DNA of 59,276 bases, taken from NCBI GenBank assembly GCA_012839295.1, contig DUNO01000012.1, positions 1 through 59,276 on the forward strand. Reading direction: 5' to 3'. Source of the stretch: Clostridiales bacterium. Its GTDB lineage: Bacteria; Bacillota; Clostridia; Lachnospirales; Lachnospiraceae. Under the pieces are notes generated by a model. It was not told the DNA's origin. It ran no database searches and saw nothing but the letters and a program-made list of their open reading frames with translations. Numbering within the stretch: position 1 is the stretch's first letter; each line of letters begins with the position of its first letter. Positions 1-59,276 of the stretch are shown here, one piece after another. The position numbers were made by a program, and so were the translations under genes.

Positions 1-788
1 AGGTACATGTACAAAATGAGCCGGTGGCGAATCAGAAATTTCCCTCCTGTATGTGGACGGGCGAGGAGCTGCGTGACTTCATCAAGGGATACCTGGGACC
101 GGAGCTAAGAGATAACGGACTGGATACGGAAATCTGGCTTGGTACCATCAATGCACCCGGCTGTGATTATAAACGGTTGATTTTTGATAAATGGGCAACG
201 GAGGACTATGACTACTACGCCAATACCGTGCTAATGGACGGGGAAGCGAGAAAATATATTGCAGGCGTGAGCTATCAATGGGGCGGTAAGATTGCCATTC
301 AAAGAACCTATGAAAGCTGGGGCAGTGAAATCCGCCTGATGCAGTCCGAAAACGAATGCGGCTTTGGTGATAATACCTGGGAATATGCCCGTTATGTTTG
401 GACGATGCTGAAGCATTATATCAGTAACGGTGCGGAAAGCTACCAGTATTGGAACCTGGTTTTAAAGCCGAACGGAGTCAGCACCTGGGGAGATCCGCAG
501 AATGCCATGATTACGGTAAAGCCTGATACGAAGGAATATGTATTAAATCCCGACTTTTATGTTATGAAGCATTTTTCCAATATTGTCAGGGATGGGGCAG
601 TACGGCTTGGGCTGGAGGGCAACTTTGCGGCTGATACGGTTGGATTTCAAAATCCGGATGGAAGCTATGCGTTTGTACTCTTCAATCCCTTTACGGAGGT
701 GTTTTCGGTAGAGCTGGAAGTGGAGGGGGAAGTACGGTTATTTTCCCTGCCGCCCGGGTCTATCAATAGTATTGTAATAGAAGTCTAA
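1..788 (+). CDS. Glycoside hydrolase family 30 enzyme, C-terminal part (5' end outside window)
   Basis: The reading frame is already open at base 3 and reads VHVQNEP before the first possible start, so the gene begins outside the window and the GTG at 24 is not its real start. The NEP triplet is the usual acid/base glutamate motif of clan A glycosidases. A second glutamate in LMQSENECG is the likely nucleophile. The C-terminal ~80 residues look like the beta-sandwich that GH30 enzymes carry after the TIM barrel. The family hydrolyses beta-linked glucosyl, xylosyl, fucosyl or galactosyl units; the substrate cannot be read here. No signal peptide can be judged. It lies 26 bp before a second GH30, probably in one operon. 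The family call is firm, the specificity open. Confidence 0.85.
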   Translation, partial: VHVQNEPVANQKFPSCMWTGEELRDFIKGYLGPELRDNGLDTEIWLGTINAPGCDYKRLIFDKWATEDYDYYANTVLMDGEARKYIAGVSYQWGGKIAIQRTYESWGSEIRLMQSENECGFGDNTWEYARYVWTMLKHYISNGAESYQYWNLVLKPNGVSTWGDPQNAMITVKPDTKEYVLNPDFYVMKHFSNIVRDGAVRLGLEGNFAADTVGFQNPDGSYAFVLFNPFTEVFSVELEVEGEVRLFSLPPGSINSIVIEV

Positions 789-814
789 ATAAAGCTAACG
801 GAAAGGGAAGCAGA

Positions 815-2158
815 TTGAGAGCAAAAATCATAACGACAGAATTAAGAGAAGAAAAACCGGTGAGCTTTGAAGAAGAAATATTGTTTGCGCCGGAAGCCAC
901 AAACCAGGAGACACAGGTTATCAACCTCTATCCGGAGGTGGCCTATCAGGAAATCACAGGCTTTGGCGGCGCGGTGACGGATTCGGTTGCAGCGGTTTTG
1001 GAGCATTTTGATGAAGCAAGACAGAAGGAAATTATTGAGGCTTATTTTGGAACCGGAGGTATCGGCTACCGTTTTATAAGAACTCCGATTGACAGCTGTG
1101 ATTTTTCCAGAGGGCAGTATTGTGCATATAATCCTGAAAGAGAAGGATATTTGGATGAAGAAGCCCTGGAACGGGGGGCGGGAGCAGTTTTAAATGTAAT
1201 AAGGCGGATAATTGAGGTTTCCGGGGAGGATATACAGGTTATGCTGACGCCCTGGTCTCCGCCTGCGGTTCTAAAGACGAACATGGAGAGGACGGGCGGA
1301 GGAAAATTAAAAAAAGAGTCCTACCGGGAATGGGCAGAATATATTTGCAGCTATATTAAGGCATATCAAAAGAGGGGAATTCCCGTAACAATGCTTTCCA
1401 TACAGAATGAGCCCAATGCCGTTCAGACCTGGGATAGCTGCATATTTAATGCAGAGGAAGAAAAAGCATTCCTTAAGGAAGCTCTTTATCCGGCGCTGAA
1501 AAGAAATGGTCTTGAGGATATAGAGCTATTTATCTGGGATCATAATAAGGAACGGATTTATGAAAGAGTCCGTGATATTATTGATGATGAGACAGAACCA
1601 ATGGTAGGCGGAGTTGCCTTCCATTGGTATAGTGGAGACCATTTTGAGGGACTTAACCTGATAAGGGAAAAATACCCCGACAAAAAGCTGATGTTTTCGG
1701 AGGGTTGTATTGAATACAGCCGCTATGCTGCGGATAACCAGTTGCTGAACGCACAGCTGTATGCACATGATATGATAGGAAATTTTAATGCCGGTACAAA
1801 CATTTTTATTGACTGGAATTTAATCCTTGACCAGCACGGCGGGCCGAATTATTCAGCTAATCTTTGTGAAGCGCCTATTATGTGCGGGGCGGAAGAGAAT
1901 AGTTTTTGTAAAAAGCTTTCTTATCATTACCTGGAGCATTTCAGCCGTTACATAAAGCCGGGAGCAAAGCGTATTGCTTATACAAAATATAGTAATGAAT
2001 TGGATGTTTTGTCCGTGGTCAACCCAGGAGGTGGCCTTGCGGTTATCATATGTAATAAAGAAAAAGAGAACAAAGCTATTTACCTGCGTGTCCAGGGAGA
2101 AGTTGCAGCCTGCACCATACCGGCTTCCGGAATATCGACAATCTGCATTAATTACTAA
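815..2158 (+). CDS. Glycoside hydrolase family 30 enzyme
   Basis: The 447-residue protein has GH30 landmarks in order: an N-terminal QEITGFGGAVTDS segment that opens the barrel, SIQNEP with the acid/base glutamate near residue 208, and MFSEGC with the likely nucleophile near residue 294, followed by a C-terminal beta-sandwich. There is no signal peptide, so it probably acts in the cytoplasm on imported oligosaccharides. The start is TTG, with GAAAGGGA about 7 bases upstream; no in-frame ATG lies nearby. It follows another GH30 by 26 bp and precedes a terminator at 2231. The two GH30 proteins are clearly different in sequence, so they may attack different linkages or positions. Exact substrate unknown. 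Confidence 0.87.
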   Translation: MRAKIITTELREEKPVSFEEEILFAPEATNQETQVINLYPEVAYQEITGFGGAVTDSVAAVLEHFDEARQKEIIEAYFGTGGIGYRFIRTPIDSCDFSRGQYCAYNPEREGYLDEEALERGAGAVLNVIRRIIEVSGEDIQVMLTPWSPPAVLKTNMERTGGGKLKKESYREWAEYICSYIKAYQKRGIPVTMLSIQNEPNAVQTWDSCIFNAEEEKAFLKEALYPALKRNGLEDIELFIWDHNKERIYERVRDIIDDETEPMVGGVAFHWYSGDHFEGLNLIREKYPDKKLMFSEGCIEYSRYAADNQLLNAQLYAHDMIGNFNAGTNIFIDWNLILDQHGGPNYSANLCEAPIMCGAEENSFCKKLSYHYLEHFSRYIKPGAKRIAYTKYSNELDVLSVVNPGGGLAVIICNKEKENKAIYLRVQGEVAACTIPASGISTICINY

Positions 2159-2230
2159 ATACCAAAACGCTCCCATAAACGATAAATACGACTTGCATAT
2201 AGTGGTATAAATACTGGAAGGTTTGAGAAT

Positions 2231-2286
2231 AGCCGTTGCATGGCGCAAGTGAAAGGTTTTACTTGGGTTGTGCAGCGGCTTTTTAC
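2231..2286 (+). terminator. Rho-independent terminator after the GH30 pair
   Basis: AGCCGTTGC pairs with GCAGCGGCT (one mismatch near the base), with further pairing of GCGCAAGT with ACTTGGGTTGT, followed by TTTTTAC. It ends the GH30 operon before the regulator gene. Confidence 0.75.
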
Positions 2287-2415
2287 ATTTCAGGATGGAT
2301 TGTAATGTATAATTTTAACTTAATGTCGATTGTACACTATGGAACCATATGGTAAAATGAGTTGTGGAAATGGACTGGAGGAATAAATTTACGTAACCAG
2401 AGCAACGCATTTAAA

Positions 2416-2444
2416 TTGACACCTTAGCCCCTATGTAGTAAAAT
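2416..2444 (+). promoter_or_regulatory. Promoter of the LacI-family regulator gene
   Basis: TTGACA at 2416-2421 and TAAAAT at 2439-2444 are 17 bases apart, a near-consensus housekeeping promoter. The operator copy at 2449 begins 5 bases after the -10 box, over the start point, which suggests autorepression. Confidence 0.75.
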
Positions 2445-2448
2445 GATG

Positions 2449-2462
2449 TGGAACGGGTTTCA
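2449..2462 (+). promoter_or_regulatory. LacI-type operator, copy 1 (autoregulatory)
   Basis: TGGAACGGGTTTCA is one base off the copies at 3691 and 3888 (TGGAACGGGTTCCA). Its place over the start point of the regulator promoter fits autorepression. The motif also matches 13 of 14 positions of a CcpA cre site for the two perfect copies, so CcpA is an alternative binder. Confidence 0.65.
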
Positions 2463-2488
2463 TATCAAAAAAGAAAGGAGGATCTAAA

Positions 2489-3466
2489 GTGGCAAGCATT
2501 AGAGATGTTGCTAAAATGGCAAATGTCGGTGTAGGAACTGTATCAAGAGCCTTAAATGGTACCGGCTATGTATCGGCAGATGCTAAAAAAAGAATCGATG
2601 AGGCCATCCAGGAGTTGGGATATACCCCGAATGAACTGGCAAAAAACCTATTCAGAAATAGGTCGGGAATTGTAGGCATCGTTGTTCCGAACCTGGAGCA
2701 TCCCTTTTTTGCCAGGTTAAGCAGGGAGATAGAGAGCTGCCTTTATGAAAGGGGCTATAAAACGATGATATGCAATACCATAGGGATCAGCAACCGGGAA
2801 AAGGATTATCTGGACATGCTGGACCGAAATATTGTGGACGGCATTATCACAGGTGCACATTCTCTGGATGACAGCGTTTATTTAAAGATTAACAAGCCGA
2901 TTGTTGCATTAGACCGTGATTTTGGAAGGAAAATCCCGCTGATACACTCGGACCATGAAAAGGGCGGACGCCTTGCGGCCATGACGCTGATCGAAGCCGG
3001 CTGTAAAAATGTACTGCAGTTTGCAACCTCCTCCCTTGTGCACACGCCATCCAATAAGCGCCATATTGAATTTGAAAAAATATGCCGGGAGCATGGTGTC
3101 AGGGTCACAACCGTAGAGACAGTCTGGAACAACCTGGAGTATGAGTATTTCCGGAATGCAATGAAGGACTACATGGATATTTATGAGGATATTGACGGGA
3201 TCTTTACGGCGGACGTGGCAGCAGCTTTTTGTATGAATGCACTGAAGGCAAAAGGGCGAAGGATACCCCAGGAGGTTAAGGTTATTGGCTATGATGCAGT
3301 GGGAATTATCTACCTTACGGATCCGGTTATGACCTCCATTGCCCAAAATACGACGGAGATATCGCAAAGATGTGTGGATACGATTCTTAAGATGATAGAA
3401 GGCAATAAAAACTATGAACGGCAGCAGATTGTTGATGTGGCTTTACTGAAAGGGGATTCAACGTAA
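2489..3466 (+). CDS. LacI-family transcriptional regulator
   Basis: The 325-residue protein begins with a classic LacI helix-turn-helix (SIRDVAKMANVGVGTVSRAL, residues 3-22), followed by the hinge segment and a periplasmic-binding-protein-like sensor domain starting near GIVGIVVPNLEHPFF. The GTG start has AGGAGGA about 7 bases upstream. The gene lies between the GH30 pair and the ABC importer. One operator copy overlaps its own promoter and two lie in the leader of the importer genes, so it most likely represses itself and the importer/GH172/GH32 genes until a sugar is bound. The inducer cannot be read from sequence. Confidence 0.9.
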   Translation: MASIRDVAKMANVGVGTVSRALNGTGYVSADAKKRIDEAIQELGYTPNELAKNLFRNRSGIVGIVVPNLEHPFFARLSREIESCLYERGYKTMICNTIGISNREKDYLDMLDRNIVDGIITGAHSLDDSVYLKINKPIVALDRDFGRKIPLIHSDHEKGGRLAAMTLIEAGCKNVLQFATSSLVHTPSNKRHIEFEKICREHGVRVTTVETVWNNLEYEYFRNAMKDYMDIYEDIDGIFTADVAAAFCMNALKAKGRRIPQEVKVIGYDAVGIIYLTDPVMTSIAQNTTEISQRCVDTILKMIEGNKNYERQQIVDVALLKGDST

Positions 3467-3504
3467 TTGGTGGGATTTTCAGCTTCCCGCAAATCCCACC
3501 AATT
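3465..3504 (+). terminator. Perfect 14-bp inverted repeat overlapping the lacI-type stop codon
   Basis: AATTGGTGGGATTT (3465-3478) is fully complementary to AAATCCCACCAATT (3491-3504), with a 12-base loop. There is no T-run after the stem, so it may work as a weak or bidirectional terminator or as an mRNA end stabiliser. Confidence 0.5.
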
Positions 3505-3580
3505 GGATTGTAAAATAAAAAAGCATTAACCAGAGGTGTACAAAATAGCTAAAATAATCATGGATTTCCAAAAATATTTA

Positions 3581-3609
3581 TTGACAATACTGGTTTAGCT
3601 GGTTATAAT
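3581..3609 (+). promoter_or_regulatory. Consensus promoter of the ABC importer operon
   Basis: TTGACA (3581-3586) and TATAAT (3604-3609) are separated by 17 bases: both boxes are perfect sigma-A consensus. The predicted transcript has a leader of about 390 nt before the first gene, and both transporter operators lie inside that leader, downstream of the start point. Confidence 0.85.
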
Positions 3610-3690
3610 GAAATTGTTAAATAGCATATGAATAAGTTTGCTGGGAAATGTGAGGATGACGAAAGAAGGAATCCATTTTTTTTAACCGAT

Positions 3691-3708
3691 AGTGGAACGG
3701 GTTCCACT
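3691..3708 (+). promoter_or_regulatory. LacI-type operator, copy 2
   Basis: AGTGGAACGGGTTCCACT is an 18-base palindrome, symmetric except for the central pair. It sits about 75 bases downstream of the expected transcription start, a roadblock position rather than a promoter-overlap position. Confidence 0.75.
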
Positions 3709-3887
3709 AGTCCGCAACATCCTTACCACAAGTAATCGTTCCCGGGAGATAATATGGGCAGCCGGTATTATAAAATACCTTAAACCTGCTTATATTATTA
3801 AGATGAAAGTGGAAGAACTTTATCATGTGCGGCTGCAAATACGGTGTTGATGAAAGTCCGGTCATGGGCTTTTTATCGGGCCAAATA

Positions 3888-3901
3888 TGGAACGGGTTCC
3901 A
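3888..3901 (+). promoter_or_regulatory. LacI-type operator, copy 3
   Basis: TGGAACGGGTTCCA is identical in its 14-base core to copy 2 and lies 197 bases further on, about 105 bases before the transporter start codon. Two identical sites at this distance could support looping by a tetrameric repressor. Confidence 0.72.
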
Positions 3902-4007
3902 TTGACTGCGGAGCATAGTTCCACCAACATTTGGGTACTCTCATCGGATACAGGATGTATGCGGGGAAGTTTCCGGGAGTGCTCCATTATTTAAAGGAGG
4001 AGAAATC

Positions 4008-5375
4008 ATGAGATTCAAGAAAATGGCAGCCATTACTATGGCAGGTATCATGTGTGCAGGTTTATTAACGGGATGTGCAGGTACGGCAGGTGAATCAGGA
4101 AAAGATTCCGGTACCGGGACAGGAGCAACGGGAAGCGGTGCCGGCCCAGTAACAGAAGCAGCTGGAACAGGGGAAGAGACTACAATTACCTTTGGTATCC
4201 ATGTAGCCGATCCGGCAGCGCAGGAAAAGGTTACTTATGATATTGTCCAGGAGTTTAATAAAAAATATGCCGGACAGTATAAGGTTGAATTTGAAGCTGC
4301 GGATACGGAGACACATAAGACGAACATGAAGCTGGAAGCTGCTGACGGCAGTCTGCCCCAGGTGTTTTGGATGGATTCCAGTGCGGCACCGGAGTTTTCC
4401 GAGGCGGGATATCTGTTAGACCTTAGCGGCTTTCTGGGAGAATACTCAAGTACGGCTTCAGCCCTGGATGACAGTGTGTTACAGGCATTTAATAATGGTA
4501 CCCAGTACGGGCTTCCTTATCAGTGTAATGTAGAGGGCTTTTTCTATAACAAGGAGGTATTCGATAAAGCAGGGGTAACCTATCCTACGAATGGTACAAC
4601 CTATGAAGAATTCCTTAAGATGGTAGCAGATTTAAATGCGGCAGGCTATACCCCCATCGCACAGGGCAGCAAGGATAGTAATTTTGCAATTTGGTCATAC
4701 CTTGCATTCCTTACAAGATATGGTTACTCTGAAAATATAAATGCAATACTGACCGGAAATATGAAATTTAGCAATGATGATATGGTAAAATGCTTCCAGA
4801 AGCTTCAGGAGCTTGGGCAAAATAAAGCATTCCCTTCCAATATGTCTACCATCAGCTATTTTGATGCAAAGACCTCCTTTGAAAACGGTGACTGCGCATT
4901 GCTGAACACCGGAGCCTGGGATTGTGCTGAGCTGGATCAGACCATGGGTGATAAGGTCGGCTTCTGGTGGGGACCAACCTTCTCAGACAGTACTTATGAG
5001 CAAAAAATCAGCATGAAGGTTCCTTCAGCTCCCCTGTGCGTCAGCGCAAAGGTTGCAGAGGATGAGAAGGTAAAGGCGGCAGTATATGCATTCCTTGAAT
5101 TTTACTACAGCCAGGAGGCAGCAGCCCTGTCCTATGCAGGCTCAGTGTTCCCTGCAACAAATTATACGGATATCACCGTAGGTGATACACAATATGCTTT
5201 AAAGGCGGTAATGGCTTCCCTTGCAGATGGATGGCAGAGCCCTTCCGCGCAGCCGGACCAGATACTTACCTCAGCAGTACAGTCCCAGCTCTATGATTCC
5301 ATGTTAGGTGTCATGATGGGGAACTACACGCCGGAGGCAGCATTGCAAAAACTGGATGACCAGATGGCTTACTAG
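4008..5375 (+). CDS. Sugar ABC transporter substrate-binding lipoprotein (CUT1 type)
   Basis: The 455-residue protein has a charged N-terminus, a hydrophobic stretch and a lipobox LLTGC, giving an acylated Cys23 on the outer face of the membrane. A flexible Gly/Ser/Thr-rich linker (about residues 24-60) leads into a family 1 extracellular solute-binding domain beginning near ITFGIHVADP. It should capture an oligosaccharide for the two permeases that follow directly. AAAGGAGGAG lies 6 bases before the ATG. The long leader with two operators indicates repression by the upstream LacI-type protein. With GH172 and GH32 downstream, a fructose-containing oligosaccharide is a reasonable ligand, but that is inference. 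Confidence 0.9.
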   Translation: MRFKKMAAITMAGIMCAGLLTGCAGTAGESGKDSGTGTGATGSGAGPVTEAAGTGEETTITFGIHVADPAAQEKVTYDIVQEFNKKYAGQYKVEFEAADTETHKTNMKLEAADGSLPQVFWMDSSAAPEFSEAGYLLDLSGFLGEYSSTASALDDSVLQAFNNGTQYGLPYQCNVEGFFYNKEVFDKAGVTYPTNGTTYEEFLKMVADLNAAGYTPIAQGSKDSNFAIWSYLAFLTRYGYSENINAILTGNMKFSNDDMVKCFQKLQELGQNKAFPSNMSTISYFDAKTSFENGDCALLNTGAWDCAELDQTMGDKVGFWWGPTFSDSTYEQKISMKVPSAPLCVSAKVAEDEKVKAAVYAFLEFYYSQEAAALSYAGSVFPATNYTDITVGDTQYALKAVMASLADGWQSPSAQPDQILTSAVQSQLYDSMLGVMMGNYTPEAALQKLDDQMAY

Positions 5376-5459
5376 GAATACCAATTAATCCGGTATGGCA
5401 TACTCCATGCAGCATTTGGGGTATGCTATACCGTAAGGAAAAGGAAAGGAGCGTGGAGC

Positions 5460-6332
5460 TTGTACTGGCTTAGTAAAAAAAGATACATTATCGGGCTGAC
5501 CCTGCCAACAATAATTATTTATTCGGTTTACATAATTATTCCGATCTTTATTGCAATTTATTATAGCTTTACAAAGTATTCGGGGATTGGCAAACCGGTT
5601 TTCACAGGGCTGAAGAATTATCAGCGCCTCTTTGCTGACGGTACCTTCTGGATCTCATTTAGGAATACCCTTATCATGTTTGGTGTGGCATTTGTGCTCC
5701 TGATGGTCGTAGCATTTTTTGGAGCCTTGCTCCTTAACCAGCATTTAAAATTTAACGGCCTCAGTAAGGCGTTGATTTTCTCGCCTGCAATTATTGCTCC
5801 CATTATTGTCGGTATCATCTGGGTTTATATTTTAGACCCGGAGGTGGGCATTCTCAATGATATTCTAGGAGCTATTGGCCTGGATGCATACAAGCAGCAG
5901 TGGATCGGCGGTAAGTCCCTGTCTCCCTACAGCATTGCAATTATTTATTTTTGGCAGCAGCTCGGGTATTTGATCACAATCTATATTGCGGGGCTGAAGA
6001 TGATTCCGGGAGATGTGATGGAGGCGGCCCAGATTGACGGGGCGAATGAAAGACAGAAGGTACGCTATATCACAATTCCCTTGATGCGCAACACCATATC
6101 AAATGTAGCGGTTTTAATTATCACGGGCGTATTTAAGATTTTTGAAATCGTACAGCAGACCACGGGCGGCGGCCCCAACCATATGTCGGAAAACCTGGTT
6201 ACCTACAGCTATTCGACAACCTTTAAAAACGGGGAATATGGATACGGAATGTCCATTGCTACGCTGACGTTTGTTGTGACCCTGATTATCACAGGGATCT
6301 ATCTGGCTTTTGCAAAAGAAAGAAGGGAATAA
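5460..6332 (+). CDS. Sugar ABC transporter permease (MalF/UgpA type)
   Basis: This 290-residue membrane protein has about six transmembrane segments and the EAA loop that docks to the ATPase (MEAAQIDGANERQKVRYITIP, read in two parts around residues 180-200). The start is TTG, with AAAGGAG about 9 bases upstream; no in-frame ATG precedes the first membrane segment. It lies 84 bp after the binding protein and 12 bp before the partner permease. The family forms a heterodimeric pore for di- and oligosaccharides. No ATP-binding subunit is encoded in this locus, so a shared MsmK/MalK-type ATPase from elsewhere is probably used. Confidence 0.92.
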   Translation: MYWLSKKRYIIGLTLPTIIIYSVYIIIPIFIAIYYSFTKYSGIGKPVFTGLKNYQRLFADGTFWISFRNTLIMFGVAFVLLMVVAFFGALLLNQHLKFNGLSKALIFSPAIIAPIIVGIIWVYILDPEVGILNDILGAIGLDAYKQQWIGGKSLSPYSIAIIYFWQQLGYLITIYIAGLKMIPGDVMEAAQIDGANERQKVRYITIPLMRNTISNVAVLIITGVFKIFEIVQQTTGGGPNHMSENLVTYSYSTTFKNGEYGYGMSIATLTFVVTLIITGIYLAFAKERRE

Positions 6333-6344
6333 GGAGGTGCGCTT

Positions 6345-7172
6345 ATGATTAGTCCAAGAAAAAAAGTAGTTATGTATGTCATTATGGTTATTGTTACCAC
6401 CCTTATGGTTTTTCCCTTTGCCTGGATGCTTATGCTATCCTTGAAGACAAATAATGAGATTATGACGTCACCCCTGACATTGCCTAAAACCTTGAATCTG
6501 GAGAATTTTAAAAATGCATTAAATACTCTGAATTATGCCCAGCTATATGGTAACACCCTATTTATCTGTGCCATTTCCCTGGTTTTTGAATTGGTCATCA
6601 CTTTTTTAAGTTCATTCGTTATTGCAAGAATGGAGTTTAGCGACAAGGTACGTTCCAAGCTTTACGGCTTTCTGATTTTGGGATTGTCGATTTCACCCTT
6701 TATATTACTGTTTCCCGTATACAAAATTAATGTGTTACTGCATCTGAAGGGTAAGCTTGCTTTGATTTTCCCCTATGTGGCAACCTCCATATCCTTTAAC
6801 ACCTTACTGCTGGTGGGGTATATGAAGACATTGCCCAGCGAGATCGATGAGGCAGGCGTAATTGACGGATGCAGGCTTTGGGATCTCATCATAAAAGTAA
6901 TTTTACCGATAACAAAACCGGTGATTGCAACAATTGTTATTTTTAACGTGCTGTATATCTGGAATGAGTTCCCCTTCGCTTCCGTTATGCTGAGGGAGGT
7001 TTCAGATTATACACTTTCCATGGGGGCATCCTTTTTCAAGGGAAAATACAGCGTTGATTATGGCGGTATTATAGCCTCCAGCATTATGATTATTGTCCCG
7101 GAACTGATTTTTTATGGATTATTCCAAAAGAATATTGTAGACGGTATGACCTCGGGCGCCGTTAAGGGTTAG
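6345..7172 (+). CDS. Sugar ABC transporter permease (MalG/UgpE type)
   Basis: The 275-residue protein has six predicted membrane segments and the conserved cytoplasmic EAA-like loop (IDEAGVIDGCRLWDLI, about residues 167-182, followed by ILPITKP). It is the second pore subunit of the CUT1 importer. AAGGAGG lies just upstream of the ATG, and the gene is 12 bp after the first permease, so the two are cotranscribed. A hairpin after the gene (7209) may lower expression of the hydrolases relative to the transporter. Confidence 0.92.
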   Translation: MISPRKKVVMYVIMVIVTTLMVFPFAWMLMLSLKTNNEIMTSPLTLPKTLNLENFKNALNTLNYAQLYGNTLFICAISLVFELVITFLSSFVIARMEFSDKVRSKLYGFLILGLSISPFILLFPVYKINVLLHLKGKLALIFPYVATSISFNTLLLVGYMKTLPSEIDEAGVIDGCRLWDLIIKVILPITKPVIATIVIFNVLYIWNEFPFASVMLREVSDYTLSMGASFFKGKYSVDYGGIIASSIMIIVPELIFYGLFQKNIVDGMTSGAVKG

Positions 7173-7208
7173 CTGTGCCCGGCAAACCTCATTTTAAATA
7201 AAGAACGC

Positions 7209-7244
7209 TCCCGGAACCTCCCTTGCATACAAAGGGTTTCCGGG
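7209..7244 (+). terminator. Intra-operon hairpin between transporter and GH172 gene
   Basis: CCCGGAACC pairs with GGTTTCCGGG (one bulge), with inner CCTT/AAGG pairing. No T-run follows, so partial termination or mRNA processing is more likely than full termination. Confidence 0.45.
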
Positions 7245-7284
7245 AATATTCATAAAATAATAATGAATAAGGAGAATTGATATT

Positions 7285-8628
7285 ATGAGCAATATATCAG
7301 GTTTATTCAAGGATTTAACAAAGATAAAGGAAGCGAGAAACGGAAGGCTTGCGAGCTGGGACCAGCGCGGTAAAAACCAGGATTATTGGGAGATTCCCGC
7401 AGGGGAAAGCATCACCCTGGGTGAGGTTGAGGGTCCCGGCTGTATCACCCATATCTGGATGACCTCATCCTGCCGGAGGGTGGTTGCCCCAAGTGTGTTG
7501 GATCCGGTCCTGAATGCATCCTCGGCTCCTGTCAATGAGATCCACCCTGCCTTGGGTGTTATCTGGGATGCCTATGACCCCTTCTATTATAGAAAGGTGT
7601 TAATCAAGATGACCTGGGATGACCAGAGCCAGCCAAGCGTCCTGGCTCCCTTGGGCGATTTCTTCTGCATCGGCAACTGCTATCCGGGTAATTTTACATC
7701 CCTGCCCTTTAATGTATCGTTAAAGCCGGAGGAAGCGGGAAGATATGGCGCGCCCTGCTCCGTATCCTGCTATTTCCCGATGCCCTTTAATAAAAAGGCA
7801 AAAATCGAGATCATTAATGAGAATGAACTTCCCTTTATCCTATATTTCAATATCGATTATGAGATGTATAAGGAGCCTTTGGGTGAGGAAACAGCTTATT
7901 TCCATGCACTGTGGCGGAGGGAAAATCCGTGCAAGGGATGGGGAGCAGATATCCAGGTGAACTCGCCGGAGGTTAATAATGTTACTAATTTCAAAGGGGA
8001 GGACAATTATGTCGTCCTGGACGTGGAAGGAACCGGACACTATGTTGGCTGCAACCTGACGGTGAAGCACTACCAGGGAAGCTGGTGGGGAGAAGGCAAC
8101 GACATGGTTTTCATTGACGGTGAGGAGTATCCCAGCCTGAATGGTACCGGAACCGAGGATTATTTTAACCATGCCTGGGGAATGCAAAGGAACGCCTATC
8201 CCTTCTTTGGGACTATCGTGCATGAAGGGGATACGGACGGCTTCCATGTTGCTTACCGGTTCCATATAACCGACCCGATCAGATTCGAAAAGCAGCTCAA
8301 GGTTACCATCGAACACGGCCATGCGAACCATCTTTCAGATGACTGGAGCTCAACTGCCTACTGGTACCAGAAATTACCTACAGTAAAGGAGATGACCATT
8401 CTTCCTGTGGAGGATAGGCTGCCCAATGTTCCGGTGCTGCCGGAGAGAAAGCAGGAGCAGCTTCCGCTAACGGAGGAGATGAAGGCGGCCAGGGAAGCTT
8501 ATTTTGCACGGTTTGAGCCATATGCAAAGGAACGGGAGAACCAGTTCAGGATCAAGGAAGAAAAGGCACGCAGGGAATCCGGGCTGAATACTGAGTTTGC
8601 AAAGAAATTAAGGGACGAATATAAATAA
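7285..8628 (+). CDS. GH172 (DUF2961) enzyme, probable difructose-dianhydride-type glycosidase
   Basis: The 447-residue protein has DUF2961 hallmarks: GPGCITHIWMTS near the N-terminus, and LNGTGTEDYFNHAWG in the second jelly-roll. This family was reclassified as GH172 after characterisation of a bifidobacterial difructose dianhydride I synthase/hydrolase; other members act on alpha-D-arabinofuranosides. The catalytic glutamates I recall for that enzyme are Glu270 and Glu291, and this protein has glutamates at exactly residues 270 (WWGEGN) and 291 (GTGTEDYF). There is no signal peptide, so it acts in the cytoplasm. It lies 33 bp before a GH32 gene, supporting a route in which GH172 opens the cyclic dimer to inulobiose and GH32 releases fructose. 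Family certain; substrate inferred from context. Confidence 0.88.
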   Translation: MSNISGLFKDLTKIKEARNGRLASWDQRGKNQDYWEIPAGESITLGEVEGPGCITHIWMTSSCRRVVAPSVLDPVLNASSAPVNEIHPALGVIWDAYDPFYYRKVLIKMTWDDQSQPSVLAPLGDFFCIGNCYPGNFTSLPFNVSLKPEEAGRYGAPCSVSCYFPMPFNKKAKIEIINENELPFILYFNIDYEMYKEPLGEETAYFHALWRRENPCKGWGADIQVNSPEVNNVTNFKGEDNYVVLDVEGTGHYVGCNLTVKHYQGSWWGEGNDMVFIDGEEYPSLNGTGTEDYFNHAWGMQRNAYPFFGTIVHEGDTDGFHVAYRFHITDPIRFEKQLKVTIEHGHANHLSDDWSSTAYWYQKLPTVKEMTILPVEDRLPNVPVLPERKQEQLPLTEEMKAAREAYFARFEPYAKERENQFRIKEEKARRESGLNTEFAKKLRDEYK

Positions 8629-8661
8629 TGACGGGAAGAGAGCACAGAGAATGGAGGAGCA

Positions 8662-10152
8662 ATGTCAAACAATGTTTTACAAGATAATATAGATAAGGCA
8701 CAGGCTCATATTGATTCAAAAAAAGAACAGGCCAAGCAGGGTAAAATGAGGCAGAGATATCATTTTATGGCGGAGACGGGCTGGATTAATGATCCCAATG
8801 GGTTAATTGATTTTAACGGAAAATATCATTTTTTCTATCAGCATAATCCCTATGATTCTTATTGGGGGGCAATGCATTGGGGGCATGCGGTCAGTGATGA
8901 TATGCTGCATTGGGAGTACCTTCCCCTGGCACTTGCACCCAGTGAGCCCTATGATAACCATAAGGAAGGAGGGTGTTTTTCGGGCAGCTCCATCGTCCAC
9001 GACGGGAAATTGTTCTTAATTTATACCGGGACGACGAATTATGGGGAGGGGTTCATCCAGACCCAGAACATAGCCTACAGTGAGGATGGCATTCATTTTA
9101 CGAAATATGAAAATAATCCGGTTATCCAGGCGCCGGAAGGGGTGCCGGCAGATTTATTCCGTGACCCGAAGGTTTGGAAGCATGGGGACATGTTTTATAT
9201 GGTTTGCGGAGCCAGCCGCAACAAACGTTCCCAGGCGCTTTTATACAGATCCGCAGACCTCTACCACTGGGAATTCTTTAATGTTTTAGCTGAAAGCCGC
9301 GGGGAATGGGGCTATATGTGGGAGTGCCCGGACTTCTATCCCATTGGGGACAAATTTGTATTGATGTTCTCCCCCATGGGCGGAGGAGAAAGAAGCAGCG
9401 TATATTTGGTAGGCGACCTTAATTATGAAACGGGTAAATTCACCTATTCCGTGTCCGGGGAGATTGACTGGGGCTTTGATTTCTACGCACCCCAATCCTT
9501 CCTTGACCGCCACGGCCGCCGTATTATCGTAGGCTGGGCCAATGCATGGGATTGGATGCCCTGGTGGAAGGACTGGGGACCATCCTTTACCGAAGGCTGG
9601 TGCGGGGCATTTAATACACCCCGTGAAGTGATGCTTTGTGAGGATAATACCCTAAGGTTTGTCCCCATCAAAGAGCTGGAGCAGCTGCACTGTGATGAGG
9701 TACTTAGGAAGGATATGGTTGTGGAGGATACGCCAATGCCATTTGCAGCAGGGGACGGGGTTGCCTTTGACCTGGAGCTTGAGGTCGATTTGGCGGGGAC
9801 GAGGGCCGATGAATTTTCCCTGCTATTAAGAAGCGATGGGCAAAAACAAGCCGTGATCACCTTTGACCTGAAAAGACAGATGATGTATTTTGACCGGGAG
9901 AATTCAGACGGCTGGAGCAAGGGCTGTACAAAAAGCCCCCTTCTGCTGGCTGATAAGAGGGTTATGAAAATAAGGGTGCTGTCAGACCAGAGCTCCATCG
10001 AGGTATTTACGGATGATTATAAGACAAACCATAGCTGCAACGTATTTGCCGGCAATGGGCAGAATCAAAATGCGATTGTGGCAAAGAACGGGGAGCTTAA
10101 GGTCATCAGCTTAAAAACCTGGGGAATGATCAAGGTAATGGATGAAAAATAG
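8662..10152 (+). CDS. Glycoside hydrolase family 32 beta-fructosidase
   Basis: The 496-residue protein has all three GH32 active-site motifs: WINDPNG with the nucleophile Asp44, FRDPKVW with the transition-state-stabilising Asp, and WECPDFY with the acid/base Glu. A five-bladed propeller is followed by a C-terminal beta-sandwich from about residue 350. No signal peptide is seen, so it is intracellular and works on imported sucrose, fructo-oligosaccharides or inulobiose. ATG start with GGAGGAG 4-5 bases upstream. It is the last gene of the importer/GH172 operon and is followed by a long hairpin. Confidence 0.95.
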   Translation: MSNNVLQDNIDKAQAHIDSKKEQAKQGKMRQRYHFMAETGWINDPNGLIDFNGKYHFFYQHNPYDSYWGAMHWGHAVSDDMLHWEYLPLALAPSEPYDNHKEGGCFSGSSIVHDGKLFLIYTGTTNYGEGFIQTQNIAYSEDGIHFTKYENNPVIQAPEGVPADLFRDPKVWKHGDMFYMVCGASRNKRSQALLYRSADLYHWEFFNVLAESRGEWGYMWECPDFYPIGDKFVLMFSPMGGGERSSVYLVGDLNYETGKFTYSVSGEIDWGFDFYAPQSFLDRHGRRIIVGWANAWDWMPWWKDWGPSFTEGWCGAFNTPREVMLCEDNTLRFVPIKELEQLHCDEVLRKDMVVEDTPMPFAAGDGVAFDLELEVDLAGTRADEFSLLLRSDGQKQAVITFDLKRQMMYFDRENSDGWSKGCTKSPLLLADKRVMKIRVLSDQSSIEVFTDDYKTNHSCNVFAGNGQNQNAIVAKNGELKVISLKTWGMIKVMDEK

Positions 10153-10252
10153 GGTAAAGAACAGGATAGAGAATAAGATAACCAGAAAGTTCATACATAC
10201 CTGATCCTGGCCCGCACAGGAACACACAATTTTTATTCGGAAAAATGAGACA

Positions 10253-10370
10253 GAGGATGTTGTAAAATAGAAAGAACATACCATGTATTGTAGATATATT
10301 GCAGATATCAGGGATGAATCTGTGATATATCTGTAATACATGGTATGGGGCTTCTTTTTGCAACATCCTC
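10253..10370. repeat. Long hairpin element E1 (related to E2 at 21895)
   Basis: GAGGATGTTG (10253-10262) pairs perfectly with CAACATCCTC (10361-10370), and CATACCATGTATT (10277-10289) pairs perfectly with AATACATGGTATG (10335-10347); the A-rich and T-rich segments between them can also pair. It lies between the convergent GH32 and azlD genes, so it could end both transcripts. E2 shares the order of arms and the CATACC / GGTATGG / TTTTTGC boxes. Confidence 0.7.
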
Positions 10371-10412
10371 TTTATGGTTATTTGGGATTGGCAAGGAAAT
10401 AGTTCACAATCA

Positions 10413-10718
10413 TCAGAAAAACAATTCAATAAAGAACACAACGGCACAGCATGAGGCGGAAACCTGAAACAAACCAGTCCCCCTCCAGGCCACAATAATC
10501 CCGACGATAAGCGCAGCTGCCCCGGCAACAGGGGTTTGCGTGGCATCAATGATGGCAGGGAACGTCATTACTGCTAATGTGACATAAGGGACGTAATACA
10601 AGAATGACTGAAAAAATTGATTCTTTATCGGCTTGCGGATCAGCGTTAATGGCAAGGTGCGGATCGCATAAGTAATGACCGCCATAATCATGATATAAAT
10701 ATAAACATTATGTCCCAT
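10413..10718 (-). CDS. azlD: AzlD-family branched-chain amino acid exporter small subunit
   Basis: This 101-residue protein has about four hydrophobic segments and the AzlD pattern (AIRTLPLTLIRKP near the start, PAIIDA in the middle). AzlD works with AzlC to export branched-chain amino acids; loss or overexpression alters 4-azaleucine resistance in Bacillus. It starts 3 bp after the end of azlC, so the two are translated together. The stop lies close to hairpin E1, which can act as its terminator. Confidence 0.88.
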   Translation of the reverse strand: MGHNVYIYIMIMAVITYAIRTLPLTLIRKPIKNQFFQSFLYYVPYVTLAVMTFPAIIDATQTPVAGAAALIVGIIVAWRGTGLFQVSASCCAVVFFIELFF

Positions 10719-10721
10719 GGG

Positions 10722-11465
10722 TCAATCCTCCTTTCCAATATCTTGCTTTACAGGGAACAGGAGCGCGGCAGCAAGAGATATGAAAACTGTCAAAATGATG
10801 ATGCGCATACCGTCCGAAAGCGAAGAAATTACCGGCAAATATTTTGATAAATAGCTGCCGGCGAAGCACACAAGTACAATTCCTGCAATCACTTTATTTT
10901 TACGTGAAGGTGGTATGATAACAGCTAAGAACATCCCATACAATGCAACGCTTAATGCACTGACGAGCCGGAGTGGCAGCAGGTTTCCCGCAATCACGCC
11001 GAGCAGGGTACCGACCGCCCAGCATGGGCCGGCAATAAGGAAAGCGCCGTATGTATAATAAGGGTCTACATGACCGGGACGGGCGATGGTGATGCCAAAT
11101 AATTCATCGGTAATATCAAACCCGATGAAAAACCGGTGGCGGAGCGGTGAGCTTGGCGCAAACCTCTGGCTTAATGAAAAGCTCATTAACAGATATCTGG
11201 CATTTGCAATCAGTGTAACAAGGGCGGCTTCAAGATAAGTGGCTCTTGCAGCAATCAAGGTGAAAAGAGCATACTCCCCAGCCGAAGCGTTGATAAGCGC
11301 ACTGGCAAGAAAGCCTTGAAAAGCGGTAAGCCCCGCATTCCGCGCTGCAATTCCTAATGAAAATGATACGGCCAGGTACCCTAATCCAATGGGAAGGCCG
11401 TCTCTTAGGCCGTCCCGGAGCCCTCTATTAAAAACAGCTGAAATGCTGGTCCTAAATTTTTTCAT
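10722..11465 (-). CDS. azlC: AzlC-family branched-chain amino acid exporter large subunit
   Basis: The 247-residue membrane protein begins with the typical GLRDGLPIGLGYLAVSFSLG segment and keeps the ANARYLLMS and GFDITDELFG motifs of AzlC. With AzlD it forms an exporter for branched-chain amino acids or close analogues. It is transcribed divergently from the LysR-type remnant at 11579, the common arrangement for these exporters with their LysR regulator, but here that regulator is broken. Confidence 0.9.
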   Translation of the reverse strand: MKKFRTSISAVFNRGLRDGLRDGLPIGLGYLAVSFSLGIAARNAGLTAFQGFLASALINASAGEYALFTLIAARATYLEAALVTLIANARYLLMSFSLSQRFAPSSPLRHRFFIGFDITDELFGITIARPGHVDPYYTYGAFLIAGPCWAVGTLLGVIAGNLLPLRLVSALSVALYGMFLAVIIPPSRKNKVIAGIVLVCFAGSYLSKYLPVISSLSDGMRIIILTVFISLAAALLFPVKQDIGKED

Positions 11466-11578
11466 GCTACAAATCCCCTTTGATCTCTTTTTACCGATAT
11501 TATACCAATCATATTTAAATCAGTAAAATGAATAATTATAATGGATACATAAAAAGTTATAATGTTGGGGGATGGAGT

Positions 11579-11692
11579 ATGATTTTGCGTTATGGTGTGT
11601 TTTGCAAAGTCATAGAAGTTGGCAGCTTTACAAAAGTTGCAGAACAGATGGGATATTCGCAAAGTGCGGTGAGCCAAATTATAAAATCATTG
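11579..11692 (+). pseudogene. Truncated LysR-family regulator (N-terminal helix-turn-helix only)
   Basis: From the ATG at 11579 the frame reads a standard LysR DNA-binding start: MILRYGVFCKVIEVGSFTKV, then AEQMGYSQSAVSQIIKSL. A LysR protein should continue with an EELG-type segment and ~250 more residues. Instead the homology stops at KSL, at about 11692, and the frame runs on as the antisense of the AraC-type gene, whose stop codon is at 11687-11689. The break is therefore within a few bases of that stop. It looks like the former divergent regulator of azlCD, removed by insertion or deletion of the AraC/GH2/symporter segment. Confidence 0.75.
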
Positions 11693-12766
11693 GATCCGGC
11701 AATTTTCCTTCCTGAATTCATTGGGCGTAATGCCATACTCCTTCTCAAAGATCTGATAAAAGTGGCTCCGGTTAGCGAAACCAAGCTCGGAGATAATATC
11801 GGTTATGCTCCTGTCCGATTCTGTCAAAAGCTTCCGGGCTTCCTTCAAAAGGAAGGTTCGTCCATACTCCGTCAGGTTCATTCCCGTGAATTTTTTTACG
11901 ATCCGGTTCAAGTATTCCCCGTTATAGTTTAGCAGATGCTCCAGCTCTTCCCTGGAAATCCTGCCTTTGTTTACTTCTAAGATATGTGCTACCTTGGTGA
12001 ACAGGTATTCCTGCATGCCGGAATCCGACTGTACCCTGGAGGAGCAAAAGAGGGAATCGTCCTCCAATATGGAAAATAAACGGGAGAACAAACCGGCTAT
12101 GATATGTGCGCTTCCAGCTTTTTGCAGGACAGTTTCCCCTATGATCTGGCTGATTAAGGGATTTAACAATTCAAGGACACTCTCCGCATTGACAGGGCTA
12201 AAATCGAGATAAACCTTTTCATAAAAGGATTTATCCTGTCCATTTTCCAGGAACAGCTGGTAGCTGCTGCGCTGGAAGCGGTGGCAGAACCCATCCGCGG
12301 TATAATAGGTATCCTGCTCTATGAGGCGCTGCAAAAAATCGGCCCTCATGGAAAGGAACACGGCCTTGAAATCGCTGGTAAATTCCTCGCAATGCTTCAC
12401 ATTCCGGTTCATAATGCAGCATTGCCCTTCCCGGTAAATAAAGACCTTGTTCCCCACCCTGTGGGTAACGGAGCCGGACAGTACTATCATGGTTTCAAAA
12501 AAATTATGCTGGTGCAATGGCCGCTGCTTATACGGGATATAGTCAGAAAGCTTGGCCGTGCATACCACCTGTTTTCCGGGGGCGTACTCGCCAAAGTGGC
12601 AGATGTCTTCCCCAACTTCATAATCCTGTACAATAACCATATAGGGGTACTGTATCTCGTACAGCTGCAGGAAATCGCTGTTGTAATTATAAATGATCAA
12701 GTCACTGCCGATCAAGGCGGGTAAATTCGCTTCATTAAAATTCTCTATTCTCAAAAAGCTTTCCAT
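11687..12766 (-). CDS. AraC-family transcriptional regulator
   Basis: The 359-residue protein has an N-terminal cupin-like sensor region (HQHNFFETMIVLSG, then MNRNVKHCEEF) and two C-terminal AraC helix-turn-helix units ending in GFANRSHFYQIFEKEYGITP. I place the start at the ATG at 12766, which has GGAGGT 7 bases upstream; an open frame extends to a TTG at 12784 that would overlap that ribosome site. It is divergent from the GH2 and sugar symporter genes and probably activates them in response to their substrate. Its last few codons abut the LysR remnant, so the natural C-terminus may have been changed slightly. Confidence 0.88.
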   Translation of the reverse strand: MESFLRIENFNEANLPALIGSDLIIYNYNSDFLQLYEIQYPYMVIVQDYEVGEDICHFGEYAPGKQVVCTAKLSDYIPYKQRPLHQHNFFETMIVLSGSVTHRVGNKVFIYREGQCCIMNRNVKHCEEFTSDFKAVFLSMRADFLQRLIEQDTYYTADGFCHRFQRSSYQLFLENGQDKSFYEKVYLDFSPVNAESVLELLNPLISQIIGETVLQKAGSAHIIAGLFSRLFSILEDDSLFCSSRVQSDSGMQEYLFTKVAHILEVNKGRISREELEHLLNYNGEYLNRIVKKFTGMNLTEYGRTFLLKEARKLLTESDRSITDIISELGFANRSHFYQIFEKEYGITPNEFRKENCRIQ

Positions 12767-13010
12767 AGGCCGACCTCCATGCAAGTTGTTTTTGGTTACA
12801 TTAATTAGTCTCTAATTTGATCGTGGTTATTGCTTTTTTATAGTTAAAAAGTACAATTGAGATATGGTATTTCCGTAATTATATGGCATTTAGACGAAAA
12901 TATCAATTGTTTTTTGCGCGTTTCTGCTCATTGGAAAAAGAGAAGATATGACCAATATCGACTTTTTGTGAGATATTTATGGGAATAAACAACAAAAATC
13001 AACGATTGCA

Positions 13011-13041
13011 GAACCCAAAGATAGAGTTACCCTTTGGGTTC
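13011..13041 (+). promoter_or_regulatory. Leader hairpin upstream of the GH2 gene
   Basis: GAACCCAAAG (13011-13020) pairs perfectly with CTTTGGGTTC (13032-13041), with an 11-base loop. It lies in the 354-bp gap between the divergent araC-type and GH2 genes. No T-run follows, so it is more likely an mRNA leader structure or operator than a terminator. Nothing else clear stands out in this gap, apart from two GAAAGGAGAGAAAA copies just before the GH2 start. Confidence 0.45.
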
Positions 13042-13120
13042 CACAATAGACGAAATGATGTAAAAGCTGGAAAGGAGAGAAAACTCTTCTTCCTCACAAC
13101 TGAAAGGAGAGAAAATTGGG

Positions 13121-15616
13121 ATGAACAGAATGAAATGGAACGACTCCTGGATACTGGCAGATTCCACCGCCAATCCCCTCATGGCCTTAGTGGGAGGGGG
13201 GCAGACATCAGGGACAAGGGTAACCCTTCCCCATGATGCCATGATCTACGAAGCAAAGACCAAAGCTACCAGGAATGCCCACCAGACAGGCTTCTATCCA
13301 GGGAATGTGTACAGCTACAGCAAGAAATTCATGGTTCCCAGGGAGTGGGAGGACAAGACGGTCACCATAGAATTTGAAGGGGTTTATATGAATGCCCGGG
13401 TATATATCAATGAAGACTATGCCGGCGGACACCCCCATGGTTATACCAATTTTTATGTTTGTGCCGATGATTTCCTCAAATACGGGGAAGAAAATGAGAT
13501 CAAGGTCATAGCCAACAACAGCGCTGAATTAAACAGCAGATGGTATTCCGGCAGCGGCATCTACCGGAATGTGAATATCATGGTAGGGGACTACTTACAT
13601 ATTAAGGCTGACGGGGTACGGATCACTACTCCAGAGATCGATGCTTCCGCCGCCTCCATCGTAGTGGATGCCACCATCGAGAACCAGGGGAAACACCGCA
13701 GGGCTGTTGAAGTCCATACACAGATCCTGGACGGGGAAGGAAGGGTAGTTGCAGCGGATCAATATCCTGTAACCTTCTTCGGGGGAAAGACAGCCACCAG
13801 CCACCAACGGATCCTGTTGGAGGCTCCAAAGCTCTGGGACTGCGAGAATCCATACCTGTATACCTGCCAGGTCAGGCTGGTCGAGCAAGGAGAGGTAATC
13901 GACGAGGAAACCAGCACCTTTGGAATCCGTAAGCTCACCCTGGACGCGAAGAATGGCCTTCGGATCAATGGAAAGGAAGTCAAGCTCCGGGGAGCCTGCA
14001 TCCATCACGATAACGGAATTATTGGAGCCTGCACCCTGGAGCGTGCCGAGGAGCGCAGATGCCAGCAGCTAAAGGCGGCAGGCTTTAATTCCATCCGTAG
14101 CGCACACCATCCGATGAGCAGGGCGATGATTGAGGCCTGCGACCGGGAGGGCATGCTTGTTCTGGATGAATTGTCCGATGTGTGGACGCGTTCCAAGAAC
14201 CATAATGATTATGCCCAGTCCTTCCCTGATTACTGGGAATACGATATAGAGCAGCTGGTAGCTAAGGATTTCAACCATCCCAGTGTCATCATGTATATCA
14301 CCGGCAATGAGATCCAGGAGGCCGGAACCCCGAAGGGTGCCGAGATGAACCGCCTCATCGCGGATAAGATCCGGAGCCTGGACAGCACCAGGTACATCAC
14401 CAATGCCTTCAACGGCATGCTGGCGGTTATGGACCGTATGGGAGAGATTCTGTCCGGCATTACAGGGAAGTCCCCGGAGGAGCTGTTTGCAGCACAAGCG
14501 GCAGGGGGCGAAGCCTCCGATGCTGGCAGCGATATCTTAAATGGCATGATGGGAATGCTGATGGGACCTATGGCAGATGCCATGGCAACCTCCCCGGTCA
14601 TGAACCGGGCGATTGATGAATTCCTGGCATCTATGGATGTGGCAGGCTATAACTACCTCACAGGCAGGCATGCCATAGACCATGAGCTTAACCCGAACAG
14701 GGTTGTCCTCGGAACGGAGACCTTCCCTGCAGATATCGTGCGCCTTTGGAAGCTGGTGAAGGAGAACAGCCATGTGATCGGAGACATGACCTGGACCGGC
14801 TACGATTATCTGGGAGAGGCGGGAATCGGTATTTTCTACTATGACGGACGTATGGGCTTTTCAGCAAACTGGCCCAGCTCAGTAGCCTATATCGGTGACA
14901 TTGATATCATAGGCTACCGGCGCCCCATCAGCTATTACAGGCAGATTGTATTCGGGCTGCGTAAGGATCCCTACATTTCTGTAGACCGGGTAAACCGCTA
15001 TGGTGAGAAACCGAGCGCTACCCCTTGGATGTGGAAGGACGACATCGCCAGCTGGACCTGGAAGGGCTATGAAGGAAAGCCGGCCATTGTCAATGTATAT
15101 GCAGATGCAGAAGAGGTTGAGCTCTTCTTAAACGGGGAATCCCTGGGCAGGAAGCCGGCAGGAGAGGACCACAACTATATGGCAGTCTACGAAACCGTAT
15201 ATCAGCCCGGCGAGCTGGTGGCAGTCAGCTATCAGGACGAAAAGCAGACGGGAAGCTGCAAATTAGTGAGTGCATCCGATCAGGTGGAGCTGTCTGTGAA
15301 TGCCGACCGCGATGAAATCAAGGCGGATGGAGCGGATCTTTCTTATGTACTGGTCAGCCTTGTAGATGAGAGCGGGAACCAGAACCTTCAGGCATGCAAA
15401 AAGGTATCAGTTTCCGTAGAGGGGGCAGGGACACTCCTGGGCTTTGGCAGCGCCAATCCGGAGACGGAAAGCGGATATCAGGAGCTTACCTGGGACACCT
15501 ATGACGGTTATGTCCTGGCAGTAATCCGTTCCGGCAAGAAAGCAGGAGAAATCAAGGCAACCTTTACCGCTGAGGGGTGTGAACCGAAGGTTGTTACAAT
15601 TAAGTCAGTAAAATAA
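13121..15616 (+). CDS. Glycoside hydrolase family 2 enzyme (beta-galactosidase/glucuronidase type)
   Basis: The 831-residue protein has the GH2 layout: N-terminal sugar-binding sandwich (GVYMNARVYINEDYAGGHPHG; RWYSGSGIYRNV), an immunoglobulin-like domain, a TIM barrel with HHDNGIIGACTLERAE and SAHHPMS, then C-terminal Ig-like domains. The acid/base glutamate is in MYITGNEIQ near residue 395 and the nucleophile in LGTETFP near residue 531. There is no signal peptide, so the enzyme is cytoplasmic. AAAGGAG is 11 bases before the ATG. It is followed at 26 bp by a glycoside symporter and is divergent from an AraC regulator, so the three form one uptake-and-cleavage unit. Whether it cleaves beta-galactosides, beta-glucuronides or arabinosides cannot be told. 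Confidence 0.9.
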   Translation: MNRMKWNDSWILADSTANPLMALVGGGQTSGTRVTLPHDAMIYEAKTKATRNAHQTGFYPGNVYSYSKKFMVPREWEDKTVTIEFEGVYMNARVYINEDYAGGHPHGYTNFYVCADDFLKYGEENEIKVIANNSAELNSRWYSGSGIYRNVNIMVGDYLHIKADGVRITTPEIDASAASIVVDATIENQGKHRRAVEVHTQILDGEGRVVAADQYPVTFFGGKTATSHQRILLEAPKLWDCENPYLYTCQVRLVEQGEVIDEETSTFGIRKLTLDAKNGLRINGKEVKLRGACIHHDNGIIGACTLERAEERRCQQLKAAGFNSIRSAHHPMSRAMIEACDREGMLVLDELSDVWTRSKNHNDYAQSFPDYWEYDIEQLVAKDFNHPSVIMYITGNEIQEAGTPKGAEMNRLIADKIRSLDSTRYITNAFNGMLAVMDRMGEILSGITGKSPEELFAAQAAGGEASDAGSDILNGMMGMLMGPMADAMATSPVMNRAIDEFLASMDVAGYNYLTGRHAIDHELNPNRVVLGTETFPADIVRLWKLVKENSHVIGDMTWTGYDYLGEAGIGIFYYDGRMGFSANWPSSVAYIGDIDIIGYRRPISYYRQIVFGLRKDPYISVDRVNRYGEKPSATPWMWKDDIASWTWKGYEGKPAIVNVYADAEEVELFLNGESLGRKPAGEDHNYMAVYETVYQPGELVAVSYQDEKQTGSCKLVSASDQVELSVNADRDEIKADGADLSYVLVSLVDESGNQNLQACKKVSVSVEGAGTLLGFGSANPETESGYQELTWDTYDGYVLAVIRSGKKAGEIKATFTAEGCEPKVVTIKSVK

Positions 15617-15641
15617 ACCAGTAAAATAGGAGGATAAATCG

Positions 15642-17015
15642 TTGGAAAATAAAAAGTATTTAAAGTGGTACCAGAAAGTGGCTTATGGCTCTGGTGATAT
15701 GGGCTCTAATTTTATGTATACCTTTGTATCTGCTTTTCTTTTGATCTACCTAACGGATACCATTGGCCTAAATGCCGGTATTGTTGGTACCCTGATGATG
15801 ATTTCCAAGATTTTTGACGGCTTTACTGATGTGGTCTTTGGTACCCTGATTGACAAGACCAAAAATAAGATGGGAAAGGCCAGACCCTGGATGTTCTGGT
15901 CAACCTTCCCCCTTGCAATCTGTGAGATATTGCTGTTTATGGTTCCCGGGATTTCAGCAAGCCTGCAGTATGCGTATTTCTTCATCATATACACCCTGTT
16001 AAACGCTATCTTTTATACGGCAAACAATATCTCCTATGCGTCTCTGACTGCGCTGATTACCAAGAACCCCAATGAACGGGTACAGCTGGGTTCCTTCCGG
16101 TTCATGTTTGCAATTGCGGCAGGTGTTATTATTTCCTCCATTACAGTGGGGCTGGTAGGAGCCTTCGGAGGCGGAGCTGCCGGCTGGCGCATGGTTGCGA
16201 TTATATTTTCCCTGCTGATGATACTCTTTAACATGATTAGCGTTCTGAGCGTTAAGGAAGTTTCGGAAGAGGGCGGAAAAGGGGAGGCTCCTGCGGCAAA
16301 GACAAATATCCTAAGCAATTTTAAATACCTGGTCTCAAACAGGTACTATTTAATGATCCTGCTGTACTATATCGTCATGTATACTATGTCAGGAATCACC
16401 GCCGGTATCGGTATCTATTTCTGCACCTATACATTAAATAATGCCGCTGTCCTTGGGCTTTTCACTATGACCAGCATGATTCCTATGATTGTGGGCCTGG
16501 CAATCACACCTTTCCTGGTAGCAAAATGGGGAATCTATAAGGTCAACCTCATCGGAAGCATAATTAGCCTTGTCTTTGGTATTCCTGGCATTATTGCCGG
16601 ATATGCGGGAAACATCCCTCTATTGCTGCTGTTTTCCTCAATCAGGGGACTTGGCATGAGCCCCATGATAGGCACATTAAATGCAGTCATTGCAGATACG
16701 GCTACTTACACCTACCATAAGGACGGCGTCCACCTGGAGGGAACCATGTACAGCTGCTCCTCCATGGGAATCAAGGTCGGAGGCGGCATCGGGAGTGCCC
16801 TCTGCGGATGGCTCCTGGCCATGAGCGGATATGACGGTAATGCGGCTGCGCAGCTGCCAAGTGCGATCAGTATGATCAATTTTATGTACCTGGTGATCCC
16901 GGTCATTGCCGTGGGAATTATTTTGTTCATCGTAGCCTCCCTCAATGTGGAGAAGGCAAACAAGAAGCTATTGGAGGAGAAATCCGGCACAAAGGGACAG
17001 GTTGCTGCATCCTGA
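15642..17015 (+). CDS. GPH-family glycoside:cation symporter
   Basis: The 457-residue protein has about 12 membrane segments and GPH/MelB-type signatures: YGSGDMGSNFMYTFVSAFLL near the start, FDGFTDVVFGTLIDKTKNKM with charged residues after helix 2, and a cytoplasmic loop containing ARPWMF. The family imports glycosides, pentosides or hexuronides with H+ or Na+. TTG start with AGGAGG about 8 bases upstream. It follows the GH2 gene by 26 bp and most likely supplies its substrate. Confidence 0.92.
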   Translation: MENKKYLKWYQKVAYGSGDMGSNFMYTFVSAFLLIYLTDTIGLNAGIVGTLMMISKIFDGFTDVVFGTLIDKTKNKMGKARPWMFWSTFPLAICEILLFMVPGISASLQYAYFFIIYTLLNAIFYTANNISYASLTALITKNPNERVQLGSFRFMFAIAAGVIISSITVGLVGAFGGGAAGWRMVAIIFSLLMILFNMISVLSVKEVSEEGGKGEAPAAKTNILSNFKYLVSNRYYLMILLYYIVMYTMSGITAGIGIYFCTYTLNNAAVLGLFTMTSMIPMIVGLAITPFLVAKWGIYKVNLIGSIISLVFGIPGIIAGYAGNIPLLLLFSSIRGLGMSPMIGTLNAVIADTATYTYHKDGVHLEGTMYSCSSMGIKVGGGIGSALCGWLLAMSGYDGNAAAQLPSAISMINFMYLVIPVIAVGIILFIVASLNVEKANKKLLEEKSGTKGQVAAS

Positions 17016-17048
17016 TTTTCAGCTGGCTCCTAAATTAAGCAATAAAAA

Positions 17049-17088
17049 GCCGTTACATGACCTTTGGGGTTGTGTAACGGCGATTTTT
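17049..17088 (+). terminator. Rho-independent terminator after the symporter gene
   Basis: GCCGTTACA (17049-17057) pairs perfectly with TGTAACGGC (17073-17081), followed by GATTTTTA. It lies between the symporter gene and the convergent chemoreceptor gene. Confidence 0.85.
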
Positions 17089-17181
17089 ATTGCATCCGGT
17101 CTGGAGCTAATTATACCCAGCCAGGGAAAATATTATGCCCAGCCTTGGAAGGAGCTGGCGGATTGGGCATTCCCTTAAGTA

Positions 17182-18654
17182 TTAGGCCAGCAGCTTTACG
17201 CCCTTCTCTGTCTGCAGGTCAACTTCCTTCTCTATCTTATCCAGCAGTGCAAATATTTTCTCCGACAGCTGTTCAGCCTCCCGGTAATGGGTCTTTGCAT
17301 CAGCGCTGCGGGATTCCTTGATGGCGTCAATTGTCTCATGCCCGCAGACATGGAATTTATTATGGATCTCTTCCATGGCAGCCCAGTCGGCCTTAATGGC
17401 GGGATGCTCCATGGAAATCGTGTAATAGAAATGCCCAAAGGCACATTTTGTGCCGTTGGTCTGCAGCGGGTAGAGCTTATTCTCATCCACAATTCTCTTC
17501 AAGGTGGCCATCCAGTTCTTATGCGCCTGCCTTGCATTCTGGAGCTGCTGCTTAAACTCATCATTAGTGACAATGTGGTTGCCGCCCTTTAATGCGGCAA
17601 ATAAATTCCTGGTCACCTCGGATAAATCATCATCCAGCTTTGTGATCTGCTGTGCGAATTCTGCGCTTCGCTGGGCATCATCAAAAATGGTCTGCGTCAT
17701 GAAATTAAGCTTCTCCGCATCCTGGCTGGACATATCCATGGCGGAATTGATCTCGTTGGTGGAATTCTTTACGCCGGCCATCTTTGCATTCACCGTATGT
17801 ACATCCTCAATGGTCTTGCTCAGCAATTCCATATTGCTCATCATAGTGGAATAGACAACTTCGATTTTACTGCTCATATTGGAGGAGGCTTCAATGGTAT
17901 TGAGCATGCTCTCCCTTCCATTAACGGCAGCTGTTTTAATGCTGGACATGAAACCGCTCATGCCGTCCAGGCTCTTTTTGGTATTGTCGGCAAGCTTCCT
18001 TATCTCGGAAGCGACAACGGCAAAGCCTTTACCGTTCTCACCGGCCTTTGCGGCTTCAATGGAGGCATTGAGGGATAACAGGTTGGTCTGCTCTGCAATA
18101 TTAGCCACGCTGCTGACGATCTCATTCACCTTGTTGGTCAGCTCCACCAGCTCTTCTATCCTGGAGCTCATGACCGCGGAATTCTCCATGACATTTTCCT
18201 TGAGGCTGTTGATCTCGGATAGCTTCCGGATGCTGTCATTATTACTTTCCAGGAGCCTTTCCGAGGATTCGGCAAGCCTTTCCAGGGTTGTGGTGGTATC
18301 CTGGACAGCCTCCGATACCTCAAACATACTCGCAGTGGTCTCCTCTACAATGGCGAGGTTGGATTCACTAAGCTCAGCGATTTCCCTGGAAAAATCCGTT
18401 AAATCATAAGAGATATGTGACATATTGACATCAAAGCTGCTCATCAGCGTAGCGATGTTAAGCAGCTCCTTTGCTGAAATAGCAACGGTTTCTTCATTCT
18501 TAAAGAATCTGTCGAATAAGTCGTACACGGTTTGGTGCAAATCGTAATTAATCCGGGGCGGCGGTGTGGCCTCCCTGCCCTCCATCTTATTGCTTACGTA
18601 AGTAACAATACAGCGGGCTTCCTCGCAATCACCTGTTTTCTTGATAAATAGCAT
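17182..18654 (-). CDS. Soluble methyl-accepting chemotaxis protein with C-terminal CZB zinc-binding domain
   Basis: The 490-residue protein has no membrane segment. Residues ~80-340 form the long coiled-coil MCP signalling domain, including the hairpin tip around [20 protein letters not shown] and [13 protein letters not shown]. The C-terminal ~130 residues match the chemoreceptor zinc-binding fold: [14 protein letters not shown] and [10 protein letters not shown] supply the His/Cys ligands. CZB receptors sense zinc or its oxidation by hypochlorous acid, but the signal here is not known. Start chosen at the ATG with AGGAGG 6 bases upstream (18661-18666); the open frame reaches 18696 but has no better site. 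No chemotaxis kinase or flagellar genes are nearby. Confidence 0.88.
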
Positions 18655-18874
18655 GCTAGACCTCCTATCATTTGTCCTTTGTATGGTGATATTCATAAAT
18701 TATGTGTTGTAAAAAATAAATCAAATATATACCAGTATACTATTATATTACTACATCTTTTTGCGAATTACCATATGCTTTGGCGAGAAAGGGCGAAAAA
18801 TGTTTTAGAAATATCCCAACGTAAAAATTATAAAAACTGGCCTCCAAGGGGAAACGTTAAGTGAAAACAAAGAC

Positions 18875-18903
18875 TTGTATAATATGCTGTTTCAGGGTAT
18901 AAT
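18875..18903 (+). promoter_or_regulatory. Promoter of the putP gene
   Basis: TTGTAT (18875-18880) and TATAAT (18898-18903) are 17 bases apart, about 40 bases before the putP start codon. Confidence 0.7.
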
Positions 18904-18945
18904 TATACAAAAAGTGTGTTTTAGCACTATAACTGGGAGGGGTTT

Positions 18946-20502
18946 ATGAGTAATATACAGATTTTGGTTGTTATGTGTTTATACATGGCATTTGTTATTG
19001 GTATTGGATTATATTTTGCAAAGCGTGCCAATCAAAATTCCGAGAATTATTTTCTTGGAGGAAGATCATTAGGTCCATGGGTTGCGGCGATGAGTGCAGA
19101 GGCATCTGATATGAGCGGATGGCTTTTGATGGGATTACCGGGAGTCGCTTATTTTACTGGTCTGAGTGATGCTTTCTGGACTGCAATTGGGTTATTGTTA
19201 GGAACTTATATCAATTGGCGAATCGTTGCGCAAAGACTTCACTCCTACTCTATTATTGCGGGTGACTCTATTACCATACCGGAATTTTTCAGTAACCGTT
19301 TTAAAGAAAAGAATAAGATAATTATGACCATTGCTGCCTTGTTCATATTTGTATTCTTTACAATTTACGCTTCCAGTTGTTTTGTGACTGTTGGCAAGCT
19401 GTTTAATACGTTGTTTGGAATCCCATATCATATCATGATGATCGCAGGAGCCTTATTCGTTATTATTTACACATTTTTGGGTGGATTCCTGGCTGAAAGT
19501 GCTTCCGATTTTATGCAGGCGATTGTGATGATCATTGCGCTCATTGTAGTATTGGTTACCGGCATTGTGTATGCAGGGGGGCTTGGAGCGGTTTTGGACA
19601 ATCTGCAGGAAATACCAGGATTTTTAAGCTTTTTCGGTATAGCTGCTCCTGAGATGAAGGAGGGCTTACAACAAATCTCACAAAGCGGAGAACCATTGTT
19701 TGGAGAAATGGGAGCTTACGGTCTTTTAACGATTATATCAACAATGTCCTGGGGGCTTGGATATTTTGGTATGCCTCAGGTTTTATTAAGATTTATGGCA
19801 ATCAGAAAGCATGATGAATTAAAGCAGTCCAGAAGAATAGCAACGGTATGGTGTGCAATCTCCTTGTTTGCAGCAGTTGCCATTGGTTTAGTTGGAAGAG
19901 CGGCTTTTCCGGTGGAGCATCTTTCCTCCGGGTCAGCTGAAAAAGTTTTTATTACCCTATCAACAAACCTATTACCAACCGTGCTGGCGGGCTTGGCTAT
20001 GGCAGGCATACTAGCAGCTACAATAAGCTCATCGGACTCCTATCTGTTAATTGCTTCTTCTGCTATGTCAAAGAATATTTTTCAGGGATTATTTAAAAGA
20101 AATGCTACGGATAAGCAGGTTATGATTGCTTCGAAAATCATTCTTCTTGTTATTAGCTTCATGGGAGTAATAATAGCTATGGATGAAAACAGTGTTATTT
20201 TTACTGTTGTATCCTTTGCTTGGGCAGGGTTCGGTGCAACCTTTGGACCGCTGATGCTTTTCTCCCTGTTCTGGAAACGAACAACCAGGGAAGGGGCAAT
20301 TGCAGGTATGCTTGGGGGTGGTATCATGGTATTTTTCTGGAAATTGGTGCTCAAACCTATGGGAGGAATTCTTGGTCTATATGAGCTTTTACCGGCTTTC
20401 CTATTCTCCTGCCTTATCATTGTAATTGTTTCTCTGCTAACGCAGGAGCCAGAGGAAGAAATACAGAAGGAATTTATACTTGCCAAGGACTACCAGGAAT
20501 AG
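18946..20502 (+). CDS. putP: Sodium/proline symporter
   Basis: The 518-residue protein has about 13 membrane segments and PutP signatures: ENYFLGGRSLGPWVAAMSAE and ASDMSGWLLMGLPG early, and SSSDSYLLIASS later, which includes Ser residues of the second sodium site. The solute:sodium symporter family has several substrates, but these blocks and the length fit PutP (about 500 residues). ATG start with GGGAGGGG 6 bases upstream. It stands alone with its own promoter and a terminator at 20619, so it is probably a monocistronic proline uptake gene. Confidence 0.88.
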   Translation: MSNIQILVVMCLYMAFVIGIGLYFAKRANQNSENYFLGGRSLGPWVAAMSAEASDMSGWLLMGLPGVAYFTGLSDAFWTAIGLLLGTYINWRIVAQRLHSYSIIAGDSITIPEFFSNRFKEKNKIIMTIAALFIFVFFTIYASSCFVTVGKLFNTLFGIPYHIMMIAGALFVIIYTFLGGFLAESASDFMQAIVMIIALIVVLVTGIVYAGGLGAVLDNLQEIPGFLSFFGIAAPEMKEGLQQISQSGEPLFGEMGAYGLLTIISTMSWGLGYFGMPQVLLRFMAIRKHDELKQSRRIATVWCAISLFAAVAIGLVGRAAFPVEHLSSGSAEKVFITLSTNLLPTVLAGLAMAGILAATISSSDSYLLIASSAMSKNIFQGLFKRNATDKQVMIASKIILLVISFMGVIIAMDENSVIFTVVSFAWAGFGATFGPLMLFSLFWKRTTREGAIAGMLGGGIMVFFWKLVLKPMGGILGLYELLPAFLFSCLIIVIVSLLTQEPEEEIQKEFILAKDYQE

Positions 20503-20618
20503 ATAAAAGGTTGTTATAATACGGGAATTCTTCAATACTCCAGGGGCTTTACAATGCTTCGGTTTATAACCTGCTGATGAAAACGATGAAGCCATCTTTA
20601 AGATTATATTTAAAAATG

Positions 20619-20650
20619 AGGCAAGCTCTTAAAGGGGCTTGCCCCTTTTT
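20619..20650 (+). terminator. Rho-independent terminator after putP
   Basis: GGCAAGC (20620-20626) pairs perfectly with GCTTGCC (20637-20643), followed by CCTTTTTG. Confidence 0.85.
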
Positions 20651-20668
20651 GCCCGAATGCGTTATAAT
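20639..20668 (+). promoter_or_regulatory. Possible promoter of the aldo/keto reductase gene
   Basis: TATAAT at 20663-20668 is preceded, with an 18-base spacer, by TTGCCC at 20639-20644. The -35 box overlaps the putP terminator stem. Confidence 0.4.
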
Positions 20669-20756
20669 TAGTATAGCGCCTCATTGATAGGATAATAATC
20701 AGCGAATAGGGGCCCTAATAAAATGAAGCAGATAGAGCTATGAAGGAGAGGATATT

Positions 20757-21875
20757 ATGTCAGGTACTTTGGGAAAAGATATTAAGAAATTAGGCTTTGG
20801 GTTAATGCGGCTGCCTATGGATGGAAAGGAAATCGACATTAAGCAGGTGGAACAGATGGTAGACCGCTTTATGGAGGAGGGCTTTACTTATTTTGATACA
20901 GCATATGTTTACCACAATGGTCTATCCGAGGTTGTTGCCGGGCAGGCACTGGTAAAGAGGTATCCAAGGGAGTCCTTCCAGCTGGCGACGAAGATGCCCC
21001 TTTGGGCAATTAAAAAGCCGGAGGATCTGCAGACAATCTTTGATACCCAGCTGGAGCGTACCGGCGCAGGATATTTTGATTATTATTTACTGCATTCCAT
21101 GGACAAGCAAAAGGCAGAGGATGCTGAAAAAATGGGCGTCTGGGAATTCGGGCTGAAAATGAAGGAAAAGGGTCTTGTCAAGCATCTGGGATTCTCCTTC
21201 CATGATACAGCAGATGCCCTTGAGGATATCCTGGCAAAGCATCCGGAAGCGGAATTCGTACAGCTGCAGATCAACTACGCTGATTGGGACAGTGAGGAAA
21301 TACAATCCGGGCTCTGCTATGAGGTTGCCAGGAAGCACAATAAGCCCATCATCATTATGGAGCCGGTGAAGGGCGGTGCGCTGGCCGGTATGAGGCCGGA
21401 GCTGCAGGAGATGTTCAAAAAGGAAGAGCCAGATATGTCAATTGCATCCTGGGCAGTACGTTATGCAGCCTCCCTGGAAGGGGTCATTATGGTGCTGAGC
21501 GGTATGTCCAACCGGGAGCAGATGGAGGATAACCTGAGCTATATGAAGAATTTCAAGCCCCTCCAGGAGAAGGACCGTGGGGTAATCAGGAAGGTAGTGG
21601 AGGAGCTGAATAAGGTAGAGACCATTCCCTGTACCGGATGTAAATACTGTGTGGATGACTGTCCACAGCAGATCCATATTCCCGATATCTTTAACTGTGT
21701 GAATAACTACAGGATTTACCAGAACCTTGCAAGTGCCCGGGGAAGCTATCTGTGGACGACCGGTGACAGCGGGAAGGCTGATGCCTGTATCGAATGCGGC
21801 TCCTGTGAAAGCCATTGCCCCCAGCATATCAAAATTATTGACAGCTTAAAGGAAGCGGCGGTCCTATTCAAATAA
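20757..21875 (+). CDS. Aldo/keto reductase with C-terminal 2[4Fe-4S] ferredoxin domain
   Basis: The 372-residue protein has an aldo/keto reductase barrel (GFGLMRLPM; FDTAYVYHNG with the catalytic Asp/Tyr; YYLLHSMD with the catalytic His) over residues ~8-280. A ferredoxin-like tail follows, with two cysteine clusters: CTGCKYCVDDCP and CIECGSCESHCP. Such fused proteins are common in anaerobic Clostridia and are expected to move electrons between NAD(P)H or ferredoxin and a small carbonyl compound; the substrate is not known. AAGGAGAGG lies 8 bases before the ATG. The gene appears to be alone, with the long hairpin E2 right after it. Confidence 0.9.
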   Translation: MSGTLGKDIKKLGFGLMRLPMDGKEIDIKQVEQMVDRFMEEGFTYFDTAYVYHNGLSEVVAGQALVKRYPRESFQLATKMPLWAIKKPEDLQTIFDTQLERTGAGYFDYYLLHSMDKQKAEDAEKMGVWEFGLKMKEKGLVKHLGFSFHDTADALEDILAKHPEAEFVQLQINYADWDSEEIQSGLCYEVARKHNKPIIIMEPVKGGALAGMRPELQEMFKKEEPDMSIASWAVRYAASLEGVIMVLSGMSNREQMEDNLSYMKNFKPLQEKDRGVIRKVVEELNKVETIPCTGCKYCVDDCPQQIHIPDIFNCVNNYRIYQNLASARGSYLWTTGDSGKADACIECGSCESHCPQHIKIIDSLKEAAVLFK

Positions 21876-21894
21876 ATAGCCCGTTAATTATTGG

Positions 21895-21999
21895 AAAAGG
21901 GTGCTGAGAAAAGGAAAAGACATACCCTATGGTGCAGGTATCAGAGGATATATTGCATTATAGGGTATGGTTTTTTCCTTTTTGCGGTACCCTTTTTTT
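21895..21999. repeat. Long hairpin element E2 with terminal T-run (related to E1)
   Basis: AAGGGT (21897-21902) pairs with ACCCTT (21989-21994), AAAAGGAAAA pairs with the TTTTCC/TTTT segment, and CATACCCTA (21921-21929) pairs with TAGGGTATG (21961-21969). A run of seven T closes it, so on the plus strand it should terminate the aldo/keto reductase transcript. The remainder of the gap to 22226 shows no other clear structure. Confidence 0.72.
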
Positions 22000-22226
22000 A
22001 TCATAGGATAAAATTTATAATCTGTTCCCGTGAGATTATCCTCCCACGAATACAAATAACAGAAAAATATTGTGAGATACAATAAAAGACATCTGACGAA
22101 TATGGAGCCATCAATAGAAGATGCCGCATTGGAGGTATTTTGGTGATTTAAATTCTATAAAAATTGTGCAATATGTATATGAAACATCTATATATCATGT
22201 CAAATAGTAGAAACCATTGTAACAAC

Positions 22227-22255
22227 TTGCTAAGAAACTAAGGAATAGATATAAT
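22227..22255 (+). promoter_or_regulatory. Promoter of the sugar-acid operon
   Basis: TTGCTA (22227-22232) and TATAAT (22250-22255) are 17 bases apart, about 80 bases before the first gene of the operon. Confidence 0.7.
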
Positions 22256-22287
22256 AAAACTTGTTAAAAAGCAAATCATATGATGAG

Positions 22288-22309
22288 ATATTCCAGTACG
22301 TACGAATAT
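22288..22309 (+). promoter_or_regulatory. Imperfect palindrome, candidate operator of the FadR/GntR-type regulator
   Basis: ATATTC and GAATAT flank a GTACGTAC core, one base off full symmetry. It lies downstream of the promoter at 22227 and before the ribosome site. Binding by the regulator encoded at 26602 is only an inference from position. Confidence 0.35.
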
Positions 22310-22334
22310 TAAAAAGAAAGGAGACGATAAGCAG

Positions 22335-23417
22335 ATGAATAAGTTAAAAACGGCTATTATCGGATGCGGTAAGGTTGGTGACTTTCATGCGAAAGCCTAT
22401 GCCAAAATTGAAAACAGCGAGTTTACTGCTGTTTGTGACAACAATATAGAAAGAGCCAGGGCATTGGCAGAAAGATACGGTGTAAAGGCATATTCAGACG
22501 TCGAAGAAATGATCACAAAAGAGAAAATAGATATTGTTAGTATTTGCACCCCTCACCCCCTTCATGCCAACCCGGCAGTAGCTGCCGCAAATTGCGGATG
22601 TAATGTCCTTGTTGAAAAGCCATTGGCATCATCCTTAGAGGATTGCGACAGAATTATTGAGGCAGGCGACCGGAACCATGTTCAGATCGGCACTATGGTA
22701 CAAAGGCGGTTTTACAGGCCTGCCATGAGAATCCGTAAAGCGATTGATGAAGGTAAGCTCGGAAAGCCGGTATTGGGTATGGTAACTATGCTTGGTTGGA
22801 GGGACAAAAACTATTATGACAGCGACCCATGGAGAGGAACCTGGGATGGTGAGGGCGGAGGTGTTATGGTAAATCAGGCTCCCCACCAGATTGATCTATT
22901 ACAATGGTACATGGGAGAGGTAGATGAGATTTATGGTATCTGGAAAAATCTTAATCATCCATACATAGAAGTAGAAGATACGGCGGTTGCCGTTATAAAA
23001 TTTAAGAATGGCGGAATCGGCAATATTGTTGTTTCCAACAGCCAGAACCCGGCGCTCCATGGTAAAGTCCATATTTTCGGTGAAAATGGCGCATCTGTCG
23101 GAGTGCAGACAGATGGCGGGCAAATGTTTGTGGCTGGAATGTCAACTATAACAGAAGCCCCCTATAATGACATCTGGACAGTTCCCGGAGAGGAAGACAT
23201 GCAGGCTGTCTGGAAAAAGGAGGATACGGACTTTTTTAATAGTGTGGACTCCATGTATTATTACCATCAGCAGCAAATTGAAGATTTTGTAAGTGCAGTA
23301 GCTAACGGGACAAAGCCTTTGGTAGATGCGTTGGAAGGAAGAAGGACCGTAGAAATCTATACCGGTATTTACAGGGCTACTGAAACCAACCAAGTAATTA
23401 AATTTCCGTTAAAATAA
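22335..23417 (+). CDS. Gfo/Idh/MocA-family NAD(P)-dependent dehydrogenase
   Basis: The 360-residue protein begins with a Rossmann motif (AIIGCGKVGDFHAKA) and has the family's CTPHPLHANPA and VEKPLASS, whose lysine is catalytic, followed by HQIDLLQWYMG with the catalytic His. Members oxidise or reduce sugars, inositols or sugar acids. First gene of a run with 10-14 bp gaps to the isomerase and permease; the context (sugar-acid permease, dehydratase) suggests oxidation of an aldose, uronate or cyclitol. AAAGGAGA lies 10 bases before the ATG. Confidence 0.9.
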   Translation: MNKLKTAIIGCGKVGDFHAKAYAKIENSEFTAVCDNNIERARALAERYGVKAYSDVEEMITKEKIDIVSICTPHPLHANPAVAAANCGCNVLVEKPLASSLEDCDRIIEAGDRNHVQIGTMVQRRFYRPAMRIRKAIDEGKLGKPVLGMVTMLGWRDKNYYDSDPWRGTWDGEGGGVMVNQAPHQIDLLQWYMGEVDEIYGIWKNLNHPYIEVEDTAVAVIKFKNGGIGNIVVSNSQNPALHGKVHIFGENGASVGVQTDGGQMFVAGMSTITEAPYNDIWTVPGEEDMQAVWKKEDTDFFNSVDSMYYYHQQQIEDFVSAVANGTKPLVDALEGRRTVEIYTGIYRATETNQVIKFPLK

Positions 23418-23427
23418 GGAGCGGCAT

Positions 23428-24300
23428 ATGAAATTGTCTTATAACGAAGCAACAGCAAAAGGCTGCTCAAATCTTTTAACAGACCTGAAGCTGTGTGAAA
23501 AGGCCGGATTTGACTATATTGAAATTCGGCTGGATATGCTGGCAGAATATTTAAAGGAGCATACGGTAGAAGAATTAACAGAGTTTTTTAAAAACAGCAG
23601 AATAAAGCCTCACGCCATGAATGCCCTTTATTTGTATCCGGAGTTCCTAAGTGACAAGGATGATTTGGAGAAGCAAAAGGCGCTCATGGAAGAGTTTTTA
23701 TTGGGCTGTGAAGTAAGTAAAGCCATTGGCAATCATTATTTTATCATTGTGCCCCCTTTACAGAGAGACCCGTTGGGAGGGCCTTTTATTGGGGATGCAG
23801 AAAAGACTTTTACAGACTGTGTAAGGATGTTAACTAAATTAAGTGATATTGCTAAAGGCTATGATATGAAGCTATGCTTTGAGCTGGTGGGCTTTGACAG
23901 GAGCAGCGTTAGAAGTATTTATGAGGCTGACAGGATTGTAAGGGCTGTAAACAGGGAAAATGTAGGCTTTGTGTTTGACTCCTACAATATTTACCTCAAT
24001 GGGAGGAAAAATGAGTTCAGTGAATTACAAACAGTGGCGCCGGAAAAGATTTTTGCGGTTCATCTTATGAGTGGTTTGGAAGTCCCTGACGAACAGATGG
24101 GACAGGATAAAAGATGTTTTTGTGATAAAGGTGTTGTTGATATTGATAATTTTTTGATGAATCTTAAAAAAACCGGTTATCAAGGAATGGTGTCAGTGGA
24201 AACCTTTAATCCTGAATATTGGAGGCAAAGTCCTGAACTGGTGATTCAGGAAGCGTATCAAACGTTAGAGAAAAAACTAATAGAAAATAAGTGTATTTAG
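23428..24300 (+). CDS. Sugar phosphate isomerase/epimerase-family TIM-barrel protein
   Basis: The 290-residue protein belongs to the xylose isomerase-like TIM-barrel superfamily (AP endonuclease 2 family): FDYIEIRLDML early, CFELVGFDRS with a metal-binding Glu, FVFDSYNIYLNG with Asp, VHLMSG with His, and VSVETFNPEYW with a terminal Glu. These residues normally hold a divalent metal for ketose/aldose or epimer interconversion. It is 10 bp downstream of the dehydrogenase and 10 bp before the GntP permease, so it probably acts on the dehydrogenase's product or substrate. The exact reaction is unknown. Confidence 0.85.
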   Translation: MKLSYNEATAKGCSNLLTDLKLCEKAGFDYIEIRLDMLAEYLKEHTVEELTEFFKNSRIKPHAMNALYLYPEFLSDKDDLEKQKALMEEFLLGCEVSKAIGNHYFIIVPPLQRDPLGGPFIGDAEKTFTDCVRMLTKLSDIAKGYDMKLCFELVGFDRSSVRSIYEADRIVRAVNRENVGFVFDSYNIYLNGRKNEFSELQTVAPEKIFAVHLMSGLEVPDEQMGQDKRCFCDKGVVDIDNFLMNLKKTGYQGMVSVETFNPEYWRQSPELVIQEAYQTLEKKLIENKCI

Positions 24301-24310
24301 AAAGGGGAAC

Positions 24311-25750
24311 ATGGCAATGACACCTATGACGTTTATAATAGTACTGATTGTAGCTATTATTATACTTACAGTACTGACGTTAAAATTTAAAATGCATCCG
24401 GTTATGACACTGTTTATTACAGCAACCTTTATAGGATTAGCATCCGGTGTATCGATTACGGATACTTTTGCTGCAATTAAGAATTATTTTGGCTCGACCT
24501 TGGGAAATATAGGTATTATGATTATATTCGGAGCTGTGCTTGCATCCGGTATTTCCGATACAGGGGCGGCTTCCAGCATTGTAAACTTTTTTATCAAGCT
24601 CTTTAGGGGAAAGAGACTGGAATTAGCCCCTTCCCTTACCGGCTTTATAATGAGTATTCCGGTTTTCGGAGATATCGCCATTATTTTAAATGCCCCGATT
24701 TCGGCAATCTTAGCGAAGCGTAAAAAGATGGGTATGCAGCAGGTGGCTCCATTTGTTAACCTTGGATTAACCCTAACCCATGGCTTGGTTCCCCCGACGC
24801 CCGGAATATTGGCGGTTTCTGTAATGTTAGGTGCGGATGTAGGTACTGTAATCCTCTGGGGTCTTGTATGCAGTGTATTTTCCTTTGCAATTGGTTATCT
24901 TATTCTTTCTCCCATCTATGCAAAATGTGAATACATTGAGCCCTTGGCAGATTATACGGAAGGAATTGAAGCAGTTGAGGATAATACCTCTGTTGAGGCT
25001 CTTTTAATTAAAGAGGAGAATGCTCCTAATGCATTTGCTTCCTTCGTTCCCCTTTTATTACCGGCAGTTATGATAGCAGTTGGTTCTATCGGTAAATTAC
25101 TGACAGAGGAAGGCAGTGGTGCATATAAATTCTATACTGTTTTCGGTGACACGGTTTTAGCATTGTTCTGTGGTATTCTTGCCCTTGGGTTCCTGGTATT
25201 TGGCAGGAAGAGCAAGGTGGTATCAAAGGCCAATATTGCTACAGGAGAAGCTGAATTAACAGAAAAAAGCTCATGGACTGAAATTGTTTTTGGAAACTGG
25301 GTAGGAAGGGCATTAAAAATTGCCATCGGAGCATTATTAATTACCGCAATGGGCGGCGCAATGGGAGGTATCCTAAGAGAAAACGAAGCGATTTCCATAA
25401 TCGGAAAATCGATTGCTGATACTAATTTTCCGTCTATTTTAGTTCCGTTTTTATTGGCGGCGATTTTAATGACCGTATGTGGCTCCATGACAACTGCTTC
25501 TATGACGGCAGCGGCACTTATGGTTGAGCTTTTACCTATGCTTACAATCAGCCCTGTTGTGGCAGCACTGGCAATTGGTGCAGGTTCCATGGTTGGCTGG
25601 CACGTAAATAACAGCGGGTTCTGGATTTTTACCTCCCTTTATGGCTTTGATACAAAGCAGGGACTTAAATATTTCACAACTACGAATGCAATCGGCGGAA
25701 TACTGGCATTTGTCTGCCTGGTTCTTATTTCTTTAACAGGAATTATTTAA
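24311..25750 (+). CDS. GntP-family gluconate/sugar-acid permease
   Basis: The 479-residue membrane protein has about 12 hydrophobic segments, with conserved blocks PVFGDIAIILNAPI, GLTLTHGLVPPTPG and HVNNSGFW characteristic of the GntP:H+ symporter family. The family carries gluconate and related aldonates, but also glycerate and others. The ATG follows AAAGGGG closely; a second ATG 6 bases later is an alternative start. Placed with a FadR-type regulator and an IlvD/Edd-type dehydratase, it is probably the importer for the sugar acid used by the operon. Confidence 0.9.
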   Translation: MAMTPMTFIIVLIVAIIILTVLTLKFKMHPVMTLFITATFIGLASGVSITDTFAAIKNYFGSTLGNIGIMIIFGAVLASGISDTGAASSIVNFFIKLFRGKRLELAPSLTGFIMSIPVFGDIAIILNAPISAILAKRKKMGMQQVAPFVNLGLTLTHGLVPPTPGILAVSVMLGADVGTVILWGLVCSVFSFAIGYLILSPIYAKCEYIEPLADYTEGIEAVEDNTSVEALLIKEENAPNAFASFVPLLLPAVMIAVGSIGKLLTEEGSGAYKFYTVFGDTVLALFCGILALGFLVFGRKSKVVSKANIATGEAELTEKSSWTEIVFGNWVGRALKIAIGALLITAMGGAMGGILRENEAISIIGKSIADTNFPSILVPFLLAAILMTVCGSMTTASMTAAALMVELLPMLTISPVVAALAIGAGSMVGWHVNNSGFWIFTSLYGFDTKQGLKYFTTTNAIGGILAFVCLVLISLTGII

Positions 25751-25828
25751 TTCGGAAACACATTAAAATTATTGGGATGCTCCATATTTTTAGGACAAAA
25801 TAAGGATCAGGGAAACCAGGAGGAAGCT

Positions 25829-26599
25829 ATGATTTTTTATTTTAAGAAAAGCAGGAATGCAGCTATAATATGGAGCATCCTATTAACAGTGATAGGTTAT
25901 ATGATTTTGCCCCTACTTATCAACAATAATGCAATACCGCAGCTGGCCTATATACTTGTTCCTGTAATAGCCGTATATATTGCCTTATATATCGGAAAAG
26001 TAGTATCATATAGGAAGTATCAGGAAGTTTTGCTGCTTCTATACGGGAGTTTAGAGGTTGGAAAATTTATCTTAGAGGGTGAAAAGATGCTGCAGGCGCG
26101 GATTTCTAAAAAAGAGAAATGCCTGCTGGCATTGCATCTGTCAAATGGCTATCTGGCGGCGGGAGCTTTTGATAAGGCTAAGGACATTTTAAACCAAAAT
26201 ATGCCCCTGGCCAAACGGTTTGGCTCAAGTATGGAGTTCTCATCTAATCTCATTGCCGCTTTAATCCAGAACAATGAGATAAAGGCTGCTTCAGGTGCGA
26301 TATCTGATTTGAAGCAGACGGTCAGCACCGAGAAGAATAAAGACAGGAAATTAAGATTACAGAAGACTTTGGCATACCAGCTAGCATGTCTGGAAACGGC
26401 GAAGGGAAGTAATGGGTATCTGGATGTGCTGGAAAAAGACTACCTTAGCTCTAAATCCATTTTACATAAGATAAATGTGAGCAGATATTTGGTGGAGCTG
26501 TACCAAAGAACCGGAAAAAAAGAAAAAGGAAAGCAATTAATAGATTATGTTTTAGAACACGGTAATCAGCATTTTCTGGTAAAGAATATAGGAGTCTGA
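25829..26599 (+). CDS. Unknown membrane protein with TPR-like cytoplasmic domain
   Basis: I do not recognise a named family. From the ATG at 25829, which has AGGAGG 4 bases upstream, the 256-residue protein has two membrane segments (about residues 10-28 and 33-55) followed by ~195 mostly helical residues. These have an alternating pattern reminiscent of TPR repeats (YLAAGAFDKAKDILNQNMPL; YLVELYQRTGKKEKGKQLID). The open frame extends back to 25772 but lacks a ribosome site there. It sits between the permease and the regulator, 2 bp before the latter, so it is part of the operon; its role is unknown. Confidence 0.75.
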   Translation: MIFYFKKSRNAAIIWSILLTVIGYMILPLLINNNAIPQLAYILVPVIAVYIALYIGKVVSYRKYQEVLLLLYGSLEVGKFILEGEKMLQARISKKEKCLLALHLSNGYLAAGAFDKAKDILNQNMPLAKRFGSSMEFSSNLIAALIQNNEIKAASGAISDLKQTVSTEKNKDRKLRLQKTLAYQLACLETAKGSNGYLDVLEKDYLSSKSILHKINVSRYLVELYQRTGKKEKGKQLIDYVLEHGNQHFLVKNIGV

Positions 26600-26601
26600 A
26601 T

Positions 26602-27312
26602 ATGTATGAGTTTGCAGATTATAAAGAAAGATTATTAACGGAACAGATAGAGGACCAGATTCTTGACTATATCGCAAAAGAAAAGATAGAACCAGGGAAG
26701 AAGCTGCCCAATGAATTTGTTTTGGCAGAGAAATTTGGCGTGGGCAGAAGTACCCTGAGAGAAGCGGTAAAACTGCTGGTCGCAAGGGGCGTTTTGGAGG
26801 TTCGCCATGGGTCGGGAACCTATGTGGCAAGCCCGATCCCCCTTGATGATGATCCTCTTCACCTGCGCGGGATCGATGATAAAATTTCTTTAGCAATGGA
26901 TCTTGTTGATGTCAGATTAATTCTGGAGCCTGAAATAGCAGCGCTTGCAGCTTTAAATGCTACGGAAGAAGATATTGAAAAGCTGATACGCCTATGCAAT
27001 ATTGTAGAAGAAAAAATGATAAGGGATGAACCCTATATAAAAGAAGATATAGAGTTTCATTCCTACGTGGCAAGATGCTCTAAAAATTTGGTGATGGAGC
27101 AGTTAATTCCTATTATTGATACTGCAGTACTGTTATTTGTAAATGTGACTCATAAAACCTTAAAAACAGAGACAATAAAAACCCACAGGGCAATTACCCA
27201 TGCGATACAAAACCGTGACTCCATCGGAGCGAAGACAGCTATGCTGATGCATATTATTTATAATAGGGATAAAATTAAAGAGATTAAGGACATGAGTAAC
27301 TTAAGAACATAA
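26602..27312 (+). CDS. FadR-subfamily GntR transcriptional regulator
   Basis: The 236-residue protein has an N-terminal winged helix (KLPNEFVLAEKFGVGRSTLR, then EAVKLLVARGVLEVRHGSGT) and a C-terminal helical FCD domain with likely metal ligands, Asp near VDVRLILEPE and His in DIEFHSYVARCS. FadR-type regulators usually respond to sugar acids or related carboxylates and repress neighbouring genes. It starts 2 bp after the preceding stop and lies 11 bp before the dehydratase, inside the operon it probably controls. Confidence 0.9.
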   Translation: MYEFADYKERLLTEQIEDQILDYIAKEKIEPGKKLPNEFVLAEKFGVGRSTLREAVKLLVARGVLEVRHGSGTYVASPIPLDDDPLHLRGIDDKISLAMDLVDVRLILEPEIAALAALNATEEDIEKLIRLCNIVEEKMIRDEPYIKEDIEFHSYVARCSKNLVMEQLIPIIDTAVLLFVNVTHKTLKTETIKTHRAITHAIQNRDSIGAKTAMLMHIIYNRDKIKEIKDMSNLRT

Positions 27313-27323
27313 GGAGTATAAGC

Positions 27324-29108
27324 ATGTTAAAAAGTCAAAAGGTTAGAAAAATAGCCCCCGAAATGGATCCTTTAAAAATGGGAATGGGATGGACAGTCGG
27401 GGATCTTGAAAAACCACAGATTATAATAGAAAGTACTTATGGAAACAGTCATCCAGGTTCTACCCATCTGGATCAATTTATAGAAGAAGCTGTCAAAGCT
27501 GTAAATACAGAGGGAGGAAAAGCAGCCAGGTATTTTGCGACGGATATGTGTGACGGAATGGCCCAGGGGCATGACGGAATAAACTACTCTCTGGCCCACA
27601 GGGAAGCAATTGCTAACTTAGTAGAAGCACAGGTGAATTCCGTTACATTTGACGGCGGCATCTTTATTGCAAGCTGTGATAAAGGTGTACCGGCCATGCT
27701 TATGAGTATCGGCCGGCTTAAAGATATGAGCGCTATTGTAGTCAGCGGCGGAGTTATGGAAGCTGCCCTTATGAAGGAGGAATATGTTGTAAATGATCCG
27801 GGCTGTGCCATTAATGAATTGCTGACACTGGAACAAATCGGAAAGTTCTCCGCAATGCATGAGCGTGGTGAAATTCCGGATGAACAGCTTACCTTTTACA
27901 AGCACAATGCCTGCCCAAGCTGCGGAGCCTGCTCCTTTATGGGGACAGCGGCCACTATGCAGGTGATGGCAGAAGCGTTGGGGCTGATGCTTCCCGGTAC
28001 GGCAGTCATGCCGGCCCTGGCGCCTGAATTAAAGCAGGCGGCCTATAATGCAGGAGTTCAAATTATGAAGCTGGTGGAGCAAAATATAACAGCGGATGAT
28101 ATAGTTACTATGAAAAGTTTTGAAAATGCTATTATGGTACATGCAGCAATTTCAGGTTCCACGAATGCAGTCATGCATATGTCTGCCATTGCTCATGAAT
28201 TTGGATTTGATATCGATGCGGATACATTTGACCGTTTACATAGAGGTGCCCATTATCTTTTAAATGTAAGACCTGCAGGAGATTGGCCCGCGCAATATTT
28301 CTATTATGCCGGAGGAGTTCCCCGCATCATGGAAGAAATCAAAGACATGCTTCATTTGGATGTAATGACGGTTACGGGTAAAACATTGGGAGAAAATCTG
28401 GAGGATTTGAAAAAGAATGGGTTTTACGAGCATTGTGATGAAATCCTGACTGAAAAAAGCAAGCTGATAGGAAGGGAAATCAGGCGCACCGAAATCATAC
28501 GTGAGTTTAACCAGGCAATTGGAGTGGATGGCAGCATTGCCATTTTAAAAGGCAACCTTGCGCCGGAAGGAGCTGTTATCAAGCACACGGCCTGCCCTAA
28601 AAATATGTTCCAGGCAAAGCTGAATGCGAGGCCCTTTGATAGTGAAGAGGAAGCCATCGAAGCTATTTTTAAAGGTAAAATAAAACCAGGTGATGCGGTG
28701 TTTATCCGATACGAAGGGCCAAGAGGAAGCGGAATGCCGGAGATGTTTTATACAGGTGAGGCTATTTGTTCGGATCCGGAACTGGCAGCCAGTGTTGCAT
28801 TAATTACGGATGGAAGATTCTCAGGAGCTTCCAGGGGACCTATTGTGGGTCATGTTTCTCCGGAAGCAGCAGCAGGAGGACCTATTGCACTGGTAGAGGA
28901 AGGGGATATTATTAAGCTTGACGTAGAAGCCCGCAGCTTAAATATCATCGGTGTAAAGGGGACGGAGAAAACGCTGGAAGAAATGGGCGCCATATTGGAA
29001 GAAAGAAGAAAGGGTTTAAAGGAATTTAAAAGCAAGTATACAAGGGGATTATTAAAGTTTTATACCCAGCATGCAACAAGCCCTATGAAAGGGGCATATA
29101 TGGAGTGA
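27324..29108 (+). CDS. IlvD/Edd-family dehydratase, probable sugar-acid dehydratase
   Basis: The 594-residue protein has the iron-sulfur dehydratase layout: DMCDGMAQGHDG, FIASCDKGVPAMLM, and CPSCGACSFMGTA with cluster cysteines, then a C-terminal domain with GEAICSDPELAASVALITDG and FSGASRGP. Family members remove water from dihydroxy acids: dihydroxyisovalerate in valine synthesis (IlvD), or gluconate, xylonate or arabinonate in catabolism. The FadR regulator, GntP permease and absence of ilv genes favour the catabolic role, yielding a 2-keto-3-deoxy acid. No aldolase or kinase to finish the route is in the window. Confidence 0.88.
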   Translation: MLKSQKVRKIAPEMDPLKMGMGWTVGDLEKPQIIIESTYGNSHPGSTHLDQFIEEAVKAVNTEGGKAARYFATDMCDGMAQGHDGINYSLAHREAIANLVEAQVNSVTFDGGIFIASCDKGVPAMLMSIGRLKDMSAIVVSGGVMEAALMKEEYVVNDPGCAINELLTLEQIGKFSAMHERGEIPDEQLTFYKHNACPSCGACSFMGTAATMQVMAEALGLMLPGTAVMPALAPELKQAAYNAGVQIMKLVEQNITADDIVTMKSFENAIMVHAAISGSTNAVMHMSAIAHEFGFDIDADTFDRLHRGAHYLLNVRPAGDWPAQYFYYAGGVPRIMEEIKDMLHLDVMTVTGKTLGENLEDLKKNGFYEHCDEILTEKSKLIGREIRRTEIIREFNQAIGVDGSIAILKGNLAPEGAVIKHTACPKNMFQAKLNARPFDSEEEAIEAIFKGKIKPGDAVFIRYEGPRGSGMPEMFYTGEAICSDPELAASVALITDGRFSGASRGPIVGHVSPEAAAGGPIALVEEGDIIKLDVEARSLNIIGVKGTEKTLEEMGAILEERRKGLKEFKSKYTRGLLKFYTQHATSPMKGAYME

Positions 29109-29204
29109 TTTATAATAAGCAGCCGTGAGTTTCTATTTATGATAGGGACTGACGGTTCTTATTTTTATAATAAAAAAGTGTCTGAAATTGGGGAAAGGAA
29201 TATT

Positions 29205-29252
29205 ATGAGTAAACAAGCCTTAGAGGGAACCAAAAGCTTACTCCTTGTATAA
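29205..29252 (+). CDS. Small open frame, 15 residues, possible gene remnant
   Basis: GGGAAAGGA lies 6 bases before an ATG that reads MSKQALEGTKSLLLV and stops. The beginning resembles the N-terminus of rubrerythrins (ALEGTKTEKNL type), so it may be the stub of a deleted rubrerythrin gene. It could equally be chance. It runs directly into the terminator at 29252. Confidence 0.25.
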   Translation: MSKQALEGTKSLLLV

Positions 29253-29292
29253 GCATTAAATAAGCCCGCCTTCAGGCGGGCTGTTTAATGCT
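29252..29292. terminator. Strong bidirectional terminator
   Basis: GCCCGCC TTCA GGCGGGC forms a GC-rich hairpin extended by AGCATTAAA pairing with TTTAATGCT. A- and T-rich arms give a usable U-run on both strands, fitting its place between the convergent dehydratase and LtaS-like genes. Confidence 0.85.
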
Positions 29293-29337
29293 GCTGGCTT
29301 TGGATTGGCTGCATAAGGTTTTCGGGACAGTTTCATT

Positions 29338-31488
29338 TTATTTCGTCCATGGCTGGCTTTGGCTTAGGATTGTGCTGCCCTCCGCCTCCTGTGCCACGAC
29401 GACCGTCGGATTTTCAAACTCCTCATAGGGGATGGACAGGGTATTTGAATTAATAAAGGTTGTGTCCTTTGCATTTTCATCAATGCGGACCACGCTCCAA
29501 GGGGTGAAATTCTCACCGTAGATATACAGGACATCCACGCCCGGCTCCATGGCCGTAACCATTGGATCCTTAATCCCCATTTTCATGGCTGTTTCCTGAT
29601 ACGGGTTCACCCCGTGAAAAACAAACTGCTTTCCATATAGCATATCATACTGCAGGAGCAGGAGCTCCTCCTTGTAATTAGGGCTGTCAGCGCATCTTTG
29701 GTGGAATTTCGTGAGTAATCCGTTATCATAGCCTACCCGGCTCATAACATAGGCACTCAGCTGGTAAGCGGACAGGTCGAGCTTCTTATTATCCATCGGA
29801 TAATTGCTCCATACCACATACTCTGTCTGGAATTTATTATGGTTGGCAAGATCCGTCTCATCAAAGTCCAGGGGAGGCTGATGGTCACCGAACATTACCA
29901 CTACGGTGGGTTCCTCATAGGTGGATAGTGTAGCTAGAAGGTCACCTATAAAGGCATCGGTCTGATGGAGCTCGTTTACATAGTACTCTACCTGGTTCAG
30001 GAAAGCTTCACTGGTATCCGGCAGTTTGGAGCTGGCCTTAATTTGGTTTTCCTCCGTAGGCACCTCCTGGTATTTGCCATGGGATTGGACTGTTATGGTA
30101 TAAATAAAATCCTTATCCGTATCGTTTTCCAGGGCAGAAAGAATCTGGCCGGCCAATACATTATCCTTAGCCCAGCCGGTGGGGGTGTACTCAACATCAT
30201 TCATATATTCCAGGGATACAAAATTATCGAAGCCCAGCTTTGGAAATATGATATTGCGGTTATAAAAAATCCCTGTATTATTGTGTATCACATAGCTGCG
30301 GTAGCCCAGGGCAGCCAGGTTATAACAGATACTCTCAGCGGTAGTGGACTGTAAAATGGTTCGGTAGGGATATTCGCTTGTGCCAAAAAAGTCAATACTC
30401 ATGCCGGATAATATTTCAAACTCCGTATTTATAGTTCCAGCGCCATACACAGGAACCTTCAGGTATCCGGAAGAATAGGACTGTTTTAATTTTGTAAAAT
30501 TAGGAACCGGATCCTCTGAGAAGGAGTAGTTTACCAGATGGTTAGCATCAAAAAAGGACTCCAACTGAAGCATGATAATATTAGGCTGTTTTTCTGAAGC
30601 AGGATCCGTATTTTGTCCGGCATCTGCACCTAAGTTCTGACTTGCATCACTTACGCCTGGAAGCTGGATGGTTCCCTCATAAGGCTCTGTGGCCGTGGCC
30701 AAAGCACCGGAATCGGTTGTAAATTGATCCGAGCCACTGTTAATCTTATTCAGCAGCTGTCCCATCCTTGCCTCGGAATAATCGTCCGGCTCCTTGATCC
30801 CCCGGTCGATCACGCTGTTGGAGAAGCAATAGGCAAAGCCATAATCCGCATAAGCATCCGGGAGGTTGGTGAAATCATCCGACAGGGCACTTACCCTTAC
30901 GGCAAAGGAGGATAACATCAGCATGGACAAACCTGAGATTCCAATGACGAGAGCCGGAATCCTGATCTGCTTCTGGTATCTCTTGGCTCTTCTCCATAGC
31001 ACAAACATAGAGCCCAGAAGAAGGGCAAGTGATATGGCAAGGAGAACCATCCGTATGGAATCAACATACATGCGGAAGATGCTGGATACAGATTTTAACA
31101 CATAAAAATCCATGAAGGTCAGGGGTGTCAGGCGGAAGCATTGGATTACAAAATTAGTAATGCCAAGGCCTATCCAGATAACCCCAATTAACAGCATCAT
31201 AAAATTCCGCTTGGAGAACATCATGGACAGGGAGAGGGTCAGTAATACAATCAGTGTATTAAATAAAAACATCAGCGGATTTGCCGCGATAAACCCCAAC
31301 CCCTCCGGGATGGAACGCCGGCTTAGCATTTCAAGTACCAGTACCATGAGGACGGAGCAGATAATCCGTACCAGGATCTGGTGCTTCCCCAATACGGTGA
31401 AGTGTGATTCCAGGAAGGACTTATGTTCTTTGTCATTATTATTTTTAAACGCTTTGTTAGCTTGCCGTAACATATGATCAAAACCCAC
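29338..31488 (-). CDS. LtaS-like membrane sulfatase (phosphoglycerol transferase family)
   Basis: The 716-residue protein has five or six N-terminal membrane segments (to about residue 205), a Ser/Thr/Gln-rich linker, and an extracellular sulfatase-fold domain. That domain begins at PNIIMLQLESFFD, carries the likely catalytic Thr in GAGTINTEFEILSG, and ends with VVVMFGDHQPPL, whose Asp/His bind metal. LtaS-type enzymes transfer glycerol phosphate from phosphatidylglycerol to polymers or glycolipids. The C-terminal ~80 residues form an extra beta-rich, Ig-like segment (VLYIYGENFTPWSVV). The start is GTG at 31488, or ATG at 31473; neither has a strong ribosome site. Confidence 0.88.
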   Translation of the reverse strand: MGFDHMLRQANKAFKNNNDKEHKSFLESHFTVLGKHQILVRIICSVLMVLVLEMLSRRSIPEGLGFIAANPLMFLFNTLIVLLTLSLSMMFSKRNFMMLLIGVIWIGLGITNFVIQCFRLTPLTFMDFYVLKSVSSIFRMYVDSIRMVLLAISLALLLGSMFVLWRRAKRYQKQIRIPALVIGISGLSMLMLSSFAVRVSALSDDFTNLPDAYADYGFAYCFSNSVIDRGIKEPDDYSEARMGQLLNKINSGSDQFTTDSGALATATEPYEGTIQLPGVSDASQNLGADAGQNTDPASEKQPNIIMLQLESFFDANHLVNYSFSEDPVPNFTKLKQSYSSGYLKVPVYGAGTINTEFEILSGMSIDFFGTSEYPYRTILQSTTAESICYNLAALGYRSYVIHNNTGIFYNRNIIFPKLGFDNFVSLEYMNDVEYTPTGWAKDNVLAGQILSALENDTDKDFIYTITVQSHGKYQEVPTEENQIKASSKLPDTSEAFLNQVEYYVNELHQTDAFIGDLLATLSTYEEPTVVVMFGDHQPPLDFDETDLANHNKFQTEYVVWSNYPMDNKKLDLSAYQLSAYVMSRVGYDNGLLTKFHQRCADSPNYKEELLLLQYDMLYGKQFVFHGVNPYQETAMKMGIKDPMVTAMEPGVDVLYIYGENFTPWSVVRIDENAKDTTFINSNTLSIPYEEFENPTVVVAQEAEGSTILSQSQPWTK

Positions 31489-31593
31489 TTTCTTTGGTGG
31501 TAACCTTTTTTATGCAGATACATTGAATTGATAGATCCTTATTATGTTTGTATATATATGAAAGGATTATATCATGGAAAAGTCACCATGGTA

Positions 31594-31746
31594 TGGCGCT
31601 TTGCGCCAGGATGTGCACTCCCGTTGGTCGGCGCTGGTATAATATCTGTCGACATTATACCATGTTCATAAGCTCTTATGGTATAGGTACTTCATGCCAG
31701 AATGCAAGCTTCGCTTTACTGCCGCGCATATGTCCGTAAGCGGACA
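31594..31746. repeat. Block of stacked stem-loops in intergenic DNA
   Basis: Several perfect hairpins follow one another: TGGCGC TTT GCGCCA (31594-31608), TGGTATAAT/ATTATACCA (31635-31643/31654-31662) and TGTCCG TAAG CGGACA (31731-31746). GC-rich stems alternate with AT-rich DNA. The near-copies GGATTATATCA bracket the block (from about 31564 and 31778). No protein-coding sense was recognised. Confidence 0.5.
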
Positions 31747-31913
31747 TGATATAAGGCCTGATAATTATATCACAAGGATTATATCACTACGGGCTTTAAC
31801 CGTCAAATTAAACTAAGGACTTATTTTATATTTTTTTTTGTTTAATTTTACAAAAACACGTAAATATTTTGTTGGACTTAGCTAAAGATATGTCAAGGTT
31901 AGTTCTAAATTTC

Positions 31914-31925
31914 TTTACATGTAAA
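31914..31925. promoter_or_regulatory. 12-bp perfect palindrome, candidate operator
   Basis: TTTACATGTAAA lies 18 bases upstream of the -35 box at 31943, a typical activator or TetR-like operator position. No regulator for it is apparent nearby. Confidence 0.35.
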
Positions 31926-31942
31926 TGAATACATGTTTTTGG

Positions 31943-31971
31943 TTGCATACTCTTCGAAATTATATTATAAT
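31943..31971 (+). promoter_or_regulatory. Promoter of the membrane protein gene at 32053
   Basis: TTGCAT (31943-31948) and TATAAT (31966-31971) are 17 bases apart. This places the start point near 31978, well inside the upstream part of the open frame, which supports the later start codon at 32053. Confidence 0.7.
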
Positions 31972-32052
31972 ATCAACACAATGATTACATATCATATGCA
32001 GCATTATGTTTTATGTAGCATTATGTTTAATGAAAGAAAAAGAGGTATGGAA

Positions 32053-32739
32053 ATGAAAAAGAATTTAGTTGGCGATTTGATCTGGGCATTATTGCTTCTG
32101 GCCTGGGTTCTGCTTCTTGCTGTTCCGGCAACGAGAAACGGATTTATTGCTGTTACGTCTGCACACCCGTATCTGGGCGGCTTTGTGAAGTTCTTCATAT
32201 TAGCGTCCATGGGTGATATGCTGGGAGGAAGAGTGGCAAACGGAGAATGGAGGTTCCCCAGGGGATTTCTGTGGAAATGTACTGTATGGGGGATCCTGGG
32301 TATCATGATTACTCTGGTATTTACCGTGTTTATGGCAGGCGCGGAGGGCGCTATGGCAAGCGGAAAGCTTCCCTTTGCAGGCTCGGAGATAGCGACCGCA
32401 TTCTTTGGAAGCTTTATTATGAATACTACCTTTGGTCCTATGATGTATATTTACCACAAATTTGGCGATATGCTGGTAGATATGATATTTGAGAAACGTG
32501 AGGGCAGGCTGGAAGGCAATATCACCGTGGCAGCAATGGTAAAAAGGGTTGACTGGCAAAGCGTTGTCAGCTTCTCCTGGATCAAGAACTGCCTGCTTAT
32601 CTGGGTTCCCTGCCATACGATTGTATTTCTATTGCCGGCAGAATACCGGGTGCTGGTATCCGCATTCCTGTCCATCCTGCTGGGGCTGTTGGTTGCCAGC
32701 GCGAAGAAATCAGAGCAGAAGAAGCTGGCAGCTGCTTAA
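32053..32739 (+). CDS. Conserved integral membrane protein of unknown function
   Basis: The 228-residue protein has about five hydrophobic segments: WALLLLAWVLLLAVP near the start, KFFILASMGDMLGGRV, GILGIMITLVFTVFM, a central FGSFIMNTTFGPMMYIYH, and a C-terminal pair. It has a Lys/Ser-rich tail. I do not recognise a characterised family. The start at 32053 has AGAGG 7 bases upstream; the open frame to 31933 would begin upstream of the predicted transcription start. It seems to be monocistronic, with a weak hairpin over its stop codon. Confidence 0.75.
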   Translation: MKKNLVGDLIWALLLLAWVLLLAVPATRNGFIAVTSAHPYLGGFVKFFILASMGDMLGGRVANGEWRFPRGFLWKCTVWGILGIMITLVFTVFMAGAEGAMASGKLPFAGSEIATAFFGSFIMNTTFGPMMYIYHKFGDMLVDMIFEKREGRLEGNITVAAMVKRVDWQSVVSFSWIKNCLLIWVPCHTIVFLLPAEYRVLVSAFLSILLGLLVASAKKSEQKKLAAA

Positions 32740-32792
32740 AGCAGCTTTATGGATTATAAAATGAGGCTTGTGGATTAAAAACACCTGAATAG

Positions 32793-32880
32793 TGAGCCGA
32801 CCCCCAAAAGTTAGACCTAAATGATGTGTCCAGAAAACTGGGTACATATCAAAAATCTAACTGACGGGAGGTCGGTTTTT
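32793..32880 (+). mobile_element. IS3-family end remnant forming a terminator-like hairpin
   Basis: TGAGCCGACCCCCAAAAGTT followed by AGACC resembles the terminal inverted repeat of IS3/IS150-group elements as I recall them. CCGACC and AGTTAGA on the left pair with TCTAACT and GGTCGG on the right, followed by TTTTTT. No transposase frame remains between the two ends, only ~50 bp. It looks like a deletion derivative or a solo end. Confidence 0.5.
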
Positions 32881-33028
32881 TATATGGCGTGCACGCCGGC
32901 ACACTGCCAGCCTCTGTTGAAATACCCGCAGGCCTGGTGTATAATAGGAGCTGCATATAGAAGGCAAAAGGATGAAACGGTTAATTGGATTGCTCTGCAA
33001 TCCGTTCTGTAAAATACGGGGGAAAGAG

Positions 33029-34090
33029 ATGTTTCTGAAGATAAATGAGTGGTATCATCCGGTGCTGTCCAGTGCCGGAGCAGAGAAAACAAGGAATTAT
33101 TATTTGGACAATTTAAAATTTGTACTGATCACCTTCGTGGCAATCAGTCATTTTGCATTACAGCTGACCTATGTTGACGACATAAAATATTTGGTGCATT
33201 TTATCTATCTATTTCATATGCCCTGCTTCATTTTCATTAATGGGTTTTTGGCTAAGAGGATGAATGGGGGCGGTAGGCTCCGGGCCGACAAGATTATGGT
33301 GATTTTTTTGATGTACCTGGTTTTTAAATTTGGGGATGTACTGCTGGATATCTTATTCGGCAGGAAAGGGGACCTGGATTTGTTTGAGGATTCCAATGCG
33401 CCCTGGTATTTGCTGGCACTATGTATCTGGTATCTGTCCGTCCCCTTTCTGGAGAGGGTTAAGCCAGCCTTCCTGATTGCCGGCTCCCTATGCGCTGGAG
33501 TTATGGCAGGCTACATCAGCCATGTCGATGACGTGCTTGCCTTATCCCGGGTATTCGTGTTTTTTCCCTTCTTTATCATAGGCTTTTGCCTGCCGGGAAA
33601 GACTTTGGAGGACTTTCTGGATAAAAAGCTAAGGATTCCGGCAATCCTTATAATGGTGGCTGTAGGCTTAAGCATAGCTTTGTTCTGGGAGGAGCTTAGC
33701 CCCATGAAAAATATTGTCTACGGAGCCTCGCCTTACTCAGAATCCTTGAAAGGGCTAGCGGAATATGGGCTGTTCATCCGCGCGCTATGGTATTTGCTGT
33801 CCCTGCTGGTATCCATGTCCCTGATGCTGCTGGTACCGCGCTGCAAGCTGTTTTTCTCCGTCCTGGGGGAGCGTACCATGCAGGTCTATATGACCCATAT
33901 CTGGATACGGAATGCCCTGGCCTATGCCGGCTTTTTTGCAGCCGTCAAGGAAGGGCCAAGGCTTTTGGCCGCCGGTGTATTGTTAGGCAGTGTGCTGCTC
34001 ACCTTCCTGCTGGCGAATAAATGGCTGAAGCTTTTGTTTGACCTTCTTATGTCACCCAAGCTGTTTGCCCGGTTTTTAAAGGAAGAATAA
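33029..34090 (+). CDS. Acyltransferase family 3 membrane protein
   Basis: The 353-residue protein begins its conserved part with YYLDNLKFVLITFVAISH, the usual acyltransferase-3 start with the catalytic His, and has about ten membrane segments. The family O-acetylates or O-succinylates cell-surface polysaccharides, lipids or antibiotics. Typical partners such as an SGNH hydrolase are not adjacent, so the target is unknown. The start at 33029 has GGGGGA 5 bases upstream; an in-frame ATG at 32972 with GAAGG is possible and would add 19 residues. Confidence 0.85.
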   Translation: MFLKINEWYHPVLSSAGAEKTRNYYLDNLKFVLITFVAISHFALQLTYVDDIKYLVHFIYLFHMPCFIFINGFLAKRMNGGGRLRADKIMVIFLMYLVFKFGDVLLDILFGRKGDLDLFEDSNAPWYLLALCIWYLSVPFLERVKPAFLIAGSLCAGVMAGYISHVDDVLALSRVFVFFPFFIIGFCLPGKTLEDFLDKKLRIPAILIMVAVGLSIALFWEELSPMKNIVYGASPYSESLKGLAEYGLFIRALWYLLSLLVSMSLMLLVPRCKLFFSVLGERTMQVYMTHIWIRNALAYAGFFAAVKEGPRLLAAGVLLGSVLLTFLLANKWLKLLFDLLMSPKLFARFLKEE

Positions 34091-34120
34091 GCCGGGAAAG
34101 GGAGGAATTCCGCTTTTTGT
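34090..34120 (+). terminator. Weak terminator after the acyltransferase gene
   Basis: GCCGGGAA pairs imperfectly with TTCCGC and is followed by TTTTTG. Confidence 0.4.
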
Positions 34121-34129
34121 AATTATCTC

Positions 34130-34158
34130 TTTAAAACATATGAAATTAATGGTATACT
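34130..34158 (+). promoter_or_regulatory. Possible promoter of gdpP
   Basis: TTTAAA (34130-34135) and TATACT (34153-34158) are 17 bases apart, about 90 bases before the gdpP start. Confidence 0.45.
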
Positions 34159-34246
34159 ATACAGGATAAGCATTTGGTTTACATGTAGTTTATTCAATGA
34201 TGCAGATAAAACACCAGCTATTTTTTTCCTAAAGGAGTCCTTTGTA

Positions 34247-36310
34247 ATGAACAGAAAATTAAGATTAAAAGGTGCATTAAGAGCATATATGCTATGGCCC
34301 GTTATCCTGACTGTTTTATTACTATGCCTGAATTTAAGCATCTATGTAATTAATAGGAAAGCAGGCTTTGTAATGACGGGGTATGTGGCAGCCTATTTTG
34401 TGATATCAATGGCCTTGTTTCTGTCCAAAAGGCATAAAATAGCAACCGAGCTGGTTCGCTATGCCATGGAGTATGGCCAGGTACAGAAGAGGCTGTTGAA
34501 GGAGCTTTACGTTCCTTATGCGATTCTGGACGTTGACGGCAGGATGCAGTGGGGAAATGATGAGTTTATGGATATCATCCATGAGAAAAGTGCCGCAAGG
34601 CATTCCATCTCCAATGTGATCCCGGAGGTCACGGCGGAGCGGCTTCCTAAGAAGGAAAAGGATGAGGTTTTGCATATTACCCTGCACGGCCGCAATTATA
34701 AGGTGGTGCTCCGCAAAGTGGTAGCTCCTGACTTTGAGGATGATTCCAATTGGAGTTTACACGATGCGGAAAGCGCCTGGGATAATAAAAATGCCCTGAT
34801 CGCCATGTATCTCTTTGATGAGACGGAGATCACCCTGTTACAGAAGGAGACTAAGGAGCAGCGCCTGGTTACAGGTTTGCTATATATTGATAATTATGAG
34901 GAAGCGCTGGAAAGCATTGATGAAGTAAGGCGTTCCCTGCTGACTGCATTGGTAGACCGTAAGATCAACAAATACATGCAGGGCGTGGATGCAATCATTA
35001 AGAAGCTGGAGAAGGATAAGTATATCTTCGTACTCCAGCAAAAATATCTTCCGATGCTCCAGGCCAGCAAATTCTCCGTGCTGGAGGAGGTCAGGGGAGT
35101 TAATATCGGAAATGAGATGTCCGTTACGATCAGTATCGGGCTGGGTGTAAATGCAGATACCTTTATCAGCAGCTATGAATTTGCCAGGGCGGCAATTGAC
35201 TTAGCCCTTGGCAGGGGAGGAGACCAGGCGGTAATCAAGGACCGTGAGAAGATCTCCTACTATGGCGGCAAGAGTGTGTCCGTTGAAAAGAGCACCCGTG
35301 TGAAAGCACGTGTGAAGGCCCATGCCTTCCGTGAATTCATTGAGGCAAAAGATAAGATTGTCGTTATGGGGCATAAGGTGGGGGATATTGATTCCTTTGG
35401 CTCCGCCATCGGTGTCTACCGTATTGCAAAATCCTTTAATAAAAAGGCATATATCGTAATCAATGAAGTAACCTCTTCCCTGCGGCCGATGATGAATAAA
35501 TTTGTTGGGAACCCGGATTATGAAGAGGATATCTTCTTAAGAAATGACCAGGCAAAGGAAATTGTGGATGTGAATACCCTGTTGGTTATCGTGGATGTGA
35601 ACCGTCCCTCCTACCTGGAATGCTCTGAGCTGCTGGAATATACGAAGACCATCGTTGTCTTTGACCACCATAGGCAGACCAATGAACCCATAGAGTCAGC
35701 CGTACTATCCTATGTGGAGCCCTATGCTTCCTCCACAAGTGAAATGATTGCGGAAATTATGCAATACATCGGCAACAATATGCGCATGAAGCCATTAGAG
35801 GCGGATGCCCTGTATGCGGGAATGATGATTGATACGAATAATTTCCTTACCAAAACAGGGGTAAGGACCTTCGAGGCGGCAGCATATTTAAGGAAATGCG
35901 GCGCCGATATCACGAGGATCAGAAAATCCTTCCGCAGCGATATGGCTGATTATAAGGTAAAAGCGGATGCAATCAGCAGCACAGAGGTATTTATGAAGCA
36001 TTATGCGATTGCTGTCTGCGGAGGTGCCGAAGGAGTGGAAAGTCCCATGATCCTTGGGGCACAGGTAGCGAACGAACTGTTGAATATCAATGATATGAAA
36101 GCAACCTTCGTCCTCACGGAGTATAATGGTACCATATATATCAGCGCCAGATCCATAGATGAGGTAAATGTCCAGATCATAATGGAGAAGCTTGGCGGCG
36201 GAGGCCATTTAAGCGTGGCAGGATCACAGCTTGAGAATACAACCATTCCGGAAGCGATTGACCGGGTAAAGGAGATTCTGGCTAAGATGCATGAAGAGGG
36301 TGAGATATAG
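34247..36310 (+). CDS. gdpP: Cyclic-di-AMP phosphodiesterase GdpP
   Basis: The 687-residue protein has two N-terminal membrane helices (residues ~13-60), a PAS-like domain, a degenerate GGDEF domain (LLYIDNYEEALESIDEVRR onward), a DHH domain with MGHKVGDIDSFGSA, VIVDVN and VVFDHHRQT, and a DHHA1 domain ending in GGGGHLSVAG. This is the full GdpP/YybT layout; the enzyme hydrolyses c-di-AMP to pApA. The usual Pro before the first metal-binding Asp in the GHK-P-D motif is Gly here, but both aspartates and the histidine remain. AAAGGAG lies 9 bases before the ATG. The order gdpP-rplI-dnaB is conserved in Firmicutes. Confidence 0.95.
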   Translation: MNRKLRLKGALRAYMLWPVILTVLLLCLNLSIYVINRKAGFVMTGYVAAYFVISMALFLSKRHKIATELVRYAMEYGQVQKRLLKELYVPYAILDVDGRMQWGNDEFMDIIHEKSAARHSISNVIPEVTAERLPKKEKDEVLHITLHGRNYKVVLRKVVAPDFEDDSNWSLHDAESAWDNKNALIAMYLFDETEITLLQKETKEQRLVTGLLYIDNYEEALESIDEVRRSLLTALVDRKINKYMQGVDAIIKKLEKDKYIFVLQQKYLPMLQASKFSVLEEVRGVNIGNEMSVTISIGLGVNADTFISSYEFARAAIDLALGRGGDQAVIKDREKISYYGGKSVSVEKSTRVKARVKAHAFREFIEAKDKIVVMGHKVGDIDSFGSAIGVYRIAKSFNKKAYIVINEVTSSLRPMMNKFVGNPDYEEDIFLRNDQAKEIVDVNTLLVIVDVNRPSYLECSELLEYTKTIVVFDHHRQTNEPIESAVLSYVEPYASSTSEMIAEIMQYIGNNMRMKPLEADALYAGMMIDTNNFLTKTGVRTFEAAAYLRKCGADITRIRKSFRSDMADYKVKADAISSTEVFMKHYAIAVCGGAEGVESPMILGAQVANELLNINDMKATFVLTEYNGTIYISARSIDEVNVQIIMEKLGGGGHLSVAGSQLENTTIPEAIDRVKEILAKMHEEGEI

Positions 36311-36494
36311 GAGCAGTTTTTGAGTTTCGCAGTTACCGAAAAGGATTGGTGTGTCAGATGTGGTGGGATTTAGGCTGTGAGGTGCACCCGGATTCACCGC
36401 GTTAGTATTTCGTATATTTAGTATAAAAGAAGGATTTTGGTGGCGAATTCTGAAAAGAGAGAGATAAAGGAAGAGATGTAAAGGAGAGATACAG

Positions 36495-36941
36495 ATGGAA
36501 GTTATTTTATTACAGGATGTGAAGGCCCTTGGTAAGAAGGGTGAGATTGTAAAGGTAAGTGATGGGTATGCGAGGAATTTTATTTTGCCTAAGAAATTAG
36601 GCCTTGAGGCTACAAAGCAGAATTTACATGAGTTAAATAACCAGAAGGCTGCGGAAGCAAAGCGCCAGAAGGAAATATTAGAGGAAGCTCAGGCACTTGG
36701 AAAGAAAATTGGGGAAATGACGGTTAAAATGACCATCAAGGCGGGAGAAGGAGGTAAGACCTTTGGCTCCATATCCTCAAAGGAAATTGCTGCTGCTTTA
36801 AAGGAACAGCATGGCATGGATATCGATAAGAAAAAGCTCCAGCTAAATGATGCTATAAAGAATGCAGGAAGCTTTACTGTACAAGTGAAGCTGCATCCCC
36901 AGGTAACTGCTGAGCTGACCGTGAAGGTAGATGCAGTGTAA
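36495..36941 (+). CDS. rplI: 50S ribosomal protein L9
   Basis: The 148-residue protein starts MEVILLQDVKALGKKGEIVK and contains VSDGYARNFILPKKLG, the L9 signature. A long connecting helix leads to the C-terminal rRNA-binding domain (GKTFGSISSKEIA). Length is typical. AAAGGAGA lies 7 bases before the ATG. It sits between gdpP and dnaB as in many Firmicutes. The 184-bp gap upstream shows no clear terminator, so it may be cotranscribed with gdpP. Confidence 0.98.
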   Translation: MEVILLQDVKALGKKGEIVKVSDGYARNFILPKKLGLEATKQNLHELNNQKAAEAKRQKEILEEAQALGKKIGEMTVKMTIKAGEGGKTFGSISSKEIAAALKEQHGMDIDKKKLQLNDAIKNAGSFTVQVKLHPQVTAELTVKVDAV

Positions 36942-37009
36942 GTGCTGCTGGTCTCCAGTCAGGGCTTTTTAGCGGAGATTAGTATTAACAGGCACCAGGA
37001 GGTTTACCA

Positions 37010-38341
37010 ATGGATGAAGCATTTATAAAAAGAATACTGCCCCACAGTGCGGAAGCGGAGCAGTCCGTGATCGGTTCCATGATTATGGATCGTGATGCCA
37101 TTGTTGCGGCCTCTGAAATTATCATCGGATCAGATTTTTACGAGAACCAGTATGGAATTTTATTTGAAACAATGGTAGAGCTTCATAATGAAGGGAAACC
37201 GGTTGACTTAATCACTTTGCAGGACAGGCTGAAGGAAAAGGATGTGCCGCCCCAGGTGTGCAGCCTGGAGTTCATCCGGGACCTGGTTACTGCGGTGCCG
37301 ACCTCGGCGAATGTCAGGTATTATGCGAAGATTGTGAAGGACAAAGCGGTACTCAGGCGCCTGATTAAGGTGGCGGAGGAAACGGCCAATGAGTGTTACC
37401 TTGATAAAGAAAAATTAGATGTTATTCTGGAAAAGACGGAAAAACAGGTCTTTGACATAGCGCAGAACCGTGGTGTCAAGGATTTTACAGATATTAAGGA
37501 AGTAGTCCTTAGGACCATTGACAGCATTGAGGCAGCAGCAAAGAACCAGGGTAGCGTAACAGGCCTTGCAACGGGCTTTTATGACCTGGATTACAAGACG
37601 GCGGGCTTACAGCCCTCAGACTTGATTCTGATCGCCGCGAGACCCTCCATGGGTAAGACGGCATTTGTACTTAACATAGCAGAATATGTGGCTTTAAAAT
37701 CCAATGTCACCACCTGCATCTTCAGCTTGGAGATGTCCCAGGACCAGTTGGTAAAGAGAATTTTGGCAATGAACTCAAGAGTTGATTCCCAGTTGATCAG
37801 GACCGGTAACCTGTCAGGGGATGACTGGGCAAGCCTTATGGAGAGCGCCCGTATTATCGGTAATTCCAATCTTGTCATAGATGATACCTCCGCAATTTCA
37901 ATTACGGAGCTGCGGTCAAAATGCAGGAAGCTAAAGCTGGAGAAAAATCTTGGGCTGGTTATCATCGACTACCTGCAGTTAATGTCCGGCAGCGGCAAGA
38001 AGCAGGAGTCCAGGCAGCAGGAGATCTCAGATATCTCAAGGTCTTTAAAATCCCTTGCAAGGGAGATTAACGTGCCAGTAGTAGCACTTTCCCAGTTAAG
38101 CCGTGCGGTGGAGCAAAGGCCGGACAAGCGCCCCATGCTTTCAGACCTGCGTGAATCCGGGGCGATTGAGCAGGATGCCGACGTAGTTATGTTCATCTAC
38201 CGTGATGATTATTATAATAGGGATACGGAGGAACCGGGGGTTTCAGAGATTATTATAGGCAAGCAGAGAAATGGTCCAGTGGGCACTGTTAAGCTTGCAT
38301 GGCAGGCAGCATTAACAAAGTTTGCGAACCTGGAGCGGTAG
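37010..38341 (+). CDS. dnaB: Replicative DNA helicase
   Basis: The 443-residue protein has the DnaB N-terminal collar (LPHSAEAEQSVIGSMIMD) and a RecA-like C-terminal motor with Walker A ARPSMGKTAFVLNIA, Walker B LVIIDYLQLM, and DLRESGAIEQDADVVMFIYR. It is the hexameric helicase that unwinds DNA ahead of the replisome. AGGAGG lies 8 bases before the ATG. It follows rplI by 68 bp. Length is normal and no intein is present. Confidence 0.98.
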   Translation: MDEAFIKRILPHSAEAEQSVIGSMIMDRDAIVAASEIIIGSDFYENQYGILFETMVELHNEGKPVDLITLQDRLKEKDVPPQVCSLEFIRDLVTAVPTSANVRYYAKIVKDKAVLRRLIKVAEETANECYLDKEKLDVILEKTEKQVFDIAQNRGVKDFTDIKEVVLRTIDSIEAAAKNQGSVTGLATGFYDLDYKTAGLQPSDLILIAARPSMGKTAFVLNIAEYVALKSNVTTCIFSLEMSQDQLVKRILAMNSRVDSQLIRTGNLSGDDWASLMESARIIGNSNLVIDDTSAISITELRSKCRKLKLEKNLGLVIIDYLQLMSGSGKKQESRQQEISDISRSLKSLAREINVPVVALSQLSRAVEQRPDKRPMLSDLRESGAIEQDADVVMFIYRDDYYNRDTEEPGVSEIIIGKQRNGPVGTVKLAWQAALTKFANLER

Positions 38342-38487
38342 CGGGCGCACTGTTGATCCTGTGCTGCGAAAGAGAATAGAACCCAGTATTGTGGAAAATA
38401 AGGGATAATAAAGGGTGCCAAAATCGCTTCAGATACCCCGATGATCGAAAGATGAAATTGTCTTGATAACATATACTGTTGAATTAG

Positions 38488-38514
38488 GGAAACTTCTTTG
38501 AAGTTTCCTTTTAT
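38488..38514 (+). terminator. Rho-independent terminator after dnaB
   Basis: GGAAACTTC (38488-38496) pairs perfectly with GAAGTTTCC (38500-38508), with a 3-base loop, followed by TTTTATT. Confidence 0.85.
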
Positions 38515-38552
38515 TCTGTCGATAAGTTATAATCCAATATGTGGAAATCGTA

Positions 38553-38580
38553 TTGCAATTGGGGATTGCTATGTTATAAT
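38553..38580 (+). promoter_or_regulatory. Promoter of the MerR-like gene
   Basis: TTGCAA (38553-38558) and TATAAT (38575-38580) are 16 bases apart, about 45 bases before the start codon. Confidence 0.6.
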
Positions 38581-38624
38581 GTAAAAAGTGGAAAATAATT
38601 ACAGCAATAAGGGAGGACGTAAGA

Positions 38625-39281
38625 GTGGAAGAAGTAAGGTATATGATTTCAGAAGCTGCAAAACGTGTAGATGTAGAAGCACATGTTCTCAGAAACTGGC
38701 AGAAGGAGCTTGCTCTACCGATTTCCCGCAATGAGATGGATCAGCGTTACTATAAGGAGTCGGATATCGAACTGTTAAAAAGGGTAAAGTATTTGAAGGA
38801 ACAAGGCTTTCAACTGAAGGCGATCAAGATGATTCTGGAAAATAACAACGAGGCAGAGGCATTCGATTCTGAATCAGCAAAACAAGAGGAGGGCAAGCAA
38901 GCTATGGAGCAGATTCATGAGGACAAGCCTTTGGAATCAAATGATGGAACAAGCCTAATTACGGAAGAAAAGGTTGAGATAAAGGAAGATGCAAATTCGA
39001 AAATGGAGCAGTTCAGGGCAATTATGAACCACATCATAGTATCGGCATTAAAAGAAAATAATGAGGCATTAGCGGAAGAGGTCGGAATAAACGTAACTGA
39101 CGGGGTAATCCGTGAAATGAATTATTTAATGAGGATACAGGAAGAAAGGGAAGAGGAACGGTTTAAGAAATTCGACGCGGCATTAAGGGATTACCAGAAA
39201 GGCCGGCAGCTGGCGGCGGCTACCACGGAGCATAAAAAGAAGAAATCAAAGTTCTTCCGCAAAAACAAGGTGTACATATAG
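38625..39281 (+). CDS. MerR-like helix-turn-helix regulator with coiled-coil C-terminus
   Basis: The 218-residue protein starts with a MerR-type winged helix (MISEAAKRVDVEAHVLRNWQ, then RYYKESDIELLKRVKYLKEQ and GFQLKAIKMIL, residues ~7-70). An acidic linker follows (to about residue 125), then a charged helical region likely to form a coiled coil, ending in a very basic tail (HKKKKSKFFRKNK). There is no cysteine-rich metal site. The layout resembles the RacA/chromosome-anchoring type of MerR protein as much as a metal regulator, but I cannot assign a role. GTG start with GGGAGG 8 bases upstream. Confidence 0.8.
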   Translation: MEEVRYMISEAAKRVDVEAHVLRNWQKELALPISRNEMDQRYYKESDIELLKRVKYLKEQGFQLKAIKMILENNNEAEAFDSESAKQEEGKQAMEQIHEDKPLESNDGTSLITEEKVEIKEDANSKMEQFRAIMNHIIVSALKENNEALAEEVGINVTDGVIREMNYLMRIQEEREEERFKKFDAALRDYQKGRQLAAATTEHKKKKSKFFRKNKVYI

Positions 39282-39292
39282 GACAGGAATAA

Positions 39293-39335
39293 GTGTAAAA
39301 CAAAAGGAGGGTGCACCACGCATCCTCCTTGTTTC
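39293..39335 (-). terminator. Terminator between the MerR-like and ferredoxin genes
   Basis: AAACAAAAGGAGG pairs with CCTCCTTGTTT across a short loop. Read on the minus strand the stem is followed by TTTTGTTTTA, so it mainly terminates the ferredoxin transcript. Confidence 0.65.
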
Positions 39336-39348
39336 CTATGTAACTTGA

Positions 39349-39516
39349 TTAAGCAGAGATAGCTCCTGTAGGACATGTGTCTGCACATGATCCACAATCT
39401 ATGCAAGTATCTGCATCAATTTCATAGTGGCTAGCGCCTTCGGAGATAGCTCCTGTAGGACATTCGCCAACGCAAGCGCCGCAGCTGATACATTCATCGC
39501 TGATAGTATATGCCAT
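39349..39516 (-). CDS. 2[4Fe-4S] ferredoxin
   Basis: From the ATG at 39516, which has AGGAGG 8 bases upstream, the 55-residue protein carries two classic clusters: CISCGACVGECP and CIDCGSCADTCP. This is a normal clostridial ferredoxin, a soluble low-potential electron carrier for pyruvate:ferredoxin oxidoreductase and hydrogenase. The longer open frame to 39624 is not a real extension. It is followed by a terminator and has an AT-rich upstream region with TATAAT on the minus strand (39549-39544). Confidence 0.96.
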   Translation of the reverse strand: MAYTISDECISCGACVGECPTGAISEGASHYEIDADTCIDCGSCADTCPTGAISA

Positions 39517-39699
39517 AATCAAAACCTCCTTTTTAGAAAATCGATTATATTTTAATATATGTGAGAAAAGAATACAAGCCTTTTCGCAAAAATATACCTG
39601 GAATATACCTGAAAAAAGAAACAAGCGGAAATATGTCTTATTTTAATTAATAAAGAAAACAATAAAAAATAAAATAAGAGGAAAAAGGTCATACTTACA

Positions 39700-39759
39700 C
39701 TAACGATCATTTGGCCGTTAAGTTATAAAAAACAAGCTAAAAATGTGATTTCAGTCACA
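39700..39759 (-). repeat. Two-stem-loop element, copy C (minus orientation)
   Basis: On the minus strand TGTGA CTGAAA TCACA is followed 22 bases later by TTAAC-GGCCAAATGATC-GTTAG. The second stem and its loop match copies A (43653) and B (54021). Copy C lies upstream of the ferredoxin gene in the same orientation. Confidence 0.6.
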
Positions 39760-39824
39760 GAAGAAGCCCTTCATAAGGAGTACAATAACAGTAAAGTAAT
39801 TTTATTCTTCCACCAGAAATTAAA

Positions 39825-39918
39825 TTTATATAAAGGTAATCCATCCGCTTGACGGCTTTCCTTCAATGTCATATAATAAGCTAAGCTTGAACTAGGATAA
39901 GCAGAACCTTTATATAAA
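39825..39918. repeat. 13-bp perfect inverted repeat flanking a promoter
   Basis: TTTATATAAAGGT (39825-39837) and ACCTTTATATAAA (39906-39918) are perfect complements 68 bases apart. The promoter at 39849 lies between them, so a regulator could loop across it, or the right arm and left arm could pair in longer readthrough RNA. Confidence 0.5.
39849..39877 (+). promoter_or_regulatory. Promoter of the DUF1858 gene
   Basis: TTGACG (39849-39854) and TATAAT (39872-39877) are 17 bases apart. The transcript would have a ~130-nt leader containing a GGAGGAGAGATCCTCC hairpin. Confidence 0.72.
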
Positions 39919-40015
39919 GGAGGAGAGATCCTCCCCCAAATAAGAACAGTTGCCTTATCAAGCAGATCATATTTTAAATAGGGCTTAACATCAATTTTCA
40001 AGGAGGTACAGCATT

Positions 40016-40216
40016 ATGGCAAGTATAACTAAGGACATGACAATCGCACAGGCGATTTCCGTTGATCAAAACATCATCCCGGTACTTTTAGATATCGGTA
40101 TGCACTGCCTTGGATGTCCGTCCGCTCAGGCAGAGACCTTAGAGGAAGCGGCTATGGTACATGGCTTGGATCCAGAAGATTTAATGGATAGAATCTACGC
40201 AGAGATCGGTGAATAA
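40016..40216 (+). CDS. DUF1858 domain protein
   Basis: The 66-residue protein reads [20 protein letters not shown], then [20 protein letters not shown]. This is the DUF1858 family, in which a conserved C-x-x-C pair sits after a short helix. The family is found in anaerobes alone or fused to hybrid-cluster and redox proteins, and may bind a metal or make a disulfide. Function unproven. AAGGAGGT lies 8 bases before the ATG. It has its own promoter and terminator. Confidence 0.9.
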
Positions 40217-40226
40217 CCGGATTATA

Positions 40227-40264
40227 AAAAGTCTTGTGAATTAACGTTTGCAAGGCTTTTTTTA
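40227..40264 (+). terminator. Terminator after the DUF1858 gene
   Basis: AGTCTTGTG pairs with TTGCAAGGCT around a short loop, followed by TTTTTTTATTT. Confidence 0.75.
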
Positions 40265-40318
40265 TTTCCGCAAAAGATAGGAAGCGGAAATCCAATTGTT
40301 ATCAAAAGTTTCCACAAA

Positions 40319-40360
40319 AAAAGAACAGGGCACGTAGTTTTTAGATACTCTGTTCTTTAA
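40319..40360 (-). terminator. Terminator of mecA (minus strand)
   Basis: AAAGAACAG pairs with CTGTTCTTT; read on the minus strand it is followed by TTTTTT. It lies ~100 bases past the mecA stop. Confidence 0.65.
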
Positions 40361-40461
40361 TGTGTTTACTGACTATGATGTTAATTTAATACAATGCCGG
40401 AACTAGATTCCAGTAAAGCAAAAATATTATGATATCTATCCCAAAAGGATAAGATATCCAC

Positions 40462-41241
40462 CTACATTACGGATAATATCTGCAATGCATGGTCTTTGAC
40501 AATGACTTCAAAATGTTCCTTATAATAGCTTGAGCTTGCATAAGTAGAACGCTCTACCTTGCCGTATTCGGAGATAATGTTACAGATCTTATTGAATTCC
40601 TCCGGGGTATGGTCTGACATGCTTACCACCAGGTAGTAGGTGGAGGTTACCGGATTCTTATACAGTGTATTGATTCCGTTATAGGTTCCAAGCATGATAT
40701 ATGCCAGCTCCACTACCTCCTGTAAGGAACGGAAGGAATAGATCTTTGTCAGCTTGGAAGGAATGTGGGCGCCCGGCTTTACAGGGGGATCCATGTCAAC
40801 GGCTTCTGCTTCCACCAGGGAATCTTCCTCCTTGACATTCTCCTCCAGCTCTTCACCCAGTTCGTCCTCCAATTGTTCAAAGCTGTTAATAATCTCATCC
40901 GCATAGGAATCCTCGTCATCACTGCCTGCCCGGTCCGCATTGCTATGGACATTGAAGGAGGAAAACTTGGAAAAGCGCGTATCTAATTCATCTGGATCTT
41001 CAACCTTTGTTATTACTAAAATAAGGCATTCCGTTGATACGGGAATGGCTTCTATCATTAAAGGAATATCATCTACTTCAAAACCGAATTCATAAAACGC
41101 CTGTTGGATCATGTCACGGAATAGTGCCTTCGCCTTCTCAGTGCCATAGGCAAGCTCGCTTATTTTTAATTCGCGGTCAATTAAATCGCTTTTGTTCAGG
41201 GTACATCTGATTTGGTTGTCATTAATCTTTTCTATCTTCAT
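40462..41241 (-). CDS. mecA: Adaptor protein MecA
   Basis: The 259-residue protein has the MecA N-terminal domain (MKIEKINDNQIRCTLNKSDL), a variable acidic linker (residues ~105-150) and a C-terminal ClpC-binding domain (FRSLQEVVELAYIM; YYLVVSM; SEYGKVERSTYA). MecA delivers substrates to the ClpCP protease and assembles ClpC hexamers. The ATG at 41241 has AAAGGGG 8 bases upstream; the in-frame GTG at 41250 overlaps that site. Divergent from the kinase gene. Confidence 0.93.
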   Translation of the reverse strand: MKIEKINDNQIRCTLNKSDLIDRELKISELAYGTEKAKALFRDMIQQAFYEFGFEVDDIPLMIEAIPVSTECLILVITKVEDPDELDTRFSKFSSFNVHSNADRAGSDDEDSYADEIINSFEQLEDELGEELEENVKEEDSLVEAEAVDMDPPVKPGAHIPSKLTKIYSFRSLQEVVELAYIMLGTYNGINTLYKNPVTSTYYLVVSMSDHTPEEFNKICNIISEYGKVERSTYASSSYYKEHFEVIVKDHALQILSVM

Positions 41242-41317
41242 ATAGTACACCCCTTTCTGTACTAAAAAGGAACCGATTTACACGTATCCACGGTAAATCA
41301 TCCATTGGTGTAAAAAA

Positions 41318-41346
41318 AGTATAATTTAAAACATAAGTAAAGTCAA
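41318..41346 (-). promoter_or_regulatory. Promoter of mecA
   Basis: On the minus strand TTGACT (41346-41341) and TATACT (41323-41318) are 17 bases apart, about 70 bases before the mecA start. Confidence 0.7.
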
Positions 41347-41460
41347 TATGCAGACCTATGAAATTTATATGAAGGTACGTCCAAATATTGCTACTTTTAT
41401 CTGCGGTAAATCGCACAAAATTTAAAAAAAAGTTTGTGAAAATAGCCAGCCAAATAATGG

Positions 41461-41489
41461 TTGTAAAAATTCCACTATTTAATTATAAT
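41461..41489 (+). promoter_or_regulatory. Promoter of the kinase gene
   Basis: TTGTAA (41461-41466) and TATAAT (41484-41489) are 17 bases apart, about 48 bases before the kinase start codon. Confidence 0.7.
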
Positions 41490-41537
41490 AAAAGTGAATT
41501 GGCTGTACTACAAAAGCTGCTGGTAGGAAAGGAGTGA

Positions 41538-42944
41538 ATGCAGCAGGAAATATGGTTCCAAAAGTATAAAATCCTAGGTCTGCTCGGTCGTGGAGGCACG
41601 GCTAAAGTCTATCTCGCAGAACATATTATCTTAAATTCTTATCGTGCAATCAAATATATCCCGAAAAATCATCCCTCATATGAATTACAAAGAAATGAAG
41701 CCTTTGTATTAAAAAATCTGAAACATTCCGGTATTCCTATAATTTATGATATTGAGGAAAATGAAGAAGGTTCCTATATTGTCGAACAATATCTTGAAGG
41801 TGAGACATTGAAGGAATATGTTGCTTCCAGGGGCAGTCTCCGGGAGGGTATCCTCTTAGGCTTTGGAATACAGCTCTGTGACCTGATCCATTATCTGCAT
41901 TCCCTGGAACCACCCATCCTATACGTGGATCTGAAGCCGGACAATATCATTCTATCCGATATGACCCTTAAGCTGGTTGACTTCGGAAGTGCCATCCCCA
42001 GGGACACTGCAGGGAACCATCCGGGGTATTATGCTACCGTTGGGTACGCAGCGCCGGAGCTTTATTCCAAGATGAAGGTTGATGAAAGATGTGATGTCTT
42101 TGGAATCGGCATGCTGCTGTATTATATGGCTACCGGCTGTTATATCAGGAGCGACAGCCCATCCATCCCGAATATTGATCTGGTTGCCGGCTGCTCCGTC
42201 CAATTAAAGCATATCATCAACAGGTGTCTCAAATCTAATCCGGCCGGGCGCTACGCCTCCGTAGACAAGCTGGCCGTACAATTATCAGCACTGCGAAAGA
42301 AAGGCCAATTCGAACAGGAAAGCTGCCGGACAGTAAAAATTGCTGTGGCAGGGACACAGCCAAGAATCGGGGTTACCCACCTCTCCTTGCGCCTCTGTAA
42401 TTATTATATCGGCAAAAATGTATCTATCCTTTATCAGGAAATGAATCAAAGCGGGTGTGTGATAGCCTTGAAAAACCGTTATGGGAAGGTAGCCGTGGAA
42501 TCGGGCATAAGAATAATCAATAAAATCCCCATGTACGCCTACCGGAAGGAAGCCCTTACGGAGCTACCCCATTACCCGGTCATTGTGCAGGATTTTGGCA
42601 GCCTCACAAAGGAAAACCTGGAGGAATACCTGTCAGCAGACCAAAAGCTTTTAATCCTCGGTACAAAGGACTGGGAGCTGGACCATTCGGAAAATGTATT
42701 AAAGCTGGTAACAGAATATAAAGAGATTTTTTACCTTTTTAACTTTACGGATGGAAAGCAATTCAGACAAGTGATGAAAAGCATGGACTGTAAGGATAGC
42801 TACCGTATCCCTTACGAACCGGATTCCTTTGCGCCGGTTAAGGCGGAGCAGGAGCTTGAGCTTTTCCGGGAGATACTGCCGGAAGTCCGGAGGCTGCCCT
42901 GGTACACCAGGATATATAATCTCATAAAGAGAGGATGGAGGTGA
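41538..42944 (+). CDS. Ser/Thr protein kinase fused to a degenerate ParA/MinD-like domain
   Basis: Residues ~8-265 form a eukaryotic-type kinase: glycine loop LGRGGTAKVYLAE, lysine K39 (AIKYI), catalytic loop YVDLKPDNIIL (the usual HRD is YVD), KLVDFGSA for DFG, and GYAAPEL for APE. After ~10 residues a second domain starts with VKIAVAGTQPRIGVTHLSLR, placed like a ParA/MinD P-loop but without its lysine. That domain keeps VQDFGS and LLILGTKDWE in the positions of later ParA strands. No membrane segment or PASTA repeat is present, so the protein is cytoplasmic. The next gene encodes a second protein of the same degenerate fold, 16 bp away. Likely a signalling pair; the stimulus is unknown. Confidence 0.85.
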   Translation: MQQEIWFQKYKILGLLGRGGTAKVYLAEHIILNSYRAIKYIPKNHPSYELQRNEAFVLKNLKHSGIPIIYDIEENEEGSYIVEQYLEGETLKEYVASRGSLREGILLGFGIQLCDLIHYLHSLEPPILYVDLKPDNIILSDMTLKLVDFGSAIPRDTAGNHPGYYATVGYAAPELYSKMKVDERCDVFGIGMLLYYMATGCYIRSDSPSIPNIDLVAGCSVQLKHIINRCLKSNPAGRYASVDKLAVQLSALRKKGQFEQESCRTVKIAVAGTQPRIGVTHLSLRLCNYYIGKNVSILYQEMNQSGCVIALKNRYGKVAVESGIRIINKIPMYAYRKEALTELPHYPVIVQDFGSLTKENLEEYLSADQKLLILGTKDWELDHSENVLKLVTEYKEIFYLFNFTDGKQFRQVMKSMDCKDSYRIPYEPDSFAPVKAEQELELFREILPEVRRLPWYTRIYNLIKRGWR

Positions 42945-42948
42945 TCTG

Positions 42949-43572
42949 CTGAGAAAACCCATGCTGTTACGAAAACTGAAGGCAGACCGTAACGCCAAGG
43001 GAAGGATTACTGTTGGACTGGTCGGTACCCATCACGGAGCCGGGGTGACCCATACAGGGCTGATGCTTTCCTTTTATCTCGGTGAGGAGGCGGGATTAAA
43101 AACAGCATTCTTAGAATGCAATCAGCATCATGACCTGGAATTGATAGAAAGGGCTTATGAATGGCAGGAGAAGGGACAAGGAACCTTTTCCTTCCGCAAT
43201 ATTACCTGCCACAAGGCAGTAATTCCACCCCAGATACCTCATATCTACGGAGAAGCATATGAAAGCCTGGTGCTAGATTTTGGTACGGACTATATGGCAA
43301 ACCAGGAAGAGTTTCTGCGCTGCGGAATAAAAATCGTGGTCGGCGGAGCTTCCGAATGGGATACTCCAAAGCTAGTGCAGTTTGCCAAAGAGACCGCACA
43401 GCTTAAGGGCAATGAAGCCTGGTTCTATTTTATTTCCCGAAGTAATGATAAAAGGGCAGCACAGATCGGCCACATCCTCCAAAGGAGGGTCTGGGCCGTA
43501 CCAACGGCAATCGACCCGGTTCTCCCATCAAACTCTTCAAACCGGTTCTTTCGAAACATACTCAACCTATAG
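42949..43572 (+). CDS. Degenerate ParA/MinD-like protein (possible CTG start)
   Basis: The protein begins after a basic stretch with GRITVGLVGTHHGAGVTHTG, in which GVTH replaces the GKT/GKS end of a ParA Walker A motif; the downstream LVLDFGTDY and KIVVGGASEWD fit ParA strands. It resembles the second domain of the preceding kinase, so the two may be paralogous and may pair. The first ATG is at 42961, but GGAGGTGAT ends only 3-7 bases before a CTG at 42949, in frame and far better spaced, so translation may begin there (207 versus 203 residues). No secretion or pilus genes are near. Confidence 0.7.
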   Translation: MRKPMLLRKLKADRNAKGRITVGLVGTHHGAGVTHTGLMLSFYLGEEAGLKTAFLECNQHHDLELIERAYEWQEKGQGTFSFRNITCHKAVIPPQIPHIYGEAYESLVLDFGTDYMANQEEFLRCGIKIVVGGASEWDTPKLVQFAKETAQLKGNEAWFYFISRSNDKRAAQIGHILQRRVWAVPTAIDPVLPSNSSNRFFRNILNL

Positions 43573-43652
43573 TGGATAAACCTGCATATGGCGCAGCCTG
43601 GAATCAAGGATAAGTATAACATATCACAAATGGCCTTCTTATCCGGGGTTAA

Positions 43653-43710
43653 TGTGAAATGAAGATCATTTCACATCCGACATGACCTAGCGGTCAAATG
43701 ATCATTAGTG
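43653..43710 (+). repeat. Two-stem-loop element, copy A
   Basis: TGTGAAATGA AGA TCATTTCACA (perfect 10-bp stem, 43653-43675), then CCGACA, then CTAGC-GGTCAAATGATC-ATTAG (43687-43708). Within the latter, GACC TAGC GGTC can also fold. It shares order and loop sequence with copies B and C. Confidence 0.65.
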
Positions 43711-43998
43711 TAAAACAAGCATCTTCACACAAAAATGCAGCACTTAGCTATGTCAGGCCAGTCCTTTTCAAGAGTGGTTTCCAGGAAAATCAGTTTTATA
43801 TCCGTCTGTTAAAAATGTGGGTATAGTAATGCAATAACTTTTTTGTAATTTTACTGACAGGACTTAAAAAGCCCCTCTATACTTTTTGGCCTGTAAACGA
43901 ATCATGATAAGATTATGCAAAGTTACTGCATCATCCAGCCAATTATTATTTTACACTAAGGGATGATATGATAGCCCAACAAAAGGCTTCTTTATACT

Positions 43999-44032
43999 AG
44001 GGAACACGATACTAGCAGGGAACACGATACTA
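43999..44032. repeat. Tandem direct repeat, two 16-bp copies
   Basis: AGGGAACACGATACTA occurs at 43999-44014 and again at 44017-44032, just before the long hairpin at 44035. It may be a target-site or insertion scar, or a pair of protein sites. Confidence 0.55.
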
Positions 44033-44034
44033 AC

Positions 44035-44161
44035 GAGGTGAATAGGAGGGTCTCTATATCCACCTGGGCTTGCCTTTAACATCCCATGATTGCCAAGTGC
44101 AGGCAATCATGGGATGCCCGGTCTACGCCCAGATGGATATAGAGACCCTCCTATTCACCTC
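44035..44161. repeat. 127-nt two-stage near-perfect hairpin
   Basis: Bases 44035-44069 and 44127-44161 are complementary in 34 of 35 pairs, and bases 44080-44094 and 44102-44116 in 15 of 15, with a 7-base loop. The only outer mismatch would be G-U if the minus strand were transcribed. It is GC-richer than its surroundings. An open frame over it (44070-44261) is an artefact of the palindrome. From 44162 to 44316 I see nothing definite. Confidence 0.75.
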
Positions 44162-44316
44162 ACAGCCTGCCTCCCACAGCCTACCCCTCACATATCCCAA
44201 CCCGCCCCCATTTGACGCTCAGATTACCACCCACCAATTAAAAAGAGGCTGCCACCCATAATAAGAGCATCCTCTGCACCAATGGCGCGTAACCATCCCT
44301 GTAACTATTTACAACT

Positions 44317-44372
44317 TCCAGTCATTTCATTGAAAATTTCAGTTTAAAAAGTCGAATTTCATAATGACTGGA
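44317..44372. promoter_or_regulatory. 10-bp inverted repeat overlapping the GH18 promoter
   Basis: TCCAGTCATT (44317-44326) and AATGACTGGA (44363-44372) are perfect complements; the right arm covers the -35 box at 44364. This suits a regulator that blocks polymerase or loops between two half-sites. Confidence 0.45.
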
Positions 44373-44392
44373 TGTTAAAATGATGCTATAAT
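44364..44392 (+). promoter_or_regulatory. Promoter of the GH18 gene
   Basis: ATGACT (44364-44369) and TATAAT (44387-44392) are 17 bases apart, about 40 bases before the start codon. Confidence 0.55.
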
Positions 44393-44431
44393 GGGAAAGA
44401 GTAATGATACCTGACAAAACGGAGGATAATT

Positions 44432-46141
44432 ATGGATAGAAGAATGAGACTGGCTGTTATAGGTATTGCATCTGCACTTACGTTAATCGCCATCATTATC
44501 ATAGCAGTGGTAGTTAAAAAGCTGACACCCAGTGATGAGGTGATGCCCCTTTCAGAGTATTACCAGGCAGAGGATAAAGAGGTTGTATTAATCCTTCAGG
44601 ATCAAATTTATTCGAAAAAAGGCCTGCTGATTAATGGCAGGATATACGTGGATTATGACACGGTGGTACAGGAATTTAACCGTCGGTTTTATTGGGATTA
44701 TAATGAAAATATCCTTACCTATACAACGCCTGATGAAATCATCAGGGCGGATGCGTCAAGAAGTACCTACACCGTAACAAAGAGTACCATTGAGACGGAG
44801 CGGGAATATGACTATCCGATTGCGGAGGTTTTTGTGGATAAGGTATATGTGTCCCTGGATTTTGTACAGCAATATTCCGACCTTACCTTCCAATATTATA
44901 AAGACCCTAACAGGGTAGTTATTAATTACCGCTGGGGAGATTATCTGTATACGGAGGTGTCCAAGGCAACACAGCTGCGCTATGAGCCAAATATCAAAAG
45001 CCCTATTTTAGCGGAGCTTCCGGTAGGTACGAGCCTGGTATATGTGGACACGGAGGAAGCACCGGAGAAGGGCTTTGTTAAGGTCATGACAGTGGATGGC
45101 ATTAAGGGCTATGTGAAAAAGAAGGCGACGAAGGAGGCTGGCTATAAGACCCTGGAAAGCTCTTACCGGGAGCCGGAATACTCAGCCCAGTCCAGGTCGA
45201 AAAAAATAAATCTTGTCTTCCATCAGGTATTTAACCAGGATGCTAATGGAAGGCTGGAGGAGCTGATTAGCAGTACGAAGGGCGTGAATGTCGTATCCCC
45301 CACCTGGTTTAGCATTGAGGACGTATCGGGAACAATCTCTTCCCTGGCTTCCGAGCGGTATGTCAGCCGTGCAAATACCCTGGGACTGGAAGTATGGGCG
45401 CTGGTCAGTGACTTTAATGAGGAGGTCAATATGAAGGAGCTCCTTACCTATACCTCCCGCAGGGACACCCTTTCCAATGCGCTGATTGAAAAAGCCCTGG
45501 CCTATAAATTAAACGGAATCAATATAGACTTTGAAAAGATCCCATCGGATGCCGGTGTGGACTATATCCAGTTCCTCCGTGAGCTGTCCGTAAAGTGCAG
45601 GAATAACGGTATTGTATTATCCGTGGATAATTATGTCCCCTCTCCTTATACGGAGTATTATGACAGGGAAGAGCAGGGAAAGATAGTGGATTATCTTATT
45701 ACCATGGCCTATGACGAGCACCATGGTAATTCGGAGCAGGCAGGCCCTGTATCATCCATTGGCTTTGTGAAGGATGCGGTAGAAAACATCCTAAAAGAGG
45801 TTCCCAAGGAAAAGGTCATTATTGCAATTCCATTTTACACAAGGCTGTGGAAGGAAGGTGCGGATGGCGGCCTGTCTTCTGAAACCTATGCAATGTCACC
45901 GGCAGCAGCCCTGATAGAAAATAGCGGAGTTAAAGCAAAATGGGATGATGCGAGCGGCTGTTATTACATTGAATATACGAAGGAGGATGGAACCTATAAA
46001 ATGTGGCAGGAGGAGGACAAATCCATTGAGGAAAAGATGAAGGTCATCTACAATGCCAATGTGGCCGGTGTTGCAGAGTGGAAATTAGGGCTGGAGAATC
46101 CCAGCGTATGGAATGTCATCCTGCGGTACCTGAACCAATAA
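44432..46141 (+). CDS. Membrane-anchored GH18 domain protein (spore-germination/cell-wall hydrolase type)
   Basis: The 569-residue protein has an N-terminal membrane helix (residues ~7-28) that anchors it outside the cell. Next comes a copper-amine-oxidase-N-like fold (GLLINGRIYVDYDTV; KVYVSLDFVQQYS), then an SH3-type domain (LRYEPNIKSPILAELPVGTS), then a GH18 barrel from about residue 255. The GH18 catalytic region reads GINIDFEKI, with Asp and the acid Glu, and later TMAYDEHH. It resembles YaaH/SleL-type N-acetylglucosaminidases that act on peptidoglycan or cortex. ATG start with GGAGGA 8 bases upstream. A cell-wall amidase follows. Confidence 0.86.
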   Translation: MDRRMRLAVIGIASALTLIAIIIIAVVVKKLTPSDEVMPLSEYYQAEDKEVVLILQDQIYSKKGLLINGRIYVDYDTVVQEFNRRFYWDYNENILTYTTPDEIIRADASRSTYTVTKSTIETEREYDYPIAEVFVDKVYVSLDFVQQYSDLTFQYYKDPNRVVINYRWGDYLYTEVSKATQLRYEPNIKSPILAELPVGTSLVYVDTEEAPEKGFVKVMTVDGIKGYVKKKATKEAGYKTLESSYREPEYSAQSRSKKINLVFHQVFNQDANGRLEELISSTKGVNVVSPTWFSIEDVSGTISSLASERYVSRANTLGLEVWALVSDFNEEVNMKELLTYTSRRDTLSNALIEKALAYKLNGINIDFEKIPSDAGVDYIQFLRELSVKCRNNGIVLSVDNYVPSPYTEYYDREEQGKIVDYLITMAYDEHHGNSEQAGPVSSIGFVKDAVENILKEVPKEKVIIAIPFYTRLWKEGADGGLSSETYAMSPAAALIENSGVKAKWDDASGCYYIEYTKEDGTYKMWQEEDKSIEEKMKVIYNANVAGVAEWKLGLENPSVWNVILRYLNQ

Positions 46142-46181
46142 GGGTGAAAGAAAAACAAATAATAAACGAAGGAAGTCCCGG

Positions 46182-46229
46182 GTCCATGCCGGCACTTACA
46201 TGGCATTTTGTGGGCTAAAAGGCATGGAC
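46182..46229 (+). promoter_or_regulatory. Start-codon-pairing helix, cassette copy 1
   Basis: GTCCATGCC (46182-46190) pairs perfectly with GGCATGGAC (46221-46229). The left arm contains the start codon of the 10-residue peptide, the right arm the start codon of the next small frame. Confidence 0.6.
46186..46218 (+). CDS. Predicted 10-residue leader peptide, cassette copy 1
   Basis: The frame reads MPALTWHFVG and stops at TAA. GAAGGAAG lies about 8 bases upstream as a plausible ribosome site. The peptide matches MQALSWQFVW at 48392 in length, stop codon and six identical residues plus a Thr/Ser exchange, in an otherwise non-coding gap. Six nucleotides after the stop, ATGGACATAA.TATG follows in both copies. 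I infer a leader peptide whose translation opens the paired start codon of the next frame; no known leader peptide is recognised. Confidence 0.55.
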   Translation: MPALTWHFVG

Positions 46230-46325
46230 ATAAATATGGGTGGACGGGCAACTCTTACAATAGAATCAGCGCCACAACAGCATACACTGACGGGCAGTAG
46301 AATAGGACATACTATTCCTTCATAG
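46224..46325 (+). CDS. Small open frame downstream of leader cassette copy 1 (33 residues)
   Basis: ATG at 46224 opens MDINMGGRATLTIESAPQQH and ends at TAG 46323-46325, 34 bases before the amidase gene. The MDI-M start equals the start of the ywlE frame after cassette copy 2 (MDITM), which suggests both began as the same cassette joined to different genes. No family is recognised; it may be a remnant of a lost coding gene. Confidence 0.3.
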   Translation: MDINMGGRATLTIESAPQQHTLTGSRIGHTIPS

Positions 46326-46359
46326 AATATAAGGAATCTGGAAGTCAGGTGCATGGACA

Positions 46360-47100
46360 ATGAAAAAATATTTCAGCATCATTTTCCTGTTTCTTATCCT
46401 TTGTGCCAGTATCCTAACCTCGGAGCGGGCCATCAGGACTATGAGACATTTCTCATTCTGGGAAGAAGAACCTGAAGATAAGAATGTTACCATTGTAATT
46501 GACCCCGGACACGGCGGGAGGGATCCCGGAAAAGTCGGGGTCAATAATTGCTTGGAGAAGGATATTAACTTAAGTATTTCGCGTATATTGAAGGAAATGC
46601 TGGAGCAGGAAGGGATCACCGTCATTATGACAAGGGAAGAGGATGTAGGACTATATTCCGAGGAGGATTCCAATAAGAAACGGGCCGATTTGAATAACCG
46701 GGTTTCCATCATTAATTCCAGCGGGGCCGACCTGGCTGTCAGCATCCATCAGAATAGCTTTGGTGAAGGCTATGTTAAGGGAGCCCAGGTGTTCTACTAT
46801 GCAAAATCGGAGCAGGGCCGGAAGCTGGCGGAGCTGATGCAGGGTAGGATTAAAGAAACCATAGGGGACGACAACCACCGTAAAGCGAAAGCAAATGATA
46901 ATTATTATATGATAACAAAAACCACCTGTCCTTTGGTTATTGTGGAATGCGGCTATCTGTCAAACCCGGAGGAAGCGGAGCTTCTTTTAAAGGAGGAATA
47001 CCAGAAGAAAATGGCTGAGGGGATCTGTAAGTCCCTGCTGGAGTACATAGAAGCGAACCACCTGGGGGAAGAAGCTAAAAAAGTGACCCACCGCATGTGA
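46360..47100 (+). CDS. N-acetylmuramoyl-L-alanine amidase (amidase_3, CwlD-like)
   Basis: The 246-residue protein has an N-terminal membrane or signal helix (KYFSIIFLFLILCASIL) and a single amidase_3 domain. Zinc ligands are in VIDPGHGGRDPG (His), LEKDINL (Glu) and SIHQNSF (His), with the catalytic Glu in VECGYLSNPEEAE. It cuts the bond between muramic acid and L-alanine in peptidoglycan. Length and the lack of binding repeats resemble CwlD, the enzyme that makes muramic lactam in spore cortex, but a vegetative role is possible. No clear ribosome site precedes the ATG; GCATGGACA directly upstream repeats the box found in the leader cassettes. Confidence 0.85.
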   Translation: MKKYFSIIFLFLILCASILTSERAIRTMRHFSFWEEEPEDKNVTIVIDPGHGGRDPGKVGVNNCLEKDINLSISRILKEMLEQEGITVIMTREEDVGLYSEEDSNKKRADLNNRVSIINSSGADLAVSIHQNSFGEGYVKGAQVFYYAKSEQGRKLAELMQGRIKETIGDDNHRKAKANDNYYMITKTTCPLVIVECGYLSNPEEAELLLKEEYQKKMAEGICKSLLEYIEANHLGEEAKKVTHRM

Positions 47101-47158
47101 GGGAGCGGATCCAGTACAGCTGGAATGGGCAGGAAATGCCTGGATATAAAAGCTAAAT

Positions 47159-47187
47159 TTGCTTTTATGGGATGATGGTGTTATAAT
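47159..47187 (+). promoter_or_regulatory. Promoter of the sua5 gene
   Basis: TTGCTT (47159-47164) and TATAAT (47182-47187) are 17 bases apart, about 68 bases before the chosen start. Confidence 0.6.
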
Positions 47188-47254
47188 GATAGTCGCGCGT
47201 AATTGAAAAAGCGCAGGGCAAAGTATGAGTTGCTTTGCTGCAGGGAGTACGGTT

Positions 47255-48310
47255 ATGGATACAAAAATAATAAAATTAGAGATAGAGAACCTGGCAGAGG
47301 GCTGCTTTCATGAGGCGGCAGAAGTTTTAAGAAATGGCGGTTTAGTAGCATTTCCAACGGAGACGGTCTATGGTCTGGGTGCCAATGGTTTGGATGAAAC
47401 CGCTGCCGCAAAGATATACCAGGCAAAGGGAAGGCCCTCGGATAACCCGTTAATCATCCATATTGCGAAGACACAGGATATGGAAAGCCTGGCTCAGGAG
47501 ATACCACGGGAGGCTTATCAGCTGGCTGAGGTGTTCTGGCCAGGTCCCCTGACCATGATCCTGAGGAAAAATGAGTTTGTCCCCTATCAGACCACGGGAG
47601 GGCTTGATACGGTGGCGATCCGTCTGCCGGCTAACCAGATAGCAAGGGGATTGATTGAAGCAGCGGGGGTGTTTGTTGCGGCTCCCAGCGCCAACTTAAG
47701 CGGGAAACCGAGCCCGACCCTGGCCCAGCATGTGATCTGCGACCTGGACGGTAAGGTGGATATGATTATTGACGGGGGGCATGCGACCCTTGGGCTGGAA
47801 TCCACGATTGTGGACCTGTCCGGGGGGGAGCCTATGATACTGCGGCCCGGCTGTATTACAAAAGCAATGCTTGAGAATGTAATAGGCAAAATTGAGTATG
47901 ATCCCGTAGTGCTGCAAGGGGCGCCAAGCTTGGAGCTGGCTCCGAAAGCCCCGGGCATGAAATACCGCCATTATGCACCTGAGGGCAAGCTGACGATTTA
48001 CGAAGGTGATATCCAGAAGGTGGTTGATGCAATTAACCAGAAGGCAAAGGAGAAGTTGGATAACAAAAACCGTGTAGGAGTTATCGCGACGGATGAAACG
48101 GAGGCCTTATACCGCTATGGAACTGTGAAGACAATTGGCTCAAGGAAGGATGAAGCTTCCATTGCAGCCGGATTATATGCAGTTCTCAGGGAATTTGACG
48201 AGCTGCATGCCGAATATATTTATACGGAAAGCTTTGCGGATAACAGTTTAGGACAGGCAATTATGAACCGGTTGCTGAAGGCGGCCGGATATCGTGTTGT
48301 AAAGCTATAG
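47255..48310 (+). CDS. sua5: L-threonylcarbamoyladenylate synthase (Sua5/YwlC type)
   Basis: The 351-residue protein has a YrdC domain (GGLVAFPTETVYGLGANGLD; KGRPSDNPLIIHI; APSANLSGKPSPT) and a C-terminal Sua5 domain linked by PGMKYRHYAPEG. It makes threonylcarbamoyl-AMP from threonine, bicarbonate and ATP for the t6A37 modification of tRNAs. The ATG at 47255 has AGGGAG 7 bases upstream; an in-frame ATG at 47225 lacks one. It precedes ywlE and rpiB, the same order as ywlC-ywlE-ywlF in Bacillus subtilis. Confidence 0.93.
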   Translation: MDTKIIKLEIENLAEGCFHEAAEVLRNGGLVAFPTETVYGLGANGLDETAAAKIYQAKGRPSDNPLIIHIAKTQDMESLAQEIPREAYQLAEVFWPGPLTMILRKNEFVPYQTTGGLDTVAIRLPANQIARGLIEAAGVFVAAPSANLSGKPSPTLAQHVICDLDGKVDMIIDGGHATLGLESTIVDLSGGEPMILRPGCITKAMLENVIGKIEYDPVVLQGAPSLELAPKAPGMKYRHYAPEGKLTIYEGDIQKVVDAINQKAKEKLDNKNRVGVIATDETEALYRYGTVKTIGSRKDEASIAAGLYAVLREFDELHAEYIYTESFADNSLGQAIMNRLLKAAGYRVVKL

Positions 48311-48388
48311 TGGTATATGTGGTGGGGTATTCTTGTATTGAAGGTAAGGTTGAAAGAAATAAAAGTGCTAGACGAAGGGAGGACCGGA

Positions 48389-48433
48389 TCCATGCAAGCA
48401 CTTTCGTGGCAATTTGTGTGGTAAATGCATGGA
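48389..48433 (+). promoter_or_regulatory. Start-codon-pairing helix, cassette copy 2
   Basis: TCCATGCA (48389-48396) pairs perfectly with TGCATGGA (48426-48433). Against copy 1, the C-G pair at the inner end has changed to A-T, a compensatory change that keeps the helix. Left and right arms again hold the two start codons. Confidence 0.6.
48392..48424 (+). CDS. Predicted 10-residue leader peptide of ywlE, cassette copy 2
   Basis: GAAGGGAGG lies about 9 bases before the ATG, a strong ribosome site. The frame reads MQALSWQFVW and stops at TAA (48422-48424), 4 bases before the ATG of ywlE. The ywlE start itself has no ribosome site, so ribosomes ending on this frame probably reinitiate there. 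Residues Ala3, Leu4, Trp6, Phe8 and Val9 are shared with copy 1. Confidence 0.6.
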   Translation: MQALSWQFVW

Positions 48434-48893
48434 CATAACTATGAAGAGATATCAGAAGCTTATATTCGTTTGTACCGGGAACACCTGCAGAAGCCCAATG
48501 GCAGAGGCAATCTATAAAAACCTGGAAAAGGTCAGTGATATGAAGGTATGCTCCAGGGGTCTGGTAGTGCTTTTTGCAGAACCCTTGAACCCTAAGGCGG
48601 AGATTGTTTTAAAAAAGCATGACCTGGAGCTGACTAACCATATGGCAAAAGGGTTAAGGGCATCCGACCTGGAAGAGGACATTCTTATACTTACTATGAC
48701 TGCAAGCCAAAAAAAGAAAGTACAGGAGCTTTATCCGGAAGTCAAGGATGTATACACCATAAAGGAATTTGCGGGAGAAATCGGTGATGTTGTAGATCCT
48801 TACGGCGGTACGCTGATGGATTATGAGGAGTGTTATATTGAATTGGGACGCCTTGTGAAAAAGACGGTCTATAAATTAAACGAGGATATATAA
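48429..48893 (+). CDS. ywlE: Low-molecular-weight protein phosphatase, probable protein-arginine phosphatase YwlE
   Basis: The 154-residue protein has the LMW phosphatase loop VCTGNTCRSPMAEAI near its start and the general-acid Asp in GDVVDPYGG. The loop has Thr (CTGNT) where tyrosine phosphatases have Ile/Leu; this Thr is what makes Bacillus YwlE prefer phosphoarginine. The neighbours sua5/ywlC and rpiB/ywlF match the YwlE locus. YwlE reverses McsB arginine phosphorylation, which tags proteins for ClpCP; mecA lies in the same window. The start at 48429 follows the leader peptide stop by 4 bases; ATG 48441 is an alternative. Neither has its own ribosome site. Confidence 0.88.
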   Translation: MDITMKRYQKLIFVCTGNTCRSPMAEAIYKNLEKVSDMKVCSRGLVVLFAEPLNPKAEIVLKKHDLELTNHMAKGLRASDLEEDILILTMTASQKKKVQELYPEVKDVYTIKEFAGEIGDVVDPYGGTLMDYEECYIELGRLVKKTVYKLNEDI

Positions 48894-48895
48894 CA

Positions 48896-48970
48896 ATGGA
48901 GGGTACAGAACCGGCTGCAGGAAAGGATAGGGTCTTTGCGGCAGGAGAAATAATGGAGGTAGGGATATGA
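48896..48970 (+). CDS. Possible 24-residue coupling frame overlapping the rpiB start
   Basis: An ATG 2 bases after the ywlE stop opens MEGTEPAAGKDRVFAAGEIM and ends in TGA sharing ATGA with the rpiB start codon. No ribosome site precedes it. It could keep ribosomes moving from ywlE to rpiB, but rpiB has its own GGAGGTAGGG, so chance is quite possible. Confidence 0.2.
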   Translation: MEGTEPAAGKDRVFAAGEIMEVGI

Positions 48971-49398
48971 TAGCACTTGGTAATGACCATACCGGATATG
49001 CCCTGAAAAAGGCAGTGATGGAATATCTGGATTCAAAAGGAATTGAATATAAGGATTTTGGCTGCGGAGATGTAACGGCAAGCAATTATCCTGATTATGC
49101 GAAGGCTGTAGGCAGGGCAATCCAGAATAAGGAATGTGAGAAAGGAATCTTAATCTGCGGTACAGGGATCGGCATTTCAATTGCAGCAAATAAGATGAAG
49201 GGAATCCGCGCCGCACTTTGCCATGATTGCTTCAGCGCGGAAGCAACCAGGCTCCATAATGATGCTAATGTCCTGGCAATGGGTGCCAGGGTAATTGGGG
49301 TAGGTCATGCCTTAAAGATTGTGGAAACCTTCCTGGGTACGGATTTTTCCAATGATGAGAGGCATATAAAAAGGATCCAGATGCTGGAGGAAAATTAA
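48967..49398 (+). CDS. rpiB: Ribose-5-phosphate isomerase B
   Basis: The 143-residue protein matches RpiB/LacAB: IALGNDHTGYALKKAVMEYL at the start (Asp/His phosphate and catalytic residues), the catalytic Cys in GILICGTGIGISIAANK, and NDANVLAMGARVIG. It interconverts ribose 5-phosphate and ribulose 5-phosphate. GGAGGTAGGG lies just before the ATG. Its TAA stop overlaps the stop of the convergent DUF402 gene in the palindrome TTAA (49395-49398). Confidence 0.95.
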   Translation: MIALGNDHTGYALKKAVMEYLDSKGIEYKDFGCGDVTASNYPDYAKAVGRAIQNKECEKGILICGTGIGISIAANKMKGIRAALCHDCFSAEATRLHNDANVLAMGARVIGVGHALKIVETFLGTDFSNDERHIKRIQMLEEN

Positions 49399-49877
49399 AG
49401 CCTTTCCGCCTGGTTAACTGGCTCCTGCAGCAGATGGAAACGGCCTCCGGATATGATTTCTAATAAAGAATGCAGGGTACGCAGGGCATAAGCAGCCTCC
49501 TGCTGTGTAATCAGATGCTGCTCCAATGCATCTGCAAGCTCATCTAAATCCATAATACGCATACTACCGTCGTTATACAGGATGACATCCACTAAAAGGT
49601 CTTCCATAATGACGGTATTATTTTCTTCTGAAATCTTTGTCTGTATAATATCGCAGTACCAATATACAAGCCGGCCATTTTTATCAAAGATCTTGCTTAC
49701 CTTGATTCCCCTGTCTAAATAGAAGGCGGAGATACCTCTGGCAATGTCCTTGCGCGGATGCAGGGTAACCCATTTCGTAATGACCAAATCCTTCTCCATT
49801 GCTAATATGACATCATCCTTTAACTCAATTAATTCATCTGGGATAAAGCGCCGCCGGTATAGGGTAGGTGTATTCAT
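49395..49877 (-). CDS. DUF402 family protein
   Basis: The 160-residue protein reads LYRRRFIPDELIELKDDVIL, with RGISAFYLDRGIKVSKIFDK and VYWYCDIIQTKI in the beta-barrel and VDVILYNDGSMRIMDLDELA with acidic residues typical of DUF402. Members of this fold include nucleoside di-/triphosphatases (Ntdp) and the FomD phosphohydrolase, so a phosphatase role is plausible but unproven. AAAGGAG lies 6 bases before its ATG. It converges with rpiB, with a 4-base overlap of stop codons. Confidence 0.85.
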   Translation of the reverse strand: MNTPTLYRRRFIPDELIELKDDVILAMEKDLVITKWVTLHPRKDIARGISAFYLDRGIKVSKIFDKNGRLVYWYCDIIQTKISEENNTVIMEDLLVDVILYNDGSMRIMDLDELADALEQHLITQQEAAYALRTLHSLLEIISGGRFHLLQEPVNQAERL

Positions 49878-50027
49878 TGGATTTAGCTCCTTTAAATGTA
49901 TTGTTTTTAATTATACCATGAATATATGGTATGGTACAGTACAATTTGTATAGAAATGAATAAAATATCAATCTTTGGAAAAAATATTAGGTGAATTTAC
50001 AGACATTTACCTATGGAGGTTGGTATA

Positions 50028-50828
50028 GTGGATAATAGTAAATGGTATAAAAGAATGAATTGGTTTCGAAATATATTTTCAACCGGAAGGATGAAGCTCA
50101 CCTTGTATGTAGCGCTGGTCCTATGGGCAGCGGTTCTGACACAGATCGGGGTGAACCGGCTGTTCCATGAAGAAATCCGGATCACGGAGGCCTTTATCAA
50201 ATCTGATACGGACCATATGGAGAGTACGCTGGAAATGATCGGAGAGTACAAAAAGGGTGAAATGACGGAGGAAGAGAAAAAGGCCGTTATTAATACAATA
50301 GCGGATGCCATCGGGCTGAAGGTGGATAACGATTATACCGGCTGGTCGGATGAGGAACGGAGTGAACTTCTGGTTTATAAGCAGGCGAAGCAGGCGTCCA
50401 CCCAGATTAAGCTTGTCAGCATAAAGGAAGGGAATACCAATAAGAATTATATTACCATCCAGCTGAGCTTATCAAACAGTATCCAAAATATTGACCAATA
50501 TAAGAAAATAGTTGAAGATGTATTAGGTACCTTGGACGTTAAAGATGAACAGGTAATATTAAAATATGAAGGCAGCAGGGAAGGTGAATTATCTTCGGAA
50601 GAAAAGCAGGAATTGGCAGAGAACCTGATTGCCGAATTACAGGGGAATGTTGCCCTTAAATATGATGAAGGAGACTTATATACTGTCTACGGATATACGG
50701 GGATGCTAAAGGAGTATATATCATCCATGGGAAATAAGATTAACATACAGGTTGTCATTACTTACAATGAAGTAAATAATAGAACCAGGATTGTGCTGGC
50801 TACTCCAATATTAAATGAGAGCTGGTAA
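50028..50828 (+). CDS. YwmB-family (TATA-box-binding-like fold) membrane-anchored protein
   Basis: The 266-residue protein has an N-terminal membrane helix (LTLYVALVLWAAVLTQIGVN, residues ~18-37) and two similar alpha/beta halves, as in the YwmB family, whose fold resembles the TATA-binding protein. In Bacillus the family lies by sporulation and cell-wall genes; its function is unknown. The GTG at 50028 has GGAGGT 7 bases upstream, better than the ATG at 50013, which overlaps that site. It is convergent with the repeat protein gene. Confidence 0.75.
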   Translation: MDNSKWYKRMNWFRNIFSTGRMKLTLYVALVLWAAVLTQIGVNRLFHEEIRITEAFIKSDTDHMESTLEMIGEYKKGEMTEEEKKAVINTIADAIGLKVDNDYTGWSDEERSELLVYKQAKQASTQIKLVSIKEGNTNKNYITIQLSLSNSIQNIDQYKKIVEDVLGTLDVKDEQVILKYEGSREGELSSEEKQELAENLIAELQGNVALKYDEGDLYTVYGYTGMLKEYISSMGNKINIQVVITYNEVNNRTRIVLATPILNESW

Positions 50829-50841
50829 GGCAGGAACACTG

Positions 50842-50877
50842 CGCCCTCCGGGCATACTGCATCCGGAGGGCGTACTT
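50842..50877. terminator. GC-rich hairpin between convergent genes
   Basis: CGCCCTCCGG (50842-50851) pairs perfectly with CCGGAGGGCG (50863-50872). Only a short T-run follows on the plus strand. Confidence 0.65.
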
Positions 50878-50925
50878 TCCTTGATGATATCCATGATATA
50901 CCAGCTTAAGCCTGCCGGACATATC

Positions 50926-52599
50926 TCAATACCAGCGTTTCCGGCTCCTATAGCGCCTTCTGCGGTTGAACATTTCACTCAACAGAACCAGGGTTACAAG
51001 GTCACGCAAAGGATCGTGCCTTCTTCTTGGCGGATAAAAATACAAGCTGCTGGCCTCTACCGTGGGCTCTTCCTGCGCCATGTCCTTAACCCTGTCATAG
51101 ATCCGGTCAACAATCTTTTCCAGGGTCACCCTATCAGGATATTCATCATAAATGCAGCTACCGTCGTAATCCATGCAGTCGCATTCCTGGGAGATTTCTT
51201 TCAGAATTATCTTTGCCGTATTTGGATAGAGCTCTTTCATATAATCAAGATCCTTATCCAGATCTGCGCTGTTGTCATATCCATAGAGCGGATACAAAGG
51301 AATGCCCATTGGAACACCATAGGGGTTATTTGGTAAGTACGAGGTTGAGAATATCTGATAAGTAGCAAAGTCCTGATACGTTCTCACATCCGGTGGAGGG
51401 GAGGCTGTATTGCCGAGCCATCCTGGCATGCCGGGGGTGGGATGGGAAGGCATTGCCGGGTTTATATAAGGGGTATAGTTTGGTGTCGTTTCAGGTGCAG
51501 CGGTATATGGCGGAGAATAGGTTATATATCCGTTATTAGGGACAGAGTTTGGAATATCGGGAGTTGTTCCGTATAGGTATGGTGTTCTGCGCATTTCCTG
51601 TTCCGGTGCAGCGGAAGGGCTCGGCGTTGTGATGGCGCCGGTACCCATGCCAGAGCCCGGGCGTGAAGGAGTAACGCCTGTGCCGATGTCTGGAGTAGAA
51701 GGGGTGGTAGGGGTTACACCCGTACCGATGCCGTTACCCGTGCCTGGAACGGGACGTGAAGGAGTAACGCCAGTACCGATGCCAGGGGTAGGGGGAGTGG
51801 CAGGGGTTACACCCGTACCGATGCCGTTACCCGCGCCTGGAGCGGGACGTGAAGGAGTAACGCCAGTACCGATGCCAGGGGTAGGGGGAGTGGTAGGGGT
51901 TACACCCGTACCGATGCCGTTACCCGTGCCTGGAGCGGGACGTGAAGGAGTAACGCCAGTACCGATGCCAGGGGTAGGGGGAGTGGTAGGGGTTACACCC
52001 GTGCCAATGCCGTTACCCGTGCCTGGAGCGGGACGTGAAGGAGTAACGCCAGCACCGATGCCGGGAGTAGAAGGAGTACCTGGAGTTGTACCAGTACCCG
52101 TACCAACACCGGGGCGGGCAGGCATAGTACCTATGTCAGCGCCAGGGGTAGAAGGAGTACTTGGAGTTGTACCAGTACCCATACCTGCACCGGAGCGGAG
52201 AGGCGTAGTGCCCATGTCAGCACCAGGGGTGGAAGGAGTGGTTGGAGTTGTGCCAGTACCCATACCGTTACCGGGGCGGGAAGGCATAGTGCCCATGCCG
52301 GTACCCATACCATTACCGGAACGGGAAGGACTGGTACCCGTGCCGGGAGTTCCTGTGTTAGGCGTTACAGGTGTTCTTTCAGGTGTCATACCTGTATTGG
52401 GGGTAGTTCTGTTTGCCGGAGGTGTCTGTCCATTTCTTCCTGGCAGGCTGGGGGTTGCATTGGTCGTACCGGGGGTTGTACTTCCAGGTGTTCCATTTGT
52501 GGTATTATTTGGAGGACCCATCATCTGTGAATTTACATTATTATTTGGCATCTGATAAGATCTTCGGTTGCCATAATATCTGCCACTTGTATATGACAT
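50926..52599 (-). CDS. Pro/Gly/Thr-rich tandem-repeat protein with conserved C-terminal domain (coat-like)
   Basis: The 557-residue protein has a polar Asn-rich start and about 270 residues built from 31-residue units of the type GNGIGTGVTPTTPPTPGIGT then GVTPSRPAPGT, with more diverged units before them. A Tyr/Pro-rich stretch follows, then a ~120-residue folded tail (DKDLDYMKELYPNTAKIILK; CDCMDYDGSCIYDEYPDRVT) and an extremely basic end (RRRRYRSRKRW). No signal peptide. The layout resembles spore-coat or exosporium proteins, which is inference. The repeats are near-identical in DNA (93-bp period), so copy number probably varies between strains. The long plus-strand frame at 51629-52555 is a by-product. 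Confidence 0.8.
   Translation of the reverse strand: MSYTSGRYYGNRRSYQMPNNNVNSQMMGPPNNTTNGTPGSTTPGTTNATPSLPGRNGQTPPANRTTPNTGMTPERTPVTPNTGTPGTGTSPSRSGNGMGTGMGTMPSRPGNGMGTGTTPTTPSTPGADMGTTPLRSGAGMGTGTTPSTPSTPGADIGTMPARPGVGTGTGTTPGTPSTPGIGAGVTPSRPAPGTGNGIGTGVTPTTPPTPGIGTGVTPSRPAPGTGNGIGTGVTPTTPPTPGIGTGVTPSRPAPGAGNGIGTGVTPATPPTPGIGTGVTPSRPVPGTGNGIGTGVTPTTPSTPDIGTGVTPSRPGSGMGTGAITTPSPSAAPEQEMRRTPYLYGTTPDIPNSVPNNGYITYSPPYTAAPETTPNYTPYINPAMPSHPTPGMPGWLGNTASPPPDVRTYQDFATYQIFSTSYLPNNPYGVPMGIPLYPLYGYDNSADLDKDLDYMKELYPNTAKIILKEISQECDCMDYDGSCIYDEYPDRVTLEKIVDRIYDRVKDMAQEEPTVEASSLYFYPPRRRHDPLRDLVTLVLLSEMFNRRRRYRSRKRWY
51721..52100. repeat. 93-bp tandem repeats within the coat-like gene
   Basis: CGTACCGATGCCGTTACCCG starts at 51721 and recurs 93 bases on (51814), then near 51907 and, slightly changed, near 52000. 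Units differ by only a few bases, a sign of recent expansion or gene conversion. Confidence 0.8.
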
Positions 52600-52794
52600 A
52601 TTAGCGCTCCTAAGCTTTTTTATATTAATATATGCAGGAAGGATAGAATGTGAAAAGGGAATTATATGATTCCTTGAAGAAATATTAATATTAAGATAAA
52701 ATTTATAATAATTGGGTTGTACTATAGAACAAAAGACATTAAAATATATGGAGACAGACCAGAAGGCATAGTTTTGTAAAAGACATGCCGGATA

Positions 52795-54021
52795 TTGGAT
52801 TCATGCAACATTATGTTGAAGAATAGAATGGATAAGAAAATGGATAACGCAATTTATAAATTATTTGAAGAGGTATTAAATAAAGAATTAATCAGTATCA
52901 TTATTAGTAATTCTACGGATAAGGAGAGAATTTCAAAAATAAAGATACGTCCCGTATTGCTTAGGGGAGAACTATGCTTTCAAGCGTCCGAATATATCGG
53001 TGTTAAAATATATCACTCAAATTACCGGAAGGAAGAGCTGCTGCTTAAATTGGAGGACTGGTTTGAGGGGCTTTTCCGTCAGGCAGAGATAAGCACAAAG
53101 GCAGGGAGTGCAACCCTTTTGACCAGCAAAAAGGGCAAGGTTACTATCCGTAATAAAAAGGCCGGGGCGAATACGCCTGCCGGTGCTGTTGATGATCAGT
53201 TATTACATAACAAGAAGAAAAATTATATTTTACAGGAAGGTACCCCGTTGCCTTTTCTGGTTGACCTTGGAGTTATGACGGAGGAAGGCCGGATCGTTAA
53301 GGCAAAGTCAGATAAGTTCAGGCAGATCAACCGGTTTCTGGAATATATAGAGGATATCCTCCCCTACCTTGAAAAGGGAAGGGAATTGACGATATTAGAT
53401 TTTGGCTGCGGAAAGTCCTATCTGACCTTTGCAATGTACTATTACCTGAAGCTTCTGAAAGGGTATCAGATCAATATTATCGGGCTGGATCTTAAGGCGG
53501 ACGTAATTGCCCATTGCAATCTCTTAAGTAAGAAATATGGCTATGAAAAGCTGCATTTTTTAGAGGGGGATATTGCTTCCTATACAGGCAGCCATTCCAT
53601 CGACATGGTGGTAACCCTGCATGCCTGTGATACGGCTACGGACCATGCGCTTTATAAGGCTGTCACCTGGGGTGCGAAGGTCATTCTTTCCGTGCCATGC
53701 TGCCAGCATGAGCTGAATAAGCAGGTCAAAAGCGATATATTAAGGCCGGTCCTTAAGCATGGGATTATTAAGGAACGCATGGCAGCCCTGATTACAGATG
53801 CCCTGCGGGCTGAGCTCCTTGAAAAACAGGGGTACCGGGTGCAGCTGCTGGAGTTTATTGACATCGAGCATACACCAAAGAATATTTTAATACGGGCAGT
53901 GAAGAAGAAAGCAGGAGAGGGAGAAAATAGTGGGCAGCAAGGCAGAAAAGAGCTGGATGCCTGCATGGAGTTCCTTGGAGTTTCCCCCTGCCTTGACGGA
54001 CTGCTGCAGAATGGGAGATAG
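52795..54021 (+). CDS. SAM-dependent methyltransferase (Methyltransf_32-like)
   Basis: The 408-residue protein has a ~170-residue N-terminal region and a Rossmann methyltransferase core: TILDFGCGKSYLTF for SAM binding, IIGLDLKADVI with the acidic loop, then VTLHACDTATDH and ILSVPCCQHEL. Cys-containing motifs of this kind occur in a methyltransferase group that may act on RNA or tRNA; the substrate is not known. The frame opens at TTG 52795, but no ribosome site is evident; ATG at 52813, 52828 or 52840 are possible starts. Repeat copy B begins on the last base of its stop codon. Confidence 0.8.
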   Translation: MDSCNIMLKNRMDKKMDNAIYKLFEEVLNKELISIIISNSTDKERISKIKIRPVLLRGELCFQASEYIGVKIYHSNYRKEELLLKLEDWFEGLFRQAEISTKAGSATLLTSKKGKVTIRNKKAGANTPAGAVDDQLLHNKKKNYILQEGTPLPFLVDLGVMTEEGRIVKAKSDKFRQINRFLEYIEDILPYLEKGRELTILDFGCGKSYLTFAMYYYLKLLKGYQINIIGLDLKADVIAHCNLLSKKYGYEKLHFLEGDIASYTGSHSIDMVVTLHACDTATDHALYKAVTWGAKVILSVPCCQHELNKQVKSDILRPVLKHGIIKERMAALITDALRAELLEKQGYRVQLLEFIDIEHTPKNILIRAVKKKAGEGENSGQQGRKELDACMEFLGVSPCLDGLLQNGR

Positions 54022-54082
54022 TGTGAAATACAGAATATTTCACACCCGACACCCCGTGGCCTGACGGTCAAATGTTTGTTAG
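54021..54082 (+). repeat. Two-stem-loop element, copy B
   Basis: GTGTGAAATA CAGAA TATTTCACAC (perfect 10-bp stem) is followed 15 bases later by CTGAC-GGTCAAATGTTT-GTTAG, with CCGACA between them as in copy A. GGCC TGAC GGTC replaces GACC TAGC GGTC of copy A, which keeps pairing through G-U. Confidence 0.65.
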
Positions 54083-54163
54083 CATAACGAAAAGGCGCTG
54101 TTTTTGCGCTGTGCAAAGTGTGCCCTTAGGGGTGCACCGATTATAGGAAGCATGGAGGTTAAC

Positions 54164-56713
54164 GTGCTAAAACAATTATATCGGATCATTATTTTAATCA
54201 TAGTATTTGTGGCATCTCTTTATTATTTTGGCAGGAATATTAAAGAGGTAGTATTTAATATTGACAATACTACGGAAATGGAGGAAGTATCCTTTCCGTT
54301 AATTACGATAAAAACAGGGGACAATCGGATTAATCTCCTGCATGGCTACAGCAGTAACCTGGATGCCAATAAGGTCAGGGAAACCGTGGTTCCCATTAAT
54401 CAGGAGAAGGCCTTCGAGGTATTGATTAATGAAGAGAATTATGATATAAAGAAACTGAATTACGAGGTACGTGAGTTTGTGGGCAATTCCTTAGTTGAAT
54501 CGGATTCCATCAGCGTGTTTGAGGAAGCCGGGGAGCAAAAAACCGCTAAAATCAAGCTGCAGTCACAGCTGGAGGTGGAAAAGGAATATGCGGTTAAGCT
54601 GACATTGATTACAAGCAAGAGCGAAAAAATGTATTATTACCAGAGGATTAAGCTGTATGATAATGCCCATTTGAAGGAAAAGCTGGATTTCGTCCTTCAG
54701 TTCCATGATTCAATTATGGATAAGGCAAAGGCGGAAGGGATAACGAGATATCTGGAGCCCTCCGGGGATGCAGACAATTCATCCCTCGCTTATGTCAATA
54801 TAAATTCCAGCCTGGAGCTGATTACCTGGGGAAAGCTTAATCCAACAATACTCACGGAGATTATTCCCGGGGTAGTCGAAATCTATGAGGATACAGCTTC
54901 TGTTACACTGGACTATTTCCTTGAGGCCGAGGTGGCCGGGCAGATGGAAATCTACAGGGTAAGGGAATTTTACCGGGTGCGCTATGCCCCGGACCGCATG
55001 TACCTTTTAAATTATGAGAGGCATATGGAATCCATCTTTGATATCGGGCTCGCAAGCGTATCCCAAAGCGAGTTAAAGCTGGGGATAACGGCGGATCTTT
55101 CGCTGCCCTATGTATCAGGAGGGGATAAGACAAAGCTGGCCTTTGTCAGGAACAGGGAGCTGTGGTTCTATGACCTGGCAGGCAATGAGATAACCAAAGT
55201 ATTTTCTTTCCGCCAGGAGAAGCCGGATTATACCCGGGATTTATATGACCAGCATAATATACGGATCCTTAACATGGATGCGGAGGGGAATATCGACTTT
55301 ATGGTATATGGCTATATGAACCGGGGGCAATATGAAGGGAAGGTTGCCATCATTTTATACCGGTTCGTAAGGGCGGAGAGCAGGATTGAGGAACAGGTCT
55401 ATATACCAGTGGATGAGCCTTACCAATTATTAAAGGAGAGTCTGGGAAGCTTATCCTACCTGAATTCCAATGAGGTATTTTATTTTCAGGCCTATCATTC
55501 GATCTATTCCTTTAACCTGATTACAAAGGAGCTGGAGCAGATAGCCTCAAATGTAGGGCAGGATCAGATGATGGTTCTTGAGGATATCAATTATGTGGTA
55601 TGGCAGGAAACGGCGGATGTCTCTAAGTCAAAGCAGATTAACATCATGGATTTGGAGACGGGCAGAATTGATGCCATTGCAGCAAAGACCGGATATAATA
55701 TCCGTTTATTGGGAATGATAGATTCCAACATCATCTATGGTTATGTCAAGGAGGGCGACATTTCCTCCATGATTGACGGCAGCCTTTTAGTGCCCTTAAG
55801 TACCCTTGAAATTGCAGATGTTGATAAAGAAGTCCGAAAAAGCTATAATAAGGAAGGCTATTATGTAAGCGGGATCGAGGTCAAGAATAATATCATTGAG
55901 CTTCGCAGGGTAAAGAGACAGGGGGAAGGCACCGGGGAATATTTTATCCCTGCAGCCCCTGATTATATCATAAACCAGGAAAATGAAGAACCAGCGCTTA
56001 TCAATAGCAGATCCAGGGTGACCGACCAGGCTTTGACGGAGTATTATATGACCCTTCCAAGCGGCGTTGCCATGGAAAAGATGCCTAAGGTGCTTGCTAC
56101 GGTAAATACGGTAATATCTGAGGATCCGACCGTAAGACCCACCCATACGGAGCAGACCAGGCTTTGCTATTACGCCTATATAGAGGGAGACATTAAGGAT
56201 TCCTATGAAAATGCAGCTGAGGCAATAGCGGCAGCGAGGGATGGCATTGGGGTGGTATTAAATAACAGCAACCAGATTATTTGGGAACGTGGGATAAAGC
56301 TGTCAAAGAATACAATTTCACGTTTTGAGACAATGTCCTATCAGGCTACACCTGGTGCTACGGTGGAAAATTGCTTGCAGCAAATCCTGGCTTACCAGGG
56401 CGTTACCGTTACCAGGGATCAGCTGGAGGTTAAAAACAGCTCTGCTTATGAGGTGTTGAAGAAATATTCAAAATACGCACCGGTAAGGTTGACGGGTATA
56501 ACCCTTGACGATGCCCTGTATTATGTATCCAAAGGACGCCCGGTACTAGCAATGACGGGCCGGGAGGATGCGGTGCTGATCTATGGTTATGATACCTTTA
56601 ATATCCTGGTGGTGAATCCTGCCACGGGCAGCAGGGTCAAAATGGGAATCCAGGATAGTACACAAATGTTTGAAGGTGCGGGTAATATCTTTTTATCCTA
56701 TCTCGGACAATAG
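54164..56713 (+). CDS. Large membrane-anchored protein with a degenerate C39-peptidase-like C-terminus
   Basis: I place the start at the GTG at 54164, with GGAGGT 5 bases upstream, giving 849 residues. One N-terminal membrane helix (LYRIIILIIVFVASLYYFG) is followed by a long extracellular beta-rich region, including propeller-like strands (residues ~320-560: LAFVRNRELWFYDLAGNEIT). The last ~220 residues resemble a C39 peptidase fold: ENCLQQILAYQG for the Cys helix and AVLIYGYDTFNILVVNPATG for the His segment. The expected His before AVLIYGYD is Asp (EDAVLIYGYD), so catalysis is doubtful. Family otherwise unrecognised; it probably acts at the envelope. Confidence 0.7.
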   Translation: MLKQLYRIIILIIVFVASLYYFGRNIKEVVFNIDNTTEMEEVSFPLITIKTGDNRINLLHGYSSNLDANKVRETVVPINQEKAFEVLINEENYDIKKLNYEVREFVGNSLVESDSISVFEEAGEQKTAKIKLQSQLEVEKEYAVKLTLITSKSEKMYYYQRIKLYDNAHLKEKLDFVLQFHDSIMDKAKAEGITRYLEPSGDADNSSLAYVNINSSLELITWGKLNPTILTEIIPGVVEIYEDTASVTLDYFLEAEVAGQMEIYRVREFYRVRYAPDRMYLLNYERHMESIFDIGLASVSQSELKLGITADLSLPYVSGGDKTKLAFVRNRELWFYDLAGNEITKVFSFRQEKPDYTRDLYDQHNIRILNMDAEGNIDFMVYGYMNRGQYEGKVAIILYRFVRAESRIEEQVYIPVDEPYQLLKESLGSLSYLNSNEVFYFQAYHSIYSFNLITKELEQIASNVGQDQMMVLEDINYVVWQETADVSKSKQINIMDLETGRIDAIAAKTGYNIRLLGMIDSNIIYGYVKEGDISSMIDGSLLVPLSTLEIADVDKEVRKSYNKEGYYVSGIEVKNNIIELRRVKRQGEGTGEYFIPAAPDYIINQENEEPALINSRSRVTDQALTEYYMTLPSGVAMEKMPKVLATVNTVISEDPTVRPTHTEQTRLCYYAYIEGDIKDSYENAAEAIAAARDGIGVVLNNSNQIIWERGIKLSKNTISRFETMSYQATPGATVENCLQQILAYQGVTVTRDQLEVKNSSAYEVLKKYSKYAPVRLTGITLDDALYYVSKGRPVLAMTGREDAVLIYGYDTFNILVVNPATGSRVKMGIQDSTQMFEGAGNIFLSYLGQ

Positions 56714-56734
56714 TAATTTTATAGAAGGCCAGAG

Positions 56735-56769
56735 CCTCCTATATGGAAGCAAAGTCCCCCTATAGGAGG
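56735..56769 (+). terminator. Hairpin after the C39-like gene
   Basis: CCTCCTATA (56735-56743) pairs perfectly with TATAGGAGG (56761-56769). No T-run; possible weak terminator or processing site. Confidence 0.45.
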
Positions 56770-56816
56770 GCTTAACAACAGGAAAAATAAATTTAATAAT
56801 ACAAGGAGACAAAACA

Positions 56817-57932
56817 ATGGATGAGAGAATAAAAGTATTGGCAAAATCATTGGTCAATTATTCAATGGAGGTTAAAAAGGGGGATAAGGTTTATGTACAT
56901 TACATCGGGTCTTCCACCCAGGACCTGGCAAGGCAGATCGTGAAAGAGGTCTATAAAGCAGGAGGGGTTCCGTTCGTCCACTATACAGACCAGGTTTTAT
57001 TAAGGGAGCAGCTGCTTAACTGTACGGAGGAGCAGATGTCCCTGGCAGCTAAGATAGATGCGGCAGAGATGGATCAGATGGACTGCTATGTAGCAATCCG
57101 TGGAACAGACAATGTATCCGAGCTGTCAGATGTTCCTTCAGAGAAAATGAGGTTATATGAAACCTATTACCAGACACCGGTACACCATGACATCCGTGTG
57201 AAGAAGACAAGATGGGTAGTGCTGCGTTATCCAAATGCAGCAATGGCCCAGCTTTCCAATACAAGTACGGAGGCCTTCGAAGACTTTTATTTCAATGTAT
57301 GCAACCTGGACTATGCAAAGATGGGTAAATCCATGCAGAACCTTGTGGAATACATGAACCGTACGGATAAGGTGAGGATTGTGGGGCCTGGAACAGATTT
57401 AAGCTTTTCCATTAAAAACATTCCGGCAGTTCCCTGTGCAGGTGACCGCAATATTCCGGACGGAGAGGTATATACGGCGCCGGTCAGGGATTCCATCAAC
57501 GGCACCCTGTCCTACAATACACCGGCGGTATTCCAGGGCTTTACCTATGAGAATATCAAATTCCGTTTTGAAAATGGAAAGATTGTGGAAGCAACGGCAA
57601 ATGACACCGCAAGGATTAACAGCGTTATGAATACAGATGAGGGCGCCCGTTATATCGGTGAGTTTGCAATCGGCGTAAATCCCTATATCCTAAAGCCAAT
57701 GAAGGACACTTTATTTGATGAGAAAATCATGGGTTCCTTCCACTTTACACCTGGCAATTGCTATGAGGAAGCCCCCAACGGGAACCATTCCGCAATCCAC
57801 TGGGATTTGGTGTGCATCCAGACACCGGAGTTCGGCGGAGGGGAAATCTATTTTGACGATGTATTGATCCGTAAGGACGGACGCTTTGTCGTACCGGAGT
57901 TAGAGTGTTTAAATCCTGAGAACCTGATATAG
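56817..57932 (+). CDS. M29-family aminopeptidase
   Basis: The 371-residue protein begins with an N-terminal alpha/beta domain (VKKGDKVYVHYIGSSTQDLA). It has the M29 metal-site pattern in the C-terminal half: GEFAIGVNPY with Glu, SFHFTPGNCYEE, AIHWDLVCIQTPE with His and Asp, and IYFDDVLIRKDGRFV. M29 enzymes (AmpS, PepS, aminopeptidase T) use two metal ions to remove N-terminal residues of peptides in the cytoplasm. Length is a little under the family's ~410, with all main metal ligands kept. AAGGAGA lies 7 bases before the ATG. Confidence 0.92.
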   Translation: MDERIKVLAKSLVNYSMEVKKGDKVYVHYIGSSTQDLARQIVKEVYKAGGVPFVHYTDQVLLREQLLNCTEEQMSLAAKIDAAEMDQMDCYVAIRGTDNVSELSDVPSEKMRLYETYYQTPVHHDIRVKKTRWVVLRYPNAAMAQLSNTSTEAFEDFYFNVCNLDYAKMGKSMQNLVEYMNRTDKVRIVGPGTDLSFSIKNIPAVPCAGDRNIPDGEVYTAPVRDSINGTLSYNTPAVFQGFTYENIKFRFENGKIVEATANDTARINSVMNTDEGARYIGEFAIGVNPYILKPMKDTLFDEKIMGSFHFTPGNCYEEAPNGNHSAIHWDLVCIQTPEFGGGEIYFDDVLIRKDGRFVVPELECLNPENLI

Positions 57933-57948
57933 CGATAGTCCTTTAAAA

Positions 57949-57967
57949 GCCTCCGGGATCCTGGAGG
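57949..57967 (+). terminator. Hairpin after the M29 aminopeptidase gene
   Basis: GCCTCC pairs with GGAGGC across a short loop. No T-run, so termination is uncertain. Confidence 0.4.
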
Positions 57968-57992
57968 CAACGGATATGACAGAAGGAAAGAA

Positions 57993-58080
57993 CCGCGTAA
58001 TCGCGGATGAAAAACCCCCTACATGGATGAAAAACCCCAAGAACGGAGGAAAATCCTCCATGTAGGAGGATTAGGAGGAA
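57993..58080 (+). promoter_or_regulatory. Structured leader of the GT2 gene with competing hairpins
   Basis: CCGCG TAAT CGCGG (57993-58006) is followed by two copies of GGATGAAAAACCCC (58005, 58025). Two folds compete: CCTACATGGA with TCCATGTAGG (58018-58027/58057-58066), or GGAGGA AAA TCCTCC (58045-58059). TCCTCC is also complementary to the ribosome site GGAGGA further on, so the leader may switch translation. Confidence 0.45.
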
Positions 58081-58083
58081 AGC

Positions 58084-59100
58084 ATGAAATTATTATCTGC
58101 AGCGATACCCTGCTATAATTCAGCAGCTTACATGGACCACGCCATAGAAACTCTTCTATCCGGTGGCGAAGAGATGGAAATCATCATTGTAAATGACGGT
58201 TCCACAGATGATACACAGAAGATCGCAGAGGAATACCAGGCAAAGTATCCGACGATCATTAAGGCAATACAGCAGGAAAACGGAGGGCATGGCGAAGCAG
58301 TGAATACGGGGCTTGCCAACGCTACCGGCTTGTATTTTAAAGTAGTAGACAGTGACGATTGGGTGAATGAAAACGCATTGCAGCAGGTTATGGATACCCT
58401 AAAAGAGTTAATTGCCGAAGGAAAAAGCCCGGATTTGTTCCTCTCTAATTACGTATATGAAAAAGTAGATGCAAAGAGAAAAAAGGTCATTAACTATAAT
58501 TGGGCCTTACCTAAGAACGAGATATTTGGCTGGGATGATATTATGCATTTCAGGCAGAGCCAGAATATCCTGATGCATTCCACAATTTACCGTACAAAAC
58601 TGCTGCAGAGCTGTGGATTACGCCTGCCAAAGCATACCTTCTATGTGGATAACATTTTTGTATACCAACCTCTTCCCTTTGTAAAGACACTATATTATTT
58701 GGATGTAAACCTGTATCGCTATTATATCGGAAGAGCGGATCAGTCTGTAAATGAACAGGTGATGATCAAACGGATTGACCAGCAGCTTAAGGTAAATAAA
58801 ATATTGATTGAATGCCATGATGTATTCCAGATTAAGAGCAAAAAGCTTCAGAATTATATGGTTAAATATATCGCCATGATTACGACCGTAAGCAGTGTCT
58901 TATTAATCAGGGAAGGCAGTGACGAGAGCCTCGCGAAGAAGGAGGAGCTCTGGGAATATCTTAAGAACTATGACAAGCGCCTTTATAAGAGGGTGAGGTC
59001 CCATATCCTGGGACGTTCCATGAACCTGCCAGGCAAGTTTGGTAACAGGATTGTAGAGATGGGATATAGGATCGCACAGAAGATCTACGGATTTAATTAA
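58084..59100 (+). CDS. Glycosyltransferase family 2
   Basis: The 338-residue protein starts with LLSAAIPCYNSAAYMDHAIE and has the GT-A features IIIVNDGSTDDT and FKVVDSDDWVN, whose DSDD motif holds the metal-nucleotide. The region DNIFVYQPLPF probably holds the acceptor-side acid. No membrane helix is present. The family adds sugars from nucleotide donors to cell-surface glycans; donor and acceptor cannot be read. AGGAGGAAAGC precedes the ATG, and the ribosome site can be masked by the upstream TCCTCC. Confidence 0.9.
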   Translation: MKLLSAAIPCYNSAAYMDHAIETLLSGGEEMEIIIVNDGSTDDTQKIAEEYQAKYPTIIKAIQQENGGHGEAVNTGLANATGLYFKVVDSDDWVNENALQQVMDTLKELIAEGKSPDLFLSNYVYEKVDAKRKKVINYNWALPKNEIFGWDDIMHFRQSQNILMHSTIYRTKLLQSCGLRLPKHTFYVDNIFVYQPLPFVKTLYYLDVNLYRYYIGRADQSVNEQVMIKRIDQQLKVNKILIECHDVFQIKSKKLQNYMVKYIAMITTVSSVLLIREGSDESLAKKEELWEYLKNYDKRLYKRVRSHILGRSMNLPGKFGNRIVEMGYRIAQKIYGFN

Positions 59101-59101
59101 A

Positions 59102-59142
59102 CCTGCAACTTAGACCTGCAATTAGGTCTGCAACTAGGCCTG
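59102..59142 (+). repeat. Short tandem repeats after the GT2 gene
   Basis: Three near-copies of CCTGCAACTTAGA/CCTGCAATTAGGT/CTGCAACTAGGC follow the stop codon directly, about 13 bases each. Confidence 0.5.
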
Positions 59143-59193
59143 AGCCCCTTCTTGGGTGCATTAAGAAAGGGGCTATCGGGAAATAGATAGCCC
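59143..59193 (+). promoter_or_regulatory. Two overlapping alternative hairpins
   Basis: AGCCCCTT (59143-59150) pairs with AAGGGGCT (59167-59174), while GGGCTATC (59170-59177) pairs with GATAGCCC (59186-59193). They share bases and so exclude each other, as in an attenuator. The strong terminator at 59203 follows. Confidence 0.45.
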
Positions 59194-59202
59194 TTAAAGG
59201 AA

Positions 59203-59244
59203 GCAGGGCTTCATAACTCGTTTGAGTTATGAGGCCCTGCTTTT
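59203..59244 (+). terminator. Strong rho-independent terminator
   Basis: GCAGGGC and CATAACTC pair with GAGTTATG and GCCCTGC around GTTT, followed by TTTT. Confidence 0.88.
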
Positions 59245-59276
59245 CGTCAAAAAAAGAAAAGGATGGCAAAAAAACT

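Follow-up and report, generated by a model that had tools for sequence, protein, structure and literature searches.

We analysed a 59,276-nucleotide stretch of DNA from a Clostridiales bacterium (contig DUNO01000012.1 of assembly GCA_012839295.1), hereafter the window, in which two intergenic sites are built to the same plan. A first-pass annotation had described each of them as a ribosome-binding site followed by a 10-codon frame and, a few bases on, a second start codon, with the surroundings of the two starts pairing. This plan is indeed present at both sites, with the first ATG at 46186 (MPALTWHFVG, then a stop) and at 48392 (MQALSWQFVW, then a stop). The arms TCCATGC and GCATGGA occur at both, and the next pair inward is C-G at the first site and A-T at the second, which is the compensatory change that had been pointed out. 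The first site adjoins the stop codon (46139–46141) of an upstream glycosyl hydrolase 18 gene (Pfam Glyco_hydro_18). The features of the two sites, each of which holds a copy of one short element, are as follows (SD, Shine–Dalgarno sequence).

46142–46233, + strand: element copy 1, 92 nt, GGGTGAAAG...CATGGACATAA (sequence; covariance-model match G000:C11:46124-46244, E 6.7e-18)
46168–46176, + strand: weak internal SD of copy 1, GAAGGAAGT, family consensus GAAGGGGGGA (anti-SD duplex –5.6 kcal/mol; L015)
46182–46190, + strand: 5' arm of the stem in copy 1, GTCCATGCC, containing the first ATG (46186) (pairs with 46221–46229; covariation)
46221–46229, + strand: 3' arm of the stem in copy 1, GGCATGGAC (pairing; covariation)
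46236–46325, + strand: 29-codon frame at the fixed position, 2 nt behind copy 1; no long gene (L015)
48340–48344, + strand: the phosphatase gene's own SD, now GAAGG, split from the start codon by the insertion; GGAGG in the congener (empty site in G012)
48348–48438, + strand: element copy 2, 91 nt, GGTTGAAAG...CATGGACATAA (empty site in G012; covariance-model match E 3.7e-20)
48377–48382, + strand: internal SD of copy 2, GGGAGG, 58 nt ahead of the gene's ATG (sequence)
48389–48396, + strand: 5' arm of the stem in copy 2, TCCATGCA, containing the first ATG (48392) (pairing and covariation; stem probability only 0.08 with flanks)
48426–48433, + strand: 3' arm of the stem in copy 2, TGCATGGA (pairing; covariation)
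48441–48893, + strand: low-molecular-weight phosphotyrosine phosphatase family gene behind copy 2 (Pfam LMWPc, 94.5 bits, cut-off 23.2)

The phosphatase gene, whose NCBIfam matches fall below cut-off, starts at the ATG 2 nt behind copy 2, and the match to its relatives begins at the same codon. Behind copy 1 the second frame has 33 codons when read from ATGGAC, or 29 when read from the ATG at 46236. The earlier suggestion that copy 1 may have lost its gene is a fair one, since what follows this copy is the 29-codon frame and the copy has a weak internal SD. Control of the amidase gene cwlD by copy 1, which had also been suggested, is unsupported: the cwlD start lies 127 nt behind the element, and from 46290 onward the window aligns to a congener (G012) that is without the element. 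Copy 1 is missing between the same two genes in this congener, and the cut could not be placed in the diverged flanks. The start of cwlD (window 46349–46362) reads GTGCATGGACAATG and that of the congener GTGCATGGACCATG; it resembles the 3' end of the element, yet the congener has no element here. Rfam gave no gathering match in the window and, at E ≤ 1 over four loci, only two weak mir-17 matches (L259:885–959) away from the element. A known Rfam RNA family was rejected because the curated models gave no match on the element.

It is nearly certain that the two sites are members of an interspersed family of mobile elements. In the genome that carries the window (G000; 6.36 Mb, 82 contigs), the 13-mer TGCATGGACATAA with at most one mismatch gave 54 matches versus 6 for a reversed control, and a pattern for the 5' half gave 71 versus 1. 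A covariance model built from 33 copies, with E-values that are rough, gave 93 matches at E ≤ 1. Removing the five weakest and one overlapping match left 87 own copies, including the middle copy of a tandem array on contig C14. What had been read as one duplicated cassette is better described as two separate insertions of a mobile element present in about 87 copies. The element is 91–92 nt long in 39 of these and 109–114 nt in 23; the longer form carries a 20-nt unit once or more near the 3' end, before the 3' arm, and the short form runs approximately GGTTGAAAGAAATAAAATTAATAAACGAAGGGAGGACCGGGTCCATGCCAGCACTTTCATGGC-ATTTGTGCGGTA, then GGGCATGGACATAA. Both ends are defined by the array on C14, which has a 92-nt period. 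By eye, the ends GGTTGAAAG and CATGGACATAA are not complementary, and there are no terminal inverted repeats. The hairpin ends 4 nt short of the 3' end.

An autonomous parent was rejected: all matches to the 5' half lie inside known copies except C7:174086 and C55:147963, which were judged to be chance. A lone 3' end at C2:100244 (L005) was also discarded as a parent; no transposase-like frame is evident there, and the frame behind it is one that we take to be sugar-isomerase-like. The Y1 transposase model (PF01797) had no match in the own genome, an assembly that is 97.9% complete, and three in G012. In the literature searched, at the level of titles and abstract openings, we found no description of such an element, and within it the family is undescribed.

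Several other repeats were seen along the way. Loops much enlarged by repeated units of ~20–40 nt between the stem arms occur in the third copy of L092 and in L100 and L029. In 6 of 94 copies (L057, L029, L101, L022, L107, and L110) the element is directly adjoined at its 5' end by a second palindromic repeat (TGCTGCC ... GCAGCA core), with a flank ending in CGGGAA or CGGGAG in five of the six. On own contig C40 a repeat of ~165 nt (L180:8014–8178) with a long hairpin inside has about 31 matches in G012 among those listed. A further repeat of ~105 nt, with TTATCAGAAGTT-type arms and a GGCGC hairpin (L179:500–604, L180:16707–16826, and L181 at about 16345–16455), also has many matches in G012.

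We also looked at how widely the element is distributed. Among 41 genomes searched with model R1, the carriers were the own genome and G012 (7 copies), and no element was found at E ≤ 0.01 in the 39 other relatives. Across 391 genomes of the class, 12 (own included), belonging to 6 of 223 genera, carry it at E ≤ 0.001; both surveys used stricter filters that lose weak matches, and the larger one scored at most 10 candidates per genome. The distribution in Clostridia is patchy. Carriers include Ruminiclostridium sufflavum (28 matches), Lutispora sp. (20), R. hungatei (18), the uncultured Clostridia genome CALGKJ (10), and Anaerocolumna aminovalerica (1), and one element locus is common to G012 (L081) and Herbinix sp. 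isolate L_E1_T20_B_bin.8 (L164), an indication that the window belongs to this genus. Two of 17 pattern matches (L157 and L165) have nothing of the rest of the element and were rejected as members. One IMG/VR contig carries a member (L327:8440–8620). This member precedes a frame reading MAGGTFDKRIGKVRSG, which to us resembles a tail sheath protein, and the contig is a possible carrier between hosts. One own copy searched against phage and plasmid records matched nothing at E ≤ 0.01, and a strict pattern for the inner sequence found nothing in viral contigs.

The element is regarded as an insertion, and as mobile, because orthologous sites are empty in G012. Five such sites could be placed: the Sua5–phosphatase junction, a murG-family gene, and three on contig C77. 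At the Sua5–phosphatase junction G012 reads GGAGGTAA^CTATGG, with the caret at the cut, where the window has the 91-nt element. Three of the five empty sites are identical over at least 5 bases ahead of the cut and over the ATG-side bases after it; the murG-family site is of equal length with several substitutions, and the C77:122519 site differs in length by two bases. The empty targets read TAA^, AAT^, TAA^, TAA^, and AAA^, so that the As ahead of the element belong to the target in four of the five, and a possible target repeat is 2–3 nt at most. Of seven other own sites compared with G012, six aligned without a clear element and one gave no result, with cuts that could not be placed in diverged flanks. 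At the L180:2159 site G012 has a short stretch that is a possible remnant of the element. One site is occupied in both genomes: the element lies ahead of an NADH-dependent hydrogenase or NuoG-like gene in L069 and in L082, two loci that were paired by eye.

The insertions occur at a particular place. The insertion site is AA^NNATG on the coding strand, which places the element between the SD of a gene and its start codon. An ATG lies exactly 2 nt behind the element in 69 of the 87 own copies, and 64 of these 69 open a frame of at least 92 codons, six of which run to the end of the locus sequence. The other genomes supplied 51 rows from loci drawn from 77 matches (7 rows from G012; 50 distinct sites, one being present twice); here the ATG is at the fixed place in 47 and at least 60 codons are open in 39. 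AA precedes the insertion in 63 of 87 own copies versus 23 of 184 native SD-bearing starts. An SD motif was recognised in the 5' flank of 52 of the 69 ATG-facing own copies, and in 38 of these 52 it would sit 5–10 nt from the ATG without the element. The remaining 17, tilS among them, have no recognised SD motif upstream. The mean anti-SD energy of the 5' flank is –6.6 versus –5.0 when shuffled.

Behind the element lie mutually unrelated genes. Their products, 64 proteins, have matches to 114 Pfam families; the commonest of these (25 families listed) has five members, and no shared pathway was found among the proteins with Pfam. They include TilS, a murG-family protein, RapZ, TrmB, and WecB. 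TilS and murG are normally needed for growth, and the murG-family copy here would presumably be needed too. Some copies also terminate an open frame that runs in from upstream, by a stop codon located at the element's beginning or within it. This happens in 14 of the 87 own copies for frames of 100 codons or more, and the murG-family copy, where the closed frame has 93 codons, brings the total to 15. At the empty murG-family site in G012, inspection by eye shows the upstream frame closing in the overlap GCATGA. A gene whose SD and ATG are separated by an insert should fall silent; dozens of inserts are found at this place, including those before tilS and the murG-family gene. So many tolerated inserts suggest a portable means of keeping a gene translated across the insert.

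A candidate for part of this means is the internal SD. All 61 gene-facing own copies scored have an internal SD with an anti-SD energy of –7 or below, three others being omitted where the 5' arm was not recognised. The same holds in G012 (5 of 5), CALGKJ (8 of 8), Lutispora (8 of 8), R. sufflavum (5 of 5), G076 (2 of 2), and G358 (1 of 1), so that every lineage scored has a strong internal SD except R. hungatei. In R. hungatei six of seven scored copies are without one; an SD-like run just ahead of the 3' arm is present in six of seven, and a strong native SD lies upstream in four of seven. Of 86 own copies scored, the 64 whose fixed place opens a frame of at least 60 codons have a mean internal SD energy of –10.35 kcal/mol versus –7.7 for the 22 without (p 2.6e-5), and the difference persists with divergence as a covariate (permutation p 1e-4). 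In several of the 22 the start codon lies a few bases further on, and a strong SD is mostly kept. The SD core is 5 or 6 nt from the stem in 45 of 59 own copies and in most others too (R. hungatei has the core in one of seven), and the stem is 6–7 nt from the gene's ATG. Judged from these sequences, the internal SD appears to be used.

The stem itself is supported by covariation. Among 93 aligned copies (86 own and 7 from G012), 96.7% of stem cells pair. Cells in which both bases have changed number 23 versus 4.0 ± 1.8 in shuffled alignments, with none of 500 shuffles reaching 23, and 27 versus 6.5 expected in the 51 rows from other genomes; these counts are guides rather than probabilities, related copies not being independent. 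The stem cells include 38 G.U, 9 A.C, and 15 other mismatches. The excess of G.U over A.C indicates that the sense strand folds; folding of the opposite strand would reverse the two. Stem mismatches per copy are 0.27 without a gene at the fixed place and 0.30 with one (p 0.95), and therefore the stem could serve movement and not translation. Predicted stem probability is above 0.5 in 39 of 59 gene-facing own copies (the prediction left out five of 64), 0.08 in window copy 2, and 0.0 in the murG-family copy. The mean predicted probability that the gene's ATG is unpaired is only 0.43. Folded alone, the window copies did not have energies below those of shuffles (z –1.23 and 0.09).

The reading we favour, with a probability of roughly 0.6, is a non-autonomous mobile element with a putative split ribosome-binding site, in which a hairpin would bridge the SD to the ATG. 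The 30S subunit would bind the internal SD carried by the element. The stem TCCATGC/GCATGGA would loop out about 45–70 nt in most copies, hide the decoy ATG within its 5' arm, and bring the gene's ATG to about 11–13 nt from the internal SD, this being the distance left after folding from the 5–6 nt before the stem and the 6–7 nt behind it. The gene would stay translatable because the element brings its own split site, and stop codons of the element that close upstream frames may let it sit even in overlapping gene junctions. We consider a role as a split ribosome-binding site more probable than not. A spacing of 11–13 nt is long and counts against bridging, as do the SDs of R. hungatei, the folding scores, and the equal decay of stems with and without a gene. 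Because these last three results do not fit, bridging is something that we infer.

The residues Ala3, Leu4, Trp6, Phe8, and Val9 are common to both window copies, and the first-pass annotation had proposed from this a conserved leader peptide controlling the next gene, with selection on peptide and helix together. The helix part is borne out by the covariation over the aligned copies. The peptide part is contradicted by the frames and codon positions. Among the 87 own copies the frame is not kept: the expected ATG is missing in five, the frame is 10 codons long in 24, and in the rest the first frame spans between 5 and 49 codons, apart from two that stay open for at least 200 (for a few decayed copies, the script picked an ATG other than that of the stem). 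The motif M-x-A-L-[ST]-W-x-F-V, which was expected to recur in further copies, fits 17 of the 87. Substitutions are flat over codon positions 1, 2, and 3 (118, 140, and 137 in 61 copies of the expected length), and in other genera there is a 4-codon frame (L156 and L171) or a different peptide (L159). The unrelated genes behind the copies also speak against a leader that controls the next gene. The shared residues reflect the DNA consensus of the family; a repeat can mimic a leader peptide when just two copies are compared. A leader peptide or attenuator is ruled out by the variable frames and flat codon positions of the other copies, and we give a conserved leader almost no weight.

The main rival of bridging is reinitiation via the first ATG. 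Using the internal SD, ribosomes would start at the ATG of the 5' arm, translate the short frame, terminate, and begin again at the ATG of the gene. On this view, selection on the internal SD would act through the short frame, which fits the retention of this SD in gene-facing copies; 82 of 87 copies have an ATG where one is expected or close by, and many frames stop 2–37 nt ahead of the gene's ATG. However, frame length varies widely and the stop ranges from 119 nt before to more than 500 nt after that ATG, and four of the five copies without a first ATG face frames of at least 60 codons. The equal change at codon positions and the 4-codon frames or other peptides of other genera count against it as well, and we consider reinitiation unlikely. 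Another explanation is that the element is a plain selfish repeat, with a hairpin that serves mobility through recognition of single strands by an enzyme and with genes expressed despite the insert via weak or native SDs. In favour of this, copies lacking a gene at the fixed place have stems no less intact than the others, and the scored R. hungatei copies are mostly without a strong internal SD (6 of 7) and often have a strong native one (4 of 7). HUH-type elements have no terminal inverted repeats and a subterminal hairpin, which the ends of the element recall. By contrast, a plain repeat does not explain why weakening of the internal SD is confined to copies with no gene start at the fixed place, or how the 17 of 69 ATG-facing copies with no recognised upstream SD motif, tilS included, would be tolerated. 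The Y1 transposase, moreover, was not found in the own genome. This explanation too is improbable in our judgement, and we retain the bridging element with its split site as the preferred reading.

A wider possibility, which we put forward tentatively and hold to be somewhat doubtful, is that this is a class of elements directed at translation-initiation sites (behind the SD and 2 bases before the ATG), which may survive, even in front of genes that growth normally requires, by substituting a folded, split site for the host ribosome-binding site. If true, the targeting machinery would have to read translation start sites, and we know of no transposition system that does so in such a way. It raises the questions of which enzyme might choose sites by SD and start codon, and of how a ribosome might bridge a hairpin of 45–70 nt.

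As a comparison, MITEs and REP-type repeats are, like the element, short, non-coding, and present in many copies, with a hairpin, no enzyme of their own, and empty sites in a relative. Unlike them, the element has no terminal inverted repeats, a target repeat of 2–3 nt at most, and a site tied to AA^NNATG behind an SD. The absence of inverted repeats, the subterminal hairpin, and the AA before 63 of 87 insertions may recall IS200/IS605-type (Y1) elements, whose known insertion pattern does not include an ATG at 2 nt; the own genome, as noted, has no Y1 transposase. Mitochondrial genes of Magnusiomyces capitatus carry mobile insert blocks named byps. Such blocks occur at 81 positions and their effect is cancelled by the ribosome (PMC5009743), and the element is similar in having many short inserts whose effect on genes is, as proposed here, cancelled by the ribosome. 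Byps differ in lying inside coding frames, where they are skipped in elongation, whereas the element lies before the start codon and the step is initiation. A close parallel in mechanism is in phage T4, where folding shortens the SD-to-start distance from 22 to 5 nt in gene 38 and from 27 to 11 nt in gene 25 (PMC3014915). As with the element, a far SD is brought nearer by a foldable stretch between, and the 11 nt of gene 25 is comparable with the ~11–13 nt proposed here (PMC3014915). Genes 38 and 25 are single sites of one gene each, whereas the element sits before dozens of unrelated genes, with ~45–70 nt that would be looped out.
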